Shown here in pieces: positions 1 to 64,000 of a stretch of 64,000 nt of DNA. The notes under the pieces were generated by a model. It searched no databases and was not told the DNA's origin. It saw only the letters and a list, made by a program, of their open reading frames with translations. The translations under genes were made by a program, and so were the position numbers. Positions within the stretch are counted from its first letter, which is position 1. The number at the start of each line of letters is the position of its first letter. The stretch lies in contig NZ_CP010310.2 in assembly GCF_000815105.2 (NCBI RefSeq), positions 1,798,001 through 1,862,000 of the forward strand, read 5' to 3'. This DNA is from Pandoraea pulmonicola (GTDB taxonomy: Bacteria > Pseudomonadota > Gammaproteobacteria > Burkholderiales > Burkholderiaceae).

Positions 1-1
1 G

Positions 2-796
2 ACCGTCACGCACGCCAAGGTGGCCACGCTGCTGCTGCCGGGCGTGGGCACCGTGCATGACCTGCGCGAAGCCTACGATGCAGGCGCTCGCGTGGTGCGC
101 ATCGCCACGCACTGCACGGAAGCCGACGTTTCGCGTCAGCACATTGCGTACGCGCGCGAGTTGGGCATGGACACTGTCGGCTTCCTGATGATGAGCCACA
201 TGACCACGCCGCGGCATCTGGCCGAGCAGGCCAGGCTGATGGAGTCGTACGGCGCGACGTGCATCTACGTGGTCGATTCGGGCGGTGCACTGGGCATGAA
301 CGACGTGCGCGATCGCTTCCGCGCGTTCAAGGACGTGCTCAAGCCCGAGACGCTCACCGGCATGCATGCGCACCACAACCTGAGCCTCGGCGTGGCGAAC
401 TCGATCGTCGCGGTGGAAGAGGGCTGCGATCGCATCGATGCGAGCCTGGCCGGCATGGGCGCCGGCGCCGGCAACGCGCCGCTGGAAGTGTTCATCGCGG
501 CCGCGTCGCGTCTTGGCTGGAACCACGGCTGCGATCTGTACACGCTGATGGATGCGGCCGACGACATCGTGCGTCCGCTGCAGGATCGTGCCGTGCGCGT
601 CGACCGCGAGACGCTGGCGCTGGGCTACGCGGGGGTCTATTCGAGCTTCCTGCGTCACGCCGAGGCGGCCGCGGCGCGCTACGATCTGAAGACCGTCGAC
701 ATCCTGGTCGAGCTCGGCCAGCGTCGTATGGTCGGCGGGCAGGAAGACATGATCGTCGACGTCGCGCTCGACTTGCTCAAGCGTCGCGCCGCGTGA
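2..796 (+). CDS. mhpE: 4-hydroxy-2-oxovalerate aldolase, 5'-truncated by the window edge
   Basis: C-terminal about 264 residues of a 4-hydroxy-2-oxovalerate aldolase (DmpG/BphI/MhpE family). The enzyme cleaves 4-hydroxy-2-oxoacids to pyruvate and an aldehyde in meta-cleavage pathways for aromatic compounds. The reading frame is open to base 2, and the visible protein starts inside the TIM barrel with [11 protein letters not shown], followed by the family blocks [23 protein letters not shown] and [10 protein letters not shown]; the last is the metal-binding His pair typical of the family. Full-length members are about 340-350 aa, so roughly 80 residues lie upstream. A GTG at base 20 is internal and not a start. 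The partner acetaldehyde dehydrogenase is probably just upstream, outside the window. A terminator follows. Confidence 0.93.
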
Positions 797-907
797 GGAC
801 GTAAGGCGGCCGCGCGATCCGACGCAAGGCGCACACGCGTTGGCGGTGGATTGCCAACGCGTTATCGGGTATCACCCTGGCAGTCGTATCACCCAAGCAG
901 TACCGGT

Positions 908-939
908 GCCGGCCCGCTTCACGCGGTGCCGGCTTTTTT
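908..939 (+). terminator. Rho-independent terminator after the aldolase gene
   Basis: A GC-rich hairpin (GCCGGC..CGC pairing with GCG..GCCGGC across a TTCA loop) is followed directly by six T residues. It ends the rightward aldolase transcript before the convergent IclR gene begins at 957. Confidence 0.8.
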
Positions 940-956
940 GCGTCCGTGCGCCGAGT

Positions 957-1748
957 TCAGCGCGCGACGCCGGACCAGCCGAGTTGCCGACTGATCTGTG
1001 CGGCCGTGTCCCTCACGCGCGGCACGAGCTCCTGCATGCGTTCGCGGCTCATGTACTTGGTCGTACTCGACACGCTGATGGCGGCCACGATGCGCTGGCT
1101 CGCGTCGTACACGGGGGCTGCCACGCAGCGGATTTGCGGCGTGTCGTCTTCGAGGTCGAAGGCGTAGCCCAGACGCGCGTAATCGTGCATGCGCGCGAGC
1201 CACGTTGCCGTGTCGATGGGATGCGAGGGCACTTTCGTCTGGAAGTGTTCGAGTTGCGTGCGCCACGCCGCTTCGTCCTGATCGAGCAACAGCGCCTTGC
1301 CGACACCGGTCACGCAGATCGGCTTGCGCCCGCCGATGCGCGAGCTGATTTCCACGGCACGCTGGCCAGGCAGTTTGTCGAGATACATCACTTCCCAACC
1401 GTCGGCGACGGCCAGATGCACCGTGTCCTGCGTTTCGCTCGCCAGCGTTTCCAGCGCGGGGCGCGCCACGCGCGGCAGGTCGATCTGCCGGTATGCGAGA
1501 AAGCCGAGCTCGATGAGCTTGTTGCCGAGCCGGTAGCCGCGTCGCGGCTCGAAGCGCAGATAGCCGGCGTGGACGAGCGCCGACGCGATCCGGTGCGTGG
1601 TCGACGGCGTGATGCCGGTATGCGCCGAGAGCGCCGGCACGGTGTCGATGCCGGCGGCCACGGCTTCCACGATGTCGAGGCCGCGAAAGAGGGTCTGGCT
1701 CGCGAGCGTGCGTGGGCGCTCGGTCTTCTGCGCTTTCGGTTTTGCCAT
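957..1748 (-). CDS. IclR-family transcriptional regulator
   Basis: 263-aa regulator with an N-terminal winged HTH (about residues 18-75; TLFRGLDIVEAVAAG, then THRIASALVHAGYLRF) and a C-terminal IclR effector domain (SSRIGGRKPICVTGVGKALLL through AAISVSSTTKYMS). The ATG at 1748 is chosen because GAGGGGG lies a few bases upstream; a longer frame to 1829 has no such site and would run into the divergent gene. It lies convergent to the truncated aldolase gene and may regulate that aromatic meta-cleavage operon, which is inference from position. The effector is unknown. Confidence 0.9.
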   Translation of the reverse strand: MAKPKAQKTERPRTLASQTLFRGLDIVEAVAAGIDTVPALSAHTGITPSTTHRIASALVHAGYLRFEPRRGYRLGNKLIELGFLAYRQIDLPRVARPALETLASETQDTVHLAVADGWEVMYLDKLPGQRAVEISSRIGGRKPICVTGVGKALLLDQDEAAWRTQLEHFQTKVPSHPIDTATWLARMHDYARLGYAFDLEDDTPQIRCVAAPVYDASQRIVAAISVSSTTKYMSRERMQELVPRVRDTAAQISRQLGWSGVAR

Positions 1749-1855
1749 CACGCCCCCTCGAGCGCCGGCAGGCGTTCGTGGACGTAGCCCGTGAGTGGGA
1801 CGCGCGGAAATCCCGGGGTTGTCGTGCAAAGGGTCGTGGACGCGTGAGAGGGTGT

Positions 1856-3760
1856 ATGGGTAGGCATGTCGGTTCAGCGAAGTGGGCGCTCGCCGGAGCG
1901 CCCGAGACGGCCGCGGACGTCAGTGTGGCGAAAGTCTACCGCGACGCATTGTCACTTGGCGAGAGCTCAAGCCCCAGGACGCTGTACAAGTTGCGTAAGT
2001 GGGGGCTCGCTGGAGGAGAACGACAAGGCGGGGGACCGCGTTTCGACATCGGAATATCAAGGCTTGCGCGCGTGCCCGTCCTGCGAAGCGCCGCGCGTTC
2101 CGCATCGTCTGCCTATAGTCGACAGTTTGCCGACACGCTCGGCGACGAACTTGCGGGGGATTCGATGGGGTGCCAACAGTGTGCAGGCGCGACGGGCCCG
2201 GGCTCGGGATGGGACGCCGATTCCAGGGTCAAGGCGCAGGCTGGCCTCGAGATGGCGGGCATGCGCGAGGAGGCGGCATGCCTGCGCGCCGAACAGATGA
2301 GTTTGGGCGCCCGGCTCACGCGTGCGTGCAATGCGGCGAGCAACGCGCAGCGCAACGGCCAGGCGCTGCCGCGTGGCGTCGACCCCGCTCTGGCGCGGGC
2401 ATTTACGCGCGCATGGGCGGGTCTGTGGGTGTCGACCGGACCGTGCCAGCATTTCTATCGCAAAGAGTTCGATCTCGCGCACCAACGCGATGGGCGGCTC
2501 GCGCAGACCAGGCATCGGGTCGATGCGAGGTTGGCGCCCACTCACGGTGAGGACGTGCGGCAATCGACCGACGTTCTCGCCGAGCAGGTCAGCAGCGACG
2601 CACTCGCGTGGCTGAAGACGATTTCCGAGACCGGTCATCGCGGATGGCATTTCCGTGCGGCGCGCGACGCCATGTCGCTCGTCGGCAACCTGTCGTTGCT
2701 TGCGATCGTCGCCGCTTGCTTTTACCGCGAGCACCAGGCGGACGACGAGCCGACAGGAGATCCGGCGGCTCGGATGTCCGCGGCCAACACACCGTTCGGT
2801 GTGCCGTGGGCCGACTGGACGTTGCTGGCGTTCGAAGGGGCGAAAGGCGTACTGACACAATCGCTGGGCTCGCCGACGCTCATTCGCCATCACGCGGTCG
2901 ACGAAGTGCTCAAGCGCATGGATGCGGGATGTCGTCTGCTCGAAGCATGTGTGATGTTGCCAGCGTCCCCGAGGACATCGCCATGGCGCGATACGCTGGG
3001 CACACTCACCCGGGCGCGCGACGTCGCGACGCTCTTTACGTTTGCCAATTCCGCGGTGCCACCGACGCGGTTTGCCCTATGGATACCGTCCTGGTTTTCG
3101 GGCCCGTCGGAGACGAGAGACGGCTACCGCGGCCTCCTGCGGGTTGCGGGATTGATGCTGGACTCCTGTCGTGCCGTAACGAGTCTGCTGGGCACATGGG
3201 CGCGCAACGAGGCCTTTACCATCGATGCGAACGGGCTGGCGCAGCGATGGGAAGCGCTTTGTGCACGATTGGCGGCGGTGCCGGCGGAGGATGTGGCGAC
3301 CGTGCTCGATCGCGTCGAAGCCGTCACGCAACTCGCCGCCCTTTGCGACACGCCACTGCTGGCGAAGATTGCGTCGCTCTCGATGTTGCGCGAACGTTTG
3401 CTCGTCTCGGGCGGTAGTTTGACCGCGGATCAGATTGCTGTTGAGTGCGCAGCGCTCCAGGTGCCGTGTCATGCGTCGCGCGTCGACGGCGCGAGCCGTC
3501 TGAGTCTGAACCCGGGGGAAAGCCCGTGGGGGCATCGCTGGAACGGCGAAGCGTGGCAGATCGGCGCTGCCACGCCAGCCCGGGCGTCGTATCGGTTGTT
3601 GTTGCTGTATCAACACTGGAGCGCGGCGCTGCTCGAACGGGCGGTGTCTGCCTCGATCGCCGAGAAGCAGGAGGCGGTGTCGTCGCAAGACGATCGCTCG
3701 CGCGCCGGACGTACGCGCTCAAGCGTGGCATACATCGATATCGAATCGACGCGGGTCTGA
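1856..3760 (+). CDS. Large protein of unknown function with one hydrophobic segment
   Basis: 634-aa protein that I do not recognise. The ATG at 1856 has GAGAGGG just upstream and does not overlap the divergent IclR gene; the frame itself is open from 1712. The protein is mostly soluble and helical in appearance, with many Ala, Arg and Leu residues. One strongly hydrophobic stretch lies near residues 272-290 (LVGNLSLLAIVAACFY). The C-terminus is hydrophilic (SSQDDRSRAGRTRSS). No signal peptide, known catalytic motif or repeat was seen. Codons such as AGG, GGA, ATA and TCA are more frequent than in neighbouring genes, which suggests acquired DNA. It could be a secreted or membrane-targeted effector-like protein, but nothing proves this. 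That it is a real gene is supported mainly by its length and start context. Confidence 0.6.
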   Translation: MGRHVGSAKWALAGAPETAADVSVAKVYRDALSLGESSSPRTLYKLRKWGLAGGERQGGGPRFDIGISRLARVPVLRSAARSASSAYSRQFADTLGDELAGDSMGCQQCAGATGPGSGWDADSRVKAQAGLEMAGMREEAACLRAEQMSLGARLTRACNAASNAQRNGQALPRGVDPALARAFTRAWAGLWVSTGPCQHFYRKEFDLAHQRDGRLAQTRHRVDARLAPTHGEDVRQSTDVLAEQVSSDALAWLKTISETGHRGWHFRAARDAMSLVGNLSLLAIVAACFYREHQADDEPTGDPAARMSAANTPFGVPWADWTLLAFEGAKGVLTQSLGSPTLIRHHAVDEVLKRMDAGCRLLEACVMLPASPRTSPWRDTLGTLTRARDVATLFTFANSAVPPTRFALWIPSWFSGPSETRDGYRGLLRVAGLMLDSCRAVTSLLGTWARNEAFTIDANGLAQRWEALCARLAAVPAEDVATVLDRVEAVTQLAALCDTPLLAKIASLSMLRERLLVSGGSLTADQIAVECAALQVPCHASRVDGASRLSLNPGESPWGHRWNGEAWQIGAATPARASYRLLLLYQHWSAALLERAVSASIAEKQEAVSSQDDRSRAGRTRSSVAYIDIESTRV

Positions 3761-3858
3761 GCCAAGCGTCGCCACCGTGCGTCCCTCCCCACATCACCGC
3801 ATCTAAGCGGAAACCCTGATGAGCATTTGACTTGACACCGATAATTTGTCCATCGATG

Positions 3859-3871
3859 GTATACAGAATAC
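3859..3871. promoter_or_regulatory. GTATAC-palindrome operator, site A (amidase/MFS unit)
   Basis: GTATACAGAATAC, 18 bp before the amidase ATG. It is one of five copies of a 13-bp palindrome (ideal form GTATAC-N-GTATAC) found in this island. The site lies where the -10 region would be, so binding would repress. The GntR/FCD protein encoded at 14198-14872 is the likely binder (inference). Confidence 0.7.
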
Positions 3872-3889
3872 TGAAACGAGTTTTCCATC

Positions 3890-5395
3890 ATGATGAATCC
3901 CACAGTCGAGCCGCTCGACGACGGTGTCATATCAGGTCGGGCAACCGGGGCGGTGCCATGGCATTACGCCACGCTGACAGCAGTCCAGGAGGCGCTGCGG
4001 CGGCGTGAGGTCACTTCCGAAGCCCTCGTGGCAGCGTGCGAGGGTGCATGGCGCAAGGCGAATCCGCGGCTCAATGCGGTCGTGGTAAGCGATTTCGACA
4101 GCGCCTACGCGCTCGCGCGCAAGCGCGACGCCGAGTTGCGCGCCGGACTCGTCCGAGGCCCCTTGCACGGCGTGCCGTTCACCATCAAGGAGTCGTTCGA
4201 CGTCAAGGGCTGGCCCACCACCGTGGGCGATCCGGCGTTCACCGGCAATATCGCGGCGCGGCATGCGGGCGTGGTGCAACGGCTGACCGACGCGGGGGCG
4301 ATCTTGCTGGGCAAGACCAACGTGCCGATCTGGCTGCGCGACTGGCAAAGCTACAACGACGTCTACGGCACGACGCGCAATCCTCACGACATGCACCGCA
4401 CGCCGGGCGGTTCGTCGGGCGGCAGCGCTGCCGCCGTCTGTACGGGCATGGCGTTCTTCGACGTCGGATCGGACATCGGTTCCTCGATCCGCAATCCAGC
4501 GCACTACTGCGGCATCTTTTCGCACAAGAGCACGCACGGTCTGGTGCCGCTCGACGGCCACGGACTTCCCGGTGGCATGACGTTTCCCGATATCAACGTG
4601 GCCGGACCGCTGGCCCGCAGCGCGGCCGATCTCGAGGTGGTGCTTGCCGCGATCGCCGGGCCGTCCGCCGAGGCCGCATGCGCCGTGCGCTTCGAACTGC
4701 CGCGCTTTCATGCCACCGATCTGCGCCAGATCCGCTTCGGCATTCTGCCCAATCACCCGGTTGCCGACGTCGACGCCGAGGTGGAGCAATGCCTCGTGAA
4801 TCTCGGCAAGGACCTCGAACGGCGCGGCGCGCAGGTGCTCTGGAACGCCCACCCGTCGCTCGACGCTACCGAACTCATGCGCGTCTATACGCTGATGCTG
4901 CGCGCGTCGACCTGCGGGTATCTCGGCGACGACGCTTTCGAGGCTGCCGTCGCGGCCGCCGCGCAGGCGCCCTCGGACGACGTCCGTTACGCATCGCTCC
5001 AGTACGTGGGGGCCGCGATGCGCCACCGCGACTGGCTCAGGCTGCAGCCGTTGCGTGAGCGTTTTGCCGCGGCGTGGCGCGAGTTGTTCGAATGCGTGGA
5101 CGTGCTGCTGTGCCCGGTGGCCGCCACACCGGCGTTCCCCTTGAACGAGGAGGGGGCGCCCTGGCAGCGCACGCTGGAGGTCAACGGCTGCGCACAGCCG
5201 CTCACCACACAGCTTTTCTGGGCCGGACATTCCGGCTTGTGCGGCCTGCCCTCGACCGTGGCCCCCGCGGGGCGTACGGCTCGGGGGCTGCCCGTCGGCG
5301 TGCAGATCGTGGCTCCGCTGTATCACGACCTGCGCTCGATTCATGTAGCCAGATTGCTGGAAGCCGCCGGCTACGCCTTCGTACCACCCGCCTGA
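3890..5395 (+). CDS. Amidase-signature family amidase
   Basis: 501-aa cytoplasmic amidohydrolase of the amidase-signature family, which hydrolyses carboxamides to carboxylate and ammonia. The full Ser-cisSer-Lys triad is visible: Lys100 in PFTIKESFD, cis-Ser175 in GGSSGGSAAA and nucleophile Ser199 in GSDIGSSIRNPA. Length is normal for the family. The start is the ATG at 3890; a second ATG three bases later is equally possible and the ribosome site is weak. It is the first gene of a unit with the MFS permease 80 bp downstream and has operator site A in its promoter. The context (ammonia-releasing enzyme, OCD-family protein, Amt channel at the end of the island) suggests release of nitrogen from an imported amide. 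Substrate unknown. Confidence 0.92.
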   Translation: MMNPTVEPLDDGVISGRATGAVPWHYATLTAVQEALRRREVTSEALVAACEGAWRKANPRLNAVVVSDFDSAYALARKRDAELRAGLVRGPLHGVPFTIKESFDVKGWPTTVGDPAFTGNIAARHAGVVQRLTDAGAILLGKTNVPIWLRDWQSYNDVYGTTRNPHDMHRTPGGSSGGSAAAVCTGMAFFDVGSDIGSSIRNPAHYCGIFSHKSTHGLVPLDGHGLPGGMTFPDINVAGPLARSAADLEVVLAAIAGPSAEAACAVRFELPRFHATDLRQIRFGILPNHPVADVDAEVEQCLVNLGKDLERRGAQVLWNAHPSLDATELMRVYTLMLRASTCGYLGDDAFEAAVAAAAQAPSDDVRYASLQYVGAAMRHRDWLRLQPLRERFAAAWRELFECVDVLLCPVAATPAFPLNEEGAPWQRTLEVNGCAQPLTTQLFWAGHSGLCGLPSTVAPAGRTARGLPVGVQIVAPLYHDLRSIHVARLLEAAGYAFVPPA

Positions 5396-5475
5396 TCCTT
5401 CGAACCACCGAAACCCCAAGCGTCGACAACCTCATCGATCCCACAAAACCCACGACCTCCAAGGAGGACGCCGCC

Positions 5476-6825
5476 ATGTCCTGGCTAAATTCGCTATCGA
5501 GAAACGAGAAGCGTGCCTTTGCGGGCACGTTCATCGGCCATACGGTCGATGTCTACGATTTCATGATCTATTCCTTTCTCATTCCGGTGCTGCTCACCAC
5601 CTGGAACATGAGCAAGGCCACCGCGGGCAGCATCGTCACGTACACGCTGATCGCTTCCCTTGTCGGCGCGATCGGCGCGGGCCTGCTCGCCGACCGTTAC
5701 GGCCGCGTGCGCATCCTGCGCTGGACCATCGCCATCTTCGCGCTGGCGTGCTTCGGCTGCGGTCTGACCAACTCTCCCACGCAACTCGCCGTGCTGCGCA
5801 TCGTGCAGGGCCTCGGCTTTGGCGGGGAGTCGTCGCTGTGCATGGTGCTGGTCATGGAGACGATCCGCAATCCGGCCCATCGAGGCAAATTCTCCGGCTT
5901 TACGGCCAGCAGCTATTCGTTCGGCTGGGCGCTGGCGGCCATCGCATATAGCGCGATCTTCAACTGGCTGCCGTCCGAGATCGCCTGGCGCGTGTGCCTG
6001 TTCATCGGTGTGGCGCCGGCGTTGATGGTGTTCTGGCTGCGCCGCAATCTCGAAGAGCCGGAAGCCTTTACCCGCACGATGGCGGAGCGCCGTCAGACCA
6101 GCCCGCTCACGACGATTCGTGGTGTGTTCAGCGGACGCCTTGCCGCTCGCACCCTGTGGTGCAGCCTGCTGTCGGGAGGCATGCTCGGCTCGTACTACGC
6201 GATCGCGACCTGGATGCCGACGTGGCTCAAGACGGAGCGGGGCCTGTCGGTGACGGGAACGGGCATGTGGCTCGCGATCACGATCGTGGGCTCGATCGTC
6301 GGTTACGCGGCAGGAGCGTGGTGTACCGACAGGCTCGGCCGTCGTCCGACCTACATCCTGTTCGCGCTCGGCGCATTCGCCATGAGCATTGCCTACATGC
6401 TGATTGCGGCGCCGATACCCGTGATGATGGTGCTGGGCTTCCTGATGGGCGTGCTGATGCAGGGAACGTTCGCGGGCGTGGCGGCAACGATTTCGGAGAC
6501 GTATCCGCACGAAGTTCGCGCCACCGGTTATGGCGTTGCCTATAACGCGGGACGCGTCATCGGCTCGATCTTCCCGTTCATGGCGGGCTGGCTTGCCAGC
6601 GGTCACACCACGCTCACCTTCGCCATTCCGATCGTCGCCGCCGTCGGTTATGGTCTCGTGGTCGTTGCGGCGCTGATGCTGCCCGAGACGAACGGTATCA
6701 AGCTGGACGCGATCGATCCCGTGAATGCCGATACCCGCGCTGACGCCGACGCTTCGCGTACCGTGCATCCGGTCCACGGCACTCATGGCACAGTGACCAA
6801 CGCCGTTGGCCGCGCCGTCGACTGA
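5476..6825 (+). CDS. MFS transporter, aromatic-acid/H+ symporter type
   Basis: 449-aa inner-membrane major facilitator with 12 predicted helices. Family motifs are present: GLLADRYGRVRIL in the loop between helices 2 and 3, RIVQGLGFGGE in helix 4, and TDRLGRRPTYIL in the second half. The ATG at 5476 follows a strong AAGGAGG. The N-terminus (NEKRAFAGTFIGHTVDVYDFMIYS) resembles small organic-acid symporters, and the acidic residues in helix 1 fit proton coupling. It is co-transcribed with the amidase and probably imports that enzyme's substrate or a precursor. The last 40 residues are a hydrophilic tail rich in Asp, Ala, Thr and His. Confidence 0.92.
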   Translation: MSWLNSLSRNEKRAFAGTFIGHTVDVYDFMIYSFLIPVLLTTWNMSKATAGSIVTYTLIASLVGAIGAGLLADRYGRVRILRWTIAIFALACFGCGLTNSPTQLAVLRIVQGLGFGGESSLCMVLVMETIRNPAHRGKFSGFTASSYSFGWALAAIAYSAIFNWLPSEIAWRVCLFIGVAPALMVFWLRRNLEEPEAFTRTMAERRQTSPLTTIRGVFSGRLAARTLWCSLLSGGMLGSYYAIATWMPTWLKTERGLSVTGTGMWLAITIVGSIVGYAAGAWCTDRLGRRPTYILFALGAFAMSIAYMLIAAPIPVMMVLGFLMGVLMQGTFAGVAATISETYPHEVRATGYGVAYNAGRVIGSIFPFMAGWLASGHTTLTFAIPIVAAVGYGLVVVAALMLPETNGIKLDAIDPVNADTRADADASRTVHPVHGTHGTVTNAVGRAVD

Positions 6826-6893
6826 GCTTTCCTTCTCTCTCTGTATCCCTGCACCTCTTTACCGCGGCACGTCCCGCACCGGAATTTGTTGTA

Positions 6894-6927
6894 TTGGCAT
6901 TTTTGGTAAAACTGTATACAGTGTACC
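6894..6927 (+). promoter_or_regulatory. Promoter with GTATAC operator, site B (di-iron oxidase operon)
   Basis: TTGGCA (6894-6899), a 16-bp spacer, then TATACA (6916-6921) form a plausible sigma-70 promoter. The operator GTATACAGTGTAC (6915-6927) covers the -10 box, flanked by CT and CA, giving CTGTATACAGTGTACCA. This is the best-centred of the five operator copies. It lies 78 bp before the ATG at 7006. Confidence 0.72.
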
Positions 6928-7005
6928 AAAATGATAAATCGAACCCGCTTTGTACCGGCTTGCCGGGGCGGAGCGGGTCAACCACCTGAAACCAAGGAGC
7001 AAGAC

Positions 7006-7737
7006 ATGGCTGAACTGATGGACCGCGAAACCTTCCGCGCGGCACTCGAAGAAGCAATCAAGGGCAAGAGCGCGAACAAGGCGCCGTTCAGTATCGCGTG
7101 GGCCAGCGGCAAGCTCTCGCGGGCGCACCTGGCGCGCTGGGCGGAGAACCACTACCACTATGTGGGCCCGTTCGCCGATTACCTCGGCTACCTGTACGCC
7201 CGCACGCCCGACCACATGACCGAGGCGAAGGACTTCCTGCTGGCGAACATGTACGAAGAGGAGATCGGCGGCGATCGCCACACCGATCTGCTGATCCGTT
7301 TCGCCGAGGCGTGCGGTACGACCCGCGAGCGCGTCGTCGACCCGGACAACATGTCGCCGACCACGCGCGGCCTGCAGAGCTGGTGCTATGCCGTGGCGAT
7401 GCGCGAAGACCCGGTGGTGGCCGTGGCCGGCCTGGTCGTCGGTCTGGAGTCGCAGGTGCCGTCGATCTACCGCAAGCAGACTCCCACGCTGCGCGACAAG
7501 TACAAGTTCACCGACGAGGAAGTCGAGTTCTTCGATCTGCATATCGTCTCTGACGAGATTCACGGTGAGCGCGGCTATCAGATCGTGCTGGAGAACGCCA
7601 ACACCGTGGAGCTTCAGCAGCGTTGCCTGAAAATCTGTGAGATCGGCGCGCAAATGCGTCTGCTCTACACGACGGCGCTCTATTACGACTACGTCGAGAG
7701 CGAAGTGCCGCTGCCCGAACTGGGACTTGCCGCCTGA
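7006..7737 (+). CDS. Haem-oxygenase-like di-iron oxidase (TenA/PqqC/CADD superfamily)
   Basis: 243-aa all-helical protein of the TenA/THI-4/PqqC fold. ATG at 7006 with AAGGAG upstream. It carries a six-residue metal set in the spacing known for the di-iron enzyme CADD: Glu85-x6-His92 (EEIGGDRH), Glu148 (GLESQVP) and His179-x3-Asp183-x2-His186 (LHIVSDEIHG). TenA thiaminases and PqqC lack this exact set, so it is likely a haem-oxygenase-like di-iron oxidase or oxygenase (HDO) that activates O2. Relatives of this fold oxidise amino acids, fatty acids and N-containing substrates; the substrate here is unknown. It is the first gene of an operon with an aldehyde dehydrogenase, a GlcG/HbpS protein and a reductase that could supply electrons. 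Fold and metal set are read from the sequence; activity is inference. Confidence 0.82.
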   Translation: MAELMDRETFRAALEEAIKGKSANKAPFSIAWASGKLSRAHLARWAENHYHYVGPFADYLGYLYARTPDHMTEAKDFLLANMYEEEIGGDRHTDLLIRFAEACGTTRERVVDPDNMSPTTRGLQSWCYAVAMREDPVVAVAGLVVGLESQVPSIYRKQTPTLRDKYKFTDEEVEFFDLHIVSDEIHGERGYQIVLENANTVELQQRCLKICEIGAQMRLLYTTALYYDYVESEVPLPELGLAA

Positions 7738-7830
7738 GCAGGCTCCGCCTCCCCGCGCCGCCAACCGTCCTGTCTTCCGGGCGACACACGGCGGCGCGGT
7801 CCTGAAGACGCTTTGCAGGACGCTGTTGTC

Positions 7831-9285
7831 ATGACATCCGCTCCCACATTTCTGAACTACATCGACGGCGAATGGTGCGCGAGTCGCTCGGGCGCCACCT
7901 TCGCGAATCTGAACCCGGCCGACACGCGCGACGTCGTGGGCCACTTCCAGGCGTCCAGCGAGGTGGATGCACAGGCCGCCGTGCGCGCCGCCGCATCGGC
8001 ATTCGACGCCTGGAAGCGCCTGTCGACGAGCGCTCGCGCCAGATTCCTCATCGATGCGGCGACCTATCTCGAACGCAACGCCGAGCGTTTCGGCGAAGAG
8101 CTCACGCGCGAGGAGGGCAAGCCGAAGGCCCTCGCGAAAGACGAGTTCATGCGCGCGGCGCAAACGCTGCGCTACTACGCCGTCGAGGCGCAGTCGTACG
8201 GCGGGGAGACGTTTCCCAATGACGACGCCGATATGACGGTGTATACCGTCCGCGAGCCGCTGGGGGTGGTCACGGTGATCTCGCCGTGGAATTTTCCCGT
8301 GTCGATCCCGGCGCGCAAGATCGCGCCGGCCCTCGTCTGCGGCAACACGGTGGTGTTCAAGCCGGCGTCCGACGCGCCACTGAGCGGGCTGCGTCTGGCG
8401 GAGGCGTTCGTCGAGGCAGGCATTCCCGCGGGCGTACTCAACTTTGTGACGGGCAGCGCATCGGCCGTCGGCCCGACACTGGTCGGCGCACGCGAAGTGC
8501 GCGCCATCTCCTTTACCGGATCGACGACGGCGGGCGAGCAGATTCACCGTGCCGCGTCGATGTCGACTCGCACGCAGATGGAGCTCGGCGGCAAGAATCC
8601 GCTGATCGTGCTCGACGCGCGGGACATCGACCGCGCTGTCGATCTGACGATCAAGGGCGGCTTCTCGCTCACCGGTCAGGCGTGTACCGGCACCAGCCGG
8701 GTCCTGGTGGCGCGCGATATCCGCGCCACATTCGTCGAGCGGCTGGCCGCGAAGACCGCGACGCTCAAGGTCGGCAGCGGCATGCAGCCCGGCATCGATA
8801 TCGGCCCGTTGGCAAACGCGGGGCAGTTGCGCACGGTGCTCGACTACATCGAGATCGGCAAACGCGAAGCCACGCTGGTATGCGGCGGCGAGCAACTCAC
8901 GCATGACGCTTACGCGCACGGCTACTTCGTCACGCCGGCGGTCTTTTCGCAGGTACCACGTGATGCCCGTATCGCACGCGAGGAAATTTTCGGCCCGGTC
9001 ATCGCCGTGATCGACGTGGACGGCTACGAGGACGCGATCGCCGTTGCGAACGACAGCGACTATGGACTCGCCGCCGCGCTCGTCACGCAGGATCCGCGAC
9101 TCATGCACCGTTTCGCGAACGATATCGAAGTCGGCACCGTCAAGATCAACCGCACGACCACCGGCAATCTCGTGAACGCGCCGTTCGGCGGCATCAAGCA
9201 GTCGAGCACGGCCACATTCCGCGAGTCCGGGCGCGACGGCCTCGAGTTCTATCAGCAGATCAAGACGGTCTATCGCGGTGTTTGA
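7831..9285 (+). CDS. NAD(P)-dependent aldehyde dehydrogenase (semialdehyde type)
   Basis: 484-aa aldehyde dehydrogenase. Catalytic residues are in place: Asn154 (SPWNFPVS), Lys177 (FKPAS), Glu251 (ELGGKNP) and nucleophile Cys285 (GQACTGTSR); the coenzyme-binding FTGSTTAGE motif is at 228-236. The ATG at 7831 follows AGGA at a 10-base distance; an upstream TTG at 7813 is less likely. The closest recognisable relatives are succinate-semialdehyde and alpha-ketoglutarate-semialdehyde dehydrogenases. It is second in the di-iron oxidase operon, so it probably oxidises an aldehyde or semialdehyde formed downstream of the oxidase to a carboxylic acid that enters central metabolism. Confidence 0.92.
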   Translation: MTSAPTFLNYIDGEWCASRSGATFANLNPADTRDVVGHFQASSEVDAQAAVRAAASAFDAWKRLSTSARARFLIDAATYLERNAERFGEELTREEGKPKALAKDEFMRAAQTLRYYAVEAQSYGGETFPNDDADMTVYTVREPLGVVTVISPWNFPVSIPARKIAPALVCGNTVVFKPASDAPLSGLRLAEAFVEAGIPAGVLNFVTGSASAVGPTLVGAREVRAISFTGSTTAGEQIHRAASMSTRTQMELGGKNPLIVLDARDIDRAVDLTIKGGFSLTGQACTGTSRVLVARDIRATFVERLAAKTATLKVGSGMQPGIDIGPLANAGQLRTVLDYIEIGKREATLVCGGEQLTHDAYAHGYFVTPAVFSQVPRDARIAREEIFGPVIAVIDVDGYEDAIAVANDSDYGLAAALVTQDPRLMHRFANDIEVGTVKINRTTTGNLVNAPFGGIKQSSTATFRESGRDGLEFYQQIKTVYRGV

Positions 9286-9345
9286 CGCCCGCGCATCTTC
9301 CGTTCCCGATATTCCAGATATCTCCGACACCTCACCGGATCAGTC

Positions 9346-9825
9346 ATGAAACCCTTCTTCAAACTTGAACTTGCCGAAGCCCGTCACATGATCGCGGCGG
9401 CGATTGCGCGTTCGCGGGAAATCGGCGTCCTCGAGTCGATTTGCGTGGTCGACGAGGGCGGCTTCCCGCTCGCGCTCGAACGCATGGACGGTGGCCGCAT
9501 CACCGGCCCGCAGATCGCCTGGAACAAGGCGTTCACGGCGGCGGGACACAAGCGCTCGACGCACTTGTTCACCACGCCTCCCAACGGTCCCGCGCTGCCC
9601 GGCAACGAAGCTTTCGGTATCCAGTGGAGCTTCGAGGGGCGCTTCGCGGCGTTCGTCGGCGGCTTCCCCATCGTGGTCGACAAGCAGGTCGTCGGCGGCA
9701 TCGGTTTGTCGGGTGGCAATGGCGAGCAGGATACGCAGGCGGGTCTGGCGGGTCTGGCCGCGTTGCAGGCGCTGTTGCGCGAGAGCGGACGCGAAGTCCT
9801 CGTCCAGCCCGACATCAAGCTTTGA
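9346..9825 (+). CDS. GlcG/HbpS family protein (DUF336)
   Basis: 159-aa protein of the GlcG/HbpS (DUF336, PduO C-terminal-like) family. Typical blocks are the N-terminal LELAEARHMIAAAIARSREIG, VVDEGGFPLALERMDG, AWNKAFTAAGHKRST, and the Gly-rich GGFPIVVDKQVVGGIGLSGGN. Members bind haem or other ligands or act as accessory proteins in catabolic operons; few have a known reaction. It is encoded between the aldehyde dehydrogenase and the reductase, 60 bp and 13 bp away, so it belongs to the operon. It has no signal peptide and is probably cytoplasmic. It could be a ligand-binding or cofactor-handling helper for the di-iron oxidase (inference). Confidence 0.85.
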   Translation: MKPFFKLELAEARHMIAAAIARSREIGVLESICVVDEGGFPLALERMDGGRITGPQIAWNKAFTAAGHKRSTHLFTTPPNGPALPGNEAFGIQWSFEGRFAAFVGGFPIVVDKQVVGGIGLSGGNGEQDTQAGLAGLAALQALLRESGREVLVQPDIKL

Positions 9826-9838
9826 TGCGAGGCCGCCG

Positions 9839-10873
9839 GTGAGCTATCGAATCACATGGATCGAGGCCCAGCGAAGCTTCGACGCAACGCCCGACGAAAC
9901 CGTGCTCGAGGCCGCGCGGCGGGCGGGGGTCGTACTGCCGTCCGAGTGTGAGTTCGGCGGCTGTGGGACGTGCCGCGTCAAGCTCACGCAGGGGCGCGTG
10001 CGGTACGAGGACATGCCGGGCGCGCTCTCGCGCGAGGAGGCCGACGCGGGCTACGCACTGCTGTGTCAGGCGCATGCGTGCTCCGATCTCGCGATCAGTA
10101 CGGAGCGCGTGCTCGAATCGCCCGGGCCGGCACGTCGGCGTCTGGCGACGGTGGCTCGCTTGGCATCGCTTGCGCCGGACGTGACCCGGCTCGTGCTGGC
10201 CATCGACGACGGCGATCCGTGGGTCTTCCGTCCCGGGCAGTACCTCAATGTTTTCCCCGGCGGCGATTTGGGGCCGCGCAGCTTCTCGATGGCGTCTCAT
10301 CCCGACGCCGCCGACGGGCGTCCCGAAGTGGAGCTCCATATCCGTCATATCGAGGGAGGGCGCTTCACGCAGACGCGCCTGAGCCAGCTGCGTCCCGGCG
10401 ACAAACTCGAGGTGGAAGCCCCGTTGGGTGGATTCGGTTATCACGAAGACGACTACCGGCCGATCGTCATGGTCGCCACCGGCACGGGCATCGCACCATT
10501 GCGCAGCATGCTGGCGCAGATGCTGGCAAGCGGCGATACACCGCCGATCGATCTGTACTGGGGCGGTCGCACGCAGGCGGCGCTGTATCTGCACGGCGAG
10601 CTGACGCAGCTTGCCGCCGAGCACGAGGATTTCCGCTACGTGCCGGTGCTTTCGCGTGCGGATGACGACTGGCAGGGCGCACGCGGTTACGTGCAGGGTG
10701 TCGTGCTGTCCGAGCATCCCGATCTTTCCGAGCATGCGGTGTACCTGTGCGGCTCGCCGATGATGATCGCGGACGCGCAGCGGGCCTTCGTCGCGAATGG
10801 CGCCAGCGTGCGCTATGTGTATGCCGACAGCTTCACGTTCCAGCATCCGGCGCCCGTGGAGGCCGCAGCCTGA
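9839..10873 (+). CDS. [2Fe-2S] ferredoxin-FAD-NAD(P)H oxidoreductase (oxygenase reductase)
   Basis: 344-aa reductase. An N-terminal plant-type ferredoxin domain (about 1-92) has cluster ligands Cys37, Cys42, Cys45 and Cys76 (CEFGGCGTC and LLCQAHA). A ferredoxin-NADP-reductase-type FAD domain follows (FRPGQYLNVF, then PRSFSMAS as the RxYS-like flavin motif), and then an NAD(P) domain (GTGIAPLRSM, YLCGSPMMI). The start is a GTG at 9839, preceded by GCGAGG; no ATG fits this frame. The domain order matches reductases of phenol hydroxylases and related multicomponent oxygenases. Encoded last in the di-iron oxidase operon, it probably passes electrons from NAD(P)H to that oxidase, directly or through the two ferredoxins at 12124-13079. 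Confidence 0.9.
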   Translation: MSYRITWIEAQRSFDATPDETVLEAARRAGVVLPSECEFGGCGTCRVKLTQGRVRYEDMPGALSREEADAGYALLCQAHACSDLAISTERVLESPGPARRRLATVARLASLAPDVTRLVLAIDDGDPWVFRPGQYLNVFPGGDLGPRSFSMASHPDAADGRPEVELHIRHIEGGRFTQTRLSQLRPGDKLEVEAPLGGFGYHEDDYRPIVMVATGTGIAPLRSMLAQMLASGDTPPIDLYWGGRTQAALYLHGELTQLAAEHEDFRYVPVLSRADDDWQGARGYVQGVVLSEHPDLSEHAVYLCGSPMMIADAQRAFVANGASVRYVYADSFTFQHPAPVEAAA

Positions 10874-10882
10874 GCGTCATGC

Positions 10883-10921
10883 AAAAAGCGGGGGAATGGC
10901 GCTTGCGCCGCTCACCCCCGC
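10883..10921 (-). terminator. Rho-independent terminator for the leftward OCD-family gene
   Basis: Read leftward: GCGGGGG, an inner hairpin GGCGC..GCGCC, CCCCCGC, then five U residues (the A tract at 10883-10887). It lies 44 bp past the stop of the gene at 10965. Lying between convergent genes, it may also slow readthrough from the reductase gene. Confidence 0.8.
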
Positions 10922-10964
10922 CCGTCGCCCATCCGCCCCTGTCTATCGGAAGCGCTTCGACGTA

Positions 10965-11894
10965 TCACGCGCCGCGCTCGATGAACGTCCGGTAAGCCAG
11001 CGCGGCGAGTGCCACGTCCTGCAGACCGAATCCGACCGCCTTGTAGACGATGATCTCGTCGTCGCGTTGCCGGCCCGGCGTCAGGCCTTCGAGCACGTCG
11101 CCCAATTCCTCGACTTGGTCCCAGTCGACGAGCCCCGGCGCGGCCAGCAGCAAATCGCCGGCTTCTTCGCGGGCCTGCTCGCGCAACTCCACGACGACGC
11201 GCGCCGCACGGGCGAGGGTGCTGTCGTCCGTCTCGCGCGTGGTCGGCAGGCTCGAACCGATAGCGGCGACGAAAGCGCCCGACGACAGGGCGCGGCCATC
11301 GAAGAGCGGCGTCGTCGAGCGTGTTGCGGTGACGACGATATCGGCGCCATCGAGCGCCTCGTCGGTTTGCATGGCGCTGGCCGTCACGCCTTGCGCGCCG
11401 TAAGTCTCGTTGAGCGCTGCGGCGAGGGCGGCATCGCCGTCGATACCGACAATCCGCAGCGTTTCGACGCCCCGCATTTGCGCGAGCGCGTGGGCGTGAG
11501 CCGCTCCCTGGACGCCGGTGCCGAAGACCGCCGCCGTGCGTGCGCCGCGCCGGGCCAGCGCCCGTACGGCGAGCATCGTCGTCGCGGCCGTGCGCACGCG
11601 AGTGATGGCATTCGCGTCGAGTGTGGCAAGGCAAGCGCCGTCGGACGCGCGGAACAGCACGATCACGAAGTTGAACTGACCTCGAATGGTGGAGTAGACC
11701 TTCGCACCCGCGACGTCCGCGCCGGGGAGCACGGCGCCGAGGGTCGAGAGCTTCGTGCCTTGTGCTTCGGTACGTATACGACGTTGCACTGCGGCGCTAC
11801 CGCGTGCGAGTTCGCGAAATGCGCTCTCGAGCGTGGGAATGGCTTGCGGGACGTCAATCAGCTTGTCGATTTGTGCGTCGGTGAGATGAATCAT
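10965..11894 (-). CDS. Ornithine cyclodeaminase/mu-crystallin family protein
   Basis: 309-aa NAD(P)-dependent protein of the ornithine cyclodeaminase/mu-crystallin family. The Rossmann motif FGTGVQGAAHAHAL has its Gly core at residues 125-130. Upstream are KLSTLGAVLPG and GAKVYSTIRGQFNFVIVLF, which form the substrate half, and LDANAITRVRTAATTML. Members include cyclodeaminases, ketimine (cyclic imine) reductases, alanine dehydrogenases and ectoine-degradation EutC, so the exact reaction cannot be named. The ATG at 11894 is chosen because the longer frame runs through operator site C. It is the only leftward gene of the island and is transcribed divergently from the ferredoxin unit. A role in removing or reducing an imine formed in the pathway is likely (inference). 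Confidence 0.9.
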   Translation of the reverse strand: MIHLTDAQIDKLIDVPQAIPTLESAFRELARGSAAVQRRIRTEAQGTKLSTLGAVLPGADVAGAKVYSTIRGQFNFVIVLFRASDGACLATLDANAITRVRTAATTMLAVRALARRGARTAAVFGTGVQGAAHAHALAQMRGVETLRIVGIDGDAALAAALNETYGAQGVTASAMQTDEALDGADIVVTATRSTTPLFDGRALSSGAFVAAIGSSLPTTRETDDSTLARAARVVVELREQAREEAGDLLLAAPGLVDWDQVEELGDVLEGLTPGRQRDDEIIVYKAVGFGLQDVALAALAYRTFIERGA

Positions 11895-11923
11895 CGGTCG
11901 CGTTTTGTATAGATTGAAAATGG

Positions 11924-11936
11924 GTATACGGTATAC
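11924..11936. promoter_or_regulatory. GTATAC-palindrome operator, site C (OCD-family gene)
   Basis: GTATACGGTATAC, the copy with two perfect GTATAC half-sites. It lies 29 bp upstream of the leftward ATG at 11894 and about 100 bp from site D, which serves the divergent gene. The two sites could act jointly on the divergent promoter region. Confidence 0.72.
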
Positions 11937-12023
11937 GAACAAAAGCCATCTCACAAATAGTTCGAGGCCGAGGGGCCAGTGAAAAGCCTGAGTTTCGAGG
12001 TCGAGACGCCACAGAGCGGTCCG

Positions 12024-12052
12024 TTGGAATTTATTTCGGTATACAGTATCCA
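12024..12052 (+). promoter_or_regulatory. Promoter with GTATAC operator, site D (ferredoxin unit)
   Basis: TTGGAA (12024-12029), a 17-bp spacer and TATCCA (12047-12052) form a candidate sigma-70 promoter. The operator GTATACAGTATCC (12039-12051) covers the spacer end and the -10 box. The ferredoxin ATG is about 70 bp downstream at 12124. Confidence 0.68.
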
Positions 12053-12123
12053 TTAACGCGTTACACTGTCGCAAAAACCGCCGCCGTACGCCAAGGGGCG
12101 GGGTCTCGGTGAAAGGAGGAGGT

Positions 12124-12435
12124 ATGCCAGTCGTTGTATTTCGCAGGAACGGTCAGACGTACCGGGAAGAGGTGAAGGCCAGGACCAACCTGGTCGTCCG
12201 TGCGGGCATCAAGCAGTTTCCATTCCCCCATTTGCGCTACGAATGCGGCATGGGCAAGTGTTCGCGTTGCGCGTGTCGCGTGCTGGCCGGCGGCGAACAT
12301 CTTCCGGCGCCGAACTGGAAAGAGAAGAAGCAACTGGGCGAGCGGCTCGATGCGGGTTTCCGGCTGGCTTGTCAGCTCTGGATCGAGCACGACATCGAAC
12401 TGGAGCAGGGCGACGAATTGCCGGTGGCGCCTTGA
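12124..12435 (+). CDS. [2Fe-2S] ferredoxin
   Basis: 103-aa plant-type ferredoxin with all four cluster ligands: Cys41, Cys46, Cys49 (CGMGKCSRC) and Cys83 (RLACQLW). The ATG at 12124 follows a very strong AAGGAGGAGG. The protein is a soluble electron carrier and has no targeting signal. It heads a three-gene rightward unit (this ferredoxin, the ferredoxin fusion, the alpha/beta hydrolase) under operator site D. In context it probably carries electrons from the reductase at 9839-10873 to the di-iron oxidase. Why two ferredoxins are present is unclear; one might serve a reductase interface and the other the oxidase. Confidence 0.9.
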   Translation: MPVVVFRRNGQTYREEVKARTNLVVRAGIKQFPFPHLRYECGMGKCSRCACRVLAGGEHLPAPNWKEKKQLGERLDAGFRLACQLWIEHDIELEQGDELPVAP

Positions 12436-12485
12436 GCGCAGGGCACTGTCGCGCATCGTCAGGCTACCCGCAACGAGGAAAGCGA

Positions 12486-13079
12486 ATGTACATCGTACTT
12501 ACGAGCCGCCCGGGCCAGTATCGCAGCGAACCCACGCCCGGCATCACACCGATCGAGACCCACGACTACTTCTACGGCACGCGCCACGTCGCGGCGTTCG
12601 TGGTGGCAAAGCTGGACGCGCAAGCGCGCGTGCGCATCGTCGACGAATCCGTGCCGGACGAGGCGAATCTCGTGCCCACCAAATTTTTCGAGAAGTTCGA
12701 CAGCGTGTCGGAGGCGGTGGCGTCGCTCGAGTCGCTCGTTGGCCGCGAACATGCGCTGGCGCGACTTCGCCGCCGCAATCCGGAGACATCGGTCAACACC
12801 ATGGTGCAAATCACGTTCATCACGAATGGCGGCAAAGTCGTCGAGGCGCCGCCCAACAGCAATCTGCTGCGCGTGTCGTTGCGCGAGAAGGGGGGGATTC
12901 CGTTCAAATGCGGCGGCGGTCTGTGCGGTACCTGTCGGTGCCGTGTGGAACAGGGCCGTGAGCATACCGACGAGGTCAAGCAAAAGGAGCGCAGGCACCT
13001 GAGCCCCGACGACCTCGCCAACGGCTATCGCATGGCCTGCCAGACCTTCGTCAACGGCAATGTGAGCGTGTCATGGTGA
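12486..13079 (+). CDS. Unknown domain fused to a C-terminal [2Fe-2S] ferredoxin
   Basis: 197-aa two-domain protein. Residues 1-105 (MYIVLTSRPGQYRSE to PETSVNT) match nothing I recognise; they contain THDYFYG and a region that looks like an alpha/beta fold with a helical end. Residues 106-197 are a ferredoxin with ligands Cys142, Cys147, Cys150 (CGGGLCGTC) and Cys185 (RMACQTF). The ATG at 12486 has GAGGAAA upstream. An in-frame ATG at 12801, exactly at the ferredoxin boundary, could give a second, ferredoxin-only product. The gene follows the first ferredoxin by 50 bp and overlaps the next gene by 7 bp, so it is translationally coupled. The N-terminal domain may dock the oxidase or bind the substrate (inference). 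Confidence 0.8.
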   Translation: MYIVLTSRPGQYRSEPTPGITPIETHDYFYGTRHVAAFVVAKLDAQARVRIVDESVPDEANLVPTKFFEKFDSVSEAVASLESLVGREHALARLRRRNPETSVNTMVQITFITNGGKVVEAPPNSNLLRVSLREKGGIPFKCGGGLCGTCRCRVEQGREHTDEVKQKERRHLSPDDLANGYRMACQTFVNGNVSVSW

Positions 13080-14023
13080 GCGGCCCGGACGTGACGACCG
13101 AGCCGTTCTCGGCCTTGCCGATCGAGCAGCGTCGGCTGATGCTCGAACTGGGGCCGCGCTGGAACGATGACATCATCGCGCACCGCAAGGCGGTGATCGA
13201 GTGCTACACGCCAGTGCTGGCGGCGGCGCCGAGGAGTCCGCACGTCGAGCGCGACGTGCCCTACGGCGAGCATGCGCGTCAGGTCCTCGATGTCTTTGAA
13301 CCGGTCGCGCCTTCGACGGACCTGCGCGAAGCCGTCCTGTTCGTCCATGGCGGTGCGTTCGTACGCGGCAACAAGAGCGTCAACGGTGAGATTTACGACA
13401 ACGTATGCCACTGGTTCGCGCGACAGGGCATGTTGGCGATCAACGTCGAATACCGTCTGGCCGACGAGGCGCGGTGGCCCGGCGGCGCGCAGGATGTCGC
13501 GCGGGCCATCGCCTGGGTGCACGAGAACGCTTCGCGCCTGCGTATCGACACGTCGCGCATCTTCCTCATCGGACACTCGGCCGGGGGCACGCACGCGGCC
13601 GGTTGTCTGTTCGATCCGGCGCTGACGGAAGCGTCCTCCTTGCCGGCTGGAGGTGTGGCTGGCCTGGTGCTGATCAGTGCGCGGTTGTTCGCGGATGTCG
13701 ATGCGCGCAACCCGAACGCGGGGCCCGTGCGGGCGTATTTCGGCGGCGATGAATCGCGCTATGCGCAGCGCTCGCCGCTCACGCACGGTGCGTGCTGCGC
13801 GGTGCCGACGATGATCGCCGTCGCGGAATACGAAAACCGGTTCCTCGACGACTACGGCGCGGCGTTTTTCCAAACACTCCTGCGCGCACGCGGTGCGGCG
13901 CCCCGGTTCGTCCAGGTGCGCGGCCACAATCACACGTCGATCGTGGCGCACTTCAATTCCGGTGAGGAGTGGCTGGGGCGGGAAATACTGGCGTTCATGG
14001 CGTCGGCATGTCGTCCTGCCTGA
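13073..14023 (+). CDS. Alpha/beta hydrolase, HSL/formamidase-like
   Basis: 316-aa alpha/beta hydrolase. The oxyanion-hole motif HGGAF is at residues 92-96, the nucleophile is Ser169 in GHSAGG, and a C-terminal His lies in RGHNHTS. This arrangement fits the hormone-sensitive-lipase and arylformamidase branch, which cleaves esters or N-formyl amides. The start overlaps the stop of the ferredoxin fusion (ATGGTGA), implying translational coupling. Encoded with the oxidase electron carriers, it probably hydrolyses an ester, lactone or formamide made after ring or chain oxidation. A formamidase role would fit the other nitrogen enzymes, but the sequence alone cannot separate esterase from formamidase. 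Confidence 0.87.
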   Translation: MVSGPDVTTEPFSALPIEQRRLMLELGPRWNDDIIAHRKAVIECYTPVLAAAPRSPHVERDVPYGEHARQVLDVFEPVAPSTDLREAVLFVHGGAFVRGNKSVNGEIYDNVCHWFARQGMLAINVEYRLADEARWPGGAQDVARAIAWVHENASRLRIDTSRIFLIGHSAGGTHAAGCLFDPALTEASSLPAGGVAGLVLISARLFADVDARNPNAGPVRAYFGGDESRYAQRSPLTHGACCAVPTMIAVAEYENRFLDDYGAAFFQTLLRARGAAPRFVQVRGHNHTSIVAHFNSGEEWLGREILAFMASACRPA

Positions 14024-14081
14024 GAGCGGACATCTACGCCGCGTCCCGGGCAATACTTGCCGGCGGAGTGCCTCCCTGATC

Positions 14082-14116
14082 GTGTACAGTCTACAAAAAG
14101 CCGTTGCTGCTATAAA
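14082..14116 (+). promoter_or_regulatory. GTATAC-type operator, site E, upstream of the GntR gene
   Basis: GTGTACAGTCTAC (14082-14094), the most degenerate of the five copies, then a -10-like TATAAA at 14111-14116 with the operator where the -35 box should be. This suggests that the regulator controls its own gene. Confidence 0.6.
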
Positions 14117-14197
14117 ATGCGTCGGTTATTGGGGACCATGGGCCACGGCAGCAGGCGTCCGTGGGCGCGGAACCGTCGGTTTGTGGAGATTGGAATT

Positions 14198-14872
14198 ATG
14201 GTACGGGGAGCCACAGGGGCAAACGGTCGCGAGCCGATCATGCACCAGCAGCTTTCGGATCTGGTGACTGCCCGTTTGCGCGAGTCCATCACCTCGGGGA
14301 CTTACAAGCCGGGCGACCGCCTCGTCGAAGGACGGATCGCTCAGGAACTGGAGGTGTCGCGCGTGCCGGTGCGCGAGGCGTTGCGGGCGCTGGCCGTCGA
14401 GGGGTTGGTGGAAGTGAGGCCCCGGCACGGTGCGGTCGTGGCGTCGTTCGATCCGGCGTCGGCGCGTGAACTGGTACAGATCCGCGCCACGCTCGAGGGA
14501 CTGAACGCCCGCCTGGCGGCGGAACATTGCACGCCGGAGTTGGTCAAGCGCATCGAAAAGGTTCTGCAGGAGGGCAACGCCAAGGTCGCCGCGGGAGAGA
14601 CGTCGGGCCTCCTGGAACTCAATGCCCGTTTCCACGACTTGTTGTATTCCGCGGGCGCGAACGCGATGCTCGCGGACCTGATGCGTTCCATGCGCGACCG
14701 TTCGCGCATGCTGTTCGTCAACGCCAGCGACGAAGAGGTACGCATCACCTGGGAAGAGCACGCCGCCATTCTGCGCGCAGTGCAGTCCGGCGATGCGGCG
14801 TTTGCCGCACTTCTCGCCGAACGCCACGTCACTCGCGCCGCGCAGTACTACCTGGATAACCTCGCCCGCTGA
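14198..14872 (+). CDS. GntR-family regulator with FCD domain
   Basis: 224-aa FadR-subfamily GntR repressor. The winged HTH (about 17-85) includes LVTARLRESITSGTYKPGDRLVEG and SRVPVREALRALAVEGLVEVRPRHG. The C-terminal FCD domain keeps the metal-site histidines His146 (LNARFHDLL), His188 (WEEHAAIL) and His210 (AERHVTRAA); the usual Asp four residues before the first His is Asn142 here. The ATG at 14198 has GGAG upstream, while the longer open frame runs back over operator site E and is unlikely. It is the only regulator gene inside the island and GntR/FCD proteins commonly bind short palindromes with GT..AC ends, so it is the probable reader of the five GTATAC sites. Confidence 0.92.
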   Translation: MVRGATGANGREPIMHQQLSDLVTARLRESITSGTYKPGDRLVEGRIAQELEVSRVPVREALRALAVEGLVEVRPRHGAVVASFDPASARELVQIRATLEGLNARLAAEHCTPELVKRIEKVLQEGNAKVAAGETSGLLELNARFHDLLYSAGANAMLADLMRSMRDRSRMLFVNASDEEVRITWEEHAAILRAVQSGDAAFAALLAERHVTRAAQYYLDNLAR

Positions 14873-14918
14873 GCTGCTTGCGTCGAGCGAAGACACAAGC
14901 GCTTGGCTCACCCTCGGT

Positions 14919-16121
14919 TCACCAATTCGTCTCCCGCTCCGGCGTCGCCGTGATCTTGTGGATGGAGAGGTCGGCGCCGTAGTACTCCTGCTCGTCGTCG
15001 AGCCGCAGGCCCATGACGCGCTTGATCACGCCGTAGACGAGGTAGCCGCCCGCGAAGGCGATGGCCACCCCCATCATCGTGCCGGCAACTTGTGCGATGA
15101 AGCTCACGCCGCCGAGTCCGCCGAGCGCCGTCTGACCGAAGATGCCCGCCGCCAGCCCACCCCAGATGCCGCACACGCCATGCAGCGGCCACACGCCAAG
15201 CACGTCGTCGATGCGCAGGCGATTCTGCGTCACCGTGAACAGCCATACGAACAGTCCACCCGCCACGGCGCCGACGACGAGCGCGCCCAGCGGATGCATC
15301 ACGTCGGAACCCGCGCACACCGCCACGAGCCCGGCGAGCGGGCCGTTGTGAATGAAGCCCGGATCGTCCTTGCCGACCCACATCGCGACGAGCGTGCCAC
15401 CGACCATCGCCATGAGCGAGTTCACCGCGACCAGCCCCGAGATACCGCCCACGCGCTGCGCACTCATCACGTTGAAGCCGAACCAGCCCACGATCAGGAT
15501 CCATGCACCGAGCGCCAGGAATGGAATCGACGACGGCGGATGTGCCGCGACCTGTCCCTGACCGTTGTAACGTCCGCGGCGAGCCCCGAGGTGCAACACG
15601 GCTGCCAGCCCGATCCAGCCGCCGACCGCGTGCACCACGACCGAACCCGCGAAGTCGTGGAACGGCGCGCCCAGCGCATGCGTGAACCCGTCTTGAATGC
15701 CCAGATGGTTGTTCCACGCAATTCCCTCGAAGAACGGGTAGATCACGCCCACGAGGAAGAAAGTCGCCACCGATTGCGGATGAAATTTCGCGCGCTCCGC
15801 AATGCCTCCCGAAACGATGGCCGGAATCGCCGCGGCAAACGTCAGCAGGAAGAAGAAGCGGATCAGCGCATAGCCATTGTGCTCGGAGAGCACCGCCGCG
15901 CTCGACCAGAAATCGACGCCGTAAGCGAGCGGATAGCCGATAAAGAAATAGGCGAGGCCGGAGACCGCGAAGTCGGTCAGGATCTTGACCAGTGCGTTCA
16001 CCTGGTTCTTCTTGCGAACCGTACCAAGTTCGAGAAAGGCAAAGCCGGCGTGCATGGCAAGCACCAGGATCGCGCCGAGCAGAAGGAACAGCACGTCGCC
16101 GGGGGTATTGGAATTGGGCAT
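14919..16121 (-). CDS. amt: Ammonium transporter (Amt family)
   Basis: 400-aa inner-membrane ammonium channel with about 11 helices. Conserved marks are Asp156 and His164 in HDFAGSVVVHAVGG (equivalent to Asp160 and His168 of AmtB) and the second pore histidine in WPLHGVCGIWGG. The ATG at 16121 is the Amt-like start (MPNSNTPGDVLFLLLGA, with no cleavable signal). It differs from typical glnK-linked amtB in lacking an adjacent PII gene. It is convergent with the GntR gene and ends 46 bp from it. Its position beside an ammonia-releasing catabolic island may be functional, but it has no GTATAC site and is a separate unit. Confidence 0.92.
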   Translation of the reverse strand: MPNSNTPGDVLFLLLGAILVLAMHAGFAFLELGTVRKKNQVNALVKILTDFAVSGLAYFFIGYPLAYGVDFWSSAAVLSEHNGYALIRFFFLLTFAAAIPAIVSGGIAERAKFHPQSVATFFLVGVIYPFFEGIAWNNHLGIQDGFTHALGAPFHDFAGSVVVHAVGGWIGLAAVLHLGARRGRYNGQGQVAAHPPSSIPFLALGAWILIVGWFGFNVMSAQRVGGISGLVAVNSLMAMVGGTLVAMWVGKDDPGFIHNGPLAGLVAVCAGSDVMHPLGALVVGAVAGGLFVWLFTVTQNRLRIDDVLGVWPLHGVCGIWGGLAAGIFGQTALGGLGGVSFIAQVAGTMMGVAIAFAGGYLVYGVIKRVMGLRLDDEQEYYGADLSIHKITATPERETNW

Positions 16122-16533
16122 GAATGTGCTCTTTTGGTGCAAACGAGAAGAAGAACGAAGATATGCAAGAGCGATGCCAGACTTCTCAACCACTTTGATT
16201 TATATGGACGTTTTATCTGATGAGTCGATGTGGTCCGTCGCGTCTGGCACGATCGTGGTGCCGTGTGCCGTCCTGGGAACGAAGATGGGCGAACTCGGTG
16301 CATGTCGTCGCGAGGGCGGCAGTGAAAAATGCGGAAAGGCGTGCCGCCGTCATGCGCGATGCGGCGCACTCGCGTGCGGTATAGAATCGGGCGTTCTCGC
16401 AGCTTCGGACCGAGGCTGCGTCGCGCGGCGTCGCACGATGCGTCTGGACAGCGCCTGGAGCGAGGGCGGTGAGGCGGCGCTGTGCGACAACTACAACATC
16501 GATTGACACACGCACAACCACAGAGGAAATCCC
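16122..16533. other. Intergenic region between the divergent amt and ABM genes
   Basis: About 410 bp with no convincing gene. It must hold the divergent promoters for the ammonium transporter (left) and the ABM protein (right). The part next to amt is richer in A and T. No clear sigma-54 -24/-12 element or PII-type site was found by eye. Confidence 0.5.
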
Positions 16534-16833
16534 ATGATCTTTGAAATTGCCCAGATCGAAGTGAAGCCCGGCACCGAAGCCGCCTTCGAGCAAGGCGTGG
16601 CGAAGGCCGCACCGCTTTTCAAGGGCTCGAAAGGCTGCCACGGCATGCGTCTGCTCAAATCCATCGAGCAGCCGACGCACTACAGCCTCGTCGTCACCTG
16701 GGAAACGCTCGAAGACCACACCATCCACTTCCGCAACTCGGAAGCGTTCCAGCAATGGCGGGCACTGGTGAGCGAGTGCTTTGCCGCACCGCCCAACGTG
16801 AGCCACGTCACCGAAGCGCTGATCGGTTTCTAA
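16534..16833 (+). CDS. Antibiotic-biosynthesis-monooxygenase (ABM) domain protein
   Basis: 99-aa small protein of the ABM/dimeric alpha-beta barrel superfamily. The sequence runs MIFEIAQIEVKPGTEAAFEQ, FKGSKGCHGMRLLKS, HYSLVVTWETLEDHTIHFRNSEAF. Members include quinol monooxygenases such as YgiN, haem-degrading IsdG types and many uncharacterised stress proteins. GAGGAAAT precedes the ATG. A strong terminator follows 90 bp downstream, so it is probably monocistronic. The reaction is unknown; a cofactor-free oxidation or a detoxification role is possible. Confidence 0.85.
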   Translation: MIFEIAQIEVKPGTEAAFEQGVAKAAPLFKGSKGCHGMRLLKSIEQPTHYSLVVTWETLEDHTIHFRNSEAFQQWRALVSECFAAPPNVSHVTEALIGF

Positions 16834-16925
16834 GCGACGGGATGTCAGGCGCGTCCGGGCGCTGCCCAGGCCCCAGGCCCCAGGCCCGGATGACGCACCC
16901 GGCGGCGCAACGCCGTGAGTCCAAA

Positions 16926-16967
16926 GGGCGGCGGCAGGAGAAGTCCTCGTCGCCGCCTTTTGTTTTT
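16926..16967 (+). terminator. Rho-independent terminator after the ABM gene
   Basis: GGCGGCG at 16927-16933 pairs with CGCCGCC at 16951-16957; an inner AGGA/TCCT stem extends it, and a TTTTGTTTTT tract follows. It separates the ABM gene from the next GntR unit. Confidence 0.85.
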
Positions 16968-17020
16968 CTGTCTTTCATCGGATGGGAGACTAAGGGTTAA
17001 CTCGGTGAAGTTCGTCGAAA

Positions 17021-17041
17021 GTTTTCAGATAACATGAAAAC
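17021..17041. promoter_or_regulatory. Inverted repeat before the second GntR gene, probable operator
   Basis: GTTTTCA, seven bases, TGAAAAC: a perfect 7-bp inverted repeat 28 bp before the ATG at 17070. It differs from the GTATAC operators, so it probably serves the regulator encoded directly downstream. Confidence 0.5.
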
Positions 17042-17069
17042 CAGAAAAGCATGAGACGGACGTGAGAGG

Positions 17070-17801
17070 ATGGCCACCAAGCCCAAGACCCTGACCGAAC
17101 AGGTCGCGCAGCAATTGCAGGACGCGATTCGGCAGGGCGTTTATCCCGTCGGCACCCGGTTGCCGACCGGCAAGCAGCTTTCCGAGACCTATGGCGTAAG
17201 TCCCGCGGTGATCCGTGAGGTCACGGAGCGCTTGCGCGCGCAGGGGCTTATCGACAGCCGGCAAGGTGCGGGCGTGACGGTCAAGGCGCGTACGCCGTCG
17301 AGCGGCTTCCAGGTCCCCGTGGGGCAGGACGCCGCCGATCTCGCGAGCGTCTACGAGTTGCGTCTCGACCTGGAGAGTACGGCCGCCGCGCTCGCCGCCG
17401 TGCGTCATACCGAGGAGGACATTCGTCGGCTCGGCGACATTCTCGAAAAGCTCGAAACGAACCTGTATCACGTGGAAAACGGCGCGGAGTACGACACGGC
17501 GTTCCATGCCGCCATCGCCCGCGCCACGCACAACCGCTACTACGCCGATCTGCTGCAGTATCTGAATCTGCAGATCCGCCAGGTCGTCCACACCGCGCGC
17601 ACGAACACGCTGCTCCACGAAGGGCTTGCCGCGCAGGTGCATCAGGAGCACGTGGCCGTGTTCAATGCGATCAAGGCGCGCGACCCATTGCTCGCACGCG
17701 CCGCGTCGCTCTCGCACCTGCTGCGCGCCTCGGCTCGTCTCGGTCTGACGCTGCCCGGTCGAGACGTCATCACCGGCGCCATCGCGCCGACCCGGCCCTG
17801 A
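17070..17801 (+). CDS. GntR-family regulator with FCD domain
   Basis: 243-aa FadR-subfamily regulator. The HTH (about 8-72) includes LTEQVAQQLQDAIRQGVYPVG and SPAVIREVTERLRAQGLIDSR. The FCD domain has a full metal set: Asp142, His146 (YDTAFHAAIA), His194 (HQEHVAVF) and His216 (SLSHLL). The ATG at 17070 follows GAGAGG. It heads the cluster of 2-hydroxyacid dehydrogenase, hydrolase, MFS, ETF and oxidase genes (17850-24604) and is 48 bp from the first of them, so it is the likely local regulator. FCD ligands are often organic acids, which fits a hydroxyacid inducer. Confidence 0.92.
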   Translation: MATKPKTLTEQVAQQLQDAIRQGVYPVGTRLPTGKQLSETYGVSPAVIREVTERLRAQGLIDSRQGAGVTVKARTPSSGFQVPVGQDAADLASVYELRLDLESTAAALAAVRHTEEDIRRLGDILEKLETNLYHVENGAEYDTAFHAAIARATHNRYYADLLQYLNLQIRQVVHTARTNTLLHEGLAAQVHQEHVAVFNAIKARDPLLARAASLSHLLRASARLGLTLPGRDVITGAIAPTRP

Positions 17802-17849
17802 TCTGTCAGATGCCATTCCCTGCACTGCAACTCCCCGACGCGGGACATC

Positions 17850-19262
<1,413 letters not shown>

Positions 19263-19398
19263 GCGCGCGCTTCCCGCTTCCCCGTTTTTCCGGTTTGTTC
19301 CGGTTGTTTTTCCTCGGGCGCCGTCGCCCGATCCGTTTTAGCCCCTGGCGTGAGCCCGACGTCGTCACTGTCGCCCTCGCGCCTCCTGAGGAGTCGAC

Positions 19399-20289
19399 AT
19401 GACCGCAACCCCCGCCGCCGGAGCGCCGCTGTGCCTTGGCCCGCTGCCGGAGATCGATCCATCCACGTTTGACGTGCCCGCGGGCGCGGTCGATACGCAC
19501 GCGCACGTCGTGGCGGCGAGCGGCGACTATCCGATGGTGCCCGAGCGCAGCTATACGCCGCCGCCCGCGCCCGAGGAGAAGTACCTCGCCATGCTCGACG
19601 CCACCGGCATGCGCCACGGCGTACTCGTGCAGATCAGTGTCTACGGCACCGACAATCGCTACATGCTCGAGACGCTGCGCCGTCATCCGGATCGACTGCG
19701 CGGTATCGCCGTCGTCTCGCCCGACGTGACCGACGCGGAACTCGAGGCGATGCACGCCGCCGGCGTTCGCGGCCTGCGCATCAACGTGCTGTTCGGCGGT
19801 GGCATCGGCTTTGCGGCGATGGAGACGCTGGCGCATCGCATCAAGGATCTCGGCTGGCACATGCAGTTCCTGATGGACGTGAAGACGCTGCCCGAACTCA
19901 TGCCACGCATGACGAAGCTGCCGGTCACCGGGATCGTCGATCACATGGGACATACGCCGGTGGCGCAGGGACTCGATGCGCCGGGCTTCTCGGCGTTGCG
20001 CTCGCTCGTGCGCGATCACGGCTACTGGGTCAAGCTCTCGGGCGCCTATCGCATCAGCGAGCGGTTTCCGACGTTCGACGACGTGACGCCGTTCGCGCAG
20101 GCGCTTATCGACGACGCCCCCGACCGCATGGTGTGGGGCAGCGACTGGCCCCACGTTTCGCTCACGCGCATGCCGAACACCGGTGCGTTGCGCAACCTGC
20201 TGCCGATCTGGGCGCCGGACGCCGACGTGCGCCGCCGCATCCTCGTCGACAACCCGGCGCGTCTGTACGGATTTCCCACAACGGCCTGA
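19399..20289 (+). CDS. TIM-barrel amidohydrolase, 2-pyrone-4,6-dicarboxylate hydrolase-like
   Basis: 296-aa metal hydrolase of the amidohydrolase_2 family. An N-terminal D32-T-H34-A-H36 metal motif follows FDVPAGAV; GIVDHMGH lies mid-protein, and the C-terminal WGSDWPH holds the catalytic Asp. The closest recognised relatives are LigI-type 2-pyrone-4,6-dicarboxylate lactonases and other dicarboxylate lactonases. GAGGAG precedes the ATG at 19399. It could open a lactone to give the 2-hydroxyacid that the neighbouring flavoenzyme oxidises (inference). An upstream gap of 136 bp separates it from the dehydrogenase gene; no terminator was seen there. Confidence 0.87.
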   Translation: MTATPAAGAPLCLGPLPEIDPSTFDVPAGAVDTHAHVVAASGDYPMVPERSYTPPPAPEEKYLAMLDATGMRHGVLVQISVYGTDNRYMLETLRRHPDRLRGIAVVSPDVTDAELEAMHAAGVRGLRINVLFGGGIGFAAMETLAHRIKDLGWHMQFLMDVKTLPELMPRMTKLPVTGIVDHMGHTPVAQGLDAPGFSALRSLVRDHGYWVKLSGAYRISERFPTFDDVTPFAQALIDDAPDRMVWGSDWPHVSLTRMPNTGALRNLLPIWAPDADVRRRILVDNPARLYGFPTTA

Positions 20290-20352
20290 GCGCATGACAT
20301 CGCGGACGCCCGATGCGCCCGCGCATCATTCAAGATTTCAAGAGGAGACAAG

Positions 20353-21582
20353 ATGAACTGGTATCGCCAGATGAACAAGACCGAACGGCGGACTTTCATC
20401 GCCGCGTTCGGCGGGTGGGCGCTCGATGCGCTCGATTTCATGGTGTTCACATTCGTGATCAGCACGCTCATCACCATCTTCAGCATCGACAAGGCGCAGG
20501 CCGGCATGCTGGCCACGGTGACGCTGCTGTTCTCGGCCATCGGCGGCTGGCTCGCGGGCGTGCTCGCGGACCGCTTCGGCCGCGTGAAGATCCTGCAGGT
20601 CACGATTCTGTGGTTCTCCGCGTGCACGATCCTGATCGGCTTCGCGCAGAACTTCGAACAGATCTTCGTGCTGCGCGCACTGCAGGGCCTGGGCTTCGGC
20701 GGTGAGTGGGCCGTGGGTTCGGTGCTCATGGGCGAGATCGTGCGCACCGAGTATCGCGGCCGCGCCGTGGGGACGGTGCAAAGCGGCTGGGCCATCGGCT
20801 GGGCGGTGGCGGCGCTGTGTTACACGGTGTCGTTCTCGTACTTGCCGGAAGCGTACGCCTGGCGTGTGCTGTTCTGGATCGGGGTGATTCCGGCGCTCTT
20901 CGTGATCTTCATCCGCAAGCACGTGCCCGAGCCGGAACTGTTCGAGCGCACCCGCAAGCAGGAAGCCTCGGCCGCCAAGCGCACGTCGGCGTGGGCGATC
21001 TTCTCGCCGGCGCTCCTCAAGACGACGGTGCTCTCGGCGTTGCTGTGCACCGGCGTGCAGGGCGGCTATTACGCCGTGACGACGTGGCTGCCCACGTTCC
21101 TGAAGACGGAGCGTCATCTGTCGGTGATCGGCACGGGTGGCTATCTGCTGGTGATCATTCTGGGATCGTTCATCGGCTACCTCACCGGCGCCTATTTGAC
21201 GGACCGCCTGGGCCGCCGCGCCAACCTGCTGATCTTCGCCGTGCTCTCGGGGGCAAGCATCTACGCGTACACGCAGTTCCAGCTGAGCAACGACCAGATG
21301 CTGATCCTGGGTTTCCCGCTCGGCTTCGCCGCCTCCGGCATTTTCAGCGGCATGGGCGCCTACCTGACCGAACTGTTTCCGTCGGCGGTGCGCGCGAACG
21401 GGCAGGGCTTTGCCTACAACTTCGGGCGCGGCATCGGCGCACTGTTCCCGAGTCTCGTCGGCTATCTGGCCAAAACGAGCGGTCTGGGCACGGCCATCGG
21501 CATGTTTGCGGGCGGCGCCTACCTCGTGGTGCTCGTGACGGCATTTCTGTTGCCCGAGACGAAAGGGCGCGAGATCGAGTAA
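20353..21582 (+). CDS. MFS transporter, organic-acid symporter type
   Basis: 409-aa 12-helix major facilitator related to the permease at 5476-6825. It has VLADRFGRVKIL between helices 2 and 3, RALQGLGFGGEWAVG in helix 4 and TDRLGRRANLL in the second half. A strong AGAGGAGA precedes the ATG at 20353. It probably imports the lactone or carboxylate substrate for the enzymes encoded around it. A terminator-like hairpin follows, separating it from etfB. Confidence 0.92.
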   Translation: MNWYRQMNKTERRTFIAAFGGWALDALDFMVFTFVISTLITIFSIDKAQAGMLATVTLLFSAIGGWLAGVLADRFGRVKILQVTILWFSACTILIGFAQNFEQIFVLRALQGLGFGGEWAVGSVLMGEIVRTEYRGRAVGTVQSGWAIGWAVAALCYTVSFSYLPEAYAWRVLFWIGVIPALFVIFIRKHVPEPELFERTRKQEASAAKRTSAWAIFSPALLKTTVLSALLCTGVQGGYYAVTTWLPTFLKTERHLSVIGTGGYLLVIILGSFIGYLTGAYLTDRLGRRANLLIFAVLSGASIYAYTQFQLSNDQMLILGFPLGFAASGIFSGMGAYLTELFPSAVRANGQGFAYNFGRGIGALFPSLVGYLAKTSGLGTAIGMFAGGAYLVVLVTAFLLPETKGREIE

Positions 21583-21596
21583 GTTCTTACCTTCGC

Positions 21597-21636
21597 GGGT
21601 GGCGGATGCGGCAGCGCCGGTGTGCCACCCGGTTTT
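21597..21636 (+). terminator. Terminator-like hairpin between the MFS gene and etfB
   Basis: GGGTGGC (21597-21603) pairs with GCCACCC (21624-21630) across a 20-base loop, then GGTTTT. The short T run makes it a partial terminator at best; etf expression may be partly independent of the upstream genes. Confidence 0.5.
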
Positions 21637-21656
21637 CATGATTCAACGGAGTTCGC

Positions 21657-22406
21657 ATGAAGGTTCTGGTGCCGGTCAAACGGGTAGTGGATTACAACGT
21701 AAAAGTTCGCGTGAAGAGCGACGGGAGTGGGGTTGACATCGCGAACGTGAAGATGTCGATGAATCCGTTCGACGAAATCGCGGTGGAAGAGGCGGTGCGA
21801 CTGAAGGAAGCGGGCGTGGCGACCGAGGTGATCGCGGTGTCGGCGGGCGTGTCGCAGTCGCAGGAGACGCTGCGCACGGCGCTGGCGATCGGCGCCGATC
21901 GTGCGATCCTGATCGAGTCGGACGAGGAACTGCAGCCGCTGGCGGTGGCCAAGCTGCTCAAGGCGATCGTCGACAAGGAGCAGCCGCAACTGGTGATCCT
22001 GGGCAAGCAGGCCATCGACGACGACTCCAATCAAACCGGACAGATGCTCGCGGCGCTGGCCAGGCTGCCGCAGGCGACGTTCGCCTCGAAGGTGACGGTG
22101 GCGGACAATCGCGCGCAGGTCACGCGTGAGGTGGACGGCGGCCTGGAGACCGTTTCGCTGTCGCTGCCGGCGGTGATCACGACCGACCTGCGCTTGAACG
22201 AGCCGCGTTACGTGACGCTGCCCAACATCATGAAGGCGAAGAAGAAGCCGCTGGAGACGGTCAAGCCGGGGGATCTGGGCGTGGATGTGTCGCCGCGTCT
22301 GAAGACGCTGAAGGTGGCCGAGCCGCCCAAGCGCAGCGCGGGGGTGAAGGTGGCGGACGTGGCAGCGCTCGTCGACAAGCTGAAGACCGAAGCGAAGGTC
22401 ATCTGA
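21657..22406 (+). CDS. etfB: Electron transfer flavoprotein subunit beta
   Basis: 249-aa ETF beta subunit. Diagnostic sequence is [39 protein letters not shown] and the AMP/NAD-like site [18 protein letters not shown], with the C-terminal recognition loop region [24 protein letters not shown]. It forms a heterodimer with EtfA and carries electrons from flavin dehydrogenases to ETF-ubiquinone oxidoreductase. ATG at 21657 after CGGAG; etfA follows 14 bp downstream. In this location its donors are probably the 2-hydroxyacid enzymes encoded on both sides; it could also be the general housekeeping ETF. Confidence 0.96.
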
Positions 22407-22420
22407 AGGGGGACGACGAG

Positions 22421-23353
22421 ATGAGCATTCTGGTAATTGCGGAACACGACAATCAATCGATCAAGGCCGCGACGCTGAACACGGTGACGGCCGCGCTGCA
22501 ATGCGGCGACGACGTGCACGTGCTGGTCGCGGGCAGCAACGCCCGGGCGGCGGCCGACGCGGCCGCGCGGATCGCCGGCGTGAAGCAGGTGCTGCTGGCC
22601 GACGCGCCGTATTTCGGCGACGGGCTGGCCGAGAACATCGCCGACGAGGTGGTGTCGATCGCGGGTGCGTACTCGCACATCCTGGCGCCGGCGACGGCGT
22701 ACGGCAAGAACATCGCTCCGCGCGTGGCGGCGCTGCTCGACGTGGCGCAGATTTCGGACATCACGAAGGTCGACAGCGCGGACACGTTCGAGCGCCCGAT
22801 CTATGCCGGCAACGCGATTGCGACGGTGCAAAGCGCGGACAAGGTGAAGGTGATCACGGTGCGCTCGACGGGCTTCGACGCGGCAGCGGCCACGGGTGGC
22901 GGCGCGGCGGTGGAGACGGTGGCGGCCACGCCGGACGCGGGCGTGTCGCAGTTCGTGGGCCGGGAGGTGACGAAGCTGGACCGTCCGGAGCTCACGAGCG
23001 CGAAGATCATCGTCTCGGGTGGCCGAGGTCTGGGCAGCGGCGAGAACTATACGAAGGTGCTCGAGCCGCTGGCGGACAAGCTGGGCGCGGCGCTGGGCGC
23101 GTCGCGCGCGGCGGTGGACGCCGGCTACGTGCCGAACGACTATCAGGTCGGTCAGACGGGCAAGATCGTGGCGCCGCAGCTGTATATCGCGGTGGGGATT
23201 TCGGGGGCGATTCAGCACTTGGCGGGGATGAAGGATTCGAAGGTGATCGTGGCGATCAACAAGGATCCGGAAGCGCCGATCTTCTCGGTGGCGGACTACG
23301 GTCTGGTGGGCGATCTGTTCACGGTGGTGCCGGAGCTGACGGGCGCGCTGTAA
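22421..23353 (+). CDS. etfA: Electron transfer flavoprotein subunit alpha
   Basis: 310-aa ETF alpha subunit. The C-terminal FAD domain is complete: [44 protein letters not shown] and [23 protein letters not shown]. The N-terminal half ([25 protein letters not shown]) is typical. It pairs with EtfB and holds the redox-active FAD. GGGGGACGACGAG precedes the ATG. A perfect stem-loop lies 28 bp past the stop. Confidence 0.96.
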
Positions 23354-23381
23354 GCGTTCGGCGGACGCTACATTGAAGCGA

Positions 23382-23406
23382 GGCTGCGGGGCGTGTCCCC
23401 GCAGCC
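23382..23406. repeat. Perfect 10-bp stem-loop after etfA
   Basis: GGCTGCGGGG, CGTGT, CCCCGCAGCC. There is no T tract, so it is more likely an mRNA-stabilising or attenuating hairpin between etfA and the LhgO-like gene than a full terminator. Confidence 0.6.
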
Positions 23407-23500
23407 GATCCGCATGAGGATGGCGTGCTCCGCGAGATTGGCGGGCGCGGCTGACGTCTTCATGTCTTCATGCGAATCGGAAGGAAATCAAGGAACAGCA

Positions 23501-24604
23501 ATGGACAACGTCGATTGCGTCGTGATCGGCGCGGGTGTGGTGGGATTGGCCGTTGCGCGGGCGATGGCGCAGGCCGGCCGGGAGGTGATCGTTCTCGAAT
23601 CCGAGCGCGCGATCGGCACCGGCACGAGCTCGCGCAACAGCGAAGTCATCCACGGCGGCATCTACTATCCTCCCGGCTCGCGCAAGGCGACGCTGTGTGT
23701 CGAGGGCAAACACCGGCTCTATGAATTCTGCGCGTCGCATGGCGTGGAGCATCGTCGCTGCGGCAAGCTGATCGTGGCGACGACCGATCGTCAGATCGAA
23801 GAACTCGAAGCCATCGCCGCCAACGCGCGCGCGAGCGGCGTGGACGATCTCGAATGGCTCACCGCCGCTCAGGTTGCGCGGCGCGAGCCGGCGTTACAGA
23901 CATTCGGTGCGCTGCTTTCGCCGTCCACGGGCATCGTGGACAGTCATGGCTTGATGCTCGCCCTGCAGGGAGACGCGGAACGTGCGGGTACGATGGTGGC
24001 GTTCGAATCGAAGGTGACGGGGGTACGTGTCGGCCCGGGCAGCGGTATCGAGCTCGATGTCGAGACCCAGGGCGAGACGGCGACTCTGCTTGCGCAAACG
24101 GTCGTCAACAGTGCCGGACTTCAGGCCGTCGATATTGCGCGGCGCTTCGAGGGACTCGCGCCCGAGCACATTCCGCCGCGCTACTACGCGAAGGGGAGTT
24201 ACTTCACCTGTACGCAACGGGTGCCGTTCTCGCACCTGATCTATCCGGTGCCCGAGCCGGGCGGACTCGGTGTGCATCTCACGCTCGATCTCGGTGGGCA
24301 GGCGCGCTTCGGGCCGAACGTCGAATGGATCGACGAGATCGACTACACGGTGAACGCGTCGGATGGCGACGGCTTTTACGCGGCGGTGCGGCGCTACTGG
24401 CCGACGCTCGCGGACGGCGCATTGCAACCGGGGTATGCGGGAATTCGGCCGAAGATCAGCGGGCCGGGAGAGCCGGCGGCGGATTTTCGTATCGATGGGC
24501 CGGCCGTGCATGGCGTCGCGGGACTCGTGAACCTGTTCGGTATCGAGTCGCCCGGGCTGACGGCGTCATTGGCCATTGCCGAAGCGGTGCGCGCAGCGTT
24601 GTAA
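23501..24604 (+). CDS. FAD-dependent L-2-hydroxyacid oxidase/dehydrogenase (LhgO-like)
   Basis: 367-aa DAO-type flavoprotein. The N-terminal dinucleotide motif is [19 protein letters not shown] with an acidic strand end (VLESE), followed by [21 protein letters not shown], a block typical of L-2-hydroxyglutarate oxidases, and a C-terminal [19 protein letters not shown]. The ATG at 23501 follows AAGGAA; the earlier start at 23393 lies in the etfA stem-loop. LhgO-type enzymes oxidise L-2-hydroxyglutarate to 2-oxoglutarate and pass electrons to the quinone pool. Encoded after etfA, it may use this ETF. With the D-specific enzyme at 17850 it would allow both stereoisomers of a 2-hydroxyacid to be used. 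Confidence 0.86.
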
Positions 24605-24749
24605 CGCGAGACGTGACCCGCTGGCCCGTCTCGCGCATCGGCTGCTATCTGGCTAACCCCGTGATTCCTGCCTGGCGGTGCCGCGAACCTTGCGCGGCAG
24701 TCCTGTCGGACGGGAGTCGTTGCGTCTTTTGGCTTGCCGGGTACGCGGT

Positions 24750-25145
24750 TCAGCGCACGGCAACCGGCGGCTTCCACGAAGCCGGGTTCGTCCAGAAGAC
24801 ACCCCGCAGGCGATCGGTGTCGCCACACGGCGTACTGCGCGCCGGCTTGCTGATCTGACCTGCGCAAGCGCTGATGTCGCGGCCCGATTGCTGCAAGCGT
24901 TTCAGAATCGTATCGAGCATGCCCGATTCGCGCCATTCATTGAGTTTGCGGCGGCAAGTCGGCACGGAGGGGTACTGCATGGGCAGCTTGGACCAGCTCT
25001 CGCCAGTGAACAGCACCCACAAGACAGCATTGGTCAGCGTGCGCTGCTCGACTTGAGGGCGGCCTCGTCGTTCCGTACGGACCGGTCGGTCGCAAATCAG
25101 ATCACGCAGGGCGTGCCATTCAACGTCGCTCAGTTCAGTAAACAT
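24750..25145 (-). CDS. Transposase-derived protein (IS5-like, DUF4096 N-terminal domain only)
   Basis: 131-aa protein matching the N-terminal helix-turn-helix part of IS5/IS402-type transposases: MFTELSDVEWHALRDLI, RTERRGRPQVEQRTLTNAVLWVLFTGESWSKLP and CRRKLNEWRESGMLDTILKRL. The DDE catalytic part is absent and the frame ends with unrelated sequence (ASWKPPVAVR). No terminal inverted repeats or target duplication were found, so this is an IS remnant or a domesticated DNA-binding protein rather than an active element. It sits between two unrelated catabolic clusters. Confidence 0.65.
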   Translation of the reverse strand: MFTELSDVEWHALRDLICDRPVRTERRGRPQVEQRTLTNAVLWVLFTGESWSKLPMQYPSVPTCRRKLNEWRESGMLDTILKRLQQSGRDISACAGQISKPARSTPCGDTDRLRGVFWTNPASWKPPVAVR

Positions 25146-25374
25146 AACACCTCGACCCAAAACAAACGGAGGCGCCGCAGGGGGCGAGTCCGGATTTCGC
25201 GATCTCGCACGAACCGATGCAAACGGGTGCGTGCTTATCGTCGAAACTCGGCCAAGGCGGCGTCGGTCCCCGATGCTGGAAACACAAGCAACAAGCATGC
25301 CAGGACATCGGGTTCTCTCGTGAAGAACGCCGCGGGCGGGTCGAACCACACTGCGAAGGGAGCGTTTGACCAGC

Positions 25375-25402
25375 AAAAAAACGCCCACTTGGCAGGTGGG
25401 CG
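25375..25402 (-). terminator. Rho-independent terminator facing left, no known gene upstream
   Basis: Read leftward: CGCCCAC, loop CTGCCAA, GTGGGCG, then seven U residues (A tract at 25375-25381). The stem is perfect. No leftward gene lies between this and the IclR gene, so it may end a small RNA or an antisense transcript. Confidence 0.75.
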
Positions 25403-25785
25403 CAGCTCCTGAGTGGCAATTGGGATAGGCAATCGCAAAAGCGTCAGGAGAAAAGGAATACGTGCCTTTTGGCCGGTCCGGATCGTTTTTTGTTCTCGGC
25501 CCTGGCCAGGGTGTCTCGCTCCACATGCGCCAGCTTGTCAAGCTTGCAGGCGCAATGATGACAAAAAGCGCGAGTCGACGCGCTTCGGAATTACCCCCAT
25601 TGCGGTGCATGGCGCTCGCCGAAGGCGATTCGCCCAACAAGGGTGCCCGCTTGCGCCCGGATAGGGCACCGCGTCGCGGGAATGGGCGCAACCCTGCCGG
25701 GCAGGCGCAACCGTTATCGTCACGTGAGAAACTGGCCCGGTCTTGGCATGGTGTACCGTCATGGTCGGGTGGCAGGTCGGTAGCC

Positions 25786-25791
25786 TATAAT
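25786..25791 (+). promoter_or_regulatory. -10 box of the IclR gene at 25865
   Basis: A consensus TATAAT in the context CCTATAATGTGCG, 74 bp before the ATG. The -35 region is poor (TGGTCG about 18 bp upstream), which fits an activated or autoregulated promoter. Confidence 0.55.
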
Positions 25792-25864
25792 GTGCGCCTT
25801 CCCTCGATATCGTCCATCGGCTGCGCGCAACCGCTGCCGGTCGGCGCCAGTGTGCGCAAACGGC

Positions 25865-26680
25865 ATGAGCAACGACAGCGATAACAAATACTCCGTTCCC
25901 GGTCTCGAGCGCGGTCTGCGCATTCTCATGACATTCTCGGCGCGCGAGCCGGTACTCGCGGGCGCCGATCTCGCCCGCCGTCTCGACATCCCGCGCTCGA
26001 CGGTCTTCCGTCTGTTGCAGACGCTGGAGGCCGAGGGCTTCATCGAAAAAGCGGGCGACGATCGTCACTACCGACTGGGGGTGGCCGTGCTGCGTCTGGG
26101 CTTCGAGTATCTGAACTCGCTGGAACTCACGGATCTGGGCACACCGGTCATCGAGAAGCTGCGCGACGCGACGGGGTTCTCCAGCCACATCCTGATCCTG
26201 GATCAGCGCGACGCGGTTTTCGTCGCGAAGGCGGCGAGTCGTGAACTGGTGTTCGGCACCGTTCGCGTGGGGACGCGATTGCCGGCGCATGCGACGGCCG
26301 TCGGTCATATCCTGCTCGGCGACTATTCGCTCGCGTCGCTCAAGCAGTTGTATCCGGAGCGCAAGCTCGAAGCCTTCACGGCCCATACGCCGACGACCGT
26401 CGACGCGCTGTACAAAGTCGTGCAGGAGGACATCGCTCGCGGCTACAGCATGAGCCAGTCTTTCTTCGAGCAGAACATCTCGACCATTGCCGCTCCCGTG
26501 CGAAATCATCGCGGACAGATCGCGGCCGTGGTCAGTGTGACGATTCCGCAGGCGCGTGTGGAAGCGGATCTGCTCAAGAGTGGCATCGTCGAGAAGGTGG
26601 TGTCCGCCGCCGACGAACTCTCGCACAAGCTCAACTACCGCGCCGAGCGTCCGGGTAACGTGCCCGCGATGCTGAAGTAA
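25865..26680 (+). CDS. IclR-family transcriptional regulator
   Basis: 271-aa regulator. The HTH (about 12-72) contains VPGLERGLRILMTFSARE and IPRSTVFRLLQTLEAEGFIEK. The effector domain includes LRDATGFSSHILILDQRD, RLPAHATAVGHILLGD and MSQSFFEQNISTIAAPVRNH. ATG at 25865; earlier in-frame codons lie upstream of the expected transcription start. It resembles PcaR/KdgR-type repressors or activators of aromatic or sugar-acid genes. The porin and MFS permease downstream (27225-29769) are the likely targets by position only. Confidence 0.9.
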   Translation: MSNDSDNKYSVPGLERGLRILMTFSAREPVLAGADLARRLDIPRSTVFRLLQTLEAEGFIEKAGDDRHYRLGVAVLRLGFEYLNSLELTDLGTPVIEKLRDATGFSSHILILDQRDAVFVAKAASRELVFGTVRVGTRLPAHATAVGHILLGDYSLASLKQLYPERKLEAFTAHTPTTVDALYKVVQEDIARGYSMSQSFFEQNISTIAAPVRNHRGQIAAVVSVTIPQARVEADLLKSGIVEKVVSAADELSHKLNYRAERPGNVPAMLK

Positions 26681-27224
26681 GCGTTTTTCCTTCGGCTGGG
26701 CCGGTATTTCGTCGGCCTCACCATTTCGGCTGGGCTCGCGTTTCCGAACTGCCGAAACTGCCCCTGCGGCGTTCGGCTGCGCCAGCGTAACGCCGAACGA
26801 AAATCGCTTGCCTCATCCTCCCATCGCCCCTCGTCACCGGCGGGGCCCGCCACGCCAGCCAGTCCCTCGACTCCGCGCCATTGCACCGCTGCATGGCCGG
26901 TTGAGTCGTTACGCCAGGGGACTGACGACCTCGCTTCATACATCCCGTTCCCTCTCGCACCGTCGCCCGTTTCGCAATTTTTTCTCCCTGACGCGCGCAG
27001 TCTTTGTCATTAGCATTTGCGCAACATCAATCAGTGCCGACTTAATTTCTGCTTGTCTCGCTATTTTCTCTTCGCCATAATTGTCTCACCTATTAATCGT
27101 TGTTTCATATATAAGACAAAAAATGCGCGGCCGCAATGTCGCAACCGCCGTCGTAGACGTGGAGCGGTACCGGCATGGGGCGTTCAACAGCGCCGGCGCA
27201 TCGGATGCAAAACAGGAGTCGAAG
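26681..27224. other. Intergenic region before the porin gene
   Basis: About 545 bp with no gene. It holds a hairpin CGTTCGGC..GCCGAACG (26770-26799) without a T tract. Near 27060-27120 is an unusually A+T-rich stretch with TTGTCT (27081-27086) and AGACAA (27114-27119) as an inverted repeat around CATATATAAG, the probable porin promoter and operator. Confidence 0.45.
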
Positions 27225-28307
27225 GTGAAGAGACGCAGTATCGGTGCCGCCTGTCTTTTGGCGTGCGCCTGCACGGCACATGCCGCCGGCAATTCGTTGC
27301 AAATCTACGGGACGATCGACGACGGCCTCACGTACGTGAGCAACTCAGGCGGTGGTCGCATGTTCAAGATGGACGCCGGCATCGGGCAACCCGACCGCTT
27401 CGGCCTGAAGGGACGTGAGGATATCGGGGGCGGGCTCGCCGCCGTGTTCCAGCTGGAACAGGGCTTCAACACGAGCAACGGGGCGCTTATCAACAGTGGT
27501 GTGGAGTGGAACCGTCAGGCGTGGGTCGGCCTGGCGAGCGACCGCTTCGGCATGGTGGCGATCGGCCATCAGACGGACTTCATGCAGGACGTGTCGATCC
27601 GCTATTCGAACGGCTTCTGGCAGCACAACCTGTACGCCTATCACCCGGGCAACCTGGACAACCTGGCGAACTCGTCGCAGATCGACAATGCGGTGAAGTG
27701 GAACAGCGCGAGTTTCCACGGACTGACCGGCGGTCTGATGTACGGCTTCGCGGGCGGCAACGCCCTGGGACGTACGGTCGGCGGCTACGTGAAATACGAC
27801 AATGGTCCGCTTTCGGTCGCGGCGACCTATGTCAGCATCAATAAACGCATGTTCGATTTCTCGTCGCGTCTGGGCATTTCGTCGATCTTCGGACAGTCGG
27901 GGCTGTCGGCCACGAACGTCTTCAAATCGGACGCCGTGAACAACACTGGCATTGGCGCGTCGTATCGCATCTCGTCGCGCTGGAACGTGCACGCGCTCTA
28001 TACGCGCAGCGAAGTGCGTGCGCCGGGCGGCTCGGGCAACATGTTCAACTACGACGTCGGCACGGAGTACCGCGTGACGGAAGCCAACGCGCTCACACTC
28101 GGCTATTCGTACTCGTCATTCAATCACACGCACTACAACCAGATCGAAGCGGGCGACCTTTATTCGTTCTCGAAGCGCACGCAGTTGCAGGCGCAGGTGA
28201 CGTATATCGCCGCCAGCGGCAACAATCGCGCCGCGTCGTATCCGATCGGCGCATCGAGCAATCACGATCAGATGCTGCTGCGCGTGGGCATGTATCACAG
28301 TTTCTAA
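27225..28307 (+). CDS. Outer-membrane porin (Porin_4 family)
   Basis: 360-aa trimeric general porin. A signal peptide of about 20 residues (VKRRSIGAACLLACACTAHA) is followed by mature AGNSLQIYGTIDDGLTYVSNS. The body shows the family blocks RFGLKGREDIGGGLAAVFQLEQGF, NRQAWVGLASDRFGMVAIGHQ and the terminal aromatic LLRVGMYHSF, which is the outer-membrane sorting signal. The start is GTG at 27225 with CAGGAG upstream; upstream in-frame codons are not preceded by a ribosome site. It lies 100 bp before an MFS gene, so the pair may serve uptake of the same solute across both membranes. Confidence 0.92.
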   Translation: MKRRSIGAACLLACACTAHAAGNSLQIYGTIDDGLTYVSNSGGGRMFKMDAGIGQPDRFGLKGREDIGGGLAAVFQLEQGFNTSNGALINSGVEWNRQAWVGLASDRFGMVAIGHQTDFMQDVSIRYSNGFWQHNLYAYHPGNLDNLANSSQIDNAVKWNSASFHGLTGGLMYGFAGGNALGRTVGGYVKYDNGPLSVAATYVSINKRMFDFSSRLGISSIFGQSGLSATNVFKSDAVNNTGIGASYRISSRWNVHALYTRSEVRAPGGSGNMFNYDVGTEYRVTEANALTLGYSYSSFNHTHYNQIEAGDLYSFSKRTQLQAQVTYIAASGNNRAASYPIGASSNHDQMLLRVGMYHSF

Positions 28308-28407
28308 GCCGCGATATTCCCGACGCCGGGCGGTATCGATCGGGCGTCGGGGCGGTAGGTATTCCGACGGTGCAGTGCCTGCGTCGTCGCTCACTTCGAG
28401 AACCCAT

Positions 28408-29769
28408 ATGTCAGTTTCTCCGAGCCCTTCATCGCCGCAGCGCCCCTCGCGCGTGCGCTACTGGATGCTCTTTCTGATCTTCGTCGGCACGGTCATCAAC
28501 TACGTCGACCGCGCCAATCTGTCGGTGGCGGCGCCCATGCTCAAACAGGAGTTCGGCCTCGGTCCGGTCGAGCTGGGCTTCATTTTCTCGGCGTACGCAT
28601 GGACCTACGTCATCGCCAATATTCCGGGCGGTTGGGTGATCGACCGCTTCGGCACGCGCGCGATCTATGGCATCGCCATCCTGAGCTGGTCGGTGCTGAC
28701 CTTCCTGCAGGGCTTCACGTCGCGTTTTTCCACGCTCTTCGGTATGCGGCTTGGCGTGGGCATCGCGGAAGCGCCGACGTTCCCCGTCAATAACCGTGTG
28801 GTCTCGATTTGGTTCGCACAACGCGAGCGGGGCGTGGCGACGAGCGTCTATCTCGTCGGTCAGTACATCGGCATGGCGGCGCTCACGCCGCTGCTCTTCT
28901 GGATCGCCCACACGTGGGGCTGGCGCGAGATTTTCTACGCCACGGGGCTGCTGGGCATCGTCTGGGCCGGGGTGTGGTTCGTCGGTTACCGCGACCCCGA
29001 CAAATGCAAATGGGTCAACGCCGCGGAGCTTGCGCACATCCGCAGCGGCGGTGCGCTGGTCGAGGCGAAGACGCCACGGCAGGGACCGCAGAAATTCCCG
29101 TGGCGCAAGCTGCTCGCGCTGTTCCGCAATCGTCAGATCATAGCGATCTGCGTGGGCAAGTTCGCGTCGCTGTCGTCTTTGTATTTCTTCCTGACGTGGT
29201 TCCCGACCTATCTGATCACGGAGCGTCATATGACGGTGCTCAAGGCCGGCGGCATGACGTCTCTGCCGTTCGTCGCGGCGTCGATCGGCGTGGTCTGCGG
29301 CGGACTGCTTTCCGACTGGCTGCTGCGCCGCGGCGTGGCCGTCGGCACGGCGCGCAAGACGCCGATCGTGACCGGTCTGCTGCTCGTGCCCACGATGTCG
29401 CTGACGGTGCTCACGGATGCGAACTGGCTCGTCATCGCGATCATGTCGTTCGCGTTTTTCGCGCAGGGCGTGGCGTCCGCGTCGTGGTCGCTCGTGGCGG
29501 ACATCGCCCCGAAGGGCATGGTCGGCATCACGGGCGGCGCCGTGAACTTCGCCGGCAACCTGTCGGGCATCGTCACGCCGATCGCCATCGGCTTCATCGT
29601 GAAGGCTACCGGCACGTTCGGCTGGGCCCTGGGCCTCATCAGTCTGTTCGCCATCGCGGGCGTGCTGTGCTACTTGCTGCTGCTCGGCGAGGTCAAGCGC
29701 ATCGAACTCGATGACGACGGAGAAAGTCAGGAACAAGGTCGGGTGAACGGCAAGGCTCGCGCGGCCTGA
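28408..29769 (+). CDS. MFS transporter, anion:cation symporter (sugar acid/phthalate) type
   Basis: 453-aa 12-helix permease of the ACS family (hexuronate, glucarate, galactonate and phthalate transporters). The helix 1 block VGTVINYVDRANLSVAAPMLKQEFGL is diagnostic, as are NIPGGWVIDRFGTRAIYG and GIAEAPTFPVNNRVVSIWF. ATG at 28408. It follows the porin and probably imports a sugar acid or aromatic acid. No matching catabolic gene lies next to it. Confidence 0.92.
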   Translation: MSVSPSPSSPQRPSRVRYWMLFLIFVGTVINYVDRANLSVAAPMLKQEFGLGPVELGFIFSAYAWTYVIANIPGGWVIDRFGTRAIYGIAILSWSVLTFLQGFTSRFSTLFGMRLGVGIAEAPTFPVNNRVVSIWFAQRERGVATSVYLVGQYIGMAALTPLLFWIAHTWGWREIFYATGLLGIVWAGVWFVGYRDPDKCKWVNAAELAHIRSGGALVEAKTPRQGPQKFPWRKLLALFRNRQIIAICVGKFASLSSLYFFLTWFPTYLITERHMTVLKAGGMTSLPFVAASIGVVCGGLLSDWLLRRGVAVGTARKTPIVTGLLLVPTMSLTVLTDANWLVIAIMSFAFFAQGVASASWSLVADIAPKGMVGITGGAVNFAGNLSGIVTPIAIGFIVKATGTFGWALGLISLFAIAGVLCYLLLLGEVKRIELDDDGESQEQGRVNGKARAA

Positions 29770-29820
29770 ACGCCATCGATCGGCCGTGCTCGCAGGTGCC
29801 GGTGGTCGCCCATGCGAGCG

Positions 29821-29900
29821 TATGCGCATGTATGCCGGTGCACGTCGGCGTACGAGTGCGTACCAGCGCGTATCCGTGCGTACTCGTGCGTACTCGTGTG
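29821..29900. repeat. Eight degenerate 10-bp tandem repeats
   Basis: Ten-base units in register: TATGCGCATG, TATGCCGGTG, CACGTCGGCG, TACGAGTGCG, TACCAGCGCG, TATCCGTGCG, TACTCGTGCG, TACTCGTGTG. The last five share TAYnnGYGYG. The block ends next to the stop of the leftward AraC gene and fills the convergent spacer between it and the MFS gene. Confidence 0.7.
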
Positions 29901-30911
29901 TCAGGCCTCCACGGCCTGACGTCGATAGTCGCCGGGACGCGCCCCCGTCCACTTCCGGAACGCGCGGAAGAAGGCGCTTGGATCGGCGAAGCCCAACGAC
30001 AGCGCGATCTCCAGCATCGGCTTGGACGTGTGACACAGCGCGTGAATCGCCAGATCGCGCCGCAACTGATCCTTGATCGACTGGTACGACTGCCCCTCGT
30101 CCTCCAGCCGTCGGCGCAGTGTCGACGGTGTCGTGTGGAACTCGGCCGCCAGGGTTTCGAACGCCGGCCAGCTATCGGTCGGCATCGTCTTGAGCCGACG
30201 GCGCACGCGCGCCACCATCCCCTTCGTATTCTTGTACTTGAGGATGATGTTGGCCGGCGCCGCCCGCAGGAAATCCTTCACCGTGACTTCGTCCTGTACG
30301 ACCGGCAGGTCCAGGCACGCCGCATCGAATTCGATCGCCGTGTGTGGCGCTTCGAACACCAGCCGCGGCGCGTACATGGTGCGGTACTCGTCGCTGTAGA
30401 CCGGCTCCGGATAGGCGAAATAGGCGGTGCCCAACGTGACGCGGCGCGCGATCAGCCAGCACGTCAGCGCGTAGAAGAGAATCAGGAGCGTTTCATGCCC
30501 GAAGATGCGCGGCGCCTGGGCGTCGGCGCGCTCATGGACTTCCAGCCGGGCGAGCGCTCCGTCGCGAACGAGGTGCATCTCCAGATCGTCGAGCAACAGC
30601 CCCATGAAGCGGGTCGCACGCTGCAACGCTTGCTCGAGCGTGCGGCACGCGACGACGCTGTGACAGAGCATCGCGAAGCTGCCCACCTTCATACGGCGCG
30701 AATCCTGTCCGAAGAACTCGTCGTCGAGCGCGACGCTGATCAGTCGCCACAAGTTCGCATACCGGTCGGACGATACGCGCGCCTGCGGATGCATGAGCAA
30801 CGACGGGGCGATGTCCGCCGAGCGCAGCAATGCCGGGACGTTGCCGCCCAGCCGCTCGACATGCGCCAGTGCATTGATAACGAAATGAATCGAGATGCTG
30901 CCTTTTTCCAT
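29901..30911 (-). CDS. AraC-family regulator with arabinose-binding-like N-terminal domain (OruR type)
   Basis: 336-aa regulator. The N-terminal two-thirds (about 20-210) is the Arabinose_bd/DUF2236-like sensing domain of OruR/ArgR-type AraC proteins: VERLGGNVPALLRSADI, QARVSSDRYANLWRLIS. The C-terminal HTH_18 (about 235-335) shows FHTTPSTLRRRLEDEGQSYQSIKDQLRRDLA and IALSLGFADPSAFFRAFRKWTGARPGDYR. ATG at 30911. It lies just downstream of the SDR gene on the same strand but is separated by a 144-bp gap. It may regulate the acyl-CoA cluster. Confidence 0.9.
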   Translation of the reverse strand: MEKGSISIHFVINALAHVERLGGNVPALLRSADIAPSLLMHPQARVSSDRYANLWRLISVALDDEFFGQDSRRMKVGSFAMLCHSVVACRTLEQALQRATRFMGLLLDDLEMHLVRDGALARLEVHERADAQAPRIFGHETLLILFYALTCWLIARRVTLGTAYFAYPEPVYSDEYRTMYAPRLVFEAPHTAIEFDAACLDLPVVQDEVTVKDFLRAAPANIILKYKNTKGMVARVRRRLKTMPTDSWPAFETLAAEFHTTPSTLRRRLEDEGQSYQSIKDQLRRDLAIHALCHTSKPMLEIALSLGFADPSAFFRAFRKWTGARPGDYRRQAVEA

Positions 30912-31055
30912 GCGTCGCGAAACGGAGTGCCGTAGCAGGGGGACGCAGGGATTCTAGCAGTGCGGCCCCCGACGGCGCTTCCGGTCCCATCCGAAAACGG
31001 GATCGGCGTATTCCGATATCGTGCGCGACGCCGGAGGGGCGGCGCAGGCGCAGGC

Positions 31056-31823
31056 TTATTTCGGTGCCATGCGCAAAGCGCCATCGAGGCGGATCACTTC
31101 GCCGTTGATCATCGTATTCTCGAGGATGTGACGCACGAGCGCCGCATATTCGGACGGCCGTCCGAGTCGCGGTGGGAAGGGGACGGACGCGCCGAGCGCG
31201 GCCTGCACTTCGGGCGTCATACCCGCCATCATCGGCGTTTCGAAAATGCCCGGGGCGATCGTGACGACGCGTACGCCTACGCGAGCCAGCTCACGCGCGG
31301 CCGGCAGCGTGAGCGCCGCGACTCCGCCCTTGGATGCGGCGTAGGCCGCCTGGCCGATCTGGCCGTCGAAGGCGGCGACCGAAGCCGTGTTGATGACCAC
31401 GCCGCGCTCGCCTTCCGCGTCGGCCTTGCCGTCGGCCATTGCCGACGCGGCAACCCGAAGCACGTTGAACGTGCCGATCAGATTGACGTTGACGATGCGC
31501 GCGAAGCTGTCGAGCCGGTGCGGTCCCTGCTTGCCGAGAATGCGCTCGCCGATGACCAGTCCGGCGCAGTTGACCACGCCGTTCAGGCCGCCGAAGGTTT
31601 GCGTGGCCGTTTCCACCAGATGCTGCACGTCGTCTTCGCGGGTGATGTCGGTGGCGACGAAGCGGGCGGCGTTGCCCAGCGCATCGGCCTGCCTGGCGCC
31701 GGCTTCGGCGTTGATGTCGCCGAGCACGACCTTGCCGCCCGCATCGACGAGCATGCGCGCGGTGGCGGCGCCAAGACCCGACGACGCGCCGGTCACGAGA
31801 AAGACACGATCCTTGATTTGCAT
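31056..31823 (-). CDS. SDR-family 3-hydroxyacyl-CoA dehydrogenase-like protein
   Basis: 255-aa short-chain dehydrogenase. The cofactor motif TGASSGLG is at 11-18, and the catalytic Ser148, Tyr161 and Lys165 lie in [21 protein letters not shown]. The sequence [18 protein letters not shown] and the ending [15 protein letters not shown] are characteristic of the HSD10/3-hydroxy-2-methylbutyryl-CoA dehydrogenase branch. The ATG at 31823 follows AGGAAT. Co-transcribed 65 bp after the acyl-CoA synthetase gene and next to acyl-CoA dehydrogenase and hydrolase genes, it probably oxidises a branched 3-hydroxyacyl-CoA. Confidence 0.9.
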
Positions 31824-31888
31824 GTGTTGCGATTCCTGTAAGAGTGCGGGTGCAGATGCGGTCCGGTCGGCAGGACCGGACGGACCGA

Positions 31889-33550
31889 TCACGCGGCGTT
31901 GGCCGACGATTGCGTGGCCTTGGCGATTTCCTGATTTCGAAGAATGAAGCGTTGCAGCTTGCCGCTCGGCGTCTTGGGCAGTTCGGCGACGAATTCCACT
32001 TCGCGCGGATAGGCGTGCGTGGACAGGCGATGCCTGACGTGTTCCCGCAATTCGCGCGCCAGCGCCTCGGTCGGCGCGAACTGCGGGTGCAGCACGACGA
32101 ACGCCTTGATCAGTTCCGTGCGTTCCGGGTCCGGCTTGCCGACCACCGCCGTCTCGATCACCGCCGGATGTTCGATCAGGGCGCTCTCCACGTCGAAAGG
32201 TCCGATGCGATACCCGGCGGAGGTGATCACGTCGTCGTTGCGTCCGACGAAGCTGATGCTGCCGTCCTCGTTACGCTCGACGGTGTCGCCCGAGAGGTAG
32301 TAGTCGCCCACGAAGGCGGGCGTCTCTCGCTCCCAGTAGCCGCCGAACCACATCAGCGGCGATTGCCTGCGGTCGAGCGCCAGCACACCGGGCTGACCGA
32401 CGGGGCATTCGCGACCGTCGTCGTCGAGCACGACGACGCGATGGCCCGGTGACGCGAAACCGGCCGTCCCCGCCCGCACAGGGTGGGCGAGCGCATGGTG
32501 ATTGCACACGACCATGCCGAGCTCGGTCTGCCCGTAGTGGTCGTGAATCGTCACGCCGAGATGCTCGTCGAACCAGCGGATGACTTCGGGGTTGAGCGGC
32601 TCCCCCGCGCTCGACGCGGCACGCAGTTGCCCTTTCACGGGCGCGGCCGCCTTGTCGCCGCCCGCGATCAACAGGCGGAACGCCGTGGGCGAGCCCGCCA
32701 GGTTCGTGATGCCGAGCTTGCGGATGATGCGGTAGGTGCTCTCGACGTTGAAAGGACCGTCGTAGAACGTCGTCGGAACGCCAAGCGCGAGCGGCCCCGT
32801 CACGCCGTAGTACAGGCCATAGGCCCAGCCCGGATCGGCAACGTTCCAGAACGCATCGGTCGGACGCAGGTCGACAGCGTCGCGCATGTAGCCGACGAAG
32901 GCCATGATGGCGCGCAGCGGCACCATCACCGGTTTGGCCGCGCCGGTGGTGCCCGAGGTGAACATCATCAGGAACGGGTCGTCGCCGCGTCGCAGCACCG
33001 GTGCGAACGTCTCGTCGTGCTGTTCGACCTCGTGCCAGAAGCTGAAATCGCCACGCCGAATGCCTTGGCCGCGCGCGCCGCCGACGGTCGCCACCGGCGG
33101 GCAGTTGACCACTTCGGCCAGCTTGCCGCGATTCGCGCCGTCGGTCACCACGAGCTTGCTCTGCGCGCTGTGCAGGCGATGCTCGATGGCTTTCGGGCCG
33201 AACGCGGTGAACAGCGGTTGGTAGACCGCCCCCGCGCGCCACGTGCCGAGAATCGTCACGAGCAGTTCGGGCGTGCGGGGCAGCAGGCCGCTCACGCGAT
33301 CGCCGGGCTGCACACCCTGTTCGCGCAGAAAGTTGGCAAAGCGCGCGGAGAGCGTTTGCAACTGCCGGTACGTCCAGGTCTGACTGGCGCCGTCCCTGCC
33401 TTCCCAGAACAGCGCTATGCGCCCGGGAAGCGCGTGGCGGTCGCAACACTCGATGCAGGCGTTCATTGCATCGAGATTGCCGGCGAGCGTGGCACGCACG
33501 GTGGCATCGAGGTCGAACGCCCGGTAGGCGTCGGCGTACTCCACAGTCAT
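31889..33550 (-). CDS. AMP-forming acyl-CoA synthetase
   Basis: 553-aa adenylate-forming ligase that activates a carboxylic acid to its acyl-CoA. Motifs: P-loop [13 protein letters not shown]5 [11 protein letters not shown], hinge [22 protein letters not shown] and A10 catalytic Lys in [11 protein letters not shown]. It resembles medium-chain and propionyl/acetyl-CoA synthetase-like (ACSM) proteins. The ATG at 33550 has AGGAGA upstream; the much longer open frame to 33874 lacks a ribosome site and is low-complexity Arg/Pro-rich, so it is rejected. First gene of the leftward unit with the SDR. Confidence 0.92.
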
Positions 33551-33986
33551 GGGTTGTCTCCTGTCATCGAATGCTGGCCGGCGGCGCGCGGACGACGAAA
33601 CGGCATCGGTGCGCGCCGCGGCTTCCCCGGGGCGCCGTCTTGGTGGGGGCGCGGCGCTCTCGGGGAGAATGGCGAAATTCATCCTAATGTGCGCCATTGG
33701 CGCCAGGCAATGTCCAAACGGGTCAGAGTTCGTGAAGGATTTTTCCACTCGGTCAACGCGGTGGGCGGCGCCGCGGAAGTGCCGCCTGGCGAGGGCGTCG
33801 AGGGGGCTTGGCGAAAATAGGGCGTTGTCCGGGGTGTCGATCGGACGCCTCCGATGGCAATTCCGCTCATCCAATTTGCTGTTTTTGGCTATGGTGCCAA
33901 AGCCTCGCCATCCCTAAACTGGGCCCATCGATACGACAGGCGTCAGCGGGGCCGTTCGGATCCCGCCAGGGCGCAGGAGACAGAAC
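33551..33986. other. Divergent promoter region of the acyl-CoA cluster
   Basis: About 435 bp between the leftward synthetase and rightward dehydrogenase genes. The middle part (33690-33900) is less GC-rich and probably holds both promoters. No clear operator repeat was found by eye. Confidence 0.45.
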
Positions 33987-35120
33987 ATGGATTTCTATAC
34001 GGAAGACCAGCGCATGATTCGCGATATGGCGCGCGCGTTCGCCACCGAACAACTTGCGCCGAACGCTGCCCAGTGGGATCGCGACTGCGCCCTGCCCGAC
34101 GCCATGGTCGCGCAGATGGGCGAGTTGGGACTGCTCGGCATGATGGTGCCGGAAGAGTTCGGCGGCTCGTATACCGACTACACGGCCTACGCGCTGGCGA
34201 TGGAGGAGATCGCGGCGGGCTGCGCGTCCACGGCCACGATGATGTCCGTGCACAACTCGGTCGGCTGCGCGCCGATCCTGAAATTCGGTACGCAGGCCCA
34301 GCGCGAGCGCTGGCTGCCCGATCTGGCAGCGGGCCGAAAGATCGGCGCCTTCTGTCTGACCGAGCCGCAAGCCGGCTCCGAAGCGAACAACCTGCGCACG
34401 CGCGCGGAGCGCCGCGGCGACAAGTGGGTGCTCAACGGCAGCAAGCAGTTCGTGACGAACGGCAAGCGGGCGGCGGTCGCCATCGTGTTTGCCGTCACGG
34501 ATCCGGCGGCGGGCAAGCGCGGCATCTCCGCATTCATCGTCCCGACGGACACCAAGGGGTTCGAAGTGGGGCACCCCGAGCACAAGCTGGGTATTCGCGC
34601 GTCGGACACCTGTCCGATCACGCTGGTCGATTGCGAGGTGGGCGACGACGCTCTGCTTGGCGAACCGGGGCAGGGGCTCAAGATCGCCTTGTCCAACCTG
34701 GAAGGTGGACGTATCGGCATCGCGGCCCTGGCGCTCGGCGTGGCGCGCGCGGCATTCGAGGCGGCGCTGCGCTATTCGAGCGAACGCCAGCAATTCGGCA
34801 AGCCGATTCGGGAGCATCAGAGCATTGCGAACATGTTGGCCGACATGAGCACACGCATCAACGCGGCACGCTTTCTGATCCTGCACGCGGCGGCGCTTCG
34901 CACGCAGGGCTTGCCGTGTTTGTCGGAGGCGTCGCAGGCGAAGCTCTTTGCGTCGGAACTGGCCGAATGGGTCTGCTCGCACGCCATCCAGATCCACGGT
35001 GGCTACGGCTATCTCGAAGACTATCCGGTCGAGCGACATTATCGCGACGCGCGCATCACGCAGATCTACGAGGGTACCAGCGAGATTCAGCGTCAGGTCA
35101 TCGCACGCGCGTTGGAGTGA
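33987..35120 (+). CDS. Acyl-CoA dehydrogenase, isobutyryl/short-branched-chain type
   Basis: 377-aa flavoprotein of normal family length. It shows [19 protein letters not shown] (FAD site), the C-terminal [24 protein letters not shown], and the catalytic base Glu362 in YEGTSEIQ. The start [19 protein letters not shown] at 33987 follows GGAG. Sequence flavour and neighbours (an HSD10-like SDR and a 3-hydroxyisobutyryl-CoA hydrolase-like protein) favour isobutyryl-CoA or 2-methylbutyryl-CoA as substrate. Electrons would go to ETF, encoded 11 kb away in this window. Confidence 0.92.
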
Positions 35121-35356
35121 GCCGCCATCGGCGCTGACGGCATCGAACGCCGTCTGTGCGTGGCATCGCAGGCGCATTGGGCGGCCGACGCCGCTGCCGG
35201 ACGCATGCGAAGAACGCGCGTGGAGGGCGCAATACGGCAATACAGAACGCAAACACAGGCCTCGTACACAGGATCCGCGGACAGGGCGCGGAGGCGGCAC
35301 GCGAGCACCGGGCTCGGCTTGGGGCGTAGTCGAACGCTGGGCGGAGGAGGAAAGAA

Positions 35357-36508
35357 GTGAATCTGCACGATGGCGCCATCCAGGCGCAGGATGAAGTGTT
35401 GTTCGACGTGATCAATGGTTTCGGCGTGATCACGCTGAACCGGCCGCGCGCGCTCAATGCGATCACGCACGGCATGGTGCGTTCGATGTGGGCGCAACTC
35501 AGTGCCTGGGCCAGCGATCCGGCCGTTCACGCCGTACTCATCGAAGGGGCCGGCGAAAAGGCATTCTGCGCAGGCGGTGACGTGCGTGCGCTGTACGACA
35601 GCCGGGTGAACAACACCAACGAACATCAGGCCTTCTTCGTCGACGAATATCGCCTCGACTATCTGATTCACCGATATCCGAAGCCGTATATCGCGCTACT
35701 CGACGGCATCGTGATGGGCGGTGGTATGGGCGTTGCACAAGGCGCGGCGCTGCGGATCGTGACCGACCGGACGCGTCTGGCGATGCCGGAGACAGGCATC
35801 GGATTGTTCCCGGATGTGGGGGCGAGCTGGTTTCTCGGGCACCTGGCGCCGACGCTGGCGCGCTATCTCGGGCTGTCCGGCGCGACCATCACGGCGGCCG
35901 ATGCGCTGTACTGCGGGCTGGCCGACGTCTGGCTCGAAGGCGATGCGCCGGAGCGACTGAAGCACATGCTGCGCGAATTCGACTGGTCGACGACGGTGGC
36001 CGGCCCGGGCGCACAAGGCGGTGCGGTGGACTCGACGCCTCTTCTCGAACCGCTTCGCGCGGCGATTCTGCCTTTGGGCCGCACCTGGGCCGACGCGGCA
36101 CCGCTTGCACGGGTCCGGGCGACGCTCGATCGGCATTTCAGCGCCATCGACGTGTCGACCATCGTGGCGTCGCTCGCGGAGGATGCGCATTCCCCATGGG
36201 CCGCGGACACACTGGCGCTATTGAGGCAGCGTTCACCGCTCAGCCTGTGCGTGACCGACCGGCAGTTGCAGAAGGGGCGGCGTCTCGATCTGGCCGATGC
36301 CTTCCGGATGGAACTGGGGCTTGGCCATCACGTCTTCGCGTCGGGCGATTTCGTGGAGGGGGTGCGGGCACTGTTGATCGACAAGGACAAACAACCGCGC
36401 TGGCGCTATGCCACGCTGGCCGACGTGCCGGCCGCCGAGGTCGATGCCTTCTTCGTCTCACCGTGGCCGGAAGATGCGCATCCGCTGAAAGCGTTAGGCG
36501 ACAGTTGA
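35357..36508 (+). CDS. 3-hydroxyisobutyryl-CoA hydrolase-like enoyl-CoA hydratase/isomerase family protein
   Basis: 383-aa crotonase-fold protein. The length (enoyl-CoA hydratases are about 260 aa) and the blocks FCAGGDVRALY, DEYRLDYLIHRYPKPYIALLDGIVMGGGMG and MPETGIGLFPDVGASWFL identify the HIBYL-CoA hydrolase branch, which releases 3-hydroxyisobutyrate from its CoA ester in valine breakdown. The start GTG at 35357 follows GGAGGAGGAAAG; the 236-bp gap after the dehydrogenase gene holds no gene. Hydratase activity on another acyl-CoA cannot be excluded. Confidence 0.88.
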   Translation: MNLHDGAIQAQDEVLFDVINGFGVITLNRPRALNAITHGMVRSMWAQLSAWASDPAVHAVLIEGAGEKAFCAGGDVRALYDSRVNNTNEHQAFFVDEYRLDYLIHRYPKPYIALLDGIVMGGGMGVAQGAALRIVTDRTRLAMPETGIGLFPDVGASWFLGHLAPTLARYLGLSGATITAADALYCGLADVWLEGDAPERLKHMLREFDWSTTVAGPGAQGGAVDSTPLLEPLRAAILPLGRTWADAAPLARVRATLDRHFSAIDVSTIVASLAEDAHSPWAADTLALLRQRSPLSLCVTDRQLQKGRRLDLADAFRMELGLGHHVFASGDFVEGVRALLIDKDKQPRWRYATLADVPAAEVDAFFVSPWPEDAHPLKALGDS

Positions 36509-36572
36509 ACTCGGGCAAACGCATGCGACAATGCCGGTTTTGCGGGGGACCGCACAATCCGTTGGAGTCCAG

Positions 36573-37130
36573 ATGCTCGTCGAAATTGCCCGTCTGCTGC
36601 TAGACCTCGTTTTCTCGCTATTCGGCGCCTTGTTGTTGCTTCGCGTGTGGATGCAGGCGACACGACTGCCGCCGCGCAACCCGCTCTCGCAGGGGATTTT
36701 TCAGTTCACCAACTGGATCGTGTTGCCGTTGCGGCGTGTCGTCCCTGGCGTTGGCGGCATCGACTGGGCGTGCGTGATCGGCGCCTGGCTATGTGCGATT
36801 GTCTACCTCGTGCTGATCACGGCGGTGGTCGGAGTGTCGCCGGTCACGGTGTTCCCGCGCGGTCTGCTCGTCGCGCTCGTGCTCGTCGCGAAATGGGGCG
36901 CCAATCTGGTGATGTGGCTCACGTTGCTCATGGCGGTGCTGTCCTGGGTCAACCCGCGCGCCACGGCAATGCCGATTCTGCAGCATCTGCTCGATCCGCT
37001 GCTGCGTCCGTTGCGCCGCGTGATCCCCATGCTCGGCGGCTTCGATCTCTCGCCGCTGGCGTTGTTCGTTCTGATGCAGATTCTGCTGATCGTCCTCGCG
37101 CGCTTAAGCCTCTTCTTCGCGATGCTCTGA
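36573..37130 (+). CDS. YggT family integral membrane protein
   Basis: 185-aa membrane protein with two copies of the YggT domain. Each copy is a helix pair around PLLRPLRR or IVLPLRRVVPG (first copy about 5-95, second about 105-185). Members are inner-membrane proteins linked to osmotic or division-related functions; the exact role is unknown. The ATG at 36573 follows TTGGAG. It is 64 bp from the hydrolase gene and its 3' end overlaps the convergent hypothetical gene by 27 bp. Confidence 0.88.
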   Translation: MLVEIARLLLDLVFSLFGALLLLRVWMQATRLPPRNPLSQGIFQFTNWIVLPLRRVVPGVGGIDWACVIGAWLCAIVYLVLITAVVGVSPVTVFPRGLLVALVLVAKWGANLVMWLTLLMAVLSWVNPRATAMPILQHLLDPLLRPLRRVIPMLGGFDLSPLALFVLMQILLIVLARLSLFFAML

Positions 37131-37535
37131 GCGGCCGGCTGGATCGATCGAACCGGCAGGCAGCGACGCTGCCTGCTGCGCTCCGGCATCATTGCCATCG
37201 CGACCCACATGACGGGCCTCCCGGGCGACTTCCTTCCCCCCCGAGCGTCCGGCCATCGAAATTCCTTCATTCGAAACCGCGCGCGGCGCGGCCATCATCG
37301 TCGGGCGCTGCGCGTCCTTGCGCTCGCCCTTCACGGGTTCCAACCCGAGGCGGCGCAGCACACGGTGACCGTCTTCGGTCACCGTCACCTGGGCTTGACC
37401 TTCATTGACCGCCACATGGACGAGGCGCGCTTGCTCGAGCGCGGCGAGATCGGGCAGTTCGAGCGCGTCGGCATCGATCGGTCCCAGGGATGCGGCCGCC
37501 AGCAGCAGCGTGGCGATTTCATGCGGGCTCAGCAT
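37104..37535 (-). CDS. Conserved hypothetical small protein
   Basis: 143-aa protein, MLSPHEIATLLLAAASLGPIDADALELPDLAALEQARLV in its first half, then a likely small alpha/beta domain (VHVAVNEGQAQVTVTEDGHRVLRRLGL), then a long hydrophilic, probably disordered tail. The second Met (37535) is chosen because GAGGAG sits 8 bases upstream of it; the first Met (37541) would be only 2 bases away. The first half looks like a winged-helix-type fold. Function unknown; the gene overlaps the 3' end of yggT. Confidence 0.65.
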   Translation of the reverse strand: MLSPHEIATLLLAAASLGPIDADALELPDLAALEQARLVHVAVNEGQAQVTVTEDGHRVLRRLGLEPVKGERKDAQRPTMMAAPRAVSNEGISMAGRSGGKEVAREARHVGRDGNDAGAQQAASLPAGSIDPAGRSEHREEEA

Positions 37536-37952
37536 GGTCATGCTCCTCGAGGCGAATTCTTCACGTCAGCGTAGCGAGCAGATGTAAGCCCGCGACTACG
37601 CCATGTTGACTGCACGTTACGACTCGCCTCCGACCAAGCCTCCCCAGGCGGTCCTGCGACTCTGTTGGGTGACATTCTGCGTTGCGCTACGAGTACTACG
37701 ATTTCTGCGTAGCGAACATCGTATTCCAGACATCGGATCGCCAAGCGTCCGGCAAGTTCGTGCATTCGGGTTTCCCCTAGTATGCCCGCATTTTGCGTAT
37801 TGCGGGAGCGCATCCCCCTTGTTTTGAGAGGGTTGGCAAGGCATCAGCGACGCTTTGCCGCACACCTCGACGCCGTTTGAACTATTTTTTTTCTTTTGAC
37901 GGGGTGGCGATGAAAATATACTTTCCTTCACTCCGAAGGATTGCCTGCATTC
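37536..37952. other. Intergenic region with the RpiR promoter
   Basis: About 415 bp without a gene, less GC-rich than its surroundings. TTGACG (37896-37901) and TATACT (37917-37922), 15 bp apart and preceded by a TTTTTTTT run, form a candidate sigma-70 promoter 31 bp before the RpiR ATG. Confidence 0.5.
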
Positions 37953-39137
37953 ATGACCCACGCTGATTCGCTGCCCGCCGATTTGCCGCTCACCGAGCGC
38001 ATCGTGCGCGCCATGCCCGATCTCACGCCAGCGCAGCAGCGCATGGCGGCGTTCGTGCTCGACAATGCGTTTCGCGCGGCGACCATGCGCATAGACGAGT
38101 TCGCGAACGCAGTCGGAGTGTCGCTCGCCACGGTCAATCGCTTTGCCCGCGCGCTCGGCTTCGATGGCTATCCGCAGTGTCGCGCCGCGATGGTGCGCGG
38201 ATTCGAGGCGACGCTCGCTCCTATCGAGAGCCTGCGTACGAGCAAGGCGCAGGTGAGCGCAAGCGCCGATGTGATGGCCGCGTCACTGGCGCAGGCGATG
38301 GAAAATCTCGACTGGACGCGCCGCTCGCTCGACGCCGGTACGTGCGAGCGCGCTGTCGACGCGATCCTGCAGGCGAGTCGCATCAACGTCGTTGGACTCG
38401 GCGCCAGCGGCTATCTCGCCGGCCTGCTCCACCACGGCCTCGACCCGTATTGCGAGAACGTGCAGGCGGTTGTCGGCGCTGGCGGCTCGACGCATGCCGC
38501 GCGTCAGCTGTTCAAGTTGCGCGAAGGCGATCTGGTCATCGCGCTCGCTTTCCCACGTTACGTCTCCGACACGATTACGTTGTGCCGCCGTCTGCGCGGC
38601 CGAGGCGTGCGGGTGCTGGTGCTCACCGACAGCCCGACTTCGCCGCTCGCGCCGCTGGGCGACATCGTGATCTTCGTGCGTAGCAAGCCGCGTCTGTCCA
38701 GCAACTCCGAGGCGAGTGTGCTGGCCATGATCGATGCGCTGTGCGACGCCGTTGCGCAACGCGCCAAGCACGCGGTCGATAGAGCGACCGAGTTGACCGA
38801 TTTCCTGCTGCCGTGGCTTGACTCCGCGTCGCTTGCTCCCGCCAATCCGGCACCGGGCGCGGTCGTGAGCAGCGCCGTCTCGGTACGGCGCCCGGCCGCG
38901 GCGAACGCCGCGAGCGCGACCTCCGCGACATCGGCACCGGCAGTACCCGCAGCATCAATGGCACCAATAGCATCGATAGCGCCTGCTACAACGCCGGCAG
39001 CACTGAATAACGCGGCCGTTGCGGCGACTCCCGTTGCGCAAGGCACAACGAACCTGGGAGCACCCGCCACCCCGCGCCCCGCGCCGGGAAGTCAGGACCG
39101 AAAGGACAGAAAGGACAGAAAGGACAAAGCATCATGA
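37953..39137 (+). CDS. RpiR-family transcriptional regulator with Ala-rich C-terminal tail
   Basis: 394-aa regulator. The N-terminal HTH_6 domain (about 10-85; MRIDEFANAVGVSLATVNRFARALGFDGYPQCRAAM) is followed by a SIS sugar-phosphate-binding domain (about 125-265; NVVGLGASGYLAGLLHHGL, IALAFPRYVSDTITLCRRLRGRGVRVLVLTDSP). From about residue 285 a tail of over 100 residues rich in Ala, Pro, Ser and Thr ends in DRKDRKDRKDK; RpiR proteins usually stop near 280-300. ATG at 37953, with CGAAGGA 12 bases upstream. The stop overlaps the iaaA start (ATGA), so translation is coupled. It probably controls the peptide-uptake operon downstream. Confidence 0.9.
   Translation: MTHADSLPADLPLTERIVRAMPDLTPAQQRMAAFVLDNAFRAATMRIDEFANAVGVSLATVNRFARALGFDGYPQCRAAMVRGFEATLAPIESLRTSKAQVSASADVMAASLAQAMENLDWTRRSLDAGTCERAVDAILQASRINVVGLGASGYLAGLLHHGLDPYCENVQAVVGAGGSTHAARQLFKLREGDLVIALAFPRYVSDTITLCRRLRGRGVRVLVLTDSPTSPLAPLGDIVIFVRSKPRLSSNSEASVLAMIDALCDAVAQRAKHAVDRATELTDFLLPWLDSASLAPANPAPGAVVSSAVSVRRPAAANAASATSATSAPAVPAASMAPIASIAPATTPAALNNAAVAATPVAQGTTNLGAPATPRPAPGSQDRKDRKDRKDKAS
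39094..39129. repeat. Four 9-bp tandem repeats encoding the RKD tail
   Basis: Units AGGACCGAA, AGGACAGAA, AGGACAGAA, AGGACAAAG encode the (D)RKD repeats at the end of the RpiR protein. The final AGGA lies about 10 bases before the iaaA ATG and is its best ribosome-binding site, so repeat length also sets the start context of iaaA. Confidence 0.8.
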
Positions 39138-40090
39138 GTCACCCCCAACGCGCGGTCATCGCCATCCACGGCGGCGCCGGTACGATCAGCCGCGACACGT
39201 CGCCGGAAGAGCTCAAGGCCTATCACGAAGCGCTGGCCGAGGTGCTGCGCGCCGGTCAGGCGGTGCTGGCGGCGGGTGGCTCGGCGCTTGACGCCGTGAC
39301 GGAAGCGGTGCGTCTTCTCGAAGACTGCCCGCGTTTCAACGCCGGGCGCGGCGCGGTCTTCACCCACGAAGGCACGCATGAGCTCGATGCCGCCATCATG
39401 GATGGCACCACGCTCGACGCCGGCGCGATCGCCTGCGTGCACCGCCTGCGCAATCCGATTCTCGCTGCGCGCGCCGTGCTCGAACGCAGCCCGCACGTGC
39501 TGCTCGTGGGCGAGGGCGCGGAAGCTTTCGCTGCCGCCCACGGCGCGGCGCTGGTCGATCCCGACTACTTCTACACCGAAGCCCGCCACGCTCAGTGGCA
39601 GCGCGCGCTGTCCGAGGCCGCCGTCGCACTCGACCATGACTTTCCGCTCAGGAAGGAGCCGATCGATCCGGACACGAAGTTCGGCACGGTCGGCGCAGTG
39701 GCGTGCGACGTCCACGGCCACGTGGCGGCTGCCACGTCCACCGGCGGGATGACGAACAAGGCCGTCGGGCGCGTGGGGGACTCGCCGCTCATCGGCGCGG
39801 GCTGCTATGCCAACGATGCCACGGCTGCCGTGTCGGCCACGGGCACCGGCGAAGCATTCATTCGTGCGGTGGCCTGCTACGAGGTGGGCGCCCTGATGGC
39901 CTACGCCGGTCTGTCGCTGGCCGACGCCGCCGAGCGCGTGATCCGCGAGCGCCTGCCGCGCGTGCAGGGCCGGGGCGGGTTGATCGCCGTGGATGCGCAG
40001 GGCAACGTGGCGCTGCCGTTCAATACCGAAGGGATGTATCGCGGCGTGGCTCGCGTGGGCGAGACGCCCGTGACCGCCATCCACGAATGA
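39134..40090 (+). CDS. iaaA: Isoaspartyl peptidase/L-asparaginase (plant-type, Ntn hydrolase)
   Basis: 318-aa N-terminal-nucleophile hydrolase precursor that cleaves itself into alpha and beta subunits at Gly184-Thr185 (KFGTVGAVACDVHG); Thr185 is the nucleophile. Other marks are IHGGAGTISRD, RFNAGRGAVFTHEG and TSTGGMTNKAVGRVGDSPLIGAG. It hydrolyses beta-aspartyl dipeptides and L-asparagine. The ATG overlaps the RpiR stop. In E. coli iaaA lies directly before gsiABCD, as here, supporting uptake and use of peptides or glutathione. Confidence 0.94.
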   Translation: MSHPQRAVIAIHGGAGTISRDTSPEELKAYHEALAEVLRAGQAVLAAGGSALDAVTEAVRLLEDCPRFNAGRGAVFTHEGTHELDAAIMDGTTLDAGAIACVHRLRNPILAARAVLERSPHVLLVGEGAEAFAAAHGAALVDPDYFYTEARHAQWQRALSEAAVALDHDFPLRKEPIDPDTKFGTVGAVACDVHGHVAAATSTGGMTNKAVGRVGDSPLIGAGCYANDATAAVSATGTGEAFIRAVACYEVGALMAYAGLSLADAAERVIRERLPRVQGRGGLIAVDAQGNVALPFNTEGMYRGVARVGETPVTAIHE

Positions 40091-40168
40091 GCACACGCGC
40101 GCTCGGGGCATTGGCCGGCAGCGCGCATCAGTACCGGATTCAGCAAGTGAAGATTAGCGAGGACAGGC

Positions 40169-42055
<1,887 letters not shown>

Positions 42056-42061
42056 GTTTGC

Positions 42062-42080
42062 TCCGGGGCCTCGCCCCGGA
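42062..42080. repeat. Stem-loop between gsiA and gsiB
   Basis: TCCGGGG, CCTCG, CCCCGGA immediately after the gsiA stop, without a T tract. Such hairpins often protect upstream mRNA or adjust expression between an ATPase gene and a highly expressed binding-protein gene. Confidence 0.6.
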
Positions 42081-42206
42081 TAGTTCGGTAGTTCCAGTAA
42101 TTCAGGCAGTACCTCGTAGTTGTCGTGTCGTCAAAATTCCCCGCCAAGGGACGCAGTCATGTGACTCGCTCGCGGCGACCCCGTCAGACCAGAAGGAGAA
42201 AGACAG

Positions 42207-43766
42207 ATGTCGAAAAACGCTTTGTTGAGCGCGCGCTGGAAAACCGCGTTTGCGTCCGCCGCCGTGGCCTGCGCCGTGCTCGGCGCCGCCCCGGCGTTTG
42301 CCGCCAAGGATGTCGTGATGGCCGTGCAATCGACCTTCACGACGATGGACCCGTACGATGCGAACGACACGCTGTCGCAAGCCGTCGCCAAGTCGTTCTA
42401 CGAGGGCATGTTCGGTTTCGACAAGGACATGAAGCTCATCAACGTGCTGGCCGACAGCTACACGGTCTCGCCCGACGGCCTTGTCTACACGATCAAGCTC
42501 AAGTCCGGCGTGAAGTTCCAGGACGGCACGAACTTCGATGCGGCCGCCGTCAAGGCGAACTTCGACCGCGTGACCAATCCGGACAACAAGCTCAAGCGCT
42601 ACAACCTGTACAAGGAAATCGCCAAGACGGAAGTGGTCGATCCGCATACGGTGAAGTTCACGCTCAAGGAGCCGTTCTCGCCGTTCATCAACACGCTGGC
42701 ACACCCGTCGGCCGTGATCATCTCGCCCGAAGCGCTCAAGAAGTACGGCAAGGACATCGCCTCGCACCCGGTGGGCACGGGCCCGTTCGAGTTCGTCGAG
42801 TGGAACCGCACCGATTACGTCAAGGTGAAGAAGTTCGACGGCTACTGGAAGAAGGGCTATCCGAAGGTCGACACGATCACCTTCAAGCCGGTGGTCGACA
42901 ACAACACGCGTGCGGCCGTCATGCAGACGGGCGAGGCGGGTTTCGCCTTCCCGGTGCCCTATGAGCAGGCCGATGGTCTGAAGGCCAGCGGCAAGGTCGA
43001 CGTGATCGCCGGGCCGTCGATCATCCAGCGCTACGTCAGCTTCAACACGAAGCAGAAGCCGTTCGACGACGTGCGCGTGCGTCAGGCGATCAACTACGCC
43101 ATCAACAAGGAAGCGCTCGTGAAGGTGGCCTTCGCCGGCTACGCCACCCCGGCCGACGGCGTGGTGCCCAAGGGCGTGGACTACGCGGCCAAGACCGGTC
43201 CGTGGCCGTACAACCCGGCCAAGGCGAAGGAACTGCTCAAGGAAGCCGGCTACCCGAACGGGTTCGAGACCACGCTGTGGTCGGCCTACACGTACACCAC
43301 GGCGCAGAAGGTGATCCAGTTCGTGCAGCAGCAGTTGGCACAGGTCGGCATCAAGGCGCAGGTGCGTGCGCTCGAAGCCGGCCAGCGTGTCGAGCTGGTC
43401 GAGTCGGCGCCGGATCCCGACAAGGCCCCGGTGCGCATGTACTACGTGGGCTGGTCGTCGTCGACGGGCGAAGCCGACTGGGCGCTGCGCCCGCTGCTGT
43501 CCTCGGAATCGTTCCCGCCGAAGCTCTTCAACACCGCGTACTACAAGAACGAAGCCGTGGATGCGGACTTCAACAAGGCGCTGCTCACGACCGACCGCGC
43601 CGAGAAGACGAAGCTCTACACGGACGCTCAGCAGAAGATCTGGAACGATGCGCCGTGGGCGTTCCTCGTGACGGAAAAGCTGCTGTACGCGCGCAACAAG
43701 AACCTGTCGGGCGTGTACACGATGCCTGACGGTTCGTTCAACTTCACCGACATCTCGATGAAGTAA
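42207..43766 (+). CDS. gsiB: Periplasmic peptide/glutathione-binding protein
   Basis: 519-aa cluster C (SBP_bac_5) solute-binding protein. A Sec signal peptide ([24 protein letters not shown], cleavage after APAFA) precedes mature [23 protein letters not shown]. Family motifs are [33 protein letters not shown] and [30 protein letters not shown] precedes the ATG. It captures di- or tripeptides or glutathione in the periplasm for GsiC/GsiD. Hairpins flank the gene on both sides, as is common for abundant binding proteins. Confidence 0.93.
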
Positions 43767-43791
43767 GCACCGCTGCACGGTGTGCAGTTCC

Positions 43792-43818
43792 CGCGCCGCC
43801 GCCATGAGGCGCGGCGCG
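43792..43818. repeat. Stem-loop between gsiB and gsiC
   Basis: CGCGCCGC (43792-43799) pairs exactly with GCGGCGCG (43811-43818) around an 11-base loop, 25 bp past the gsiB stop. No T tract. It is likely a 3' stabiliser of gsiB mRNA that lowers permease expression. Confidence 0.6.
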
Positions 43819-43884
43819 GATCCCGGTGCGGCCCGATGGCCGTGCCGCAAGACTTGGTTTGGCAAGACGTTCGGCAAGATTGCG

Positions 43885-44805
43885 ATGCTCACTTACTCTC
43901 TCAAACGCCTGCTCGGCCTGATCCCCACGTTGCTGATCGTGGCAGTGCTGGTGTTCGGCTTCGTGCACATGTTGCCGGGCGACCCCGCGCGTCTGGCCGC
44001 GGGGCCCCAGGCGGACGAGGCGACCGTGGCGCTGGTGCGTCAGGATCTCGGCCTCGACAAGCCGTTGCTCTCGCAGTTCACGCACTTCATCACGCATGCC
44101 GTGCGCGGCGACTTCGGACTGTCGATGCGCAGCAAGCAACCGGTCTCGGCGGAGATCGGCAGCCGCTTCATGCCCACGCTGTGGCTCACCGTGGTGAGCA
44201 TGGTCTGGTCGGTGATCGTCGGCATGGCGCTCGGCGTGGCTTCGGCCGTGTGGCGCAACCAGTGGCCCGACCGGCTCGGCATGACGTTCGCGGTCTCGGG
44301 CATCTCGTTCCCGGCGTTCGCAATGGGCATGCTGCTCATGCAGGTCTTCTCGGTGCAGCTCGGCTGGCTGCCCACGATGGGCGCCGACTCCTGGAAGAGC
44401 TACATCCTGCCGTCGATCACGCTGGGCGCGGCAGTCGCCGCCGTGATGGCGCGCTTCACGCGTTCGGCCTTCGTCGAGGTGTTGCACGAGGACTTCGTGC
44501 GCACGGCGCGAGCGAAGGGGCTCAACGAAATGCGCGTGGTGTTCAAGCACGCACTGCGCAACGCCATGATTCCCGTCGTCACGATGATGGGGCTGCAATT
44601 CGGTTTTCTGCTCGGCGGCTCGATCGTCGTCGAGGTGGTGTTCAACTGGCCGGGCCTCGGGCGCCTGCTGGTCGATTCGGTCGAGATGCGCGACTATCCG
44701 GTGATTCAGGCGCTGGTGCTGTTGTTCTCGCTCGAGTTCATTCTGATCAACCTCGTGGTCGACGTGCTGTACGCCGTCATCAACCCGACCATTCGCTACA
44801 AGTGA
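43885..44805 (+). CDS. gsiC: Peptide/glutathione ABC importer permease, GsiC type
   Basis: 306-aa inner-membrane permease of the DppB/GsiC type with six helices. N-terminus [38 protein letters not shown] loop in [33 protein letters not shown]-terminal [23 protein letters not shown]. The ATG at 43885 is the family-typical start; a longer open frame from 43780 runs through the gsiB stem-loop and is rejected. Pairs with GsiD. Confidence 0.93.
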
Positions 44806-44815
44806 GGCACGCACG

Positions 44816-45724
44816 ATGAACGCGGGTCAACCCATCACGGCCGCCGCTGCGGCGGCCTCCGCCGGCAACCATCGCGTGCGCACGCCATGGCGCGAGTTCT
44901 GGCGCAAGTTCAAGAAGCAGCACATCGCCCTCGTCGCCGGGGTGTTCGTGCTGGCGCTGGTCGTCGTCGCGATCCTCGCGCCGCACCTCGTGCCGTTCGA
45001 TCCGGAGAACTTCTTCGACTACGACGCCCTGAACGCCGGGCCGTCGGCGAAACACTGGTTCGGCGTCGATTCGCTCGGCCGCGACATCTTCAGCCGGGTG
45101 CTCGCCGGCACGCGCATTTCGCTGGCCGCCGGCTTCGGTTCGGTCGCGATCGGGGCGGTGATCGGCACCGTGCTCGGCCTGCTCGCGGGCTATTACGAAG
45201 GCTGGTGGGACCGCATCGTCATGCGCATTTCCGACGTGCTGTTCGCGTTCCCGGGCATTCTGCTGGCCATCGGTGTGGTGGCCGTGCTGGGCAACGGCAT
45301 GGTCAACGTGATCGTGGCCGTGGCCATCTTCTCGATTCCGGCCTTCGCCCGGCTGGTGCGCGGCAACACGCTCGTGCTCAAGCACATGACGTATATCGAA
45401 GCGGCGCGCTCGATCGGCGCGTCGGACTGGACGATCATCATGCGGCACATCCTGCCAGGCACGGTTTCGTCGATTGTGGTGTACTTCTCCATGCGTATCG
45501 GGACGTCGATCATCACGGCCGCCAGCCTGTCGTTTCTCGGTCTGGGCGCGCAGCCGCCCACGCCGGAGTGGGGCGCCATGCTCAACGAGGCGCGCGCCGA
45601 CATGGTCAACGCTCCGCATATCGCCATTTTCCCGAGCCTGGCCATCTTCCTGACCGTGCTCGCCTTCAACCTGCTGGGCGACGGCCTGCGCGACGCGCTC
45701 GATCCGAAACTCGACCGGCATTGA
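44816..45724 (+). CDS. gsiD: Peptide/glutathione ABC importer permease, GsiD type
   Basis: 302-aa permease of the DppC/GsiD type. It has a hydrophilic N-terminus ([20 protein letters not shown]), [24 protein letters not shown], and the EAA loop [27 protein letters not shown]. It starts 10 bp after gsiC, and its stop overlaps the P1 peptidase start by one base (TGATG), so the import and hydrolysis genes are translationally linked. Confidence 0.94.
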
Positions 45725-46890
45725 TGGAACTGCCTGCTCTCGGGCAGACCCGCGACATGACGCCTACGTCGGACTCTCGTGAAGCCCTGTTCGGCGCCCC
45801 CTACGTAGGGCGGTTGCCCGCCGGGCCGCGTCACGCGATCTCCGACGTGCCCGGCGTGTACGTGGGCCACGCCACGCTGGCCGACGGTCCCGTACAGACC
45901 GGCGTGACGGTCGTATGTCCGACGCCGGCCGAGAGTGCCATGTCGGCGACGAACGGACAGGCCGTGCCCACCGGGCCGGCCGCCGACTGGGACCCGTTTC
46001 GCGCCAAGGTGCCGGCCGCCGCCGCCGTGATCAACGGCTTCGGCAAGAGCGTCGGTCTCATGCAGATCGACGAGCTGGGCGTCGTCGAGGCGCCCATCGC
46101 GCTCACCAACACGTTTTCCGTGAGCCACGTGGTGCTCGCCCAGTTGCGCGCGGCCATCGCGGCGAATCCCGAAATCGGACGCGCCAGCGCATCGCTCAAT
46201 CCCGCCGTGTTCGAGTGCAACGACGGCTACCTCAACGACATGCAGGCGTTCGCCGTGAGCGAGGCGCATTACGCGCAGGCGCTCGCCGAGGCGTCGCCGG
46301 ACTTCGCGCAGGGCGCCGTCGGCGCGGGACGCGGCATGTCGAGCTTCGGCCTCAAGGGCGGCATTGGCTCGGCGTCGCGGATCGTCGAGACGGCGGGGGC
46401 GACGTTTACCGTCGGGGTGCTGGTGCTGTCGAATTTCGGTCGACCGTCGCAACTGACCATTGCGGGACGCCACGTCGGGCCGGTGCTCGACGAGCGACTC
46501 GCGCAACCGGAGCAGAGCGCGGCGCCCGAGCGCGGCTCGATCATCATGCTGGTCGCCACCGACGCGCCGCTCGACGCGCGTCAGTTGCGCCGCGTCGCCA
46601 CGCGCACCGGCGCGGGACTGGCGCGCACCGGCTCCGTCTACGGTCACGGCAGCGGCGACGTCGCGCTAGCCTTCACGACCGCCTACACGGTGTCCCACGA
46701 CGCGCAGGGCCGCGTCGCGCCGGCGGCGCTCGTTCCCGACGCGCTGCTCGATCCCATTTTCCAGGCGACGGCCGACGCCACCGAGCAGGCGATCCTGCAC
46801 GCGCTCTTCGCGGCCGAGTCCGTGTTGGGCCGCGACGCACACGTGCGCCGCGCGCTGGGCGACGTGTTGCCCGACTGGGCCGCGCTGTAA
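45724..46890 (+). CDS. P1-family N-terminal-nucleophile aminopeptidase (DmpA-like)
   Basis: 388-aa member of the DmpA/P1 peptidase family, which self-cleaves and acts as D-, L- or beta-aminopeptidase. Blocks: AISDVPGVYVGHATL, INGFGKSVGLMQIDELGVVEAPIALTNTFSV, ECNDGYLND, and GAGRGMSSFGLKGGIGSASR (about 200-219), which holds the self-cleavage site and nucleophile Ser. The ATG at 45724 overlaps the gsiD stop; an alternative Met at 45757 also fits. It probably trims imported D-amino-acid or beta-peptides in the cytoplasm. Confidence 0.9.
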   Translation: MELPALGQTRDMTPTSDSREALFGAPYVGRLPAGPRHAISDVPGVYVGHATLADGPVQTGVTVVCPTPAESAMSATNGQAVPTGPAADWDPFRAKVPAAAAVINGFGKSVGLMQIDELGVVEAPIALTNTFSVSHVVLAQLRAAIAANPEIGRASASLNPAVFECNDGYLNDMQAFAVSEAHYAQALAEASPDFAQGAVGAGRGMSSFGLKGGIGSASRIVETAGATFTVGVLVLSNFGRPSQLTIAGRHVGPVLDERLAQPEQSAAPERGSIIMLVATDAPLDARQLRRVATRTGAGLARTGSVYGHGSGDVALAFTTAYTVSHDAQGRVAPAALVPDALLDPIFQATADATEQAILHALFAAESVLGRDAHVRRALGDVLPDWAAL

Positions 46891-46915
46891 GCCTGTCACC
46901 GAACATACCGACATC

Positions 46916-47734
46916 ATGCGAATCCTGATCTCCGCCGATATCGAAGGCGTGGCGGGCGTCTTCCACGCCGAACAGACCCGCGCCGGAAACGGCGAGTATG
47001 AACGTGCGCGTCGCTGGATGACGCGCGAAGCGAACGCGGCCGTCGAGGGGGCGTTCGCGGGCGGCGCCACCGAAGTGATGGTCAACGACTCGCACGGCGG
47101 CTTTCGCAATCTGCTGCCGGACGAACTCGACCCGCGTGCGCGCATCGTGCTGGGCAAGCCGCGCTATCTCGGCATGGTGTCGGGGGTGGAAGCCGGGTGC
47201 GATGCCGTCTTCATGATCGGCTACCACGGCAAGGCGCAGAGCGCGGGCATTCTCGCGCACACGATCAACAGCTTCGCCTTTGCGCGTGTGTGGCTGGGCG
47301 GCGTGGAGGCGGGCGAAGCCATGCTGTACGGGGCGCTCGCGGGCGAGCGCGGCGTGCCGGTGGTCATGGCCAGCGGCGACGACGTCTTCTGCGAGGAGAC
47401 GCAACTGATCTTCCCGCACGCCCGCTTCGTGCAGACGAAGGCCGCCTGGGGGCAGGGTAGCGGCATGACGCTCAGTCCCAGCCAGTCGTGCGAGCTGATC
47501 CGCGAAGCCGCCGAGGCGTCGCTGGCGGATCCGCGCAAGTGGCATCCGTATGAGGTGCAGACGCCGGTGGAGGTGCGATTGCAGGCGCAGACGACGGCGC
47601 TGGCCGACCTGTTCTGCCAATGGCCGACGCTCGAGCGCGTGGATGGCGTGACGCTGCAGTACGAAGCGCCGAGCGTCGAGGCGGCCGTGCGCGTCCTGAA
47701 TTGCCTGTCCGCCATGTCGTTCATGCTGCGCTGA
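46916..47734 (+). CDS. dppA: D-aminopeptidase, M55 family (DppA-like)
   Basis: 272-aa zinc D-aminopeptidase. The residues of Bacillus DppA fall at the same numbers: Asp8 and Glu10 (SADIEG), His60 (NDSHGG), His104 (IGYHGKA) and catalytic His115 (ILAHTI); the last zinc ligand is Glu131 or Glu134. DppA removes D-Ala from D-Ala-D-Ala and related peptides. It is the last gene of the peptide operon, 26 bp after the P1 peptidase. With DmpA-like and IaaA enzymes it gives the operon three peptidases for unusual linkages (D-, beta-, isoaspartyl), consistent with recycling of cell-wall or modified peptides. Confidence 0.93.
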   Translation: MRILISADIEGVAGVFHAEQTRAGNGEYERARRWMTREANAAVEGAFAGGATEVMVNDSHGGFRNLLPDELDPRARIVLGKPRYLGMVSGVEAGCDAVFMIGYHGKAQSAGILAHTINSFAFARVWLGGVEAGEAMLYGALAGERGVPVVMASGDDVFCEETQLIFPHARFVQTKAAWGQGSGMTLSPSQSCELIREAAEASLADPRKWHPYEVQTPVEVRLQAQTTALADLFCQWPTLERVDGVTLQYEAPSVEAAVRVLNCLSAMSFMLR

Positions 47735-48082
47735 GTGCAGGCTGCCGGTGCGCCGGTGAGCACCGGCACGGGATGGCAACCCGGGGATTCGACGAACCGG
47801 CATTTCGGAACGCCGCGTTTTCCTGGGGACTTACGATAACCCGTTGTATCCATGAGCACTTCAGGGTTTTGGGGCGCCGCGACAGCCACGCCGCCGGCTG
47901 GGCAGCCGCGTCAGCCTTGAATTCACCTTGCCATGTTGTTAAGAAGATACTGGGTCAGGGTTCGCCGGACCGGGAGGGCTGCGGGCGGCGTGCGATAATC
48001 CGTAATATTTCGTAATAGCTGCACCGTCCTCCAGACGGCAACCTCGGATTATTGAGCGCCGGCCAGTCCCCGGCGGGAAATC
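47735..48082. other. Intergenic region after dppA
   Basis: About 350 bp with no gene. It has a short GC-rich hairpin right after dppA (GCCGGTG/CACCGGC near 47752-47767) and an A+T-richer stretch with two CGTAATA words near 48000, the likely promoter of the DUF4118 gene. Confidence 0.45.
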
Positions 48083-48964
48083 ATGGAAATCAGAAACGCC
48101 CGACGTTGGGCGGAGCCCGGCGCGAAACGGTACGTCGGCGCGTTAATGGTGGTATTCGCTGCGTTCCTGCTTCGCAGCTTGATGCACCCGGTGCTGGACC
48201 ATTCCATGCCGGGCGTGTTCTTCGCCTGTGCGGTCATCATCGTCGAGTTTGTCTGGGGCCTGGGGCCGGCGCTCATGGCGATGGTCATCAGCATTCCGAT
48301 CTTCGATTTCTTCTTCGTGCCGCCGTTTCGCGATATCGCCATGGTCGACCGGCGCGACGTCATGATCGTGACCGGCTTCCTCTCGATCACCCCGCTCGCG
48401 GTCGTGCTGATCGAGCGGCTGCGCCGTGCGCAGTACCGCGCCGAGTTGATCGCCGAAGTCGCGCAGACGCGCTATGAAATGCTGCTGCGCGCCGAGAACG
48501 AGCGCATGGTGCTGTCCGATTCGGTACAACTCGGCAATGCGCTGATGACGTATCTGACGAAGCACCTCGATACCATTTTCTATCTGGCCAATCCGGCCAC
48601 CCATTATGAGTTCGTCGACGAGCATTTCCGCCGGGCGACGGGCGTGACGCCCGAAGTCGTCAAGCGCGACGGGCTGCGCGCGTTGTTGCATCCCGAGGAT
48701 GCCGCTCGTCTGGCCGGACTCTTCCGCGCGGACGGCGAGCGCCCGCAGCATGGCGCACACAACCTGCGCATGCGTACGCGCGAAGGCGGTTACGAGATGT
48801 TCCATTGCGAGTTGCAGTATTTCCGTGCGCACGTCGGCACCTATGCCATCCTGCGTTTGCATGCGGGACCGACGGTGCGCCCGGTCACGTCGCTGCATGC
48901 GCTCACGCCTGCGGCGAACGCACGTGAAGTCAGCGAGGCGCCGGTCGTCTCGGGTGGGGTTTGA
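48083..48964 (+). CDS. DUF4118 membrane protein with PAS domain, no kinase domain
   Basis: 293-aa protein. Four hydrophobic segments (about 18-115; YVGALMVVFAAFLLRSL to VTGFLSITPLAVVLIERL) form the KdpD-type DUF4118 domain (FDFFFVPPFRDIAMVDRRD). A short coiled region leads to a PAS-like fold (about 150-265; NPATHYEFVDEHFRRATGVTPEVVKRDGL..LHPEDAARL). Histidine kinase, GGDEF or other output domains are absent and the protein ends in a hydrophilic tail. The next gene starts at its stop codon (TGATG). It may be a stand-alone sensor that works through a partner protein (inference). Confidence 0.8.
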   Translation: MEIRNARRWAEPGAKRYVGALMVVFAAFLLRSLMHPVLDHSMPGVFFACAVIIVEFVWGLGPALMAMVISIPIFDFFFVPPFRDIAMVDRRDVMIVTGFLSITPLAVVLIERLRRAQYRAELIAEVAQTRYEMLLRAENERMVLSDSVQLGNALMTYLTKHLDTIFYLANPATHYEFVDEHFRRATGVTPEVVKRDGLRALLHPEDAARLAGLFRADGERPQHGAHNLRMRTREGGYEMFHCELQYFRAHVGTYAILRLHAGPTVRPVTSLHALTPAANAREVSEAPVVSGGV

Positions 48965-49839
48965 TGACAACGTTCCAGGAATCCATCTTCTACAAGGGCG
49001 GCTCGCACGCCGTGCTGCTGCTGCCGGGGCTGGCGAGCACGCCGCTCGAAATGCGTCCGGTGGCCAAGGCGCTGCATCGTGAGGGTTACACGGTCTGTGT
49101 GCCGCATATCGAAGGCTACGGGCTGGGAACGCCGTGCACGAACTGGCGTGCCTGGATTGCCGCCGCGCGCGCGAAGTACCGCGAACTGCGCGACACGCAC
49201 GACACCGTGTCGGTGTGCGGCCTGAGCATGGGCGCGACGCTGAGCCTGGCCGTCGCACAGGAGGAACCGGACGTGACGGCGCTCTCGCTGCTGGCCGTCA
49301 CGCTGGTGTACGACGGCTGGACCATCCCCTGGTATTACCCGCTCATCGATCTCGTCTACCACACGCCTTTCCGGAATCGCTATCGCTATCGGGAGAAGGC
49401 GCCGTTCGGTCTGAAGAACGAAGCACTGCGTGCGCGGGTGGCGAAATCGATGACGGAGCACGACGCCTCCGAGATCGGTGCGGCCTCGTTGCCGCTGGCG
49501 CATCTCTACAATGCGCGCCGTCTTGCGGCGCACGTGCGCGAGCAGCTCGATCGCGTGACGGCGGATTGCCTCATCGTGCATGCCGTGGATGACGACACGT
49601 CCAGCCCGCACAACGCGCGCCTGGTCTACAACGGGGTGTCGTCGGCAGTGAAGCAGAAGTGCCTGCTCGGCGAGAGTTATCACATCCTCACGATGGACAA
49701 CGAACGCGAGACCGTTGCCGACGAGACGCGCCGCTTCTTCCGCGACGCCATCGCGCGCCACACCGGCGCGGCCACTTCCGAGACCCGCATCATCTCCAAG
49801 GCGCTGCTGCGCGCCAAACGCCGCCAGGCGGCTGCCTGA
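48964..49839 (+). CDS. Alpha/beta hydrolase, carboxylesterase (Est30-like)
   Basis: 291-aa cytoplasmic esterase. Oxyanion region LLLPGLASTPLEMRPVAKAL, nucleophile Ser88 in GLSMG, acid in VHAVDDDTSSPHNA, and catalytic His in ESYHILTMDNE, matching monoacylglycerol-lipase or Est30-type carboxylesterases. It begins one base inside the stop of the DUF4118-PAS gene, so the two are translationally coupled. Substrate unknown. Confidence 0.9.
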   Translation: MTTFQESIFYKGGSHAVLLLPGLASTPLEMRPVAKALHREGYTVCVPHIEGYGLGTPCTNWRAWIAAARAKYRELRDTHDTVSVCGLSMGATLSLAVAQEEPDVTALSLLAVTLVYDGWTIPWYYPLIDLVYHTPFRNRYRYREKAPFGLKNEALRARVAKSMTEHDASEIGAASLPLAHLYNARRLAAHVREQLDRVTADCLIVHAVDDDTSSPHNARLVYNGVSSAVKQKCLLGESYHILTMDNERETVADETRRFFRDAIARHTGAATSETRIISKALLRAKRRQAAA

Positions 49840-49999
49840 GGCTTGGCGCCCGGCGTCGCCTGGCGCACCGTCTTTTTCTCCAGCATCTCCAGTGGTACGC
49901 CTCCTCACGTACTTCCGCCGTCCCTCTGTTGCCCCCCGTTTCTCACCTGATGCGACCTCGGGCAGCCTGACACGACCGCGCCAGTATGAACATCGCGAG

Positions 50000-50034
50000 A
50001 TGTCATCAAACTGCCATCGGTGGCCGGTTATGGT
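50000..50034 (+). promoter_or_regulatory. Pho box and -10 of the ugp operon
   Basis: ATGTCAT, CAAA, CTGCCAT (50000-50017): two 7-bp repeats spaced by 4 bp, close to the PhoB consensus CTGTCAT-N4-CTGTCAT. A -10-like TATGGT (50029-50034) starts 11 bp after the box, the spacing used by PhoB-activated promoters where the box replaces the -35. The ugpC start is 61 bp further on. Suggests activation under phosphate limitation. Confidence 0.65.
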
Positions 50035-50094
50035 CGGGTTTTTCCGATTCAGCCGCTTGCGCTTATGGCGGGGCGGCGCTGCAGATCTCCGGCC

Positions 50095-51291
50095 ATGTCA
50101 TCGCTCGTCATCGATTCCGTCAGCAAGCAGTGGGGCGACACGCACGCGCTTGCCGATGTGAGTTTCTCCGCCGACGCCGGCTCGCTCGTCGTGTTGCTCG
50201 GCCCGTCGGGCTGCGGCAAGTCCACGTTGTTGCGCATGATCGCCGGACTCGAGATGCCGACGAGCGGCCGTATCTTCCTCGGCGGCACCGACGTGACCGG
50301 GCTGCCGCCCGCGCGTCGCAAGCTCTCGATGGTGTTCCAGTCGTACGCGCTGTTTCCGCATCTGTCGGTGCGCGAAAACCTGCTGTTCGGCCTGCGCGTG
50401 CGCGGCGAGCCGGCGCGCGACTATCCGCGGCGACTGGCGCGCGTCGCGTCGCTGCTCGGGCTCGAGCCTTATCTGGAGCGCAAGCCGTCGCAACTCTCGG
50501 GCGGCCAGCAGCAGCGCGTTGCGCTGGGTCGCGCCGTGATTGCCGAGACGTCGGTTTGCCTGATGGACGAACCGCTCTCGAACCTGGACGCGCAACTGCG
50601 CCAGGAGATGCGTCGCGAGATCCGTGCGCTGCAACAGCAACTCGGCATGACGCTCGTGTACGTCACGCACGATCAGACCGAGGCGATGAGCATGGCCGAC
50701 CAGGTCGTGCTGCTGCGCAACGGTCGCATCGAACAATGCGGCGCACCGCACACCCTCTATGCCACGCCCGCCACGTCGTTTGCCGCGAGCTTCATCGGCA
50801 CGCCGCCGATGCAGTTGCTGCGTCTGGTGCGGCATGGCGACGCTCTCGTCCCCGCGGGCCAGACCGGCCCGGCGCTCGCGAGCGCAGGCACGCGCGACAC
50901 CGCGCTGCTTGGCCTGCGTCCCGAGCACGTCCGCGCGGTGCCGCCGACCTCCGTCGGCGCGGTGCTCGCCACGGTGAGTGCCGTCGAGTACCTGGGGGCC
51001 GACACCCTGGTGGCCTGCACGCTCGGCGATGCGGGGGAACTCGCCACGCGCGTGCCGGGGCATCGACCGTTCGCACCGGGCGAGGCCATCGGCCTGCAGT
51101 GGGACAGCAGCGACCAGCATCTCTTCGACGCGGCCTCCGGGTTGCGCCTGCCGACAGAGCCGGTGGCGGCCGATCCGATTGCGGCGTCGATCGCATCGGG
51201 CAGCAAGCTCGCGCCAACGCCAGAGCGCCGGCAGTACGGCGTGCCGGCGCTGCAGCCGATGGCCGCCGTCGCGCCCGAATCGCGCGCTTGA
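50095..51291 (+). CDS. ugpC: ABC importer ATPase, UgpC/MalK family
   Basis: 398-aa ATPase with Walker A GPSGCGKST, Q-loop FQSYALFPHLSV, signature LSGGQQQRVALGRA, Walker B VCLMDEPLSNLDAQLR and a C-terminal OB/TOBE regulatory region (about 245-370; LLGLRPEHVRAVP). The start at 50095 (MSSLVIDSVSKQWGD) matches family length; no good ribosome site is visible, and an in-frame ATG at 50065 is possible. It is the first gene of a ugpC-B-A-E order, unlike the ugpBAEC order in E. coli. The Pho box upstream supports a phosphate-ester (glycerol-3-phosphate or similar) importer. Confidence 0.85.
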   Translation: MSSLVIDSVSKQWGDTHALADVSFSADAGSLVVLLGPSGCGKSTLLRMIAGLEMPTSGRIFLGGTDVTGLPPARRKLSMVFQSYALFPHLSVRENLLFGLRVRGEPARDYPRRLARVASLLGLEPYLERKPSQLSGGQQQRVALGRAVIAETSVCLMDEPLSNLDAQLRQEMRREIRALQQQLGMTLVYVTHDQTEAMSMADQVVLLRNGRIEQCGAPHTLYATPATSFAASFIGTPPMQLLRLVRHGDALVPAGQTGPALASAGTRDTALLGLRPEHVRAVPPTSVGAVLATVSAVEYLGADTLVACTLGDAGELATRVPGHRPFAPGEAIGLQWDSSDQHLFDAASGLRLPTEPVAADPIAASIASGSKLAPTPERRQYGVPALQPMAAVAPESRA

Positions 51292-51382
51292 GCGGGGGGC
51301 GAGCCGCTCGTCGACCGGTCACGCAGTTCATACAGCTCACATAGCTCACACACCACCACGCTTACATGGGGAACCTAGCGAC

Positions 51383-52705
51383 ATGCGACGCACGATGATG
51401 AAAACGTTTGCGGCCGGTGCGGCCGCGCTGGCACTGAGCGGGCTGACGGGGCTCGCCGGCCTGACGGGCTCGGCGATGGCGCAGCAAAAGCCGGTCGAAC
51501 TCACGTTCTACTATCCGGTGGCCGTGGGCGGCCCGGTGACCAGGATCATCAACGATCTGGTGGCGGACTTCGAGAAGGAGCATCCGGCCATCAAGGTCAA
51601 ACCGGTCTATGCCGGCACCTACCAGGATTCCGTCGTCAAGGCGCTGACCGCCGCCAAGGCAGGCACGCCGCCGCAAGTCGCCGTGCTGGCTGCCGCCGAC
51701 GTCTTCACGCTGATCGACGAAGACGCCGTGGTGCCCATCGACAGCATCGCCAACACGGCCGCCGACAAGCAGTGGCTCGACGGTTTCTACCCGGCGCTGA
51801 TGATGAATTCGCGCATCAACGGGCATACGTGGGGGGTGCCGTTCCAGCGCTCGACCATCGTGATGTACTGGAACAAGGATCTGTTCCGCGAAGCCGGCCT
51901 CGACCCGGATCGCGCGCCCGCGAACTGGACCGAACTGGCCAGCTATGCGCAGAAGCTCACCAAGCGCGACGCCTCGGGCAACGTCACGCAGTGGGGCATC
52001 AAGGTGCCGTCCACGGGCTTCGGCTACTGGCTGTTCCAGGCGTTTACGACGCCCGCCGGCATTGAGCTGATGAATCCCGCGGGCAACAAGACGTTCCTGA
52101 ATGCGCCGCAGGCGGTGGAGTCGCTGCAATTCTGGGTCGATCTCGCCACGAAGTACAAGGCCATGCCCACGGGCTCCATCGAGTGGGGCACCACGCCGAA
52201 GGACTTCCTCGAGAAGAAGGCGGCCATCATCTACACGACGACGGGCAACCTCACGAACATCCGCACCAATGCTACGTTCCCGTTCGGCGTGGGCAAGATG
52301 CCGACCAAGGTGCGCGGCGGCAGCCCGACCGGCGGCGGCAACTTCTACGTGTTCAAGAAGAGCACGCCGGAAGAAAAGCAGGCGGCCATGACGTTCATCA
52401 AGTGGGCCACCACGCCCGAACGTGCGGCGCAGTTCGGCATCGACACGGGCTACGTGGCGGTGACCCCCGCGGCCTGGGAAACGTCGGCGATGAGGCAGTA
52501 CGTGCAGAAGGTGCCGGCCGCCGCCGTCGCGCGCGATCAACTCGGCAGCAGCGTGGCCGAGTTCTCCACGCACGACAACCAGCGCGTGACCAAGGCGCTC
52601 AACGACGCGCTCCAGGCGGCGCTGACCGGCACCAAGTCGCCGAAGCAGGCACTGGACGACGCGCAGCGCGAAGCGGACCGCATTTTGCGTCCCTACGCCC
52701 GTTAA
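51383..52705 (+). CDS. ugpB: Periplasmic solute-binding protein, UgpB-like
   Basis: 440-aa family 1 (SBP_bac_8) binding protein. Signal peptide MRRTMMKTFAAGAAALALSG ending near GSAMAQ, mature QKPVELTFYYPVAVGGPV. The blocks KVKPVYAGTYQDSVVKALTAAKAGTPPQVAVL and GGSPTGGGNFYVFKKSTPEEKQAAMTFIKW are typical of the UgpB branch. The ligand is probably sn-glycerol-3-phosphate or a phosphodiester; a different phosphonate or sugar ligand cannot be excluded by sequence alone. Confidence 0.85.
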   Translation: MRRTMMKTFAAGAAALALSGLTGLAGLTGSAMAQQKPVELTFYYPVAVGGPVTRIINDLVADFEKEHPAIKVKPVYAGTYQDSVVKALTAAKAGTPPQVAVLAAADVFTLIDEDAVVPIDSIANTAADKQWLDGFYPALMMNSRINGHTWGVPFQRSTIVMYWNKDLFREAGLDPDRAPANWTELASYAQKLTKRDASGNVTQWGIKVPSTGFGYWLFQAFTTPAGIELMNPAGNKTFLNAPQAVESLQFWVDLATKYKAMPTGSIEWGTTPKDFLEKKAAIIYTTTGNLTNIRTNATFPFGVGKMPTKVRGGSPTGGGNFYVFKKSTPEEKQAAMTFIKWATTPERAAQFGIDTGYVAVTPAAWETSAMRQYVQKVPAAAVARDQLGSSVAEFSTHDNQRVTKALNDALQAALTGTKSPKQALDDAQREADRILRPYAR

Positions 52706-52858
52706 GCGTCTTACGTTGCGCCTTATGTTGTGCCTCGCGATGGCGCCGATCATACTGGCCCGGCCCATCGCGCTCTGTCTTGCCGAAAGGCGGGGTCGGA
52801 ATGCACCTGCCGCGACGCGGCGCGTTCCGGTCCCGAGTGTCGAATCGATGGACTATCA

Positions 52859-53734
52859 ATGAATCGTTCCTCTTCCTCGTGGGTGCCCTGGCTGTTGCTG
52901 TTGCCGGCGCTGGTGCTGCTCATCGCGTTCACTCACTATCCCGCCGTGGCGACGCTGTGGCACAGCGCGTTCTCGAACGCGCGCGCCGGTGCGCCGTCCG
53001 TCTACGTCGGCGCCGAGAACTATCGGCTGCTCGTCGACGATCCGGTCTTCTGGCAGGCGTTGCGCAACAACGTGCTCTTCGCGCTCATCACCGTGCCGGT
53101 CGCGATCGTGCTGGCGATCGCCATGGCGTTGTGGGTACATCGTCAGGTGCCGGGCCGCGCGTTGCTGCGCCTGGCGTATTTCACGCCCGCGATTCTGCCG
53201 ATGATTGCCGTGGCGAACATCTGGCTGTTTTTCTACACGCCGCAGTATGGCCTGATCGCACAGGTTTCGCAGGCTTTCGGCTGGGGGGATCACAACTGGC
53301 TGGGACAACCGGGCACGGCGCTCCCGGCGCTGATGGTCGTGACCGTCTGGAAGGAAGCCGGATTCTTCATGATCTTCTACCTGGCGGCGCTGCAACAGAT
53401 ATCGCCGACGCTCGCCGAAGCGGCGGCGCTCGAAGGCGCTTCGCGCTGGCAGTTCTTCCGCCGCGTGCAGTGGCCGCTGCTCATGCCCACGACGGTGTTC
53501 GTCGTCATCAATGCGCTCATCAATGCGTTCCGCCTCGTCGACCACATCGTGGTGATGACGCGCGGCGGGCCCGACAACGCGACGCAATTGCTGCTGTATT
53601 ACATCTACCAGGTGGCGTTCAGCTTCTGGGATACCTCGTACGCGGCAGCGCTGACCGTGGTGCTGCTCACGCTGCTGGCCGTCGTGGCCTTCGTGAAATT
53701 CCGACTGCTCGACTCACGCACGCACTACCAATGA
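52859..53734 (+). CDS. ugpA: ABC importer permease, UgpA-like
   Basis: 291-aa permease with six helices. N-terminus MNRSSSSWVPWLLLLPALVLLIAFTHYP; EAA loop in LAEAAALEGASRWQFFRRVQWPLLMPT; family block DHIVVMTRGGPDNATQLLLYYIYQVAF. ATG at 52859, 153 bp after ugpB. Its stop overlaps the ugpE start (ATGA). Confidence 0.87.
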   Translation: MNRSSSSWVPWLLLLPALVLLIAFTHYPAVATLWHSAFSNARAGAPSVYVGAENYRLLVDDPVFWQALRNNVLFALITVPVAIVLAIAMALWVHRQVPGRALLRLAYFTPAILPMIAVANIWLFFYTPQYGLIAQVSQAFGWGDHNWLGQPGTALPALMVVTVWKEAGFFMIFYLAALQQISPTLAEAAALEGASRWQFFRRVQWPLLMPTTVFVVINALINAFRLVDHIVVMTRGGPDNATQLLLYYIYQVAFSFWDTSYAAALTVVLLTLLAVVAFVKFRLLDSRTHYQ

Positions 53735-54615
53735 CGATCTCCGCTCATCCGACCCCGGGCGCCGGGGCGTCCGTCGACAAACGCGCGGCGCGTGCCGCTT
53801 TCTCCGCCGCCGGACACTCGAGCGCGGTCGATGCCGCCGGTGCGTGGCTGCTCGGCCTGTTGTGGCTGCTGCCGCTGCTTTACGCCGTATGGAGCGCGTT
53901 CCATCCGTCGGCCTATGCCACGCGCTTTTCGTTGAGCGCGCCGCTCACGCTCGATAACTTCGTGCATGCGTGGCAGGCAGCACCGTTCGGACGCTATCTC
54001 GTCAATACCTTTGTCCTGGTGACGGTGATTCTCGCCGCCCAGATCGTGCTTGCGACGCTGGCGGCTTACGCCTTTGCTCGCTTCACGTTCCGCGGCAGCG
54101 AAGTGGCGTTCATGATCGTGCTGCTGCAACTGATGGTCATGCCCGACGTGCTCATCGTGGAGAACTACCGCACGATCGCGTGGATGGGGTTGCGCGACAC
54201 GATTCTCGGCATTGCGCTGCCGTATTTCGCGTCGGCGTTCGGCATCTTCCTGCTGCGTCAGGCGTTCAAGACCGTGCCGAAGGAGCTCGACGATGCCGCG
54301 CGCGTGGAAGGCGCCAACGCGTGGCAGGTGCTGTGGCGCGTGTATGTACCGCTCGCGCGTCCGGTGTACGTGGCGTATGCGTTGGTGTCGATCAGTCACC
54401 ACTGGAACAACTTCCTGTGGCCGCTCATCGTGACCAACTCGGTCGAGACGCGCCCGCTCACCGTCGGTCTGCAGGTATTTTCGTCGACCGATCAGGGCAT
54501 CGACTGGTCGCTTATCACGGCGGCGACGCTCATGACCGCCGCGCCGTTGTTCATCGCGTTCCTGCTGTTCCAGCGGCAGTTCGTCCAGTCGTTCATGCGT
54601 GCGGGGATTCGCTGA
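53731..54615 (+). CDS. ugpE: ABC importer permease, UgpE-like
   Basis: 294-aa permease partner of UgpA. It has an unusually long hydrophilic N-terminus (about 38 residues) before helix 1 (LLGLLWLLPLLYAVWSAFHP). The EAA loop is VPKELDDAARVEGANAWQVLWRVYVPLARP, and the C-terminal FQRQFVQSFMRAGIR is the UgpE/MalG type. ATGA overlap with ugpA. A terminator follows. Confidence 0.88.
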   Translation: MTISAHPTPGAGASVDKRAARAAFSAAGHSSAVDAAGAWLLGLLWLLPLLYAVWSAFHPSAYATRFSLSAPLTLDNFVHAWQAAPFGRYLVNTFVLVTVILAAQIVLATLAAYAFARFTFRGSEVAFMIVLLQLMVMPDVLIVENYRTIAWMGLRDTILGIALPYFASAFGIFLLRQAFKTVPKELDDAARVEGANAWQVLWRVYVPLARPVYVAYALVSISHHWNNFLWPLIVTNSVETRPLTVGLQVFSSTDQGIDWSLITAATLMTAAPLFIAFLLFQRQFVQSFMRAGIR

Positions 54616-54677
54616 CGGAATCGCTGTGGTGTGGCGGTACGCCGCGTCGGCGCCTCACCGAAGGGGGCGCAAAGGCA

Positions 54678-54704
54678 AAACGGCACGCGTGGCGAGTGCC
54701 GTTT
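54678..54704. terminator. Bidirectional terminator hairpin between ugpE and uspA
   Basis: AAACGGCAC, nine bases, GTGCCGTTT: a perfect 9-bp stem with A residues on one side and T residues on the other, between convergent genes. It could stop transcription from both directions. Confidence 0.7.
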
Positions 54705-54794
54705 CGTTCAACGTCTGACGTAGAGACCCTTGCGACCGGCATGCCGGCCGCGTCCCGGACGTTCATCCGGTTTGGCGCGGGCTTCCCGTCCCAG

Positions 54795-55256
54795 TTATTT
54801 GTCCGCTGCCTTCACGAGCAGGATCGGCAGCGTCGTGATGCGCAACAGCGTTTCGGCGACGCTGCCGAGCAGCAGACGGTTCAGGCCGCGACGGCCGTGC
54901 GTGCCGAGCACGATCACGTCGGCGCTCCACTCCTGCGCGTCGCGCAGCACGGCATCGGCGATTTCGTCGGTGCCGGCTTCGAGCGAGATCATCTTCGTCT
55001 CGGCATCGACGCCGCGCTTCTTCAGATCGGCCTGCGCCTTGGCCAGAATCTCGCTGGTTTCCTTCTCGAACGATTCCTGGCTCTCCAGGGGAACGAAACC
55101 GCTGTAGGCGCCGGCGGCGTAGGCATTGGCGAGGGAGGGCACAACCGACACCAGGCGGATCTTGCCGTGGCTCAGTGCGACGAGCTTGACCGCTTCGTCG
55201 ATGGCACGGTTCGACGGGGTGCTGCCGTCGATCGAAACCAGAATGCGTTCATACAT
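54795..55256 (-). CDS. Universal stress protein (UspA family)
   Basis: 153-aa single-domain universal stress protein: MYERILVSIDGSTPSNRAIDEAVKLV, LRDAQEWSADVIVLGTHGRRGLNRLLLGSVAETLLRITTLPILLV. The ATP-binding motif G-x2-G-x9-G-S is present (GTHGRRGLNRLLLGSVAE). AAGAGGACG precedes the ATG at 55256. Role: general stress survival. No neighbour partner. Confidence 0.93.
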   Translation of the reverse strand: MYERILVSIDGSTPSNRAIDEAVKLVALSHGKIRLVSVVPSLANAYAAGAYSGFVPLESQESFEKETSEILAKAQADLKKRGVDAETKMISLEAGTDEIADAVLRDAQEWSADVIVLGTHGRRGLNRLLLGSVAETLLRITTLPILLVKAADK

Positions 55257-55498
55257 GATGGCGTCCTCTTTGGGCTGGTAATGCGTAAGCGCGTGAATGC
55301 GCGCGCGCCGCGGCGTCATGCGTCGGATGCCGAGGGTTCCGCAAGCGGAGGTGGCAGGCGCGGCAATTCGTCGCGATGACTTGATTCTCGCACCGCGTGC
55401 GGCGCAAGTCATCCCGCGCAATGGCGGCAAATTGATCGCACGCAATAACGTATCGTAATGCCAACGGAGGACGGATGCACGCCAGGAGGGGGCGGGTA

Positions 55499-55753
55499 TC
55501 AGTCCGCGTGGCAGGCAATCACGAGATTGGCAACGCCGCCGCTCACATCGCGCGTGAGCACGTCGTAGTTCTTCTGCGCACACTGGGTGCGTGCGCGCTG
55601 CTCGCAATCTCCCGCGATGGTGGCCGAGCACTGGATTTGCTGGGTCGGACGTCCATCGGAGGTGAACAGCGGGGCGGACGAGCCACAGGCGGACAGCGTG
55701 ACGGTGAGAAGCCCCGAGGAAAGCAGAATGGCGATCTTGGCGAGATTTTTCAT
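55499..55753 (-). CDS. Small predicted lipoprotein
   Basis: 84-aa protein with a lipoprotein signal: MKNLAKIAILLSSGLLTVTLSAC, lipobox LSAC with the lipidated Cys at residue 23. The mature part of about 61 residues holds four further cysteines (QCSAT, GDCEQ, TQCAQ and the C-terminal IACHAD), probably two disulfides. No family recognised. Ribosome site weak (AGACGACTACC). Likely outer-membrane anchored. Confidence 0.75.
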   Translation of the reverse strand: MKNLAKIAILLSSGLLTVTLSACGSSAPLFTSDGRPTQQIQCSATIAGDCEQRARTQCAQKNYDVLTRDVSGGVANLVIACHAD

Positions 55754-55881
55754 GGTAGTCGTCTTACAGGCTCACGCGAGTATAACGCGGCGTTGCGACA
55801 GTGCACGCGGGGTTGCCCAACCGCTCCACGGGCGTGGCGGATGCCTCGAATCTCCGGGGCGCCGGGGGGCCGCCAGCCGTT

Positions 55882-56811
55882 TCAGACGACGCCCGCGCCG
55901 TCGGGCGGGGGCGGCAGTTCGCCGGCGAGCCGCTGCCGGCGCAGTGTGCGCAGGCTGTCGAACACGATCAGCGCGACGCCGATCCAGATTGGGACATACG
56001 TCCATAGCCCGCTCTCGGTGAAGGGCTCCCCCAGCAGGAAGACGGAGACGGCAAAGAGCAGTACCGGTTCCACATAGCTCAGGATGCCGTACACGCCGAT
56101 CGGCAGGATGCGCGCGGCGGCGAGCGTGCTGGCGAGGGCGCCGGCGCTGAGCAACCCGAGCGCGGGCAGCCAGAACCAGAAGCGGGGCTCGCCGGCGACC
56201 ATGGCGTTTGCCGGCCATGCCTGCCACAGCACGACGGCGGCCACGGGCGTCATGGCGAGCAGTTCGAGGATGAAGCCGCTCAGTGCGTCGATGCGCAGCC
56301 GGCGGCGCAACATGAAGTAGGGCGGATAGCCGAACATGATCAGCGCCGTGACCCACGACAGTGCGCGTGTCGCCCAGAGTTCGTGGGCGACGCCCAGCGC
56401 CGCGGCGAGCACGGCTGCCGTCTGCAGTGGCGAGAGGCGTTCCTTGTACACCGTGCGTCCGGACAGCACCATGGTGAGCGGGAGCAGGAAGTAGCCGAGC
56501 GAGGCCTCGAGCATGCGTTGTTGCAGCGGCGCCCACATGAAGAGCCAGAGCTGAACGCCAAGCATCGCCGAGCAGAGCAGTACGGCGCCGAGCAGGGCGG
56601 GCCGATGCAGGACGTGGGAGAACGTACTGTTCAGCACGTTCCAGCGTCGCAGCACCGTCACGATGACGAGCGTGCCCGGCAGGGTAAGCAGGATGCGCCA
56701 GGCGAAAACATCCAGCCCGGAGAGGGGCGCCAACTGCGCAACGAGCGCGGGCATGATGGAAAACATGACCGACGCCGAGACGGATAGCATTACGCCGCGA
56801 CCGGAAAGCAT
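55882..56811 (-). CDS. EamA/RarD-type DMT permease
   Basis: 309-aa drug/metabolite-superfamily transporter with ten predicted helices. RarD-like blocks: MFSIMPALVAQLAPLSGLDVFAWRILLTLPG, MLEASLGYFLLPLTMVLSGRTVYKERLSPLQ, YGILSYVEPVLLFAVSVFLLGE. ATG at 56811 after AGGACA. Function unproven; the family often exports amino acids or metabolites. Confidence 0.88.
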   Translation of the reverse strand: MLSGRGVMLSVSASVMFSIMPALVAQLAPLSGLDVFAWRILLTLPGTLVIVTVLRRWNVLNSTFSHVLHRPALLGAVLLCSAMLGVQLWLFMWAPLQQRMLEASLGYFLLPLTMVLSGRTVYKERLSPLQTAAVLAAALGVAHELWATRALSWVTALIMFGYPPYFMLRRRLRIDALSGFILELLAMTPVAAVVLWQAWPANAMVAGEPRFWFWLPALGLLSAGALASTLAAARILPIGVYGILSYVEPVLLFAVSVFLLGEPFTESGLWTYVPIWIGVALIVFDSLRTLRRQRLAGELPPPPDGAGVV

Positions 56812-57051
56812 GGGTGTCCTGTGAGAGAAACGAAGCAACGCCACGGAGCGAAGGCGCCAGGCGCAGGCGTGCGCCCCGAAGGCAGGCCGCGAGCATAGCA
56901 AATTTGCACCAGATTCGGGCGGTGCGGGGCAATTTGTGGCGATTTACATCAGAATTTCGCACTGGACGCGTATCATCGTCATGCGCCGATTCGGGCGCCA
57001 TCGGTTTTCGTGATTGCCACCCAAGGTGGCGCTTTTGCAGGAGTTTCGAGC

Positions 57052-57861
57052 ATGTCGTCCGTCCCCGTTGTTGCCGCTGTGGCCGAGTACGCGGCGTTCG
57101 CCGCGTCGCTGGCCGATGCCGTCCGGCCGCTCTCGCTAGGCTGGTTCCGCCGCCGCCTGGCCGTCGACGACAAGGCCGACGAGAGCCCGGTCACGATCGC
57201 GGACCGCGAAGTCGAGACGGCGTTGCGCGAAGCCATTGCGGCGCGCTATCCGTCGCATGGCATCTGGGGCGAGGAGTTCGGCAAGCAGGGCGTGGACGCC
57301 GAGTTCGTCTGGTCGGTCGATCCGATCGACGGCACGCGCAGCTTCATCACGGGGCACCCGCTGTGGGGCACGTTGCTCGCCTTGCTGCACCACGGCCAGC
57401 CGATCGTCGGTGTGATCGACATCCCGGCCACCGGTGAGCGCTGGGTAGGCGTCAACGATGTGGCCCGCGGCGCGCGCGAGGCACGCTTCGGCAACGCGCC
57501 GTGCACGACCAGCCCCGTGACGGCGCTTGCGGATGCCACGGTGTACGCCACCTCGCCCGATATTTTCGATGCCGCCGAGTCCGTGCGCTTCGAGCGCCTG
57601 ACGAAGGCCGTGAGCCGTCGCCGTTTCGGGGGGGATTGTTACGCCTACGGCTTGCTTGCGAGCGGCCACATCGAACTGGTGATGGAAGCCGGCCTGCAGA
57701 CCTACGACTATCTCGCCGTCGCGCCGGTGGTCGAGGCGGCGGGGGGCGTGATCACCGACTGGGAGGGCAAGCCGCTCACGCTGAACTCGCAGGGGCGCGT
57801 GCTCGCCGCGGCCAACGCCGAGCTGCATGCCGCGGCGCTGGCGTGCATTCAGGACGCTTGA
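57052..57861 (+). CDS. hisN: Inositol-monophosphatase family phosphatase, histidinol-phosphatase (HisN) type
   Basis: 269-aa Mg-dependent phosphatase. Metal-site motifs: GIWGEEFG (Glu), DPIDGTRSF and the C-terminal YDYLAVAPVVEAAGG. The family hydrolyses inositol-1-phosphate, histidinol phosphate or related esters; the pattern FITGHPLWGTLLAL and the IPATGERW region point to the HisN branch used by many beta-proteobacteria and actinobacteria. AGGAG lies 9 bases before the ATG at 57052. No other his gene is adjacent. Confidence 0.85.
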   Translation: MSSVPVVAAVAEYAAFAASLADAVRPLSLGWFRRRLAVDDKADESPVTIADREVETALREAIAARYPSHGIWGEEFGKQGVDAEFVWSVDPIDGTRSFITGHPLWGTLLALLHHGQPIVGVIDIPATGERWVGVNDVARGAREARFGNAPCTTSPVTALADATVYATSPDIFDAAESVRFERLTKAVSRRRFGGDCYAYGLLASGHIELVMEAGLQTYDYLAVAPVVEAAGGVITDWEGKPLTLNSQGRVLAAANAELHAAALACIQDA

Positions 57862-57939
57862 AGGGAAGCGGGGAGCGCGGGTGTTCGGTGAGCCAGGAGG
57901 CGACGCGGGCTCCAGTGGAGGCAGCCGCGTCCCGCTTCC

Positions 57940-59271
57940 TCACGCGATGCGATGGGGGATGCCGCGCCAGATTCGCGGCAGCAGCACGCCGAGCACGACG
58001 CCGCGCGTGGCGAGAAATCCCATGAGCGCTACCCACAGGCCATGATTGCCCCACGCGTCGAGCGTGAAGGGCATCACCGCGCCGAAGACCACCAGTCCGA
58101 TCAGCGACGACACCAGCAGCTCACGCGTGCGCGTGGCGCCGATGAACACGCCGTCGAGCTGGAAGCACCATACGGCCACGATCGGCGAGAGCACCGCCCA
58201 AGGCAGGAATTCGCGAGCCGTCTCGCGCAGTATCGGTTGATCGGTGAGCGCGTCGATGATCGCGCCACCCGCCGCGGCATACACGAGCGCGAACGCCACG
58301 GCGCAGCCGAGCGCCCAACCGAGCGACAGTCGTATCGCGTGCAGCAACGCCTGACGCTGCCGCGCCCCCACGTAGGCGCCCACGAGCGCCTCGGCGGCGT
58401 GCGCGAAGCCGTCCAGGCCATAGGCCATGAACGTCTGGAAATTCAGGAGGAGTGCGTTGGCCGCGAGCGTCGTGTCGCCCAGCCGGGCGCCCACGCGCGC
58501 GAACCACGCGAAGGCGAGTTGCAGGAGCAGCGTGCGCAGGAAAATGTCGAGATTGAGCCGCAGCAGACGCCAGATCGCGCTTCGTTCGATCAGCGTGGCG
58601 AGACGCAGCGGCGGCAGGTCGGGGGTGCGTGCGGCCCAGAGCAGCCAGGCGCCGAGCGCGAAGCCGAGCACGTCGGCCAGGGCGGTAGCCGCCGCGATGC
58701 CGGCCACGCCCCAGTCGAAGCCTCGTACGAATACGAGCACGGCCACGATGTTGATCAGATTGATGAATACCTGCACGGTGAGGCCCTGCCGCACGCGCTG
58801 ACACGCGAGCAGGTAGCCGAGCACGACGTAGTTGCCGAGCGCGAGCGGCGCCGCAAGAATGCGGATGCTCGCGTACTCGCGCCCCAGCGCCTGAACCTGT
58901 GCGCTGCCGCCCAGCCACGACACGCCCAGGGTGACCAGCGGTGCGTGGAAGAGCAGCAGGACGGCGCCGATGGCGAACGCCAGCGCCAGCGCGCGGGCGA
59001 GGGTATCGCGCAACTGGACCGCGTCACGCGCGCCGTAGGCCTGTGCCGCGAGCCCGGTCGTACCCATGCGCAGGAACGAGAAGCCCCAGAACAGCAGGTT
59101 CAACAGGAGCGCTCCGAGGGCGACGCCGCCGAGATAGGCGGGCCCCGGCAGATGGCCGGCGACCGCCGTATCGACGGCCGAGAGCAAGGGCTGGGTGAGA
59201 TTGGCGAGCACGATCGGTACCGCCAGACGAAGCAATTGCCGGTGACCGGCGGCCGCAGGGGCAGGGTTCAT
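57940..59271 (-). CDS. MATE-family efflux transporter (DinF-like)
   Basis: 443-aa twelve-helix multidrug and toxin exporter: LLRLAVPIVLANLTQPLLSAVDTAVAG, GFSFLRMGTTGLAAQAYGARD, and a second half with FMAYGLDGFAHAAEALVGAYVG. The sequence fits the DinF subgroup, driven by H+ or Na+ gradients. ATG at 59271; ribosome site weak. Convergent with hisN. Confidence 0.92.
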   Translation of the reverse strand: MNPAPAAAGHRQLLRLAVPIVLANLTQPLLSAVDTAVAGHLPGPAYLGGVALGALLLNLLFWGFSFLRMGTTGLAAQAYGARDAVQLRDTLARALALAFAIGAVLLLFHAPLVTLGVSWLGGSAQVQALGREYASIRILAAPLALGNYVVLGYLLACQRVRQGLTVQVFINLINIVAVLVFVRGFDWGVAGIAAATALADVLGFALGAWLLWAARTPDLPPLRLATLIERSAIWRLLRLNLDIFLRTLLLQLAFAWFARVGARLGDTTLAANALLLNFQTFMAYGLDGFAHAAEALVGAYVGARQRQALLHAIRLSLGWALGCAVAFALVYAAAGGAIIDALTDQPILRETAREFLPWAVLSPIVAVWCFQLDGVFIGATRTRELLVSSLIGLVVFGAVMPFTLDAWGNHGLWVALMGFLATRGVVLGVLLPRIWRGIPHRIA

Positions 59272-59490
59272 GGATGAGAGGTGCGGCGGCCGGTCATGGC
59301 GGCGCCGTCGGTATCCGCACGCGGCGGCAGGTTGTGAGTGGGCCGATTATACGTCCCGGATGTCGCGATGGCGGACCGGCGGCGCCGCAGCGTGCGACAG
59401 GCCGCCGCCCAACTCGCCCTTGACGCCGACGAGCGCATGGGGCTCGGACGTACAATGCATGCCTTCCTCATCGTTTGCCAACGTTCGCGT

Positions 59491-59871
59491 ATGTCCTTCC
59501 CGTCCTCCCCACGCTCGCGCTTCCCGACCCTGTTCATCGCACGTCGTCGTCATGCACTGGCCGCCTTGCTGTGTCTGGCGAGTCTGCCGGTGCTGGCCGA
59601 TGTGACGCTGCAGCGCGGCCCTCCGCCGCCGCGCTACGAAGATCCGCCCGCCGCACCCAAAGGGCAATTCTGGGTGCCGGGCTACTGGCAGTGGAAGGAC
59701 GGGCGCTACGAATGGGTCGACGGTCACATGGAACCGAAGCGCCCCGGCATGCGCTATACGCCGCCGCATTGGGACGAGACGGGCGACCACGAGTGGACGC
59801 TGCGTGACGGTTCGTGGGAGCGCAGCGAGTGGGGACCCGGCACGATCCATGAAATTCGGGCCCCGAAGTAA
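59491..59871 (+). CDS. YXWGXW repeat-containing secreted protein
   Basis: 126-aa protein with a long signal peptide (basic FIARRRHALAALLCLASLPVLA) and a small mature domain with the Trp/Tyr/Gly-rich pattern KGQFWVPGYWQWKDGRYEWVDGHM and HEWTLRDGSWERSEW, typical of the YXWGXW family common in Burkholderiaceae. Function unknown; probably periplasmic. An earlier Met at 59458 is possible. Confidence 0.82.
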   Translation: MSFPSSPRSRFPTLFIARRRHALAALLCLASLPVLADVTLQRGPPPPRYEDPPAAPKGQFWVPGYWQWKDGRYEWVDGHMEPKRPGMRYTPPHWDETGDHEWTLRDGSWERSEWGPGTIHEIRAPK

Positions 59872-60514
59872 ATATCGATCGAATGGTGCGCCGGCTGTTC
59901 GTCGATACGGTGTCGGCGCAACTCCTTGGATTAGTCAGTAGCCCGATACATGGAAATAGGAAACGGGAGTGACGCACCCAGGCAGGGCCCCGCTGCGTGA
60001 AACATGTTGACACTCTCGGAAGGTTGAACAACACTATGCCCACGCCACGTCGAGAGAACGTGGAATGATCGCAGATGACGTAATTTAAATTACTTGTATC
60101 GTGTAGTTGCGCGAAGTTTTGTGCGCGCGGTGTAAGTGTTCGGATGCGTTGGACGCGACAAAGCTGTACCGCCTGTGGCTTCTCGGGAGGAGGGGCGAAG
60201 TCGATTGTCGAGCTGTCTCAACATCTTGGGATCCGCTATGAGCACCGTATCCTTAGGCCCGAGTGCCACCATTGTTTCCCCGTCTTTGCCTACCCCCATT
60301 CAACCGCTCGGCAGGCACCTGCCGAGGCGGATAACGTAAGACCGGCGTTCACGGTCTGCGGTCTGCCTGAATCCCAAGTTTCGCCAACTGGACAGCATTC
60401 GTCGTCGCGACGTTCGGGGGGCGCTCGTCCTGCACCACCATCGGGCTGTCTTTCGTGAACGTTGTGCCGTGAGCGCGGTTGTCGACCGCCCATGACGTGC
60501 GCCTGGAGGCGTAT
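59872..60514. other. Intergenic region with a 14-bp palindrome
   Basis: About 640 bp without a convincing gene. It contains CCACGT..ACGTGG (60045-60063) and the perfect palindrome GTAATTTAAATTAC (60080-60093), the most A+T-rich word in the area. A leftward 69-codon frame (60090-60299) starting MGVGKDGETMVALGPKD matches nothing I recognise and has no ribosome site. Confidence 0.5.
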
Positions 60515-62203
60515 ATGCAGTGTTCGGTTCCTTTGTTCGACGCGGTGCCTCTGATTACCGTATTCGTGTGCGTGGTCCTGGGACAGTGGCTGGGACGTAT
60601 CAAGCTCGGCCCCATCCAGCTCGGGGGCGTGTGCGGCGCGCTGCTCGTGGCGCTGCTTGTCGGGCAAACCGGCTGCATGGTGGAGGGCTCGCTCAAGGAC
60701 TTCGCGTTCGCGCTCTTCATCTTCGCGATGGGTTTTTCCGCAGGGCCGCAGTTCGTGGAAAATCTCAACCTGCGCGGCTTGCGCTTCGGTGTGCTGTCGA
60801 TCATCGAGGTGGTGTTCGTGTTCGCCATCGTGATGACCGCCGTGAAGGTGCTCGGTCTCGACGCCGGTACGGCCGGTGGCCTGGCGGCGGGTGCCGCGAC
60901 GGAGTCGGCGATGGTGGGCACCGCCATCGAAGCGCTCAACCGGCTCGGCCTCGCGCCCGAGTCGTTCAAGGCGCTGCAAGCCAACGTGGTCACGGCCTAC
61001 ACGCTCACGTACGTGTTCGGCCTCATCACCATCGTCCTCTTCACCAACCTGCTCGCGCCGCGCCTGCTCGGCATCGATCTCAAGCAGGACAGCGCGCGCC
61101 TCGCTCGTGAAATGGAGGACGAAGACGGTTCGGAGATCGGCGCACCGGCGGCGCCGGATCTGGTCGGCCGCAGCTATCGGGTGGCGCAACCCGGGCTGAC
61201 GGTGGCGGCGCTGGAAGCGGCTTTCGAGGGGCAGGTGGCGGTCGAGCGCGTGCGGCGCCGGTCGGCGTCGGTCGCGGTAGCGCAGACGCTTGCGCTCGAG
61301 CCGAACGACGAACTGCTGCTCGTCGGCCGTCGCGACGCCATGCTCAAGGCACACGCCCTTGTCGGCCCGGAGGTGGCGGGCACCGAGACGAACGAGATCG
61401 TGCTCGTCGAGCGCGACTTCGTCATGACCAACAGGCAGGCCGAGGGACGCACGGTGGCCGACCTGCGCCGTGAAGCGCCCGTCGAACTGCGTCACGGCGT
61501 GTTCGTGAAGTCGGTCAGGCGCATGGGCATGCAACTGCCCTCGCTCAACAAGATTCCGCTGCAGCGCGGCGACGTGGTCACGCTGCAGGGTTTGCAACGC
61601 GATGTCGACCGGGCGGGCGACGTGCTCGGCAAAGCGGTGGCCTACGGCAACAAGACGAGCCTCGTGTTCGTCGGCCTCGCGCTGATCGTCGGGCTGTGCA
61701 TTGGCCATCTGTCGGCGCGTATCGGGGGTGTACCGATGACGCTCGGCTCCGGTGGCGGCGCACTGCTGTCGGGGCTGGCGAGCGGGTGGCTGCTCTCGCG
61801 CCGACCCACGTGGGGCACGTTTCCGCCCGCGGCTTACGAATTGCTCAAGGATCTCGGACTGGCTGTGTTCGTGGTGTGCGTCGGCCTCTCCGCGGGTCCG
61901 CAGGCCGCCGTGCTGCTGCGGGAGCACGGGCTGGCGTTGCCGGTCGTGGGCATTTGCGTATCGTTGATTCCGGCTTTGGTGTCGCTGTGGATCGGCCACA
62001 AGGTGCTGCGCATCGATGGCCCGATCCTCATCGGCGCGATCGCGGGGCAGCAGGCGAGCACGCCGGCGATCAGCGCCGTGGTGCAAACCGCGAACAGCGC
62101 CTTGCCGGTCGTCGGGTACACGGTGACCTACGCCCTGTCGAACGTGTTGCTGCCGCTCATGGGGCCGGCGGTGGTGTTCGTCGCTCATCAGTTTTCGCAT
62201 TAG
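60515..62203 (+). CDS. AspT-family transporter (aspartate:alanine antiporter type), first copy
   Basis: 562-aa membrane protein with the AspT/YidE architecture: five helices, two cytoplasmic RCK_C (TrkA_C) domains (about 205-375; SYRVAQPGLTVAALE, LLVGRRDAML, then TVADLRREAPVELRHGVFVKSVRRMG), then five more helices with GGVPMTLGSGGGALLSGLASGWLLSRRPTWG. The ATG at 60515 has GGAGG 5 bases upstream. Family members exchange dicarboxylic amino acids for amines or alanine. The substrate here is unknown. A second copy follows after 69 bp. Confidence 0.88.
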   Translation: MQCSVPLFDAVPLITVFVCVVLGQWLGRIKLGPIQLGGVCGALLVALLVGQTGCMVEGSLKDFAFALFIFAMGFSAGPQFVENLNLRGLRFGVLSIIEVVFVFAIVMTAVKVLGLDAGTAGGLAAGAATESAMVGTAIEALNRLGLAPESFKALQANVVTAYTLTYVFGLITIVLFTNLLAPRLLGIDLKQDSARLAREMEDEDGSEIGAPAAPDLVGRSYRVAQPGLTVAALEAAFEGQVAVERVRRRSASVAVAQTLALEPNDELLLVGRRDAMLKAHALVGPEVAGTETNEIVLVERDFVMTNRQAEGRTVADLRREAPVELRHGVFVKSVRRMGMQLPSLNKIPLQRGDVVTLQGLQRDVDRAGDVLGKAVAYGNKTSLVFVGLALIVGLCIGHLSARIGGVPMTLGSGGGALLSGLASGWLLSRRPTWGTFPPAAYELLKDLGLAVFVVCVGLSAGPQAAVLLREHGLALPVVGICVSLIPALVSLWIGHKVLRIDGPILIGAIAGQQASTPAISAVVQTANSALPVVGYTVTYALSNVLLPLMGPAVVFVAHQFSH

Positions 62204-62272
62204 CCGTGCGTGGCGTGGGCAGGGCGTCTGTGCTGCCAGCCATCGCTTCTCCTTTTTGATGGAGGTTCTGCC

Positions 62273-63958
62273 GTGGAATTCGTGCATACCATTCTCAATC
62301 ATGTCCCGGAGGTCGCGATCTTCCTGTCGCTCGCCCTCGGGTACGCGCTCGGGGCGATCAGGTTCGGCTCGTTCCAACTGGGCGGCGTCGGCGGCTCGCT
62401 GCTCGTAGCCGTGATCGTCTCGCAGCTCGGCATTTCCGTCGACGCCGGCGTGAAGAGCATCATGTTCGCGCTCTTCATCTACGCCGTGGGCTACGAGAGC
62501 GGCCCGCAGTTCTTCAGTTCGCTCTCGCGCAAGACGCTGCGCGAGATCGCGATGGCCGTATTCCTCGCGGCGTCGGGACTCGCCACGGTGCTCGTCTGCG
62601 CGAAGCTCTTCGGCTTCGATAAGGGGCTCGCGGCCGGCGTGGCCGGTGGGGGGCTCACGCAGTCGGCGATCATCGGCACGGCGGGCGACGCCATCGCCCG
62701 TCTCGGCCTGAGCGCCGACGAGGTCAAGCGGCTGCAGTCGGAGGTGGCCATCGGCTATGCCGTGACCTACATCTTCGGCAGCCTGGGCGCCATCATCGTG
62801 TGCGCGTCGCTCGTGCCGAAGCTCATGGGCCGCACGCTCAAGGACGACGCGAAGAAAGCCGAACTCGCGATGGCCGGCGGGCGCGTGGTGCTCGGCGCCG
62901 ATCAGGTCGATTCGCTGCCCGCGCTGGTGGGCCGCGTCTATCGCGTGACGACGGGGGCAGGCAAGCGCGTCGCCGACATCGAGACGCAACTGACCGACGG
63001 CGTGACCATCGAGCGCCTGCGCCGCAACGGCAAGATCATCATCGCGTCCGACGACCTGGTGCTCGAAGCGGGCGACGACGTCATGCTCATCGGGCGCCGC
63101 GAAGCAGCCACCGACGCGTGGCGCCTGCTGGGCGACGAGCAGCGTCCGTCGCGCGATCTCGACATTGCGCTGCGTCTGCAGGATGTGGTGTTCGCCCGCA
63201 AGGGCGGCAACGGCAAGACGCTCGGCGAACTCAAGGCCAGCGTGGAGCGCGACGTGAAGCACGGCGTGTACATCGCGAAGATCACCCGCATGGGGCAACC
63301 CGTGCCCGTGCTCGACGATACCGTGGCGTATCACGGCGACGTCGTCACGCTGTACGGCGCCGACAGCGACGTGCAGCGCGCCGCGAAGGAAGCGGGCTAC
63401 CCGCTCGCGTACTCGGTCAAGACCGATTACGTCTACATGGGCATCGGCATCGTCGTGGGGCTGCTCATCGGCTACATCGTGGTCAAGATCGGTGGCATTC
63501 CGCTCACGCTCGGCAGCGGCGGCGGCGCGCTGCTCGCCGGCCTGATCTTCGGCTGGTTGCGCGGCAAGCATCCGACCTTCGGCGCCATGCCGCTTGCGGC
63601 CAGCTCGCTGCTCAAGGAGCTCGGACTCGCCACTTTCGTGACCTGCGTGGGACTCTCGGCGGGCGCGCAGGCATGGCAGACGCTGCAGCAGAGCGGGATT
63701 TCGATCTTCGTCGCCGGCGTGATCGTGACCATCGTCCCGTTGCTGCTCACGTATGCGTTCGGACGTTATGTACTGCGCTACGACAACGTGGCCATCCTGG
63801 CCGGGGCGCTGTCCGGTTCGCGCAGCGCCAACCCCGCTTTCGGAGAAATTCTCGACAAGGCGGAGAGCAACGTGCCGACGGTGCCGTTCGCGATCACCTA
63901 CGCCATCGCCAACGTGCTGCTCACGCTGCTCGGCCCACTGGTCGTCTCGTTCACGTAG
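62273..63958 (+). CDS. AspT-family transporter, second copy
   Basis: 561-aa paralogue of the preceding gene with the same helix-RCK_C-RCK_C-helix layout; GGIPLTLGSGGGALLAGLIFGWLRGKHPTFG is the matching second-half motif. The start is GTG at 62273 with GGAGG 7 bases upstream. The two genes are clearly diverged rather than a recent duplication, and being adjacent and same-stranded they are probably co-transcribed. They may work as separate antiporters or as a hetero-oligomer. Its stop lies 42 bp before the window end. Confidence 0.88.
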   Translation: MEFVHTILNHVPEVAIFLSLALGYALGAIRFGSFQLGGVGGSLLVAVIVSQLGISVDAGVKSIMFALFIYAVGYESGPQFFSSLSRKTLREIAMAVFLAASGLATVLVCAKLFGFDKGLAAGVAGGGLTQSAIIGTAGDAIARLGLSADEVKRLQSEVAIGYAVTYIFGSLGAIIVCASLVPKLMGRTLKDDAKKAELAMAGGRVVLGADQVDSLPALVGRVYRVTTGAGKRVADIETQLTDGVTIERLRRNGKIIIASDDLVLEAGDDVMLIGRREAATDAWRLLGDEQRPSRDLDIALRLQDVVFARKGGNGKTLGELKASVERDVKHGVYIAKITRMGQPVPVLDDTVAYHGDVVTLYGADSDVQRAAKEAGYPLAYSVKTDYVYMGIGIVVGLLIGYIVVKIGGIPLTLGSGGGALLAGLIFGWLRGKHPTFGAMPLAASSLLKELGLATFVTCVGLSAGAQAWQTLQQSGISIFVAGVIVTIVPLLLTYAFGRYVLRYDNVAILAGALSGSRSANPAFGEILDKAESNVPTVPFAITYAIANVLLTLLGPLVVSFT

Positions 63959-64000
63959 TCCTCGTGGTGCGCCGGACGCGACCGGACGCGGCGCATTGCG

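Follow-up and report, generated by a model that had tools for sequence, protein, structure and literature searches.

Five two-box GTATAC sites and a GntR/FCD gene outline a predicted local regulon around a diiron oxidase cluster of Pandoraea pulmonicola

Atu1419 of Agrobacterium fabrum is a repressor of hydroxycinnamate degradation and a VanR-type FCD member of the GntR family. Going by excerpts of PMC7797058, it recognises ATGTATACAT, where Arg45 contacts the G and Thr46 also touches a base, and methylenetetrahydrofolate is its proposed effector. The characterised heme-oxygenase-like diiron oxidases (HDOs) are described as biosynthetic in excerpts of PMC13108848 and PMC13232832, and the term 'ferredoxin' is absent from the main text of the 2026 HDO review (PMC13108848 / PMC13232832).

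The locus compared here lies in a 64-kb stretch of the genome of the soil bacterium P. pulmonicola; this whole stretch was analysed and is referred to as the window. The five 13-bp GTATAC palindromes named in the preliminary description are present: the pattern GTRTACRGWNYMC has exactly five matches in the window, all on the plus strand. Against GTATAC-N-GTATAC, site A (3859–3871, plus; GTATACAGAATAC), site B (6914–6926, plus; GTATACAGTGTAC) and site D (12039–12051, plus; GTATACAGTATCC) have one mismatch each, site E (14082–14094, plus; GTGTACAGTCTAC) has two, and site C (11924–11936, no strand assigned; GTATACGGTATAC) has none and is a perfect palindrome. Four of the start positions stand as first given, and that of site B moves from 6915 to 6914. 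The placement of each site upstream of a different transcription unit is likewise right. Site A, which ends 19 bp before the ATG at 3890, precedes an amidase-MFS unit, site B the oxidase operon, site C an ornithine cyclodeaminase/mu-crystallin family (OCD) gene with its ATG approximately 30 bp away, site D a ferredoxin-hydrolase unit, and site E the gntR gene. The consensus GTRTACRGWNYMC itself was too narrow; a wider sample of loci gives K-GTATAC-W-GTATAC-M, a logo built from sites with at most two mismatches and biased by that selection.

The amidase (3890–5395, plus) belongs to the NCBIfam PRK06170 family, above cut-off, and is followed by an MFS transporter (5476–6825, plus) that resembles aromatic-acid/H+ symporters, below the cut-off of that family. 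The HDO gene (7006–7737, plus; Haem_oxygenas_2/PqqC-like, a distant relative of CADD) has a start chosen from relatives and an upstream AAGGAG. Next come an aldehyde dehydrogenase (7831–9285, plus; start set at a chosen in-frame ATG), whose best models, 2,5-dioxovalerate/alpha-ketoglutaric semialdehyde dehydrogenase, score below cut-off, an HbpS-like protein found by family scan (9346–9825, plus) and a BenC/MmoC-like [2Fe-2S]-FAD-NAD reductase (9839–10873, plus; below family cut-offs). The OCD gene (10965–11894, minus) starts at an ATG read in the sequence. Family scans assign a [2Fe-2S] ferredoxin, fd1 (12124–12435, plus), and an alpha/beta hydrolase of the Abhydrolase_3/BD-FAE type (13073–14023, plus). 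Between them lies a second ferredoxin (12486–13079, plus), in which a part of approximately 100 residues at the N terminus, with no Pfam match, precedes the [2Fe-2S] domain; this gene is split into two in locus L058 and in Caballeronia SBC1. The GntR/FCD gene (14240–14872, plus; start uncertain, with an in-frame alternative at 14198) encodes the predicted binder of all five sites. Its product matches the GntR winged helix-turn-helix (PF00392, 1.1e-19) and the FCD domain (PF07729, 4.8e-24), both above cut-off, and family scans bear out that it is the only regulator within the island.

With up to two mismatches, GTATAC-N-GTATAC occurs six times in the window, the sixth match lying at 34169 within listed ORFs; 100 dinucleotide shuffles gave a mean of 0.15 matches and a largest count of 2. 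When all 4,096 hexamers H were counted over the 10.6-kb island in the form H-N-rc(H), GTATAC came out on top at up to one mismatch, with four matches and runners-up at three. A reading of the sites as chance resemblances, or as mobile repeats spread across the island, could draw on the fact that AT-rich palindromes stand out at a window GC content of 65.5%, and on the rank of GTATAC at up to two mismatches, which is only 49th of 4,096, with GC-rich words on top. Against this reading stand the shuffles, the diverged flanks, the conservation of the sites into Achromobacter and Bradyrhizobium, and composition-matched permutations over 60 loci (1.17 Mb, 59 of the loci from other genomes). There, the pattern has 122 matches at up to one mismatch, and none of its 179 other letter orders exceeds 19 (median 0); at up to two mismatches the figures are 277 and at most 104 (median 9). 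Compared as 41-mers, the flanks of the matches fall into 137 groups that share less than 75% identity, and a single match of the 277 falls inside a mapped island gene, the permease and other unmapped genes being outside that count. Chance or repeats are thus a vanishingly improbable source of the sites.

Across the 5.87-Mb genome, six places match at up to one mismatch, four of them in the island, and the reversed pattern used as a control matches two. Instead of many matches in unrelated promoters, just two places outside the island were found at this stringency, and both of these sequences also occur in Pandoraea lacking HDO. No excess is left in the genome at up to two mismatches, where 37 places match and the reversed pattern has 40, so that weaker regulon members are not predictable; a genome-wide extension of the regulon at this stringency was dropped.

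Site conservation was assessed in two overlapping locus collections that have several genomes in common; the counts for Pandoraea, Cupriavidus and Paraburkholderia come from the first, and those for Achromobacter and Rhizobiales from the second, in which 80 of 494 relatives were kept. The genomes are related, and the counts do not represent independent events. A site lies within 450 bp upstream of hdo in 17/17 Pandoraea, 31/35 Cupriavidus, 6/6 Paraburkholderia (g20), 1/1 Caballeronia, 25/25 Achromobacter and 5/5 Rhizobiales loci, and in 0/1 for locus L100. The four remaining Cupriavidus loci have no site before hdo at up to two mismatches, and two of them have one with three. Cluster, sites and gntR are all present in Cupriavidus pinatubonensis HN-2 (L160) and in C. 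metallidurans CH34 (L212), although the hdo promoter of CH34 (L089) has just a three-mismatch site. Relatives with similar sites before the same genes reach as far as Bradyrhizobium, and the site before hdo persists despite rearranged gene order and diverged flanks, the sites tracking the genes through different orders. Where the respective gene is present or mapped in Pandoraea, an upstream site accompanies the amidase in 17/17 loci (20/20 in Cupriavidus), ocd in 7/7 and gntR in 16/16; fd1 has one in 14/17, with none at up to two mismatches in L054, L055 and L103. Of the 60 loci, 18 have the 13-mer of site E in identical form before gntR. Elsewhere, own sites are less frequent: fd1 0/35, ocd 15/35 and gntR 3/34 in Cupriavidus; fd1 0/25, gntR 5/25 and the permease 9/24 in Achromobacter; fd1 0/5 and gntR 0/5 in Rhizobiales; and ocd 3/5 in Paraburkholderia. 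For many of these genes no own site is expected, because they lie downstream of another cluster gene in the locus maps. Cluster partners rearranged or added in relatives include a permease without a Pfam match, a porin and a TauE/SafE-like gene.

The sites also co-occur with HDO and the regulator. At up to one mismatch, 17 Pandoraea genomes with HDO have 3–8 matches and 15 without it have 0–4; in the nine HDO-less genomes inspected (besides G010), all matches are ATATACGGTATAC, the fds type, or GTATACCCTATAC, and not of the island type. HDO and GntR occur together in 58 of 60 HDO genomes, the exceptions being G251, where the contig ends, and G229; GntR occurs without HDO in one of the other 239 genomes. 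L100, the locus of G229, has HDO and a ferredoxin on an intact stretch, with neither a GntR match nor a site. At an identity of at least 45%, the GntR/FCD gene recurs in 56 of the 60 loci, the sole one of three query regulator genes to do so. The four loci without a mapped gntR are L065 and L104, which are short contigs, the site-less L100, and L085 (G290), which has sites and whose only GntR match, 51% identical, lies on another contig. Of the six loci without gntR among 79 named ones, four are short contigs; in L145 and L179 (P. xenovorans LB400), sites are present and gntR is missing from the stretch examined.

L085, L145 and L179 could fit a reading in which the operators belong to a different regulator whose gene lies elsewhere, such as the FCD-GntR beside formate-dehydrogenase genes. 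The similar site ATATACGGTATAC precedes an fdsG-like gene and is near another FCD-GntR-like gene; a related sequence may therefore be bound by at least one further protein in the cell. However, the fds-type site stays in Pandoraea without HDO, whereas island-type sites go with HDO and GntR; the fds-linked protein has 27% identity to the island GntR over residues 27–197 and a different recognition helix, and the other GntR of the window (17070–17801) is 24% identical to it. Control from elsewhere is therefore very unlikely. Because the sites stand before the gene groups and recur before the same genes in distant relatives, a single local regulator very probably controls the pathway. The regulon proposed in the preliminary description is strongly supported: the sites are conserved between genera and between classes, HDO-less Pandoraea have fewer matches, and L100 has no site. 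Judging from the sequence, we consider it highly likely that all five sites serve as operators in a single local, autoregulated GntR/FCD repressor regulon of a two-box type.

Under this repressor model, the GntR/FCD protein (14240–14872) would bind GTATAC boxes as two hexamers with one base between. Without effector, RNA polymerase would probably be blocked at the amidase-MFS, oxidase, OCD, ferredoxin-hydrolase and gntR promoters; GntR would leave the DNA once its FCD domain had bound a small-molecule ligand, which probably stems from the pathway substrate. We infer binding of the sites by the island GntR, repression rather than activation, and an effector of this kind. The motif VSRxPVREAL shows at least 90% conservation across 89 aligned GntR sequences, taken as the best match per locus after length filtering and duplicate removal, with weaker matches retained. 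In an alignment with entry 6z74, which we take to be Atu1419, several DNA-contact residues match, and the E, SR and later R of the island protein align.

Of the two sites said to cover a -10 box, B does overlap a -10-like hexamer (TTGGCA-17-TACAGT, 6894–6922), and at D the consensus scan found none; site E instead covers a -35-like hexamer at 14090–14095 (TCTACA-17-TAAAAT, 14090–14118; consensus scan). Repression fits, because B and E overlap promoter-like hexamers. The same regulator and sites could also serve activation, at all promoters or at some with repression at others. The distances from sites to start codons vary from 19 to 146 bp and the promoter-like hexamers are weak in the consensus scan, which would suit activation, but the overlaps at B and E, and the repressor role of Atu1419, the closest model with a known operator found (PMC7797058, in part), make it unlikely.

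A longer array of boxes was considered and rejected. In 130 flank-distinct sites centred on a perfect GTATAC, with boxes scored at each offset, boxes at -7 and +14 average 1.82 and 1.78 of 6, barely above most other offsets (approximately 1.25–1.9), so a longer array is unsupported; offset +9 reaches 2.25 because it overlaps the partner box, whose own score at +7 is high by selection. Both mismatches fall in one hexamer in 40 of 45 distinct two-mismatch 13-mers, a figure that does not separate one dimer across 13 bp from two dimers, since both use the same hexamer. The two-box operator raises the question of how FCD regulators pack on DNA. In the literature searched, to which RegPrecise and subscription papers did not belong, GTATACNGTATAC, its four spelled-out versions and ATACNGTAT appear only in barley and Epstein-Barr virus contexts.

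The HDO protein matches PF14518 (1.4e-36, Pfam scan) and aligns with a solved 4-aminobenzoate synthase. Residues E92, H99, E155, H186, D190 and H193 (numbered from codon 6985) are invariant in ten aligned sequences, that of the window and nine out of 120 relatives listed of 1361, and were assigned using what we take to be the six-ligand spacing of the superfamily. The gene is placed in the HDO superfamily by this six-ligand dimetal set, a predicted metal site. An assignment as CADD or para-aminobenzoate synthase was rejected (TIGR04305, 94 bits against a cut-off of 200). Together, the controlled genes resemble a pathway for uptake and oxidation: a transporter, an amidase, an esterase-like hydrolase, the HDO, two ferredoxins, a BenC-like reductase, an aldehyde dehydrogenase and an OCD-family enzyme. 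The two ferredoxins and the reductase would feed the HDO with electrons, and the pathway would be used catabolically. A substrate was sought through the literature, HDO relatives and neighbour genes in other genera; none of the publications listed linked the cluster to one, and the 10 of 568 papers listed on homarine lent that idea no support. TauE/SafE-like genes in one Cupriavidus and one Achromobacter locus hint that a small anion may be exported or imported.

Such a pathway is of interest because the characterised HDO enzymes are biosynthetic as described; if correct, an HDO that works in catabolism and has a dedicated electron-transfer chain would place the superfamily in a new setting, going by the excerpts of PMC13108848 and PMC13232832. 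The regulon would mark, from sequence alone, the genes of one pathway, including partners rearranged or added in relatives, and derepression through deletion of gntR would offer a simple handle on the pathway substrate. Taken further, and with a confidence just short of even, the cluster may encode a degradation pathway not yet described, with an HDO-type diiron oxygenase at its key step that receives electrons from two dedicated ferredoxins and a BenC-like reductase. Its regulator would have a two-box operator that lies beneath two adjacent dimers or one dimer across 13 bp, and beta- and alphaproteobacteria would have either retained the regulator-operator-pathway unit or exchanged it.

The predicted regulator resembles Atu1419 as a GntR/FCD protein with local control of a degradation region and an operator core of GTATAC (PMC7797058, in part). 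Glu34-, Arg45- and Arg49-type residues line up in the island GntR, as do the N-x3-H and two further His of the effector domain. In contrast, Thr46 is replaced by Val, Ile or Asn in the island-type sequences displayed, and the single 10-bp ATGTATACAT of Atu1419 corresponds to two GTATAC boxes one base apart. The sites were rejected as an Atu1419/VanR-type operator, their inner flanks being W-G rather than A-T, with no fit to ATGTATACAT. NanR, according to excerpts of PMC4494728, is likewise a FadR-subfamily GntR protein with more than one GTATA-containing box per operator, but its boxes are direct repeats of TGGTATAW, whereas those of the island are palindromic, two in number and of 7-bp period; a NanR-type operator was rejected on the 7-bp period, the palindromic boxes and a third box that is not kept. 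The FadR-subfamily consensus GT-Nx-AC, as given in the same excerpts, is found in each GTATAC as GT-N2-AC, with K preferred before it. By its domains, this operator form and predicted local targets that include its own gene, a usual rather than a strictly defining trait, the island regulator is assigned to the FadR (FCD) subfamily of the GntR family, and it would differ from the single-box operators of that subfamily in using two boxes in fixed register.

The putative catabolic island encodes an amidase, an MFS transporter, a heme-oxygenase-like diiron oxidase (HDO), an aldehyde dehydrogenase, an HbpS-like protein, a BenC-like reductase, an ornithine cyclodeaminase (OCD)-family enzyme, two ferredoxins, an alpha/beta hydrolase and a GntR/FCD regulator (GntR). 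The degenerate consensus of the preliminary description (ideal form GTATAC-N-GTATAC) occurs in the window at 3859, 6914, 11924, 12039 and 14082 (predicted operator sites A–E) and nowhere else, which bears out all five sites and their restriction to the island; the sole coordinate error was that of site B, placed one base off at 6915. At up to two mismatches, GTATACNGTATAC has six matches in the window, the sixth (34169) lying inside listed ORFs, compared with a mean of 0.15 and a maximum of 2 in 100 shuffles. The genome-wide scan proposed as a check was carried out on the single contig of 5,867,621 bases (window at 1798001–1862000) and divides by threshold. At ≤1 mismatch there are six places, four of them in the island, versus two for the reversed pattern; at ≤2 mismatches there is no excess (37 places versus 40 for this control). 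Site E, with two mismatches, is therefore not significant on statistics alone, and is accepted because its 13-mer is conserved upstream of gntR, where it is found identically in 18 of the 60 loci described below.

Of the two ≤1-mismatch places outside the island, one (genome position 1873670) precedes an fdsG-like gene and the other (2397279) is flanked by integrase-like and dus-like genes (names read from translations). The former, ATATACGGTATAC (genome 1873670–1873682; L005:1501–1513), is about 11.7 kb past the window end, upstream of the fdsG-like formate dehydrogenase gene and near a second GntR-type gene. The hexamers around it repeat in a 7-bp register (GATATAT GATATAC GGTATAC), and ATATACGGTATAC occurs in Pandoraea both with and without HDO. 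It is possibly a sister operator of a formate-dehydrogenase regulator.

HDO is present in 60 of 299 family genomes, and genes and sites were mapped in the surrounding DNA of each, at most 20 kb per genome (60 loci, including that of the window; five are shorter). Ferredoxin 1 (fd1) is found in 60/60 loci, and the reductase, aldehyde dehydrogenase and HbpS in 58/60 each. Gene order is not constant: Pandoraea and Cupriavidus differ, as do the Paraburkholderia types among themselves. Sites recur upstream of hdo, the amidase gene, gntR, fd1/ocd and a divergent permease/TauE pair; ocd is present in 7/17 Pandoraea loci, preceded by a site in 7/7. Across the 1.17 Mb of these loci, 277 sites occur at ≤2 mismatches and 122 at ≤1 mismatch; when the letters of the motif are rearranged, the medians are 9 (best competitor 104) and 0 (best competitor 19), respectively. 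The 41-mers spanning the site flanks form 137 groups at <75% identity, so the sites are not the product of recent copying. Pandoraea genomes have 3–8 matches at ≤1 mismatch when HDO-positive (17 genomes) and 0–4 when HDO-negative (15 genomes, none with a GntR match at cut-off), the latter maximum belonging to the 1.2-Mb genome G010; G101 has two. A rank test on these counts, which ignores kinship, gives 1.6e-6.

HDO and GntR occur together in 58 of the 299 genomes, on different contigs in G264 and G290. HDO occurs without GntR in G251, where the contig ends, and in G229, which also has no site (L100); GntR occurs without HDO in G295 (51% identity). G290 is an exception, with sites present and a GntR match only 51% identical and located elsewhere; L145 and L179 have sites with no gntR within the fetched stretch. 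One cluster (L084, genome G190) has two tandem gntR copies, which share 56% and 53% identity with that of the window. In L214, two overlapping weak two-box sites (7574–7593) adjoin a 51% identical GntR relative (7630–8244, minus strand), around which other island genes were not detected; these may belong to a further regulon under this family of regulators.

The island GntR aligns over most of its length with entry 6z74, which we take to be Atu1419 of Agrobacterium fabrum. Like Atu1419, it keeps the N-x3-H motif and two more histidines of the effector domain, and has the glutamate, SR arginine and later arginine given as DNA contacts in PMC7797058; unlike Atu1419, it lacks Thr46. Atu1419 is reported to bind ATGTATACAT and to lose binding when the G is changed (PMC7797058), so that it can reasonably serve as a model of how one GTATAC box is recognised. 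After symmetrisation, the logo of the sites reads K-GTATAC-W-GTATAC-M, flanked by weak A/T preferences, and no third box is conserved around them. Of 45 distinct two-mismatch sites, 40 have both mismatches in the same hexamer, site E being among the exceptions; usually, one box is perfect and the second tolerates change. Because FadR-subfamily proteins normally read GT-N2/3-AC (PMC4494728), two adjacent dimers, or one dimer and a helper box, are tentatively favoured over one dimer across GT-N9-AC.

Regulators of this type commonly repress their targets until a ligand from the pathway releases them. Site B overlaps a −10-like hexamer and site E a −35-like hexamer, two of three promoter-like matches in the island scan; since shuffles average 1.5, this overlap is suggestive only, and the −10 box previously claimed at site D was not reproduced. 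Given GntR binding, GntR would probably repress the island promoters until released by a pathway ligand, by analogy with Atu1419, a repressor (PMC7797058).

Among 79 named loci (from 80 kept of 494 relatives), a site precedes hdo in 25/25 Achromobacter and 5/5 Rhizobiales loci (four Bradyrhizobium and one Rhizobiales MAG), and the divergent permease gene in 5/5 Rhizobiales loci. Their GntR proteins are 47–51% identical to that of the window, and the site distribution extends across two classes. A permease-like protein of 512–550 aa (L062:12649–14187, plus; L058:13713–15365, plus; L077:7665–9212, minus), with no match in Pfam (E <= 1e-4) or NCBIfam (E <= 1e-10), is found in 35/35 Cupriavidus, 6/7 Paraburkholderia/Caballeronia and 0/17 Pandoraea loci, and also in Achromobacter and Bradyrhizobium. 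In the MAG, an aspartate-dehydrogenase-like gene (L203:11823–12620) between the ferredoxins and gntR possibly replaces the OCD-family gene.

HDO is a member of the heme-oxygenase-like dimetal superfamily, with 4-aminobenzoate synthases, CT610 and PqqC proteins as its nearest solved relatives by sequence; it scores under the curated CADD cut-off. It is strongly conserved, at 85–92% identity to the window protein across nine relatives from several genera. The protein encoded at window 12486–13079 is, in Pandoraea, a fusion of a [2Fe-2S] ferredoxin with about 100 residues that have no Pfam match (MYIVLTSRPGQY...); L058 and Caballeronia SBC1 encode the two parts separately, in adjacent genes.

A literature search with versions of the motif gave matches in two unrelated papers only. 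Linked FCD regulators are well known as controllers of catabolic clusters, and the regulon is thus another case of a familiar type. The less ordinary element is its target: an HDO accompanied by two ferredoxins and a reductase, in an apparent degradation pathway, in a superfamily that the abstract of a 2026 review presents in natural product biosynthesis (PMC13108848).
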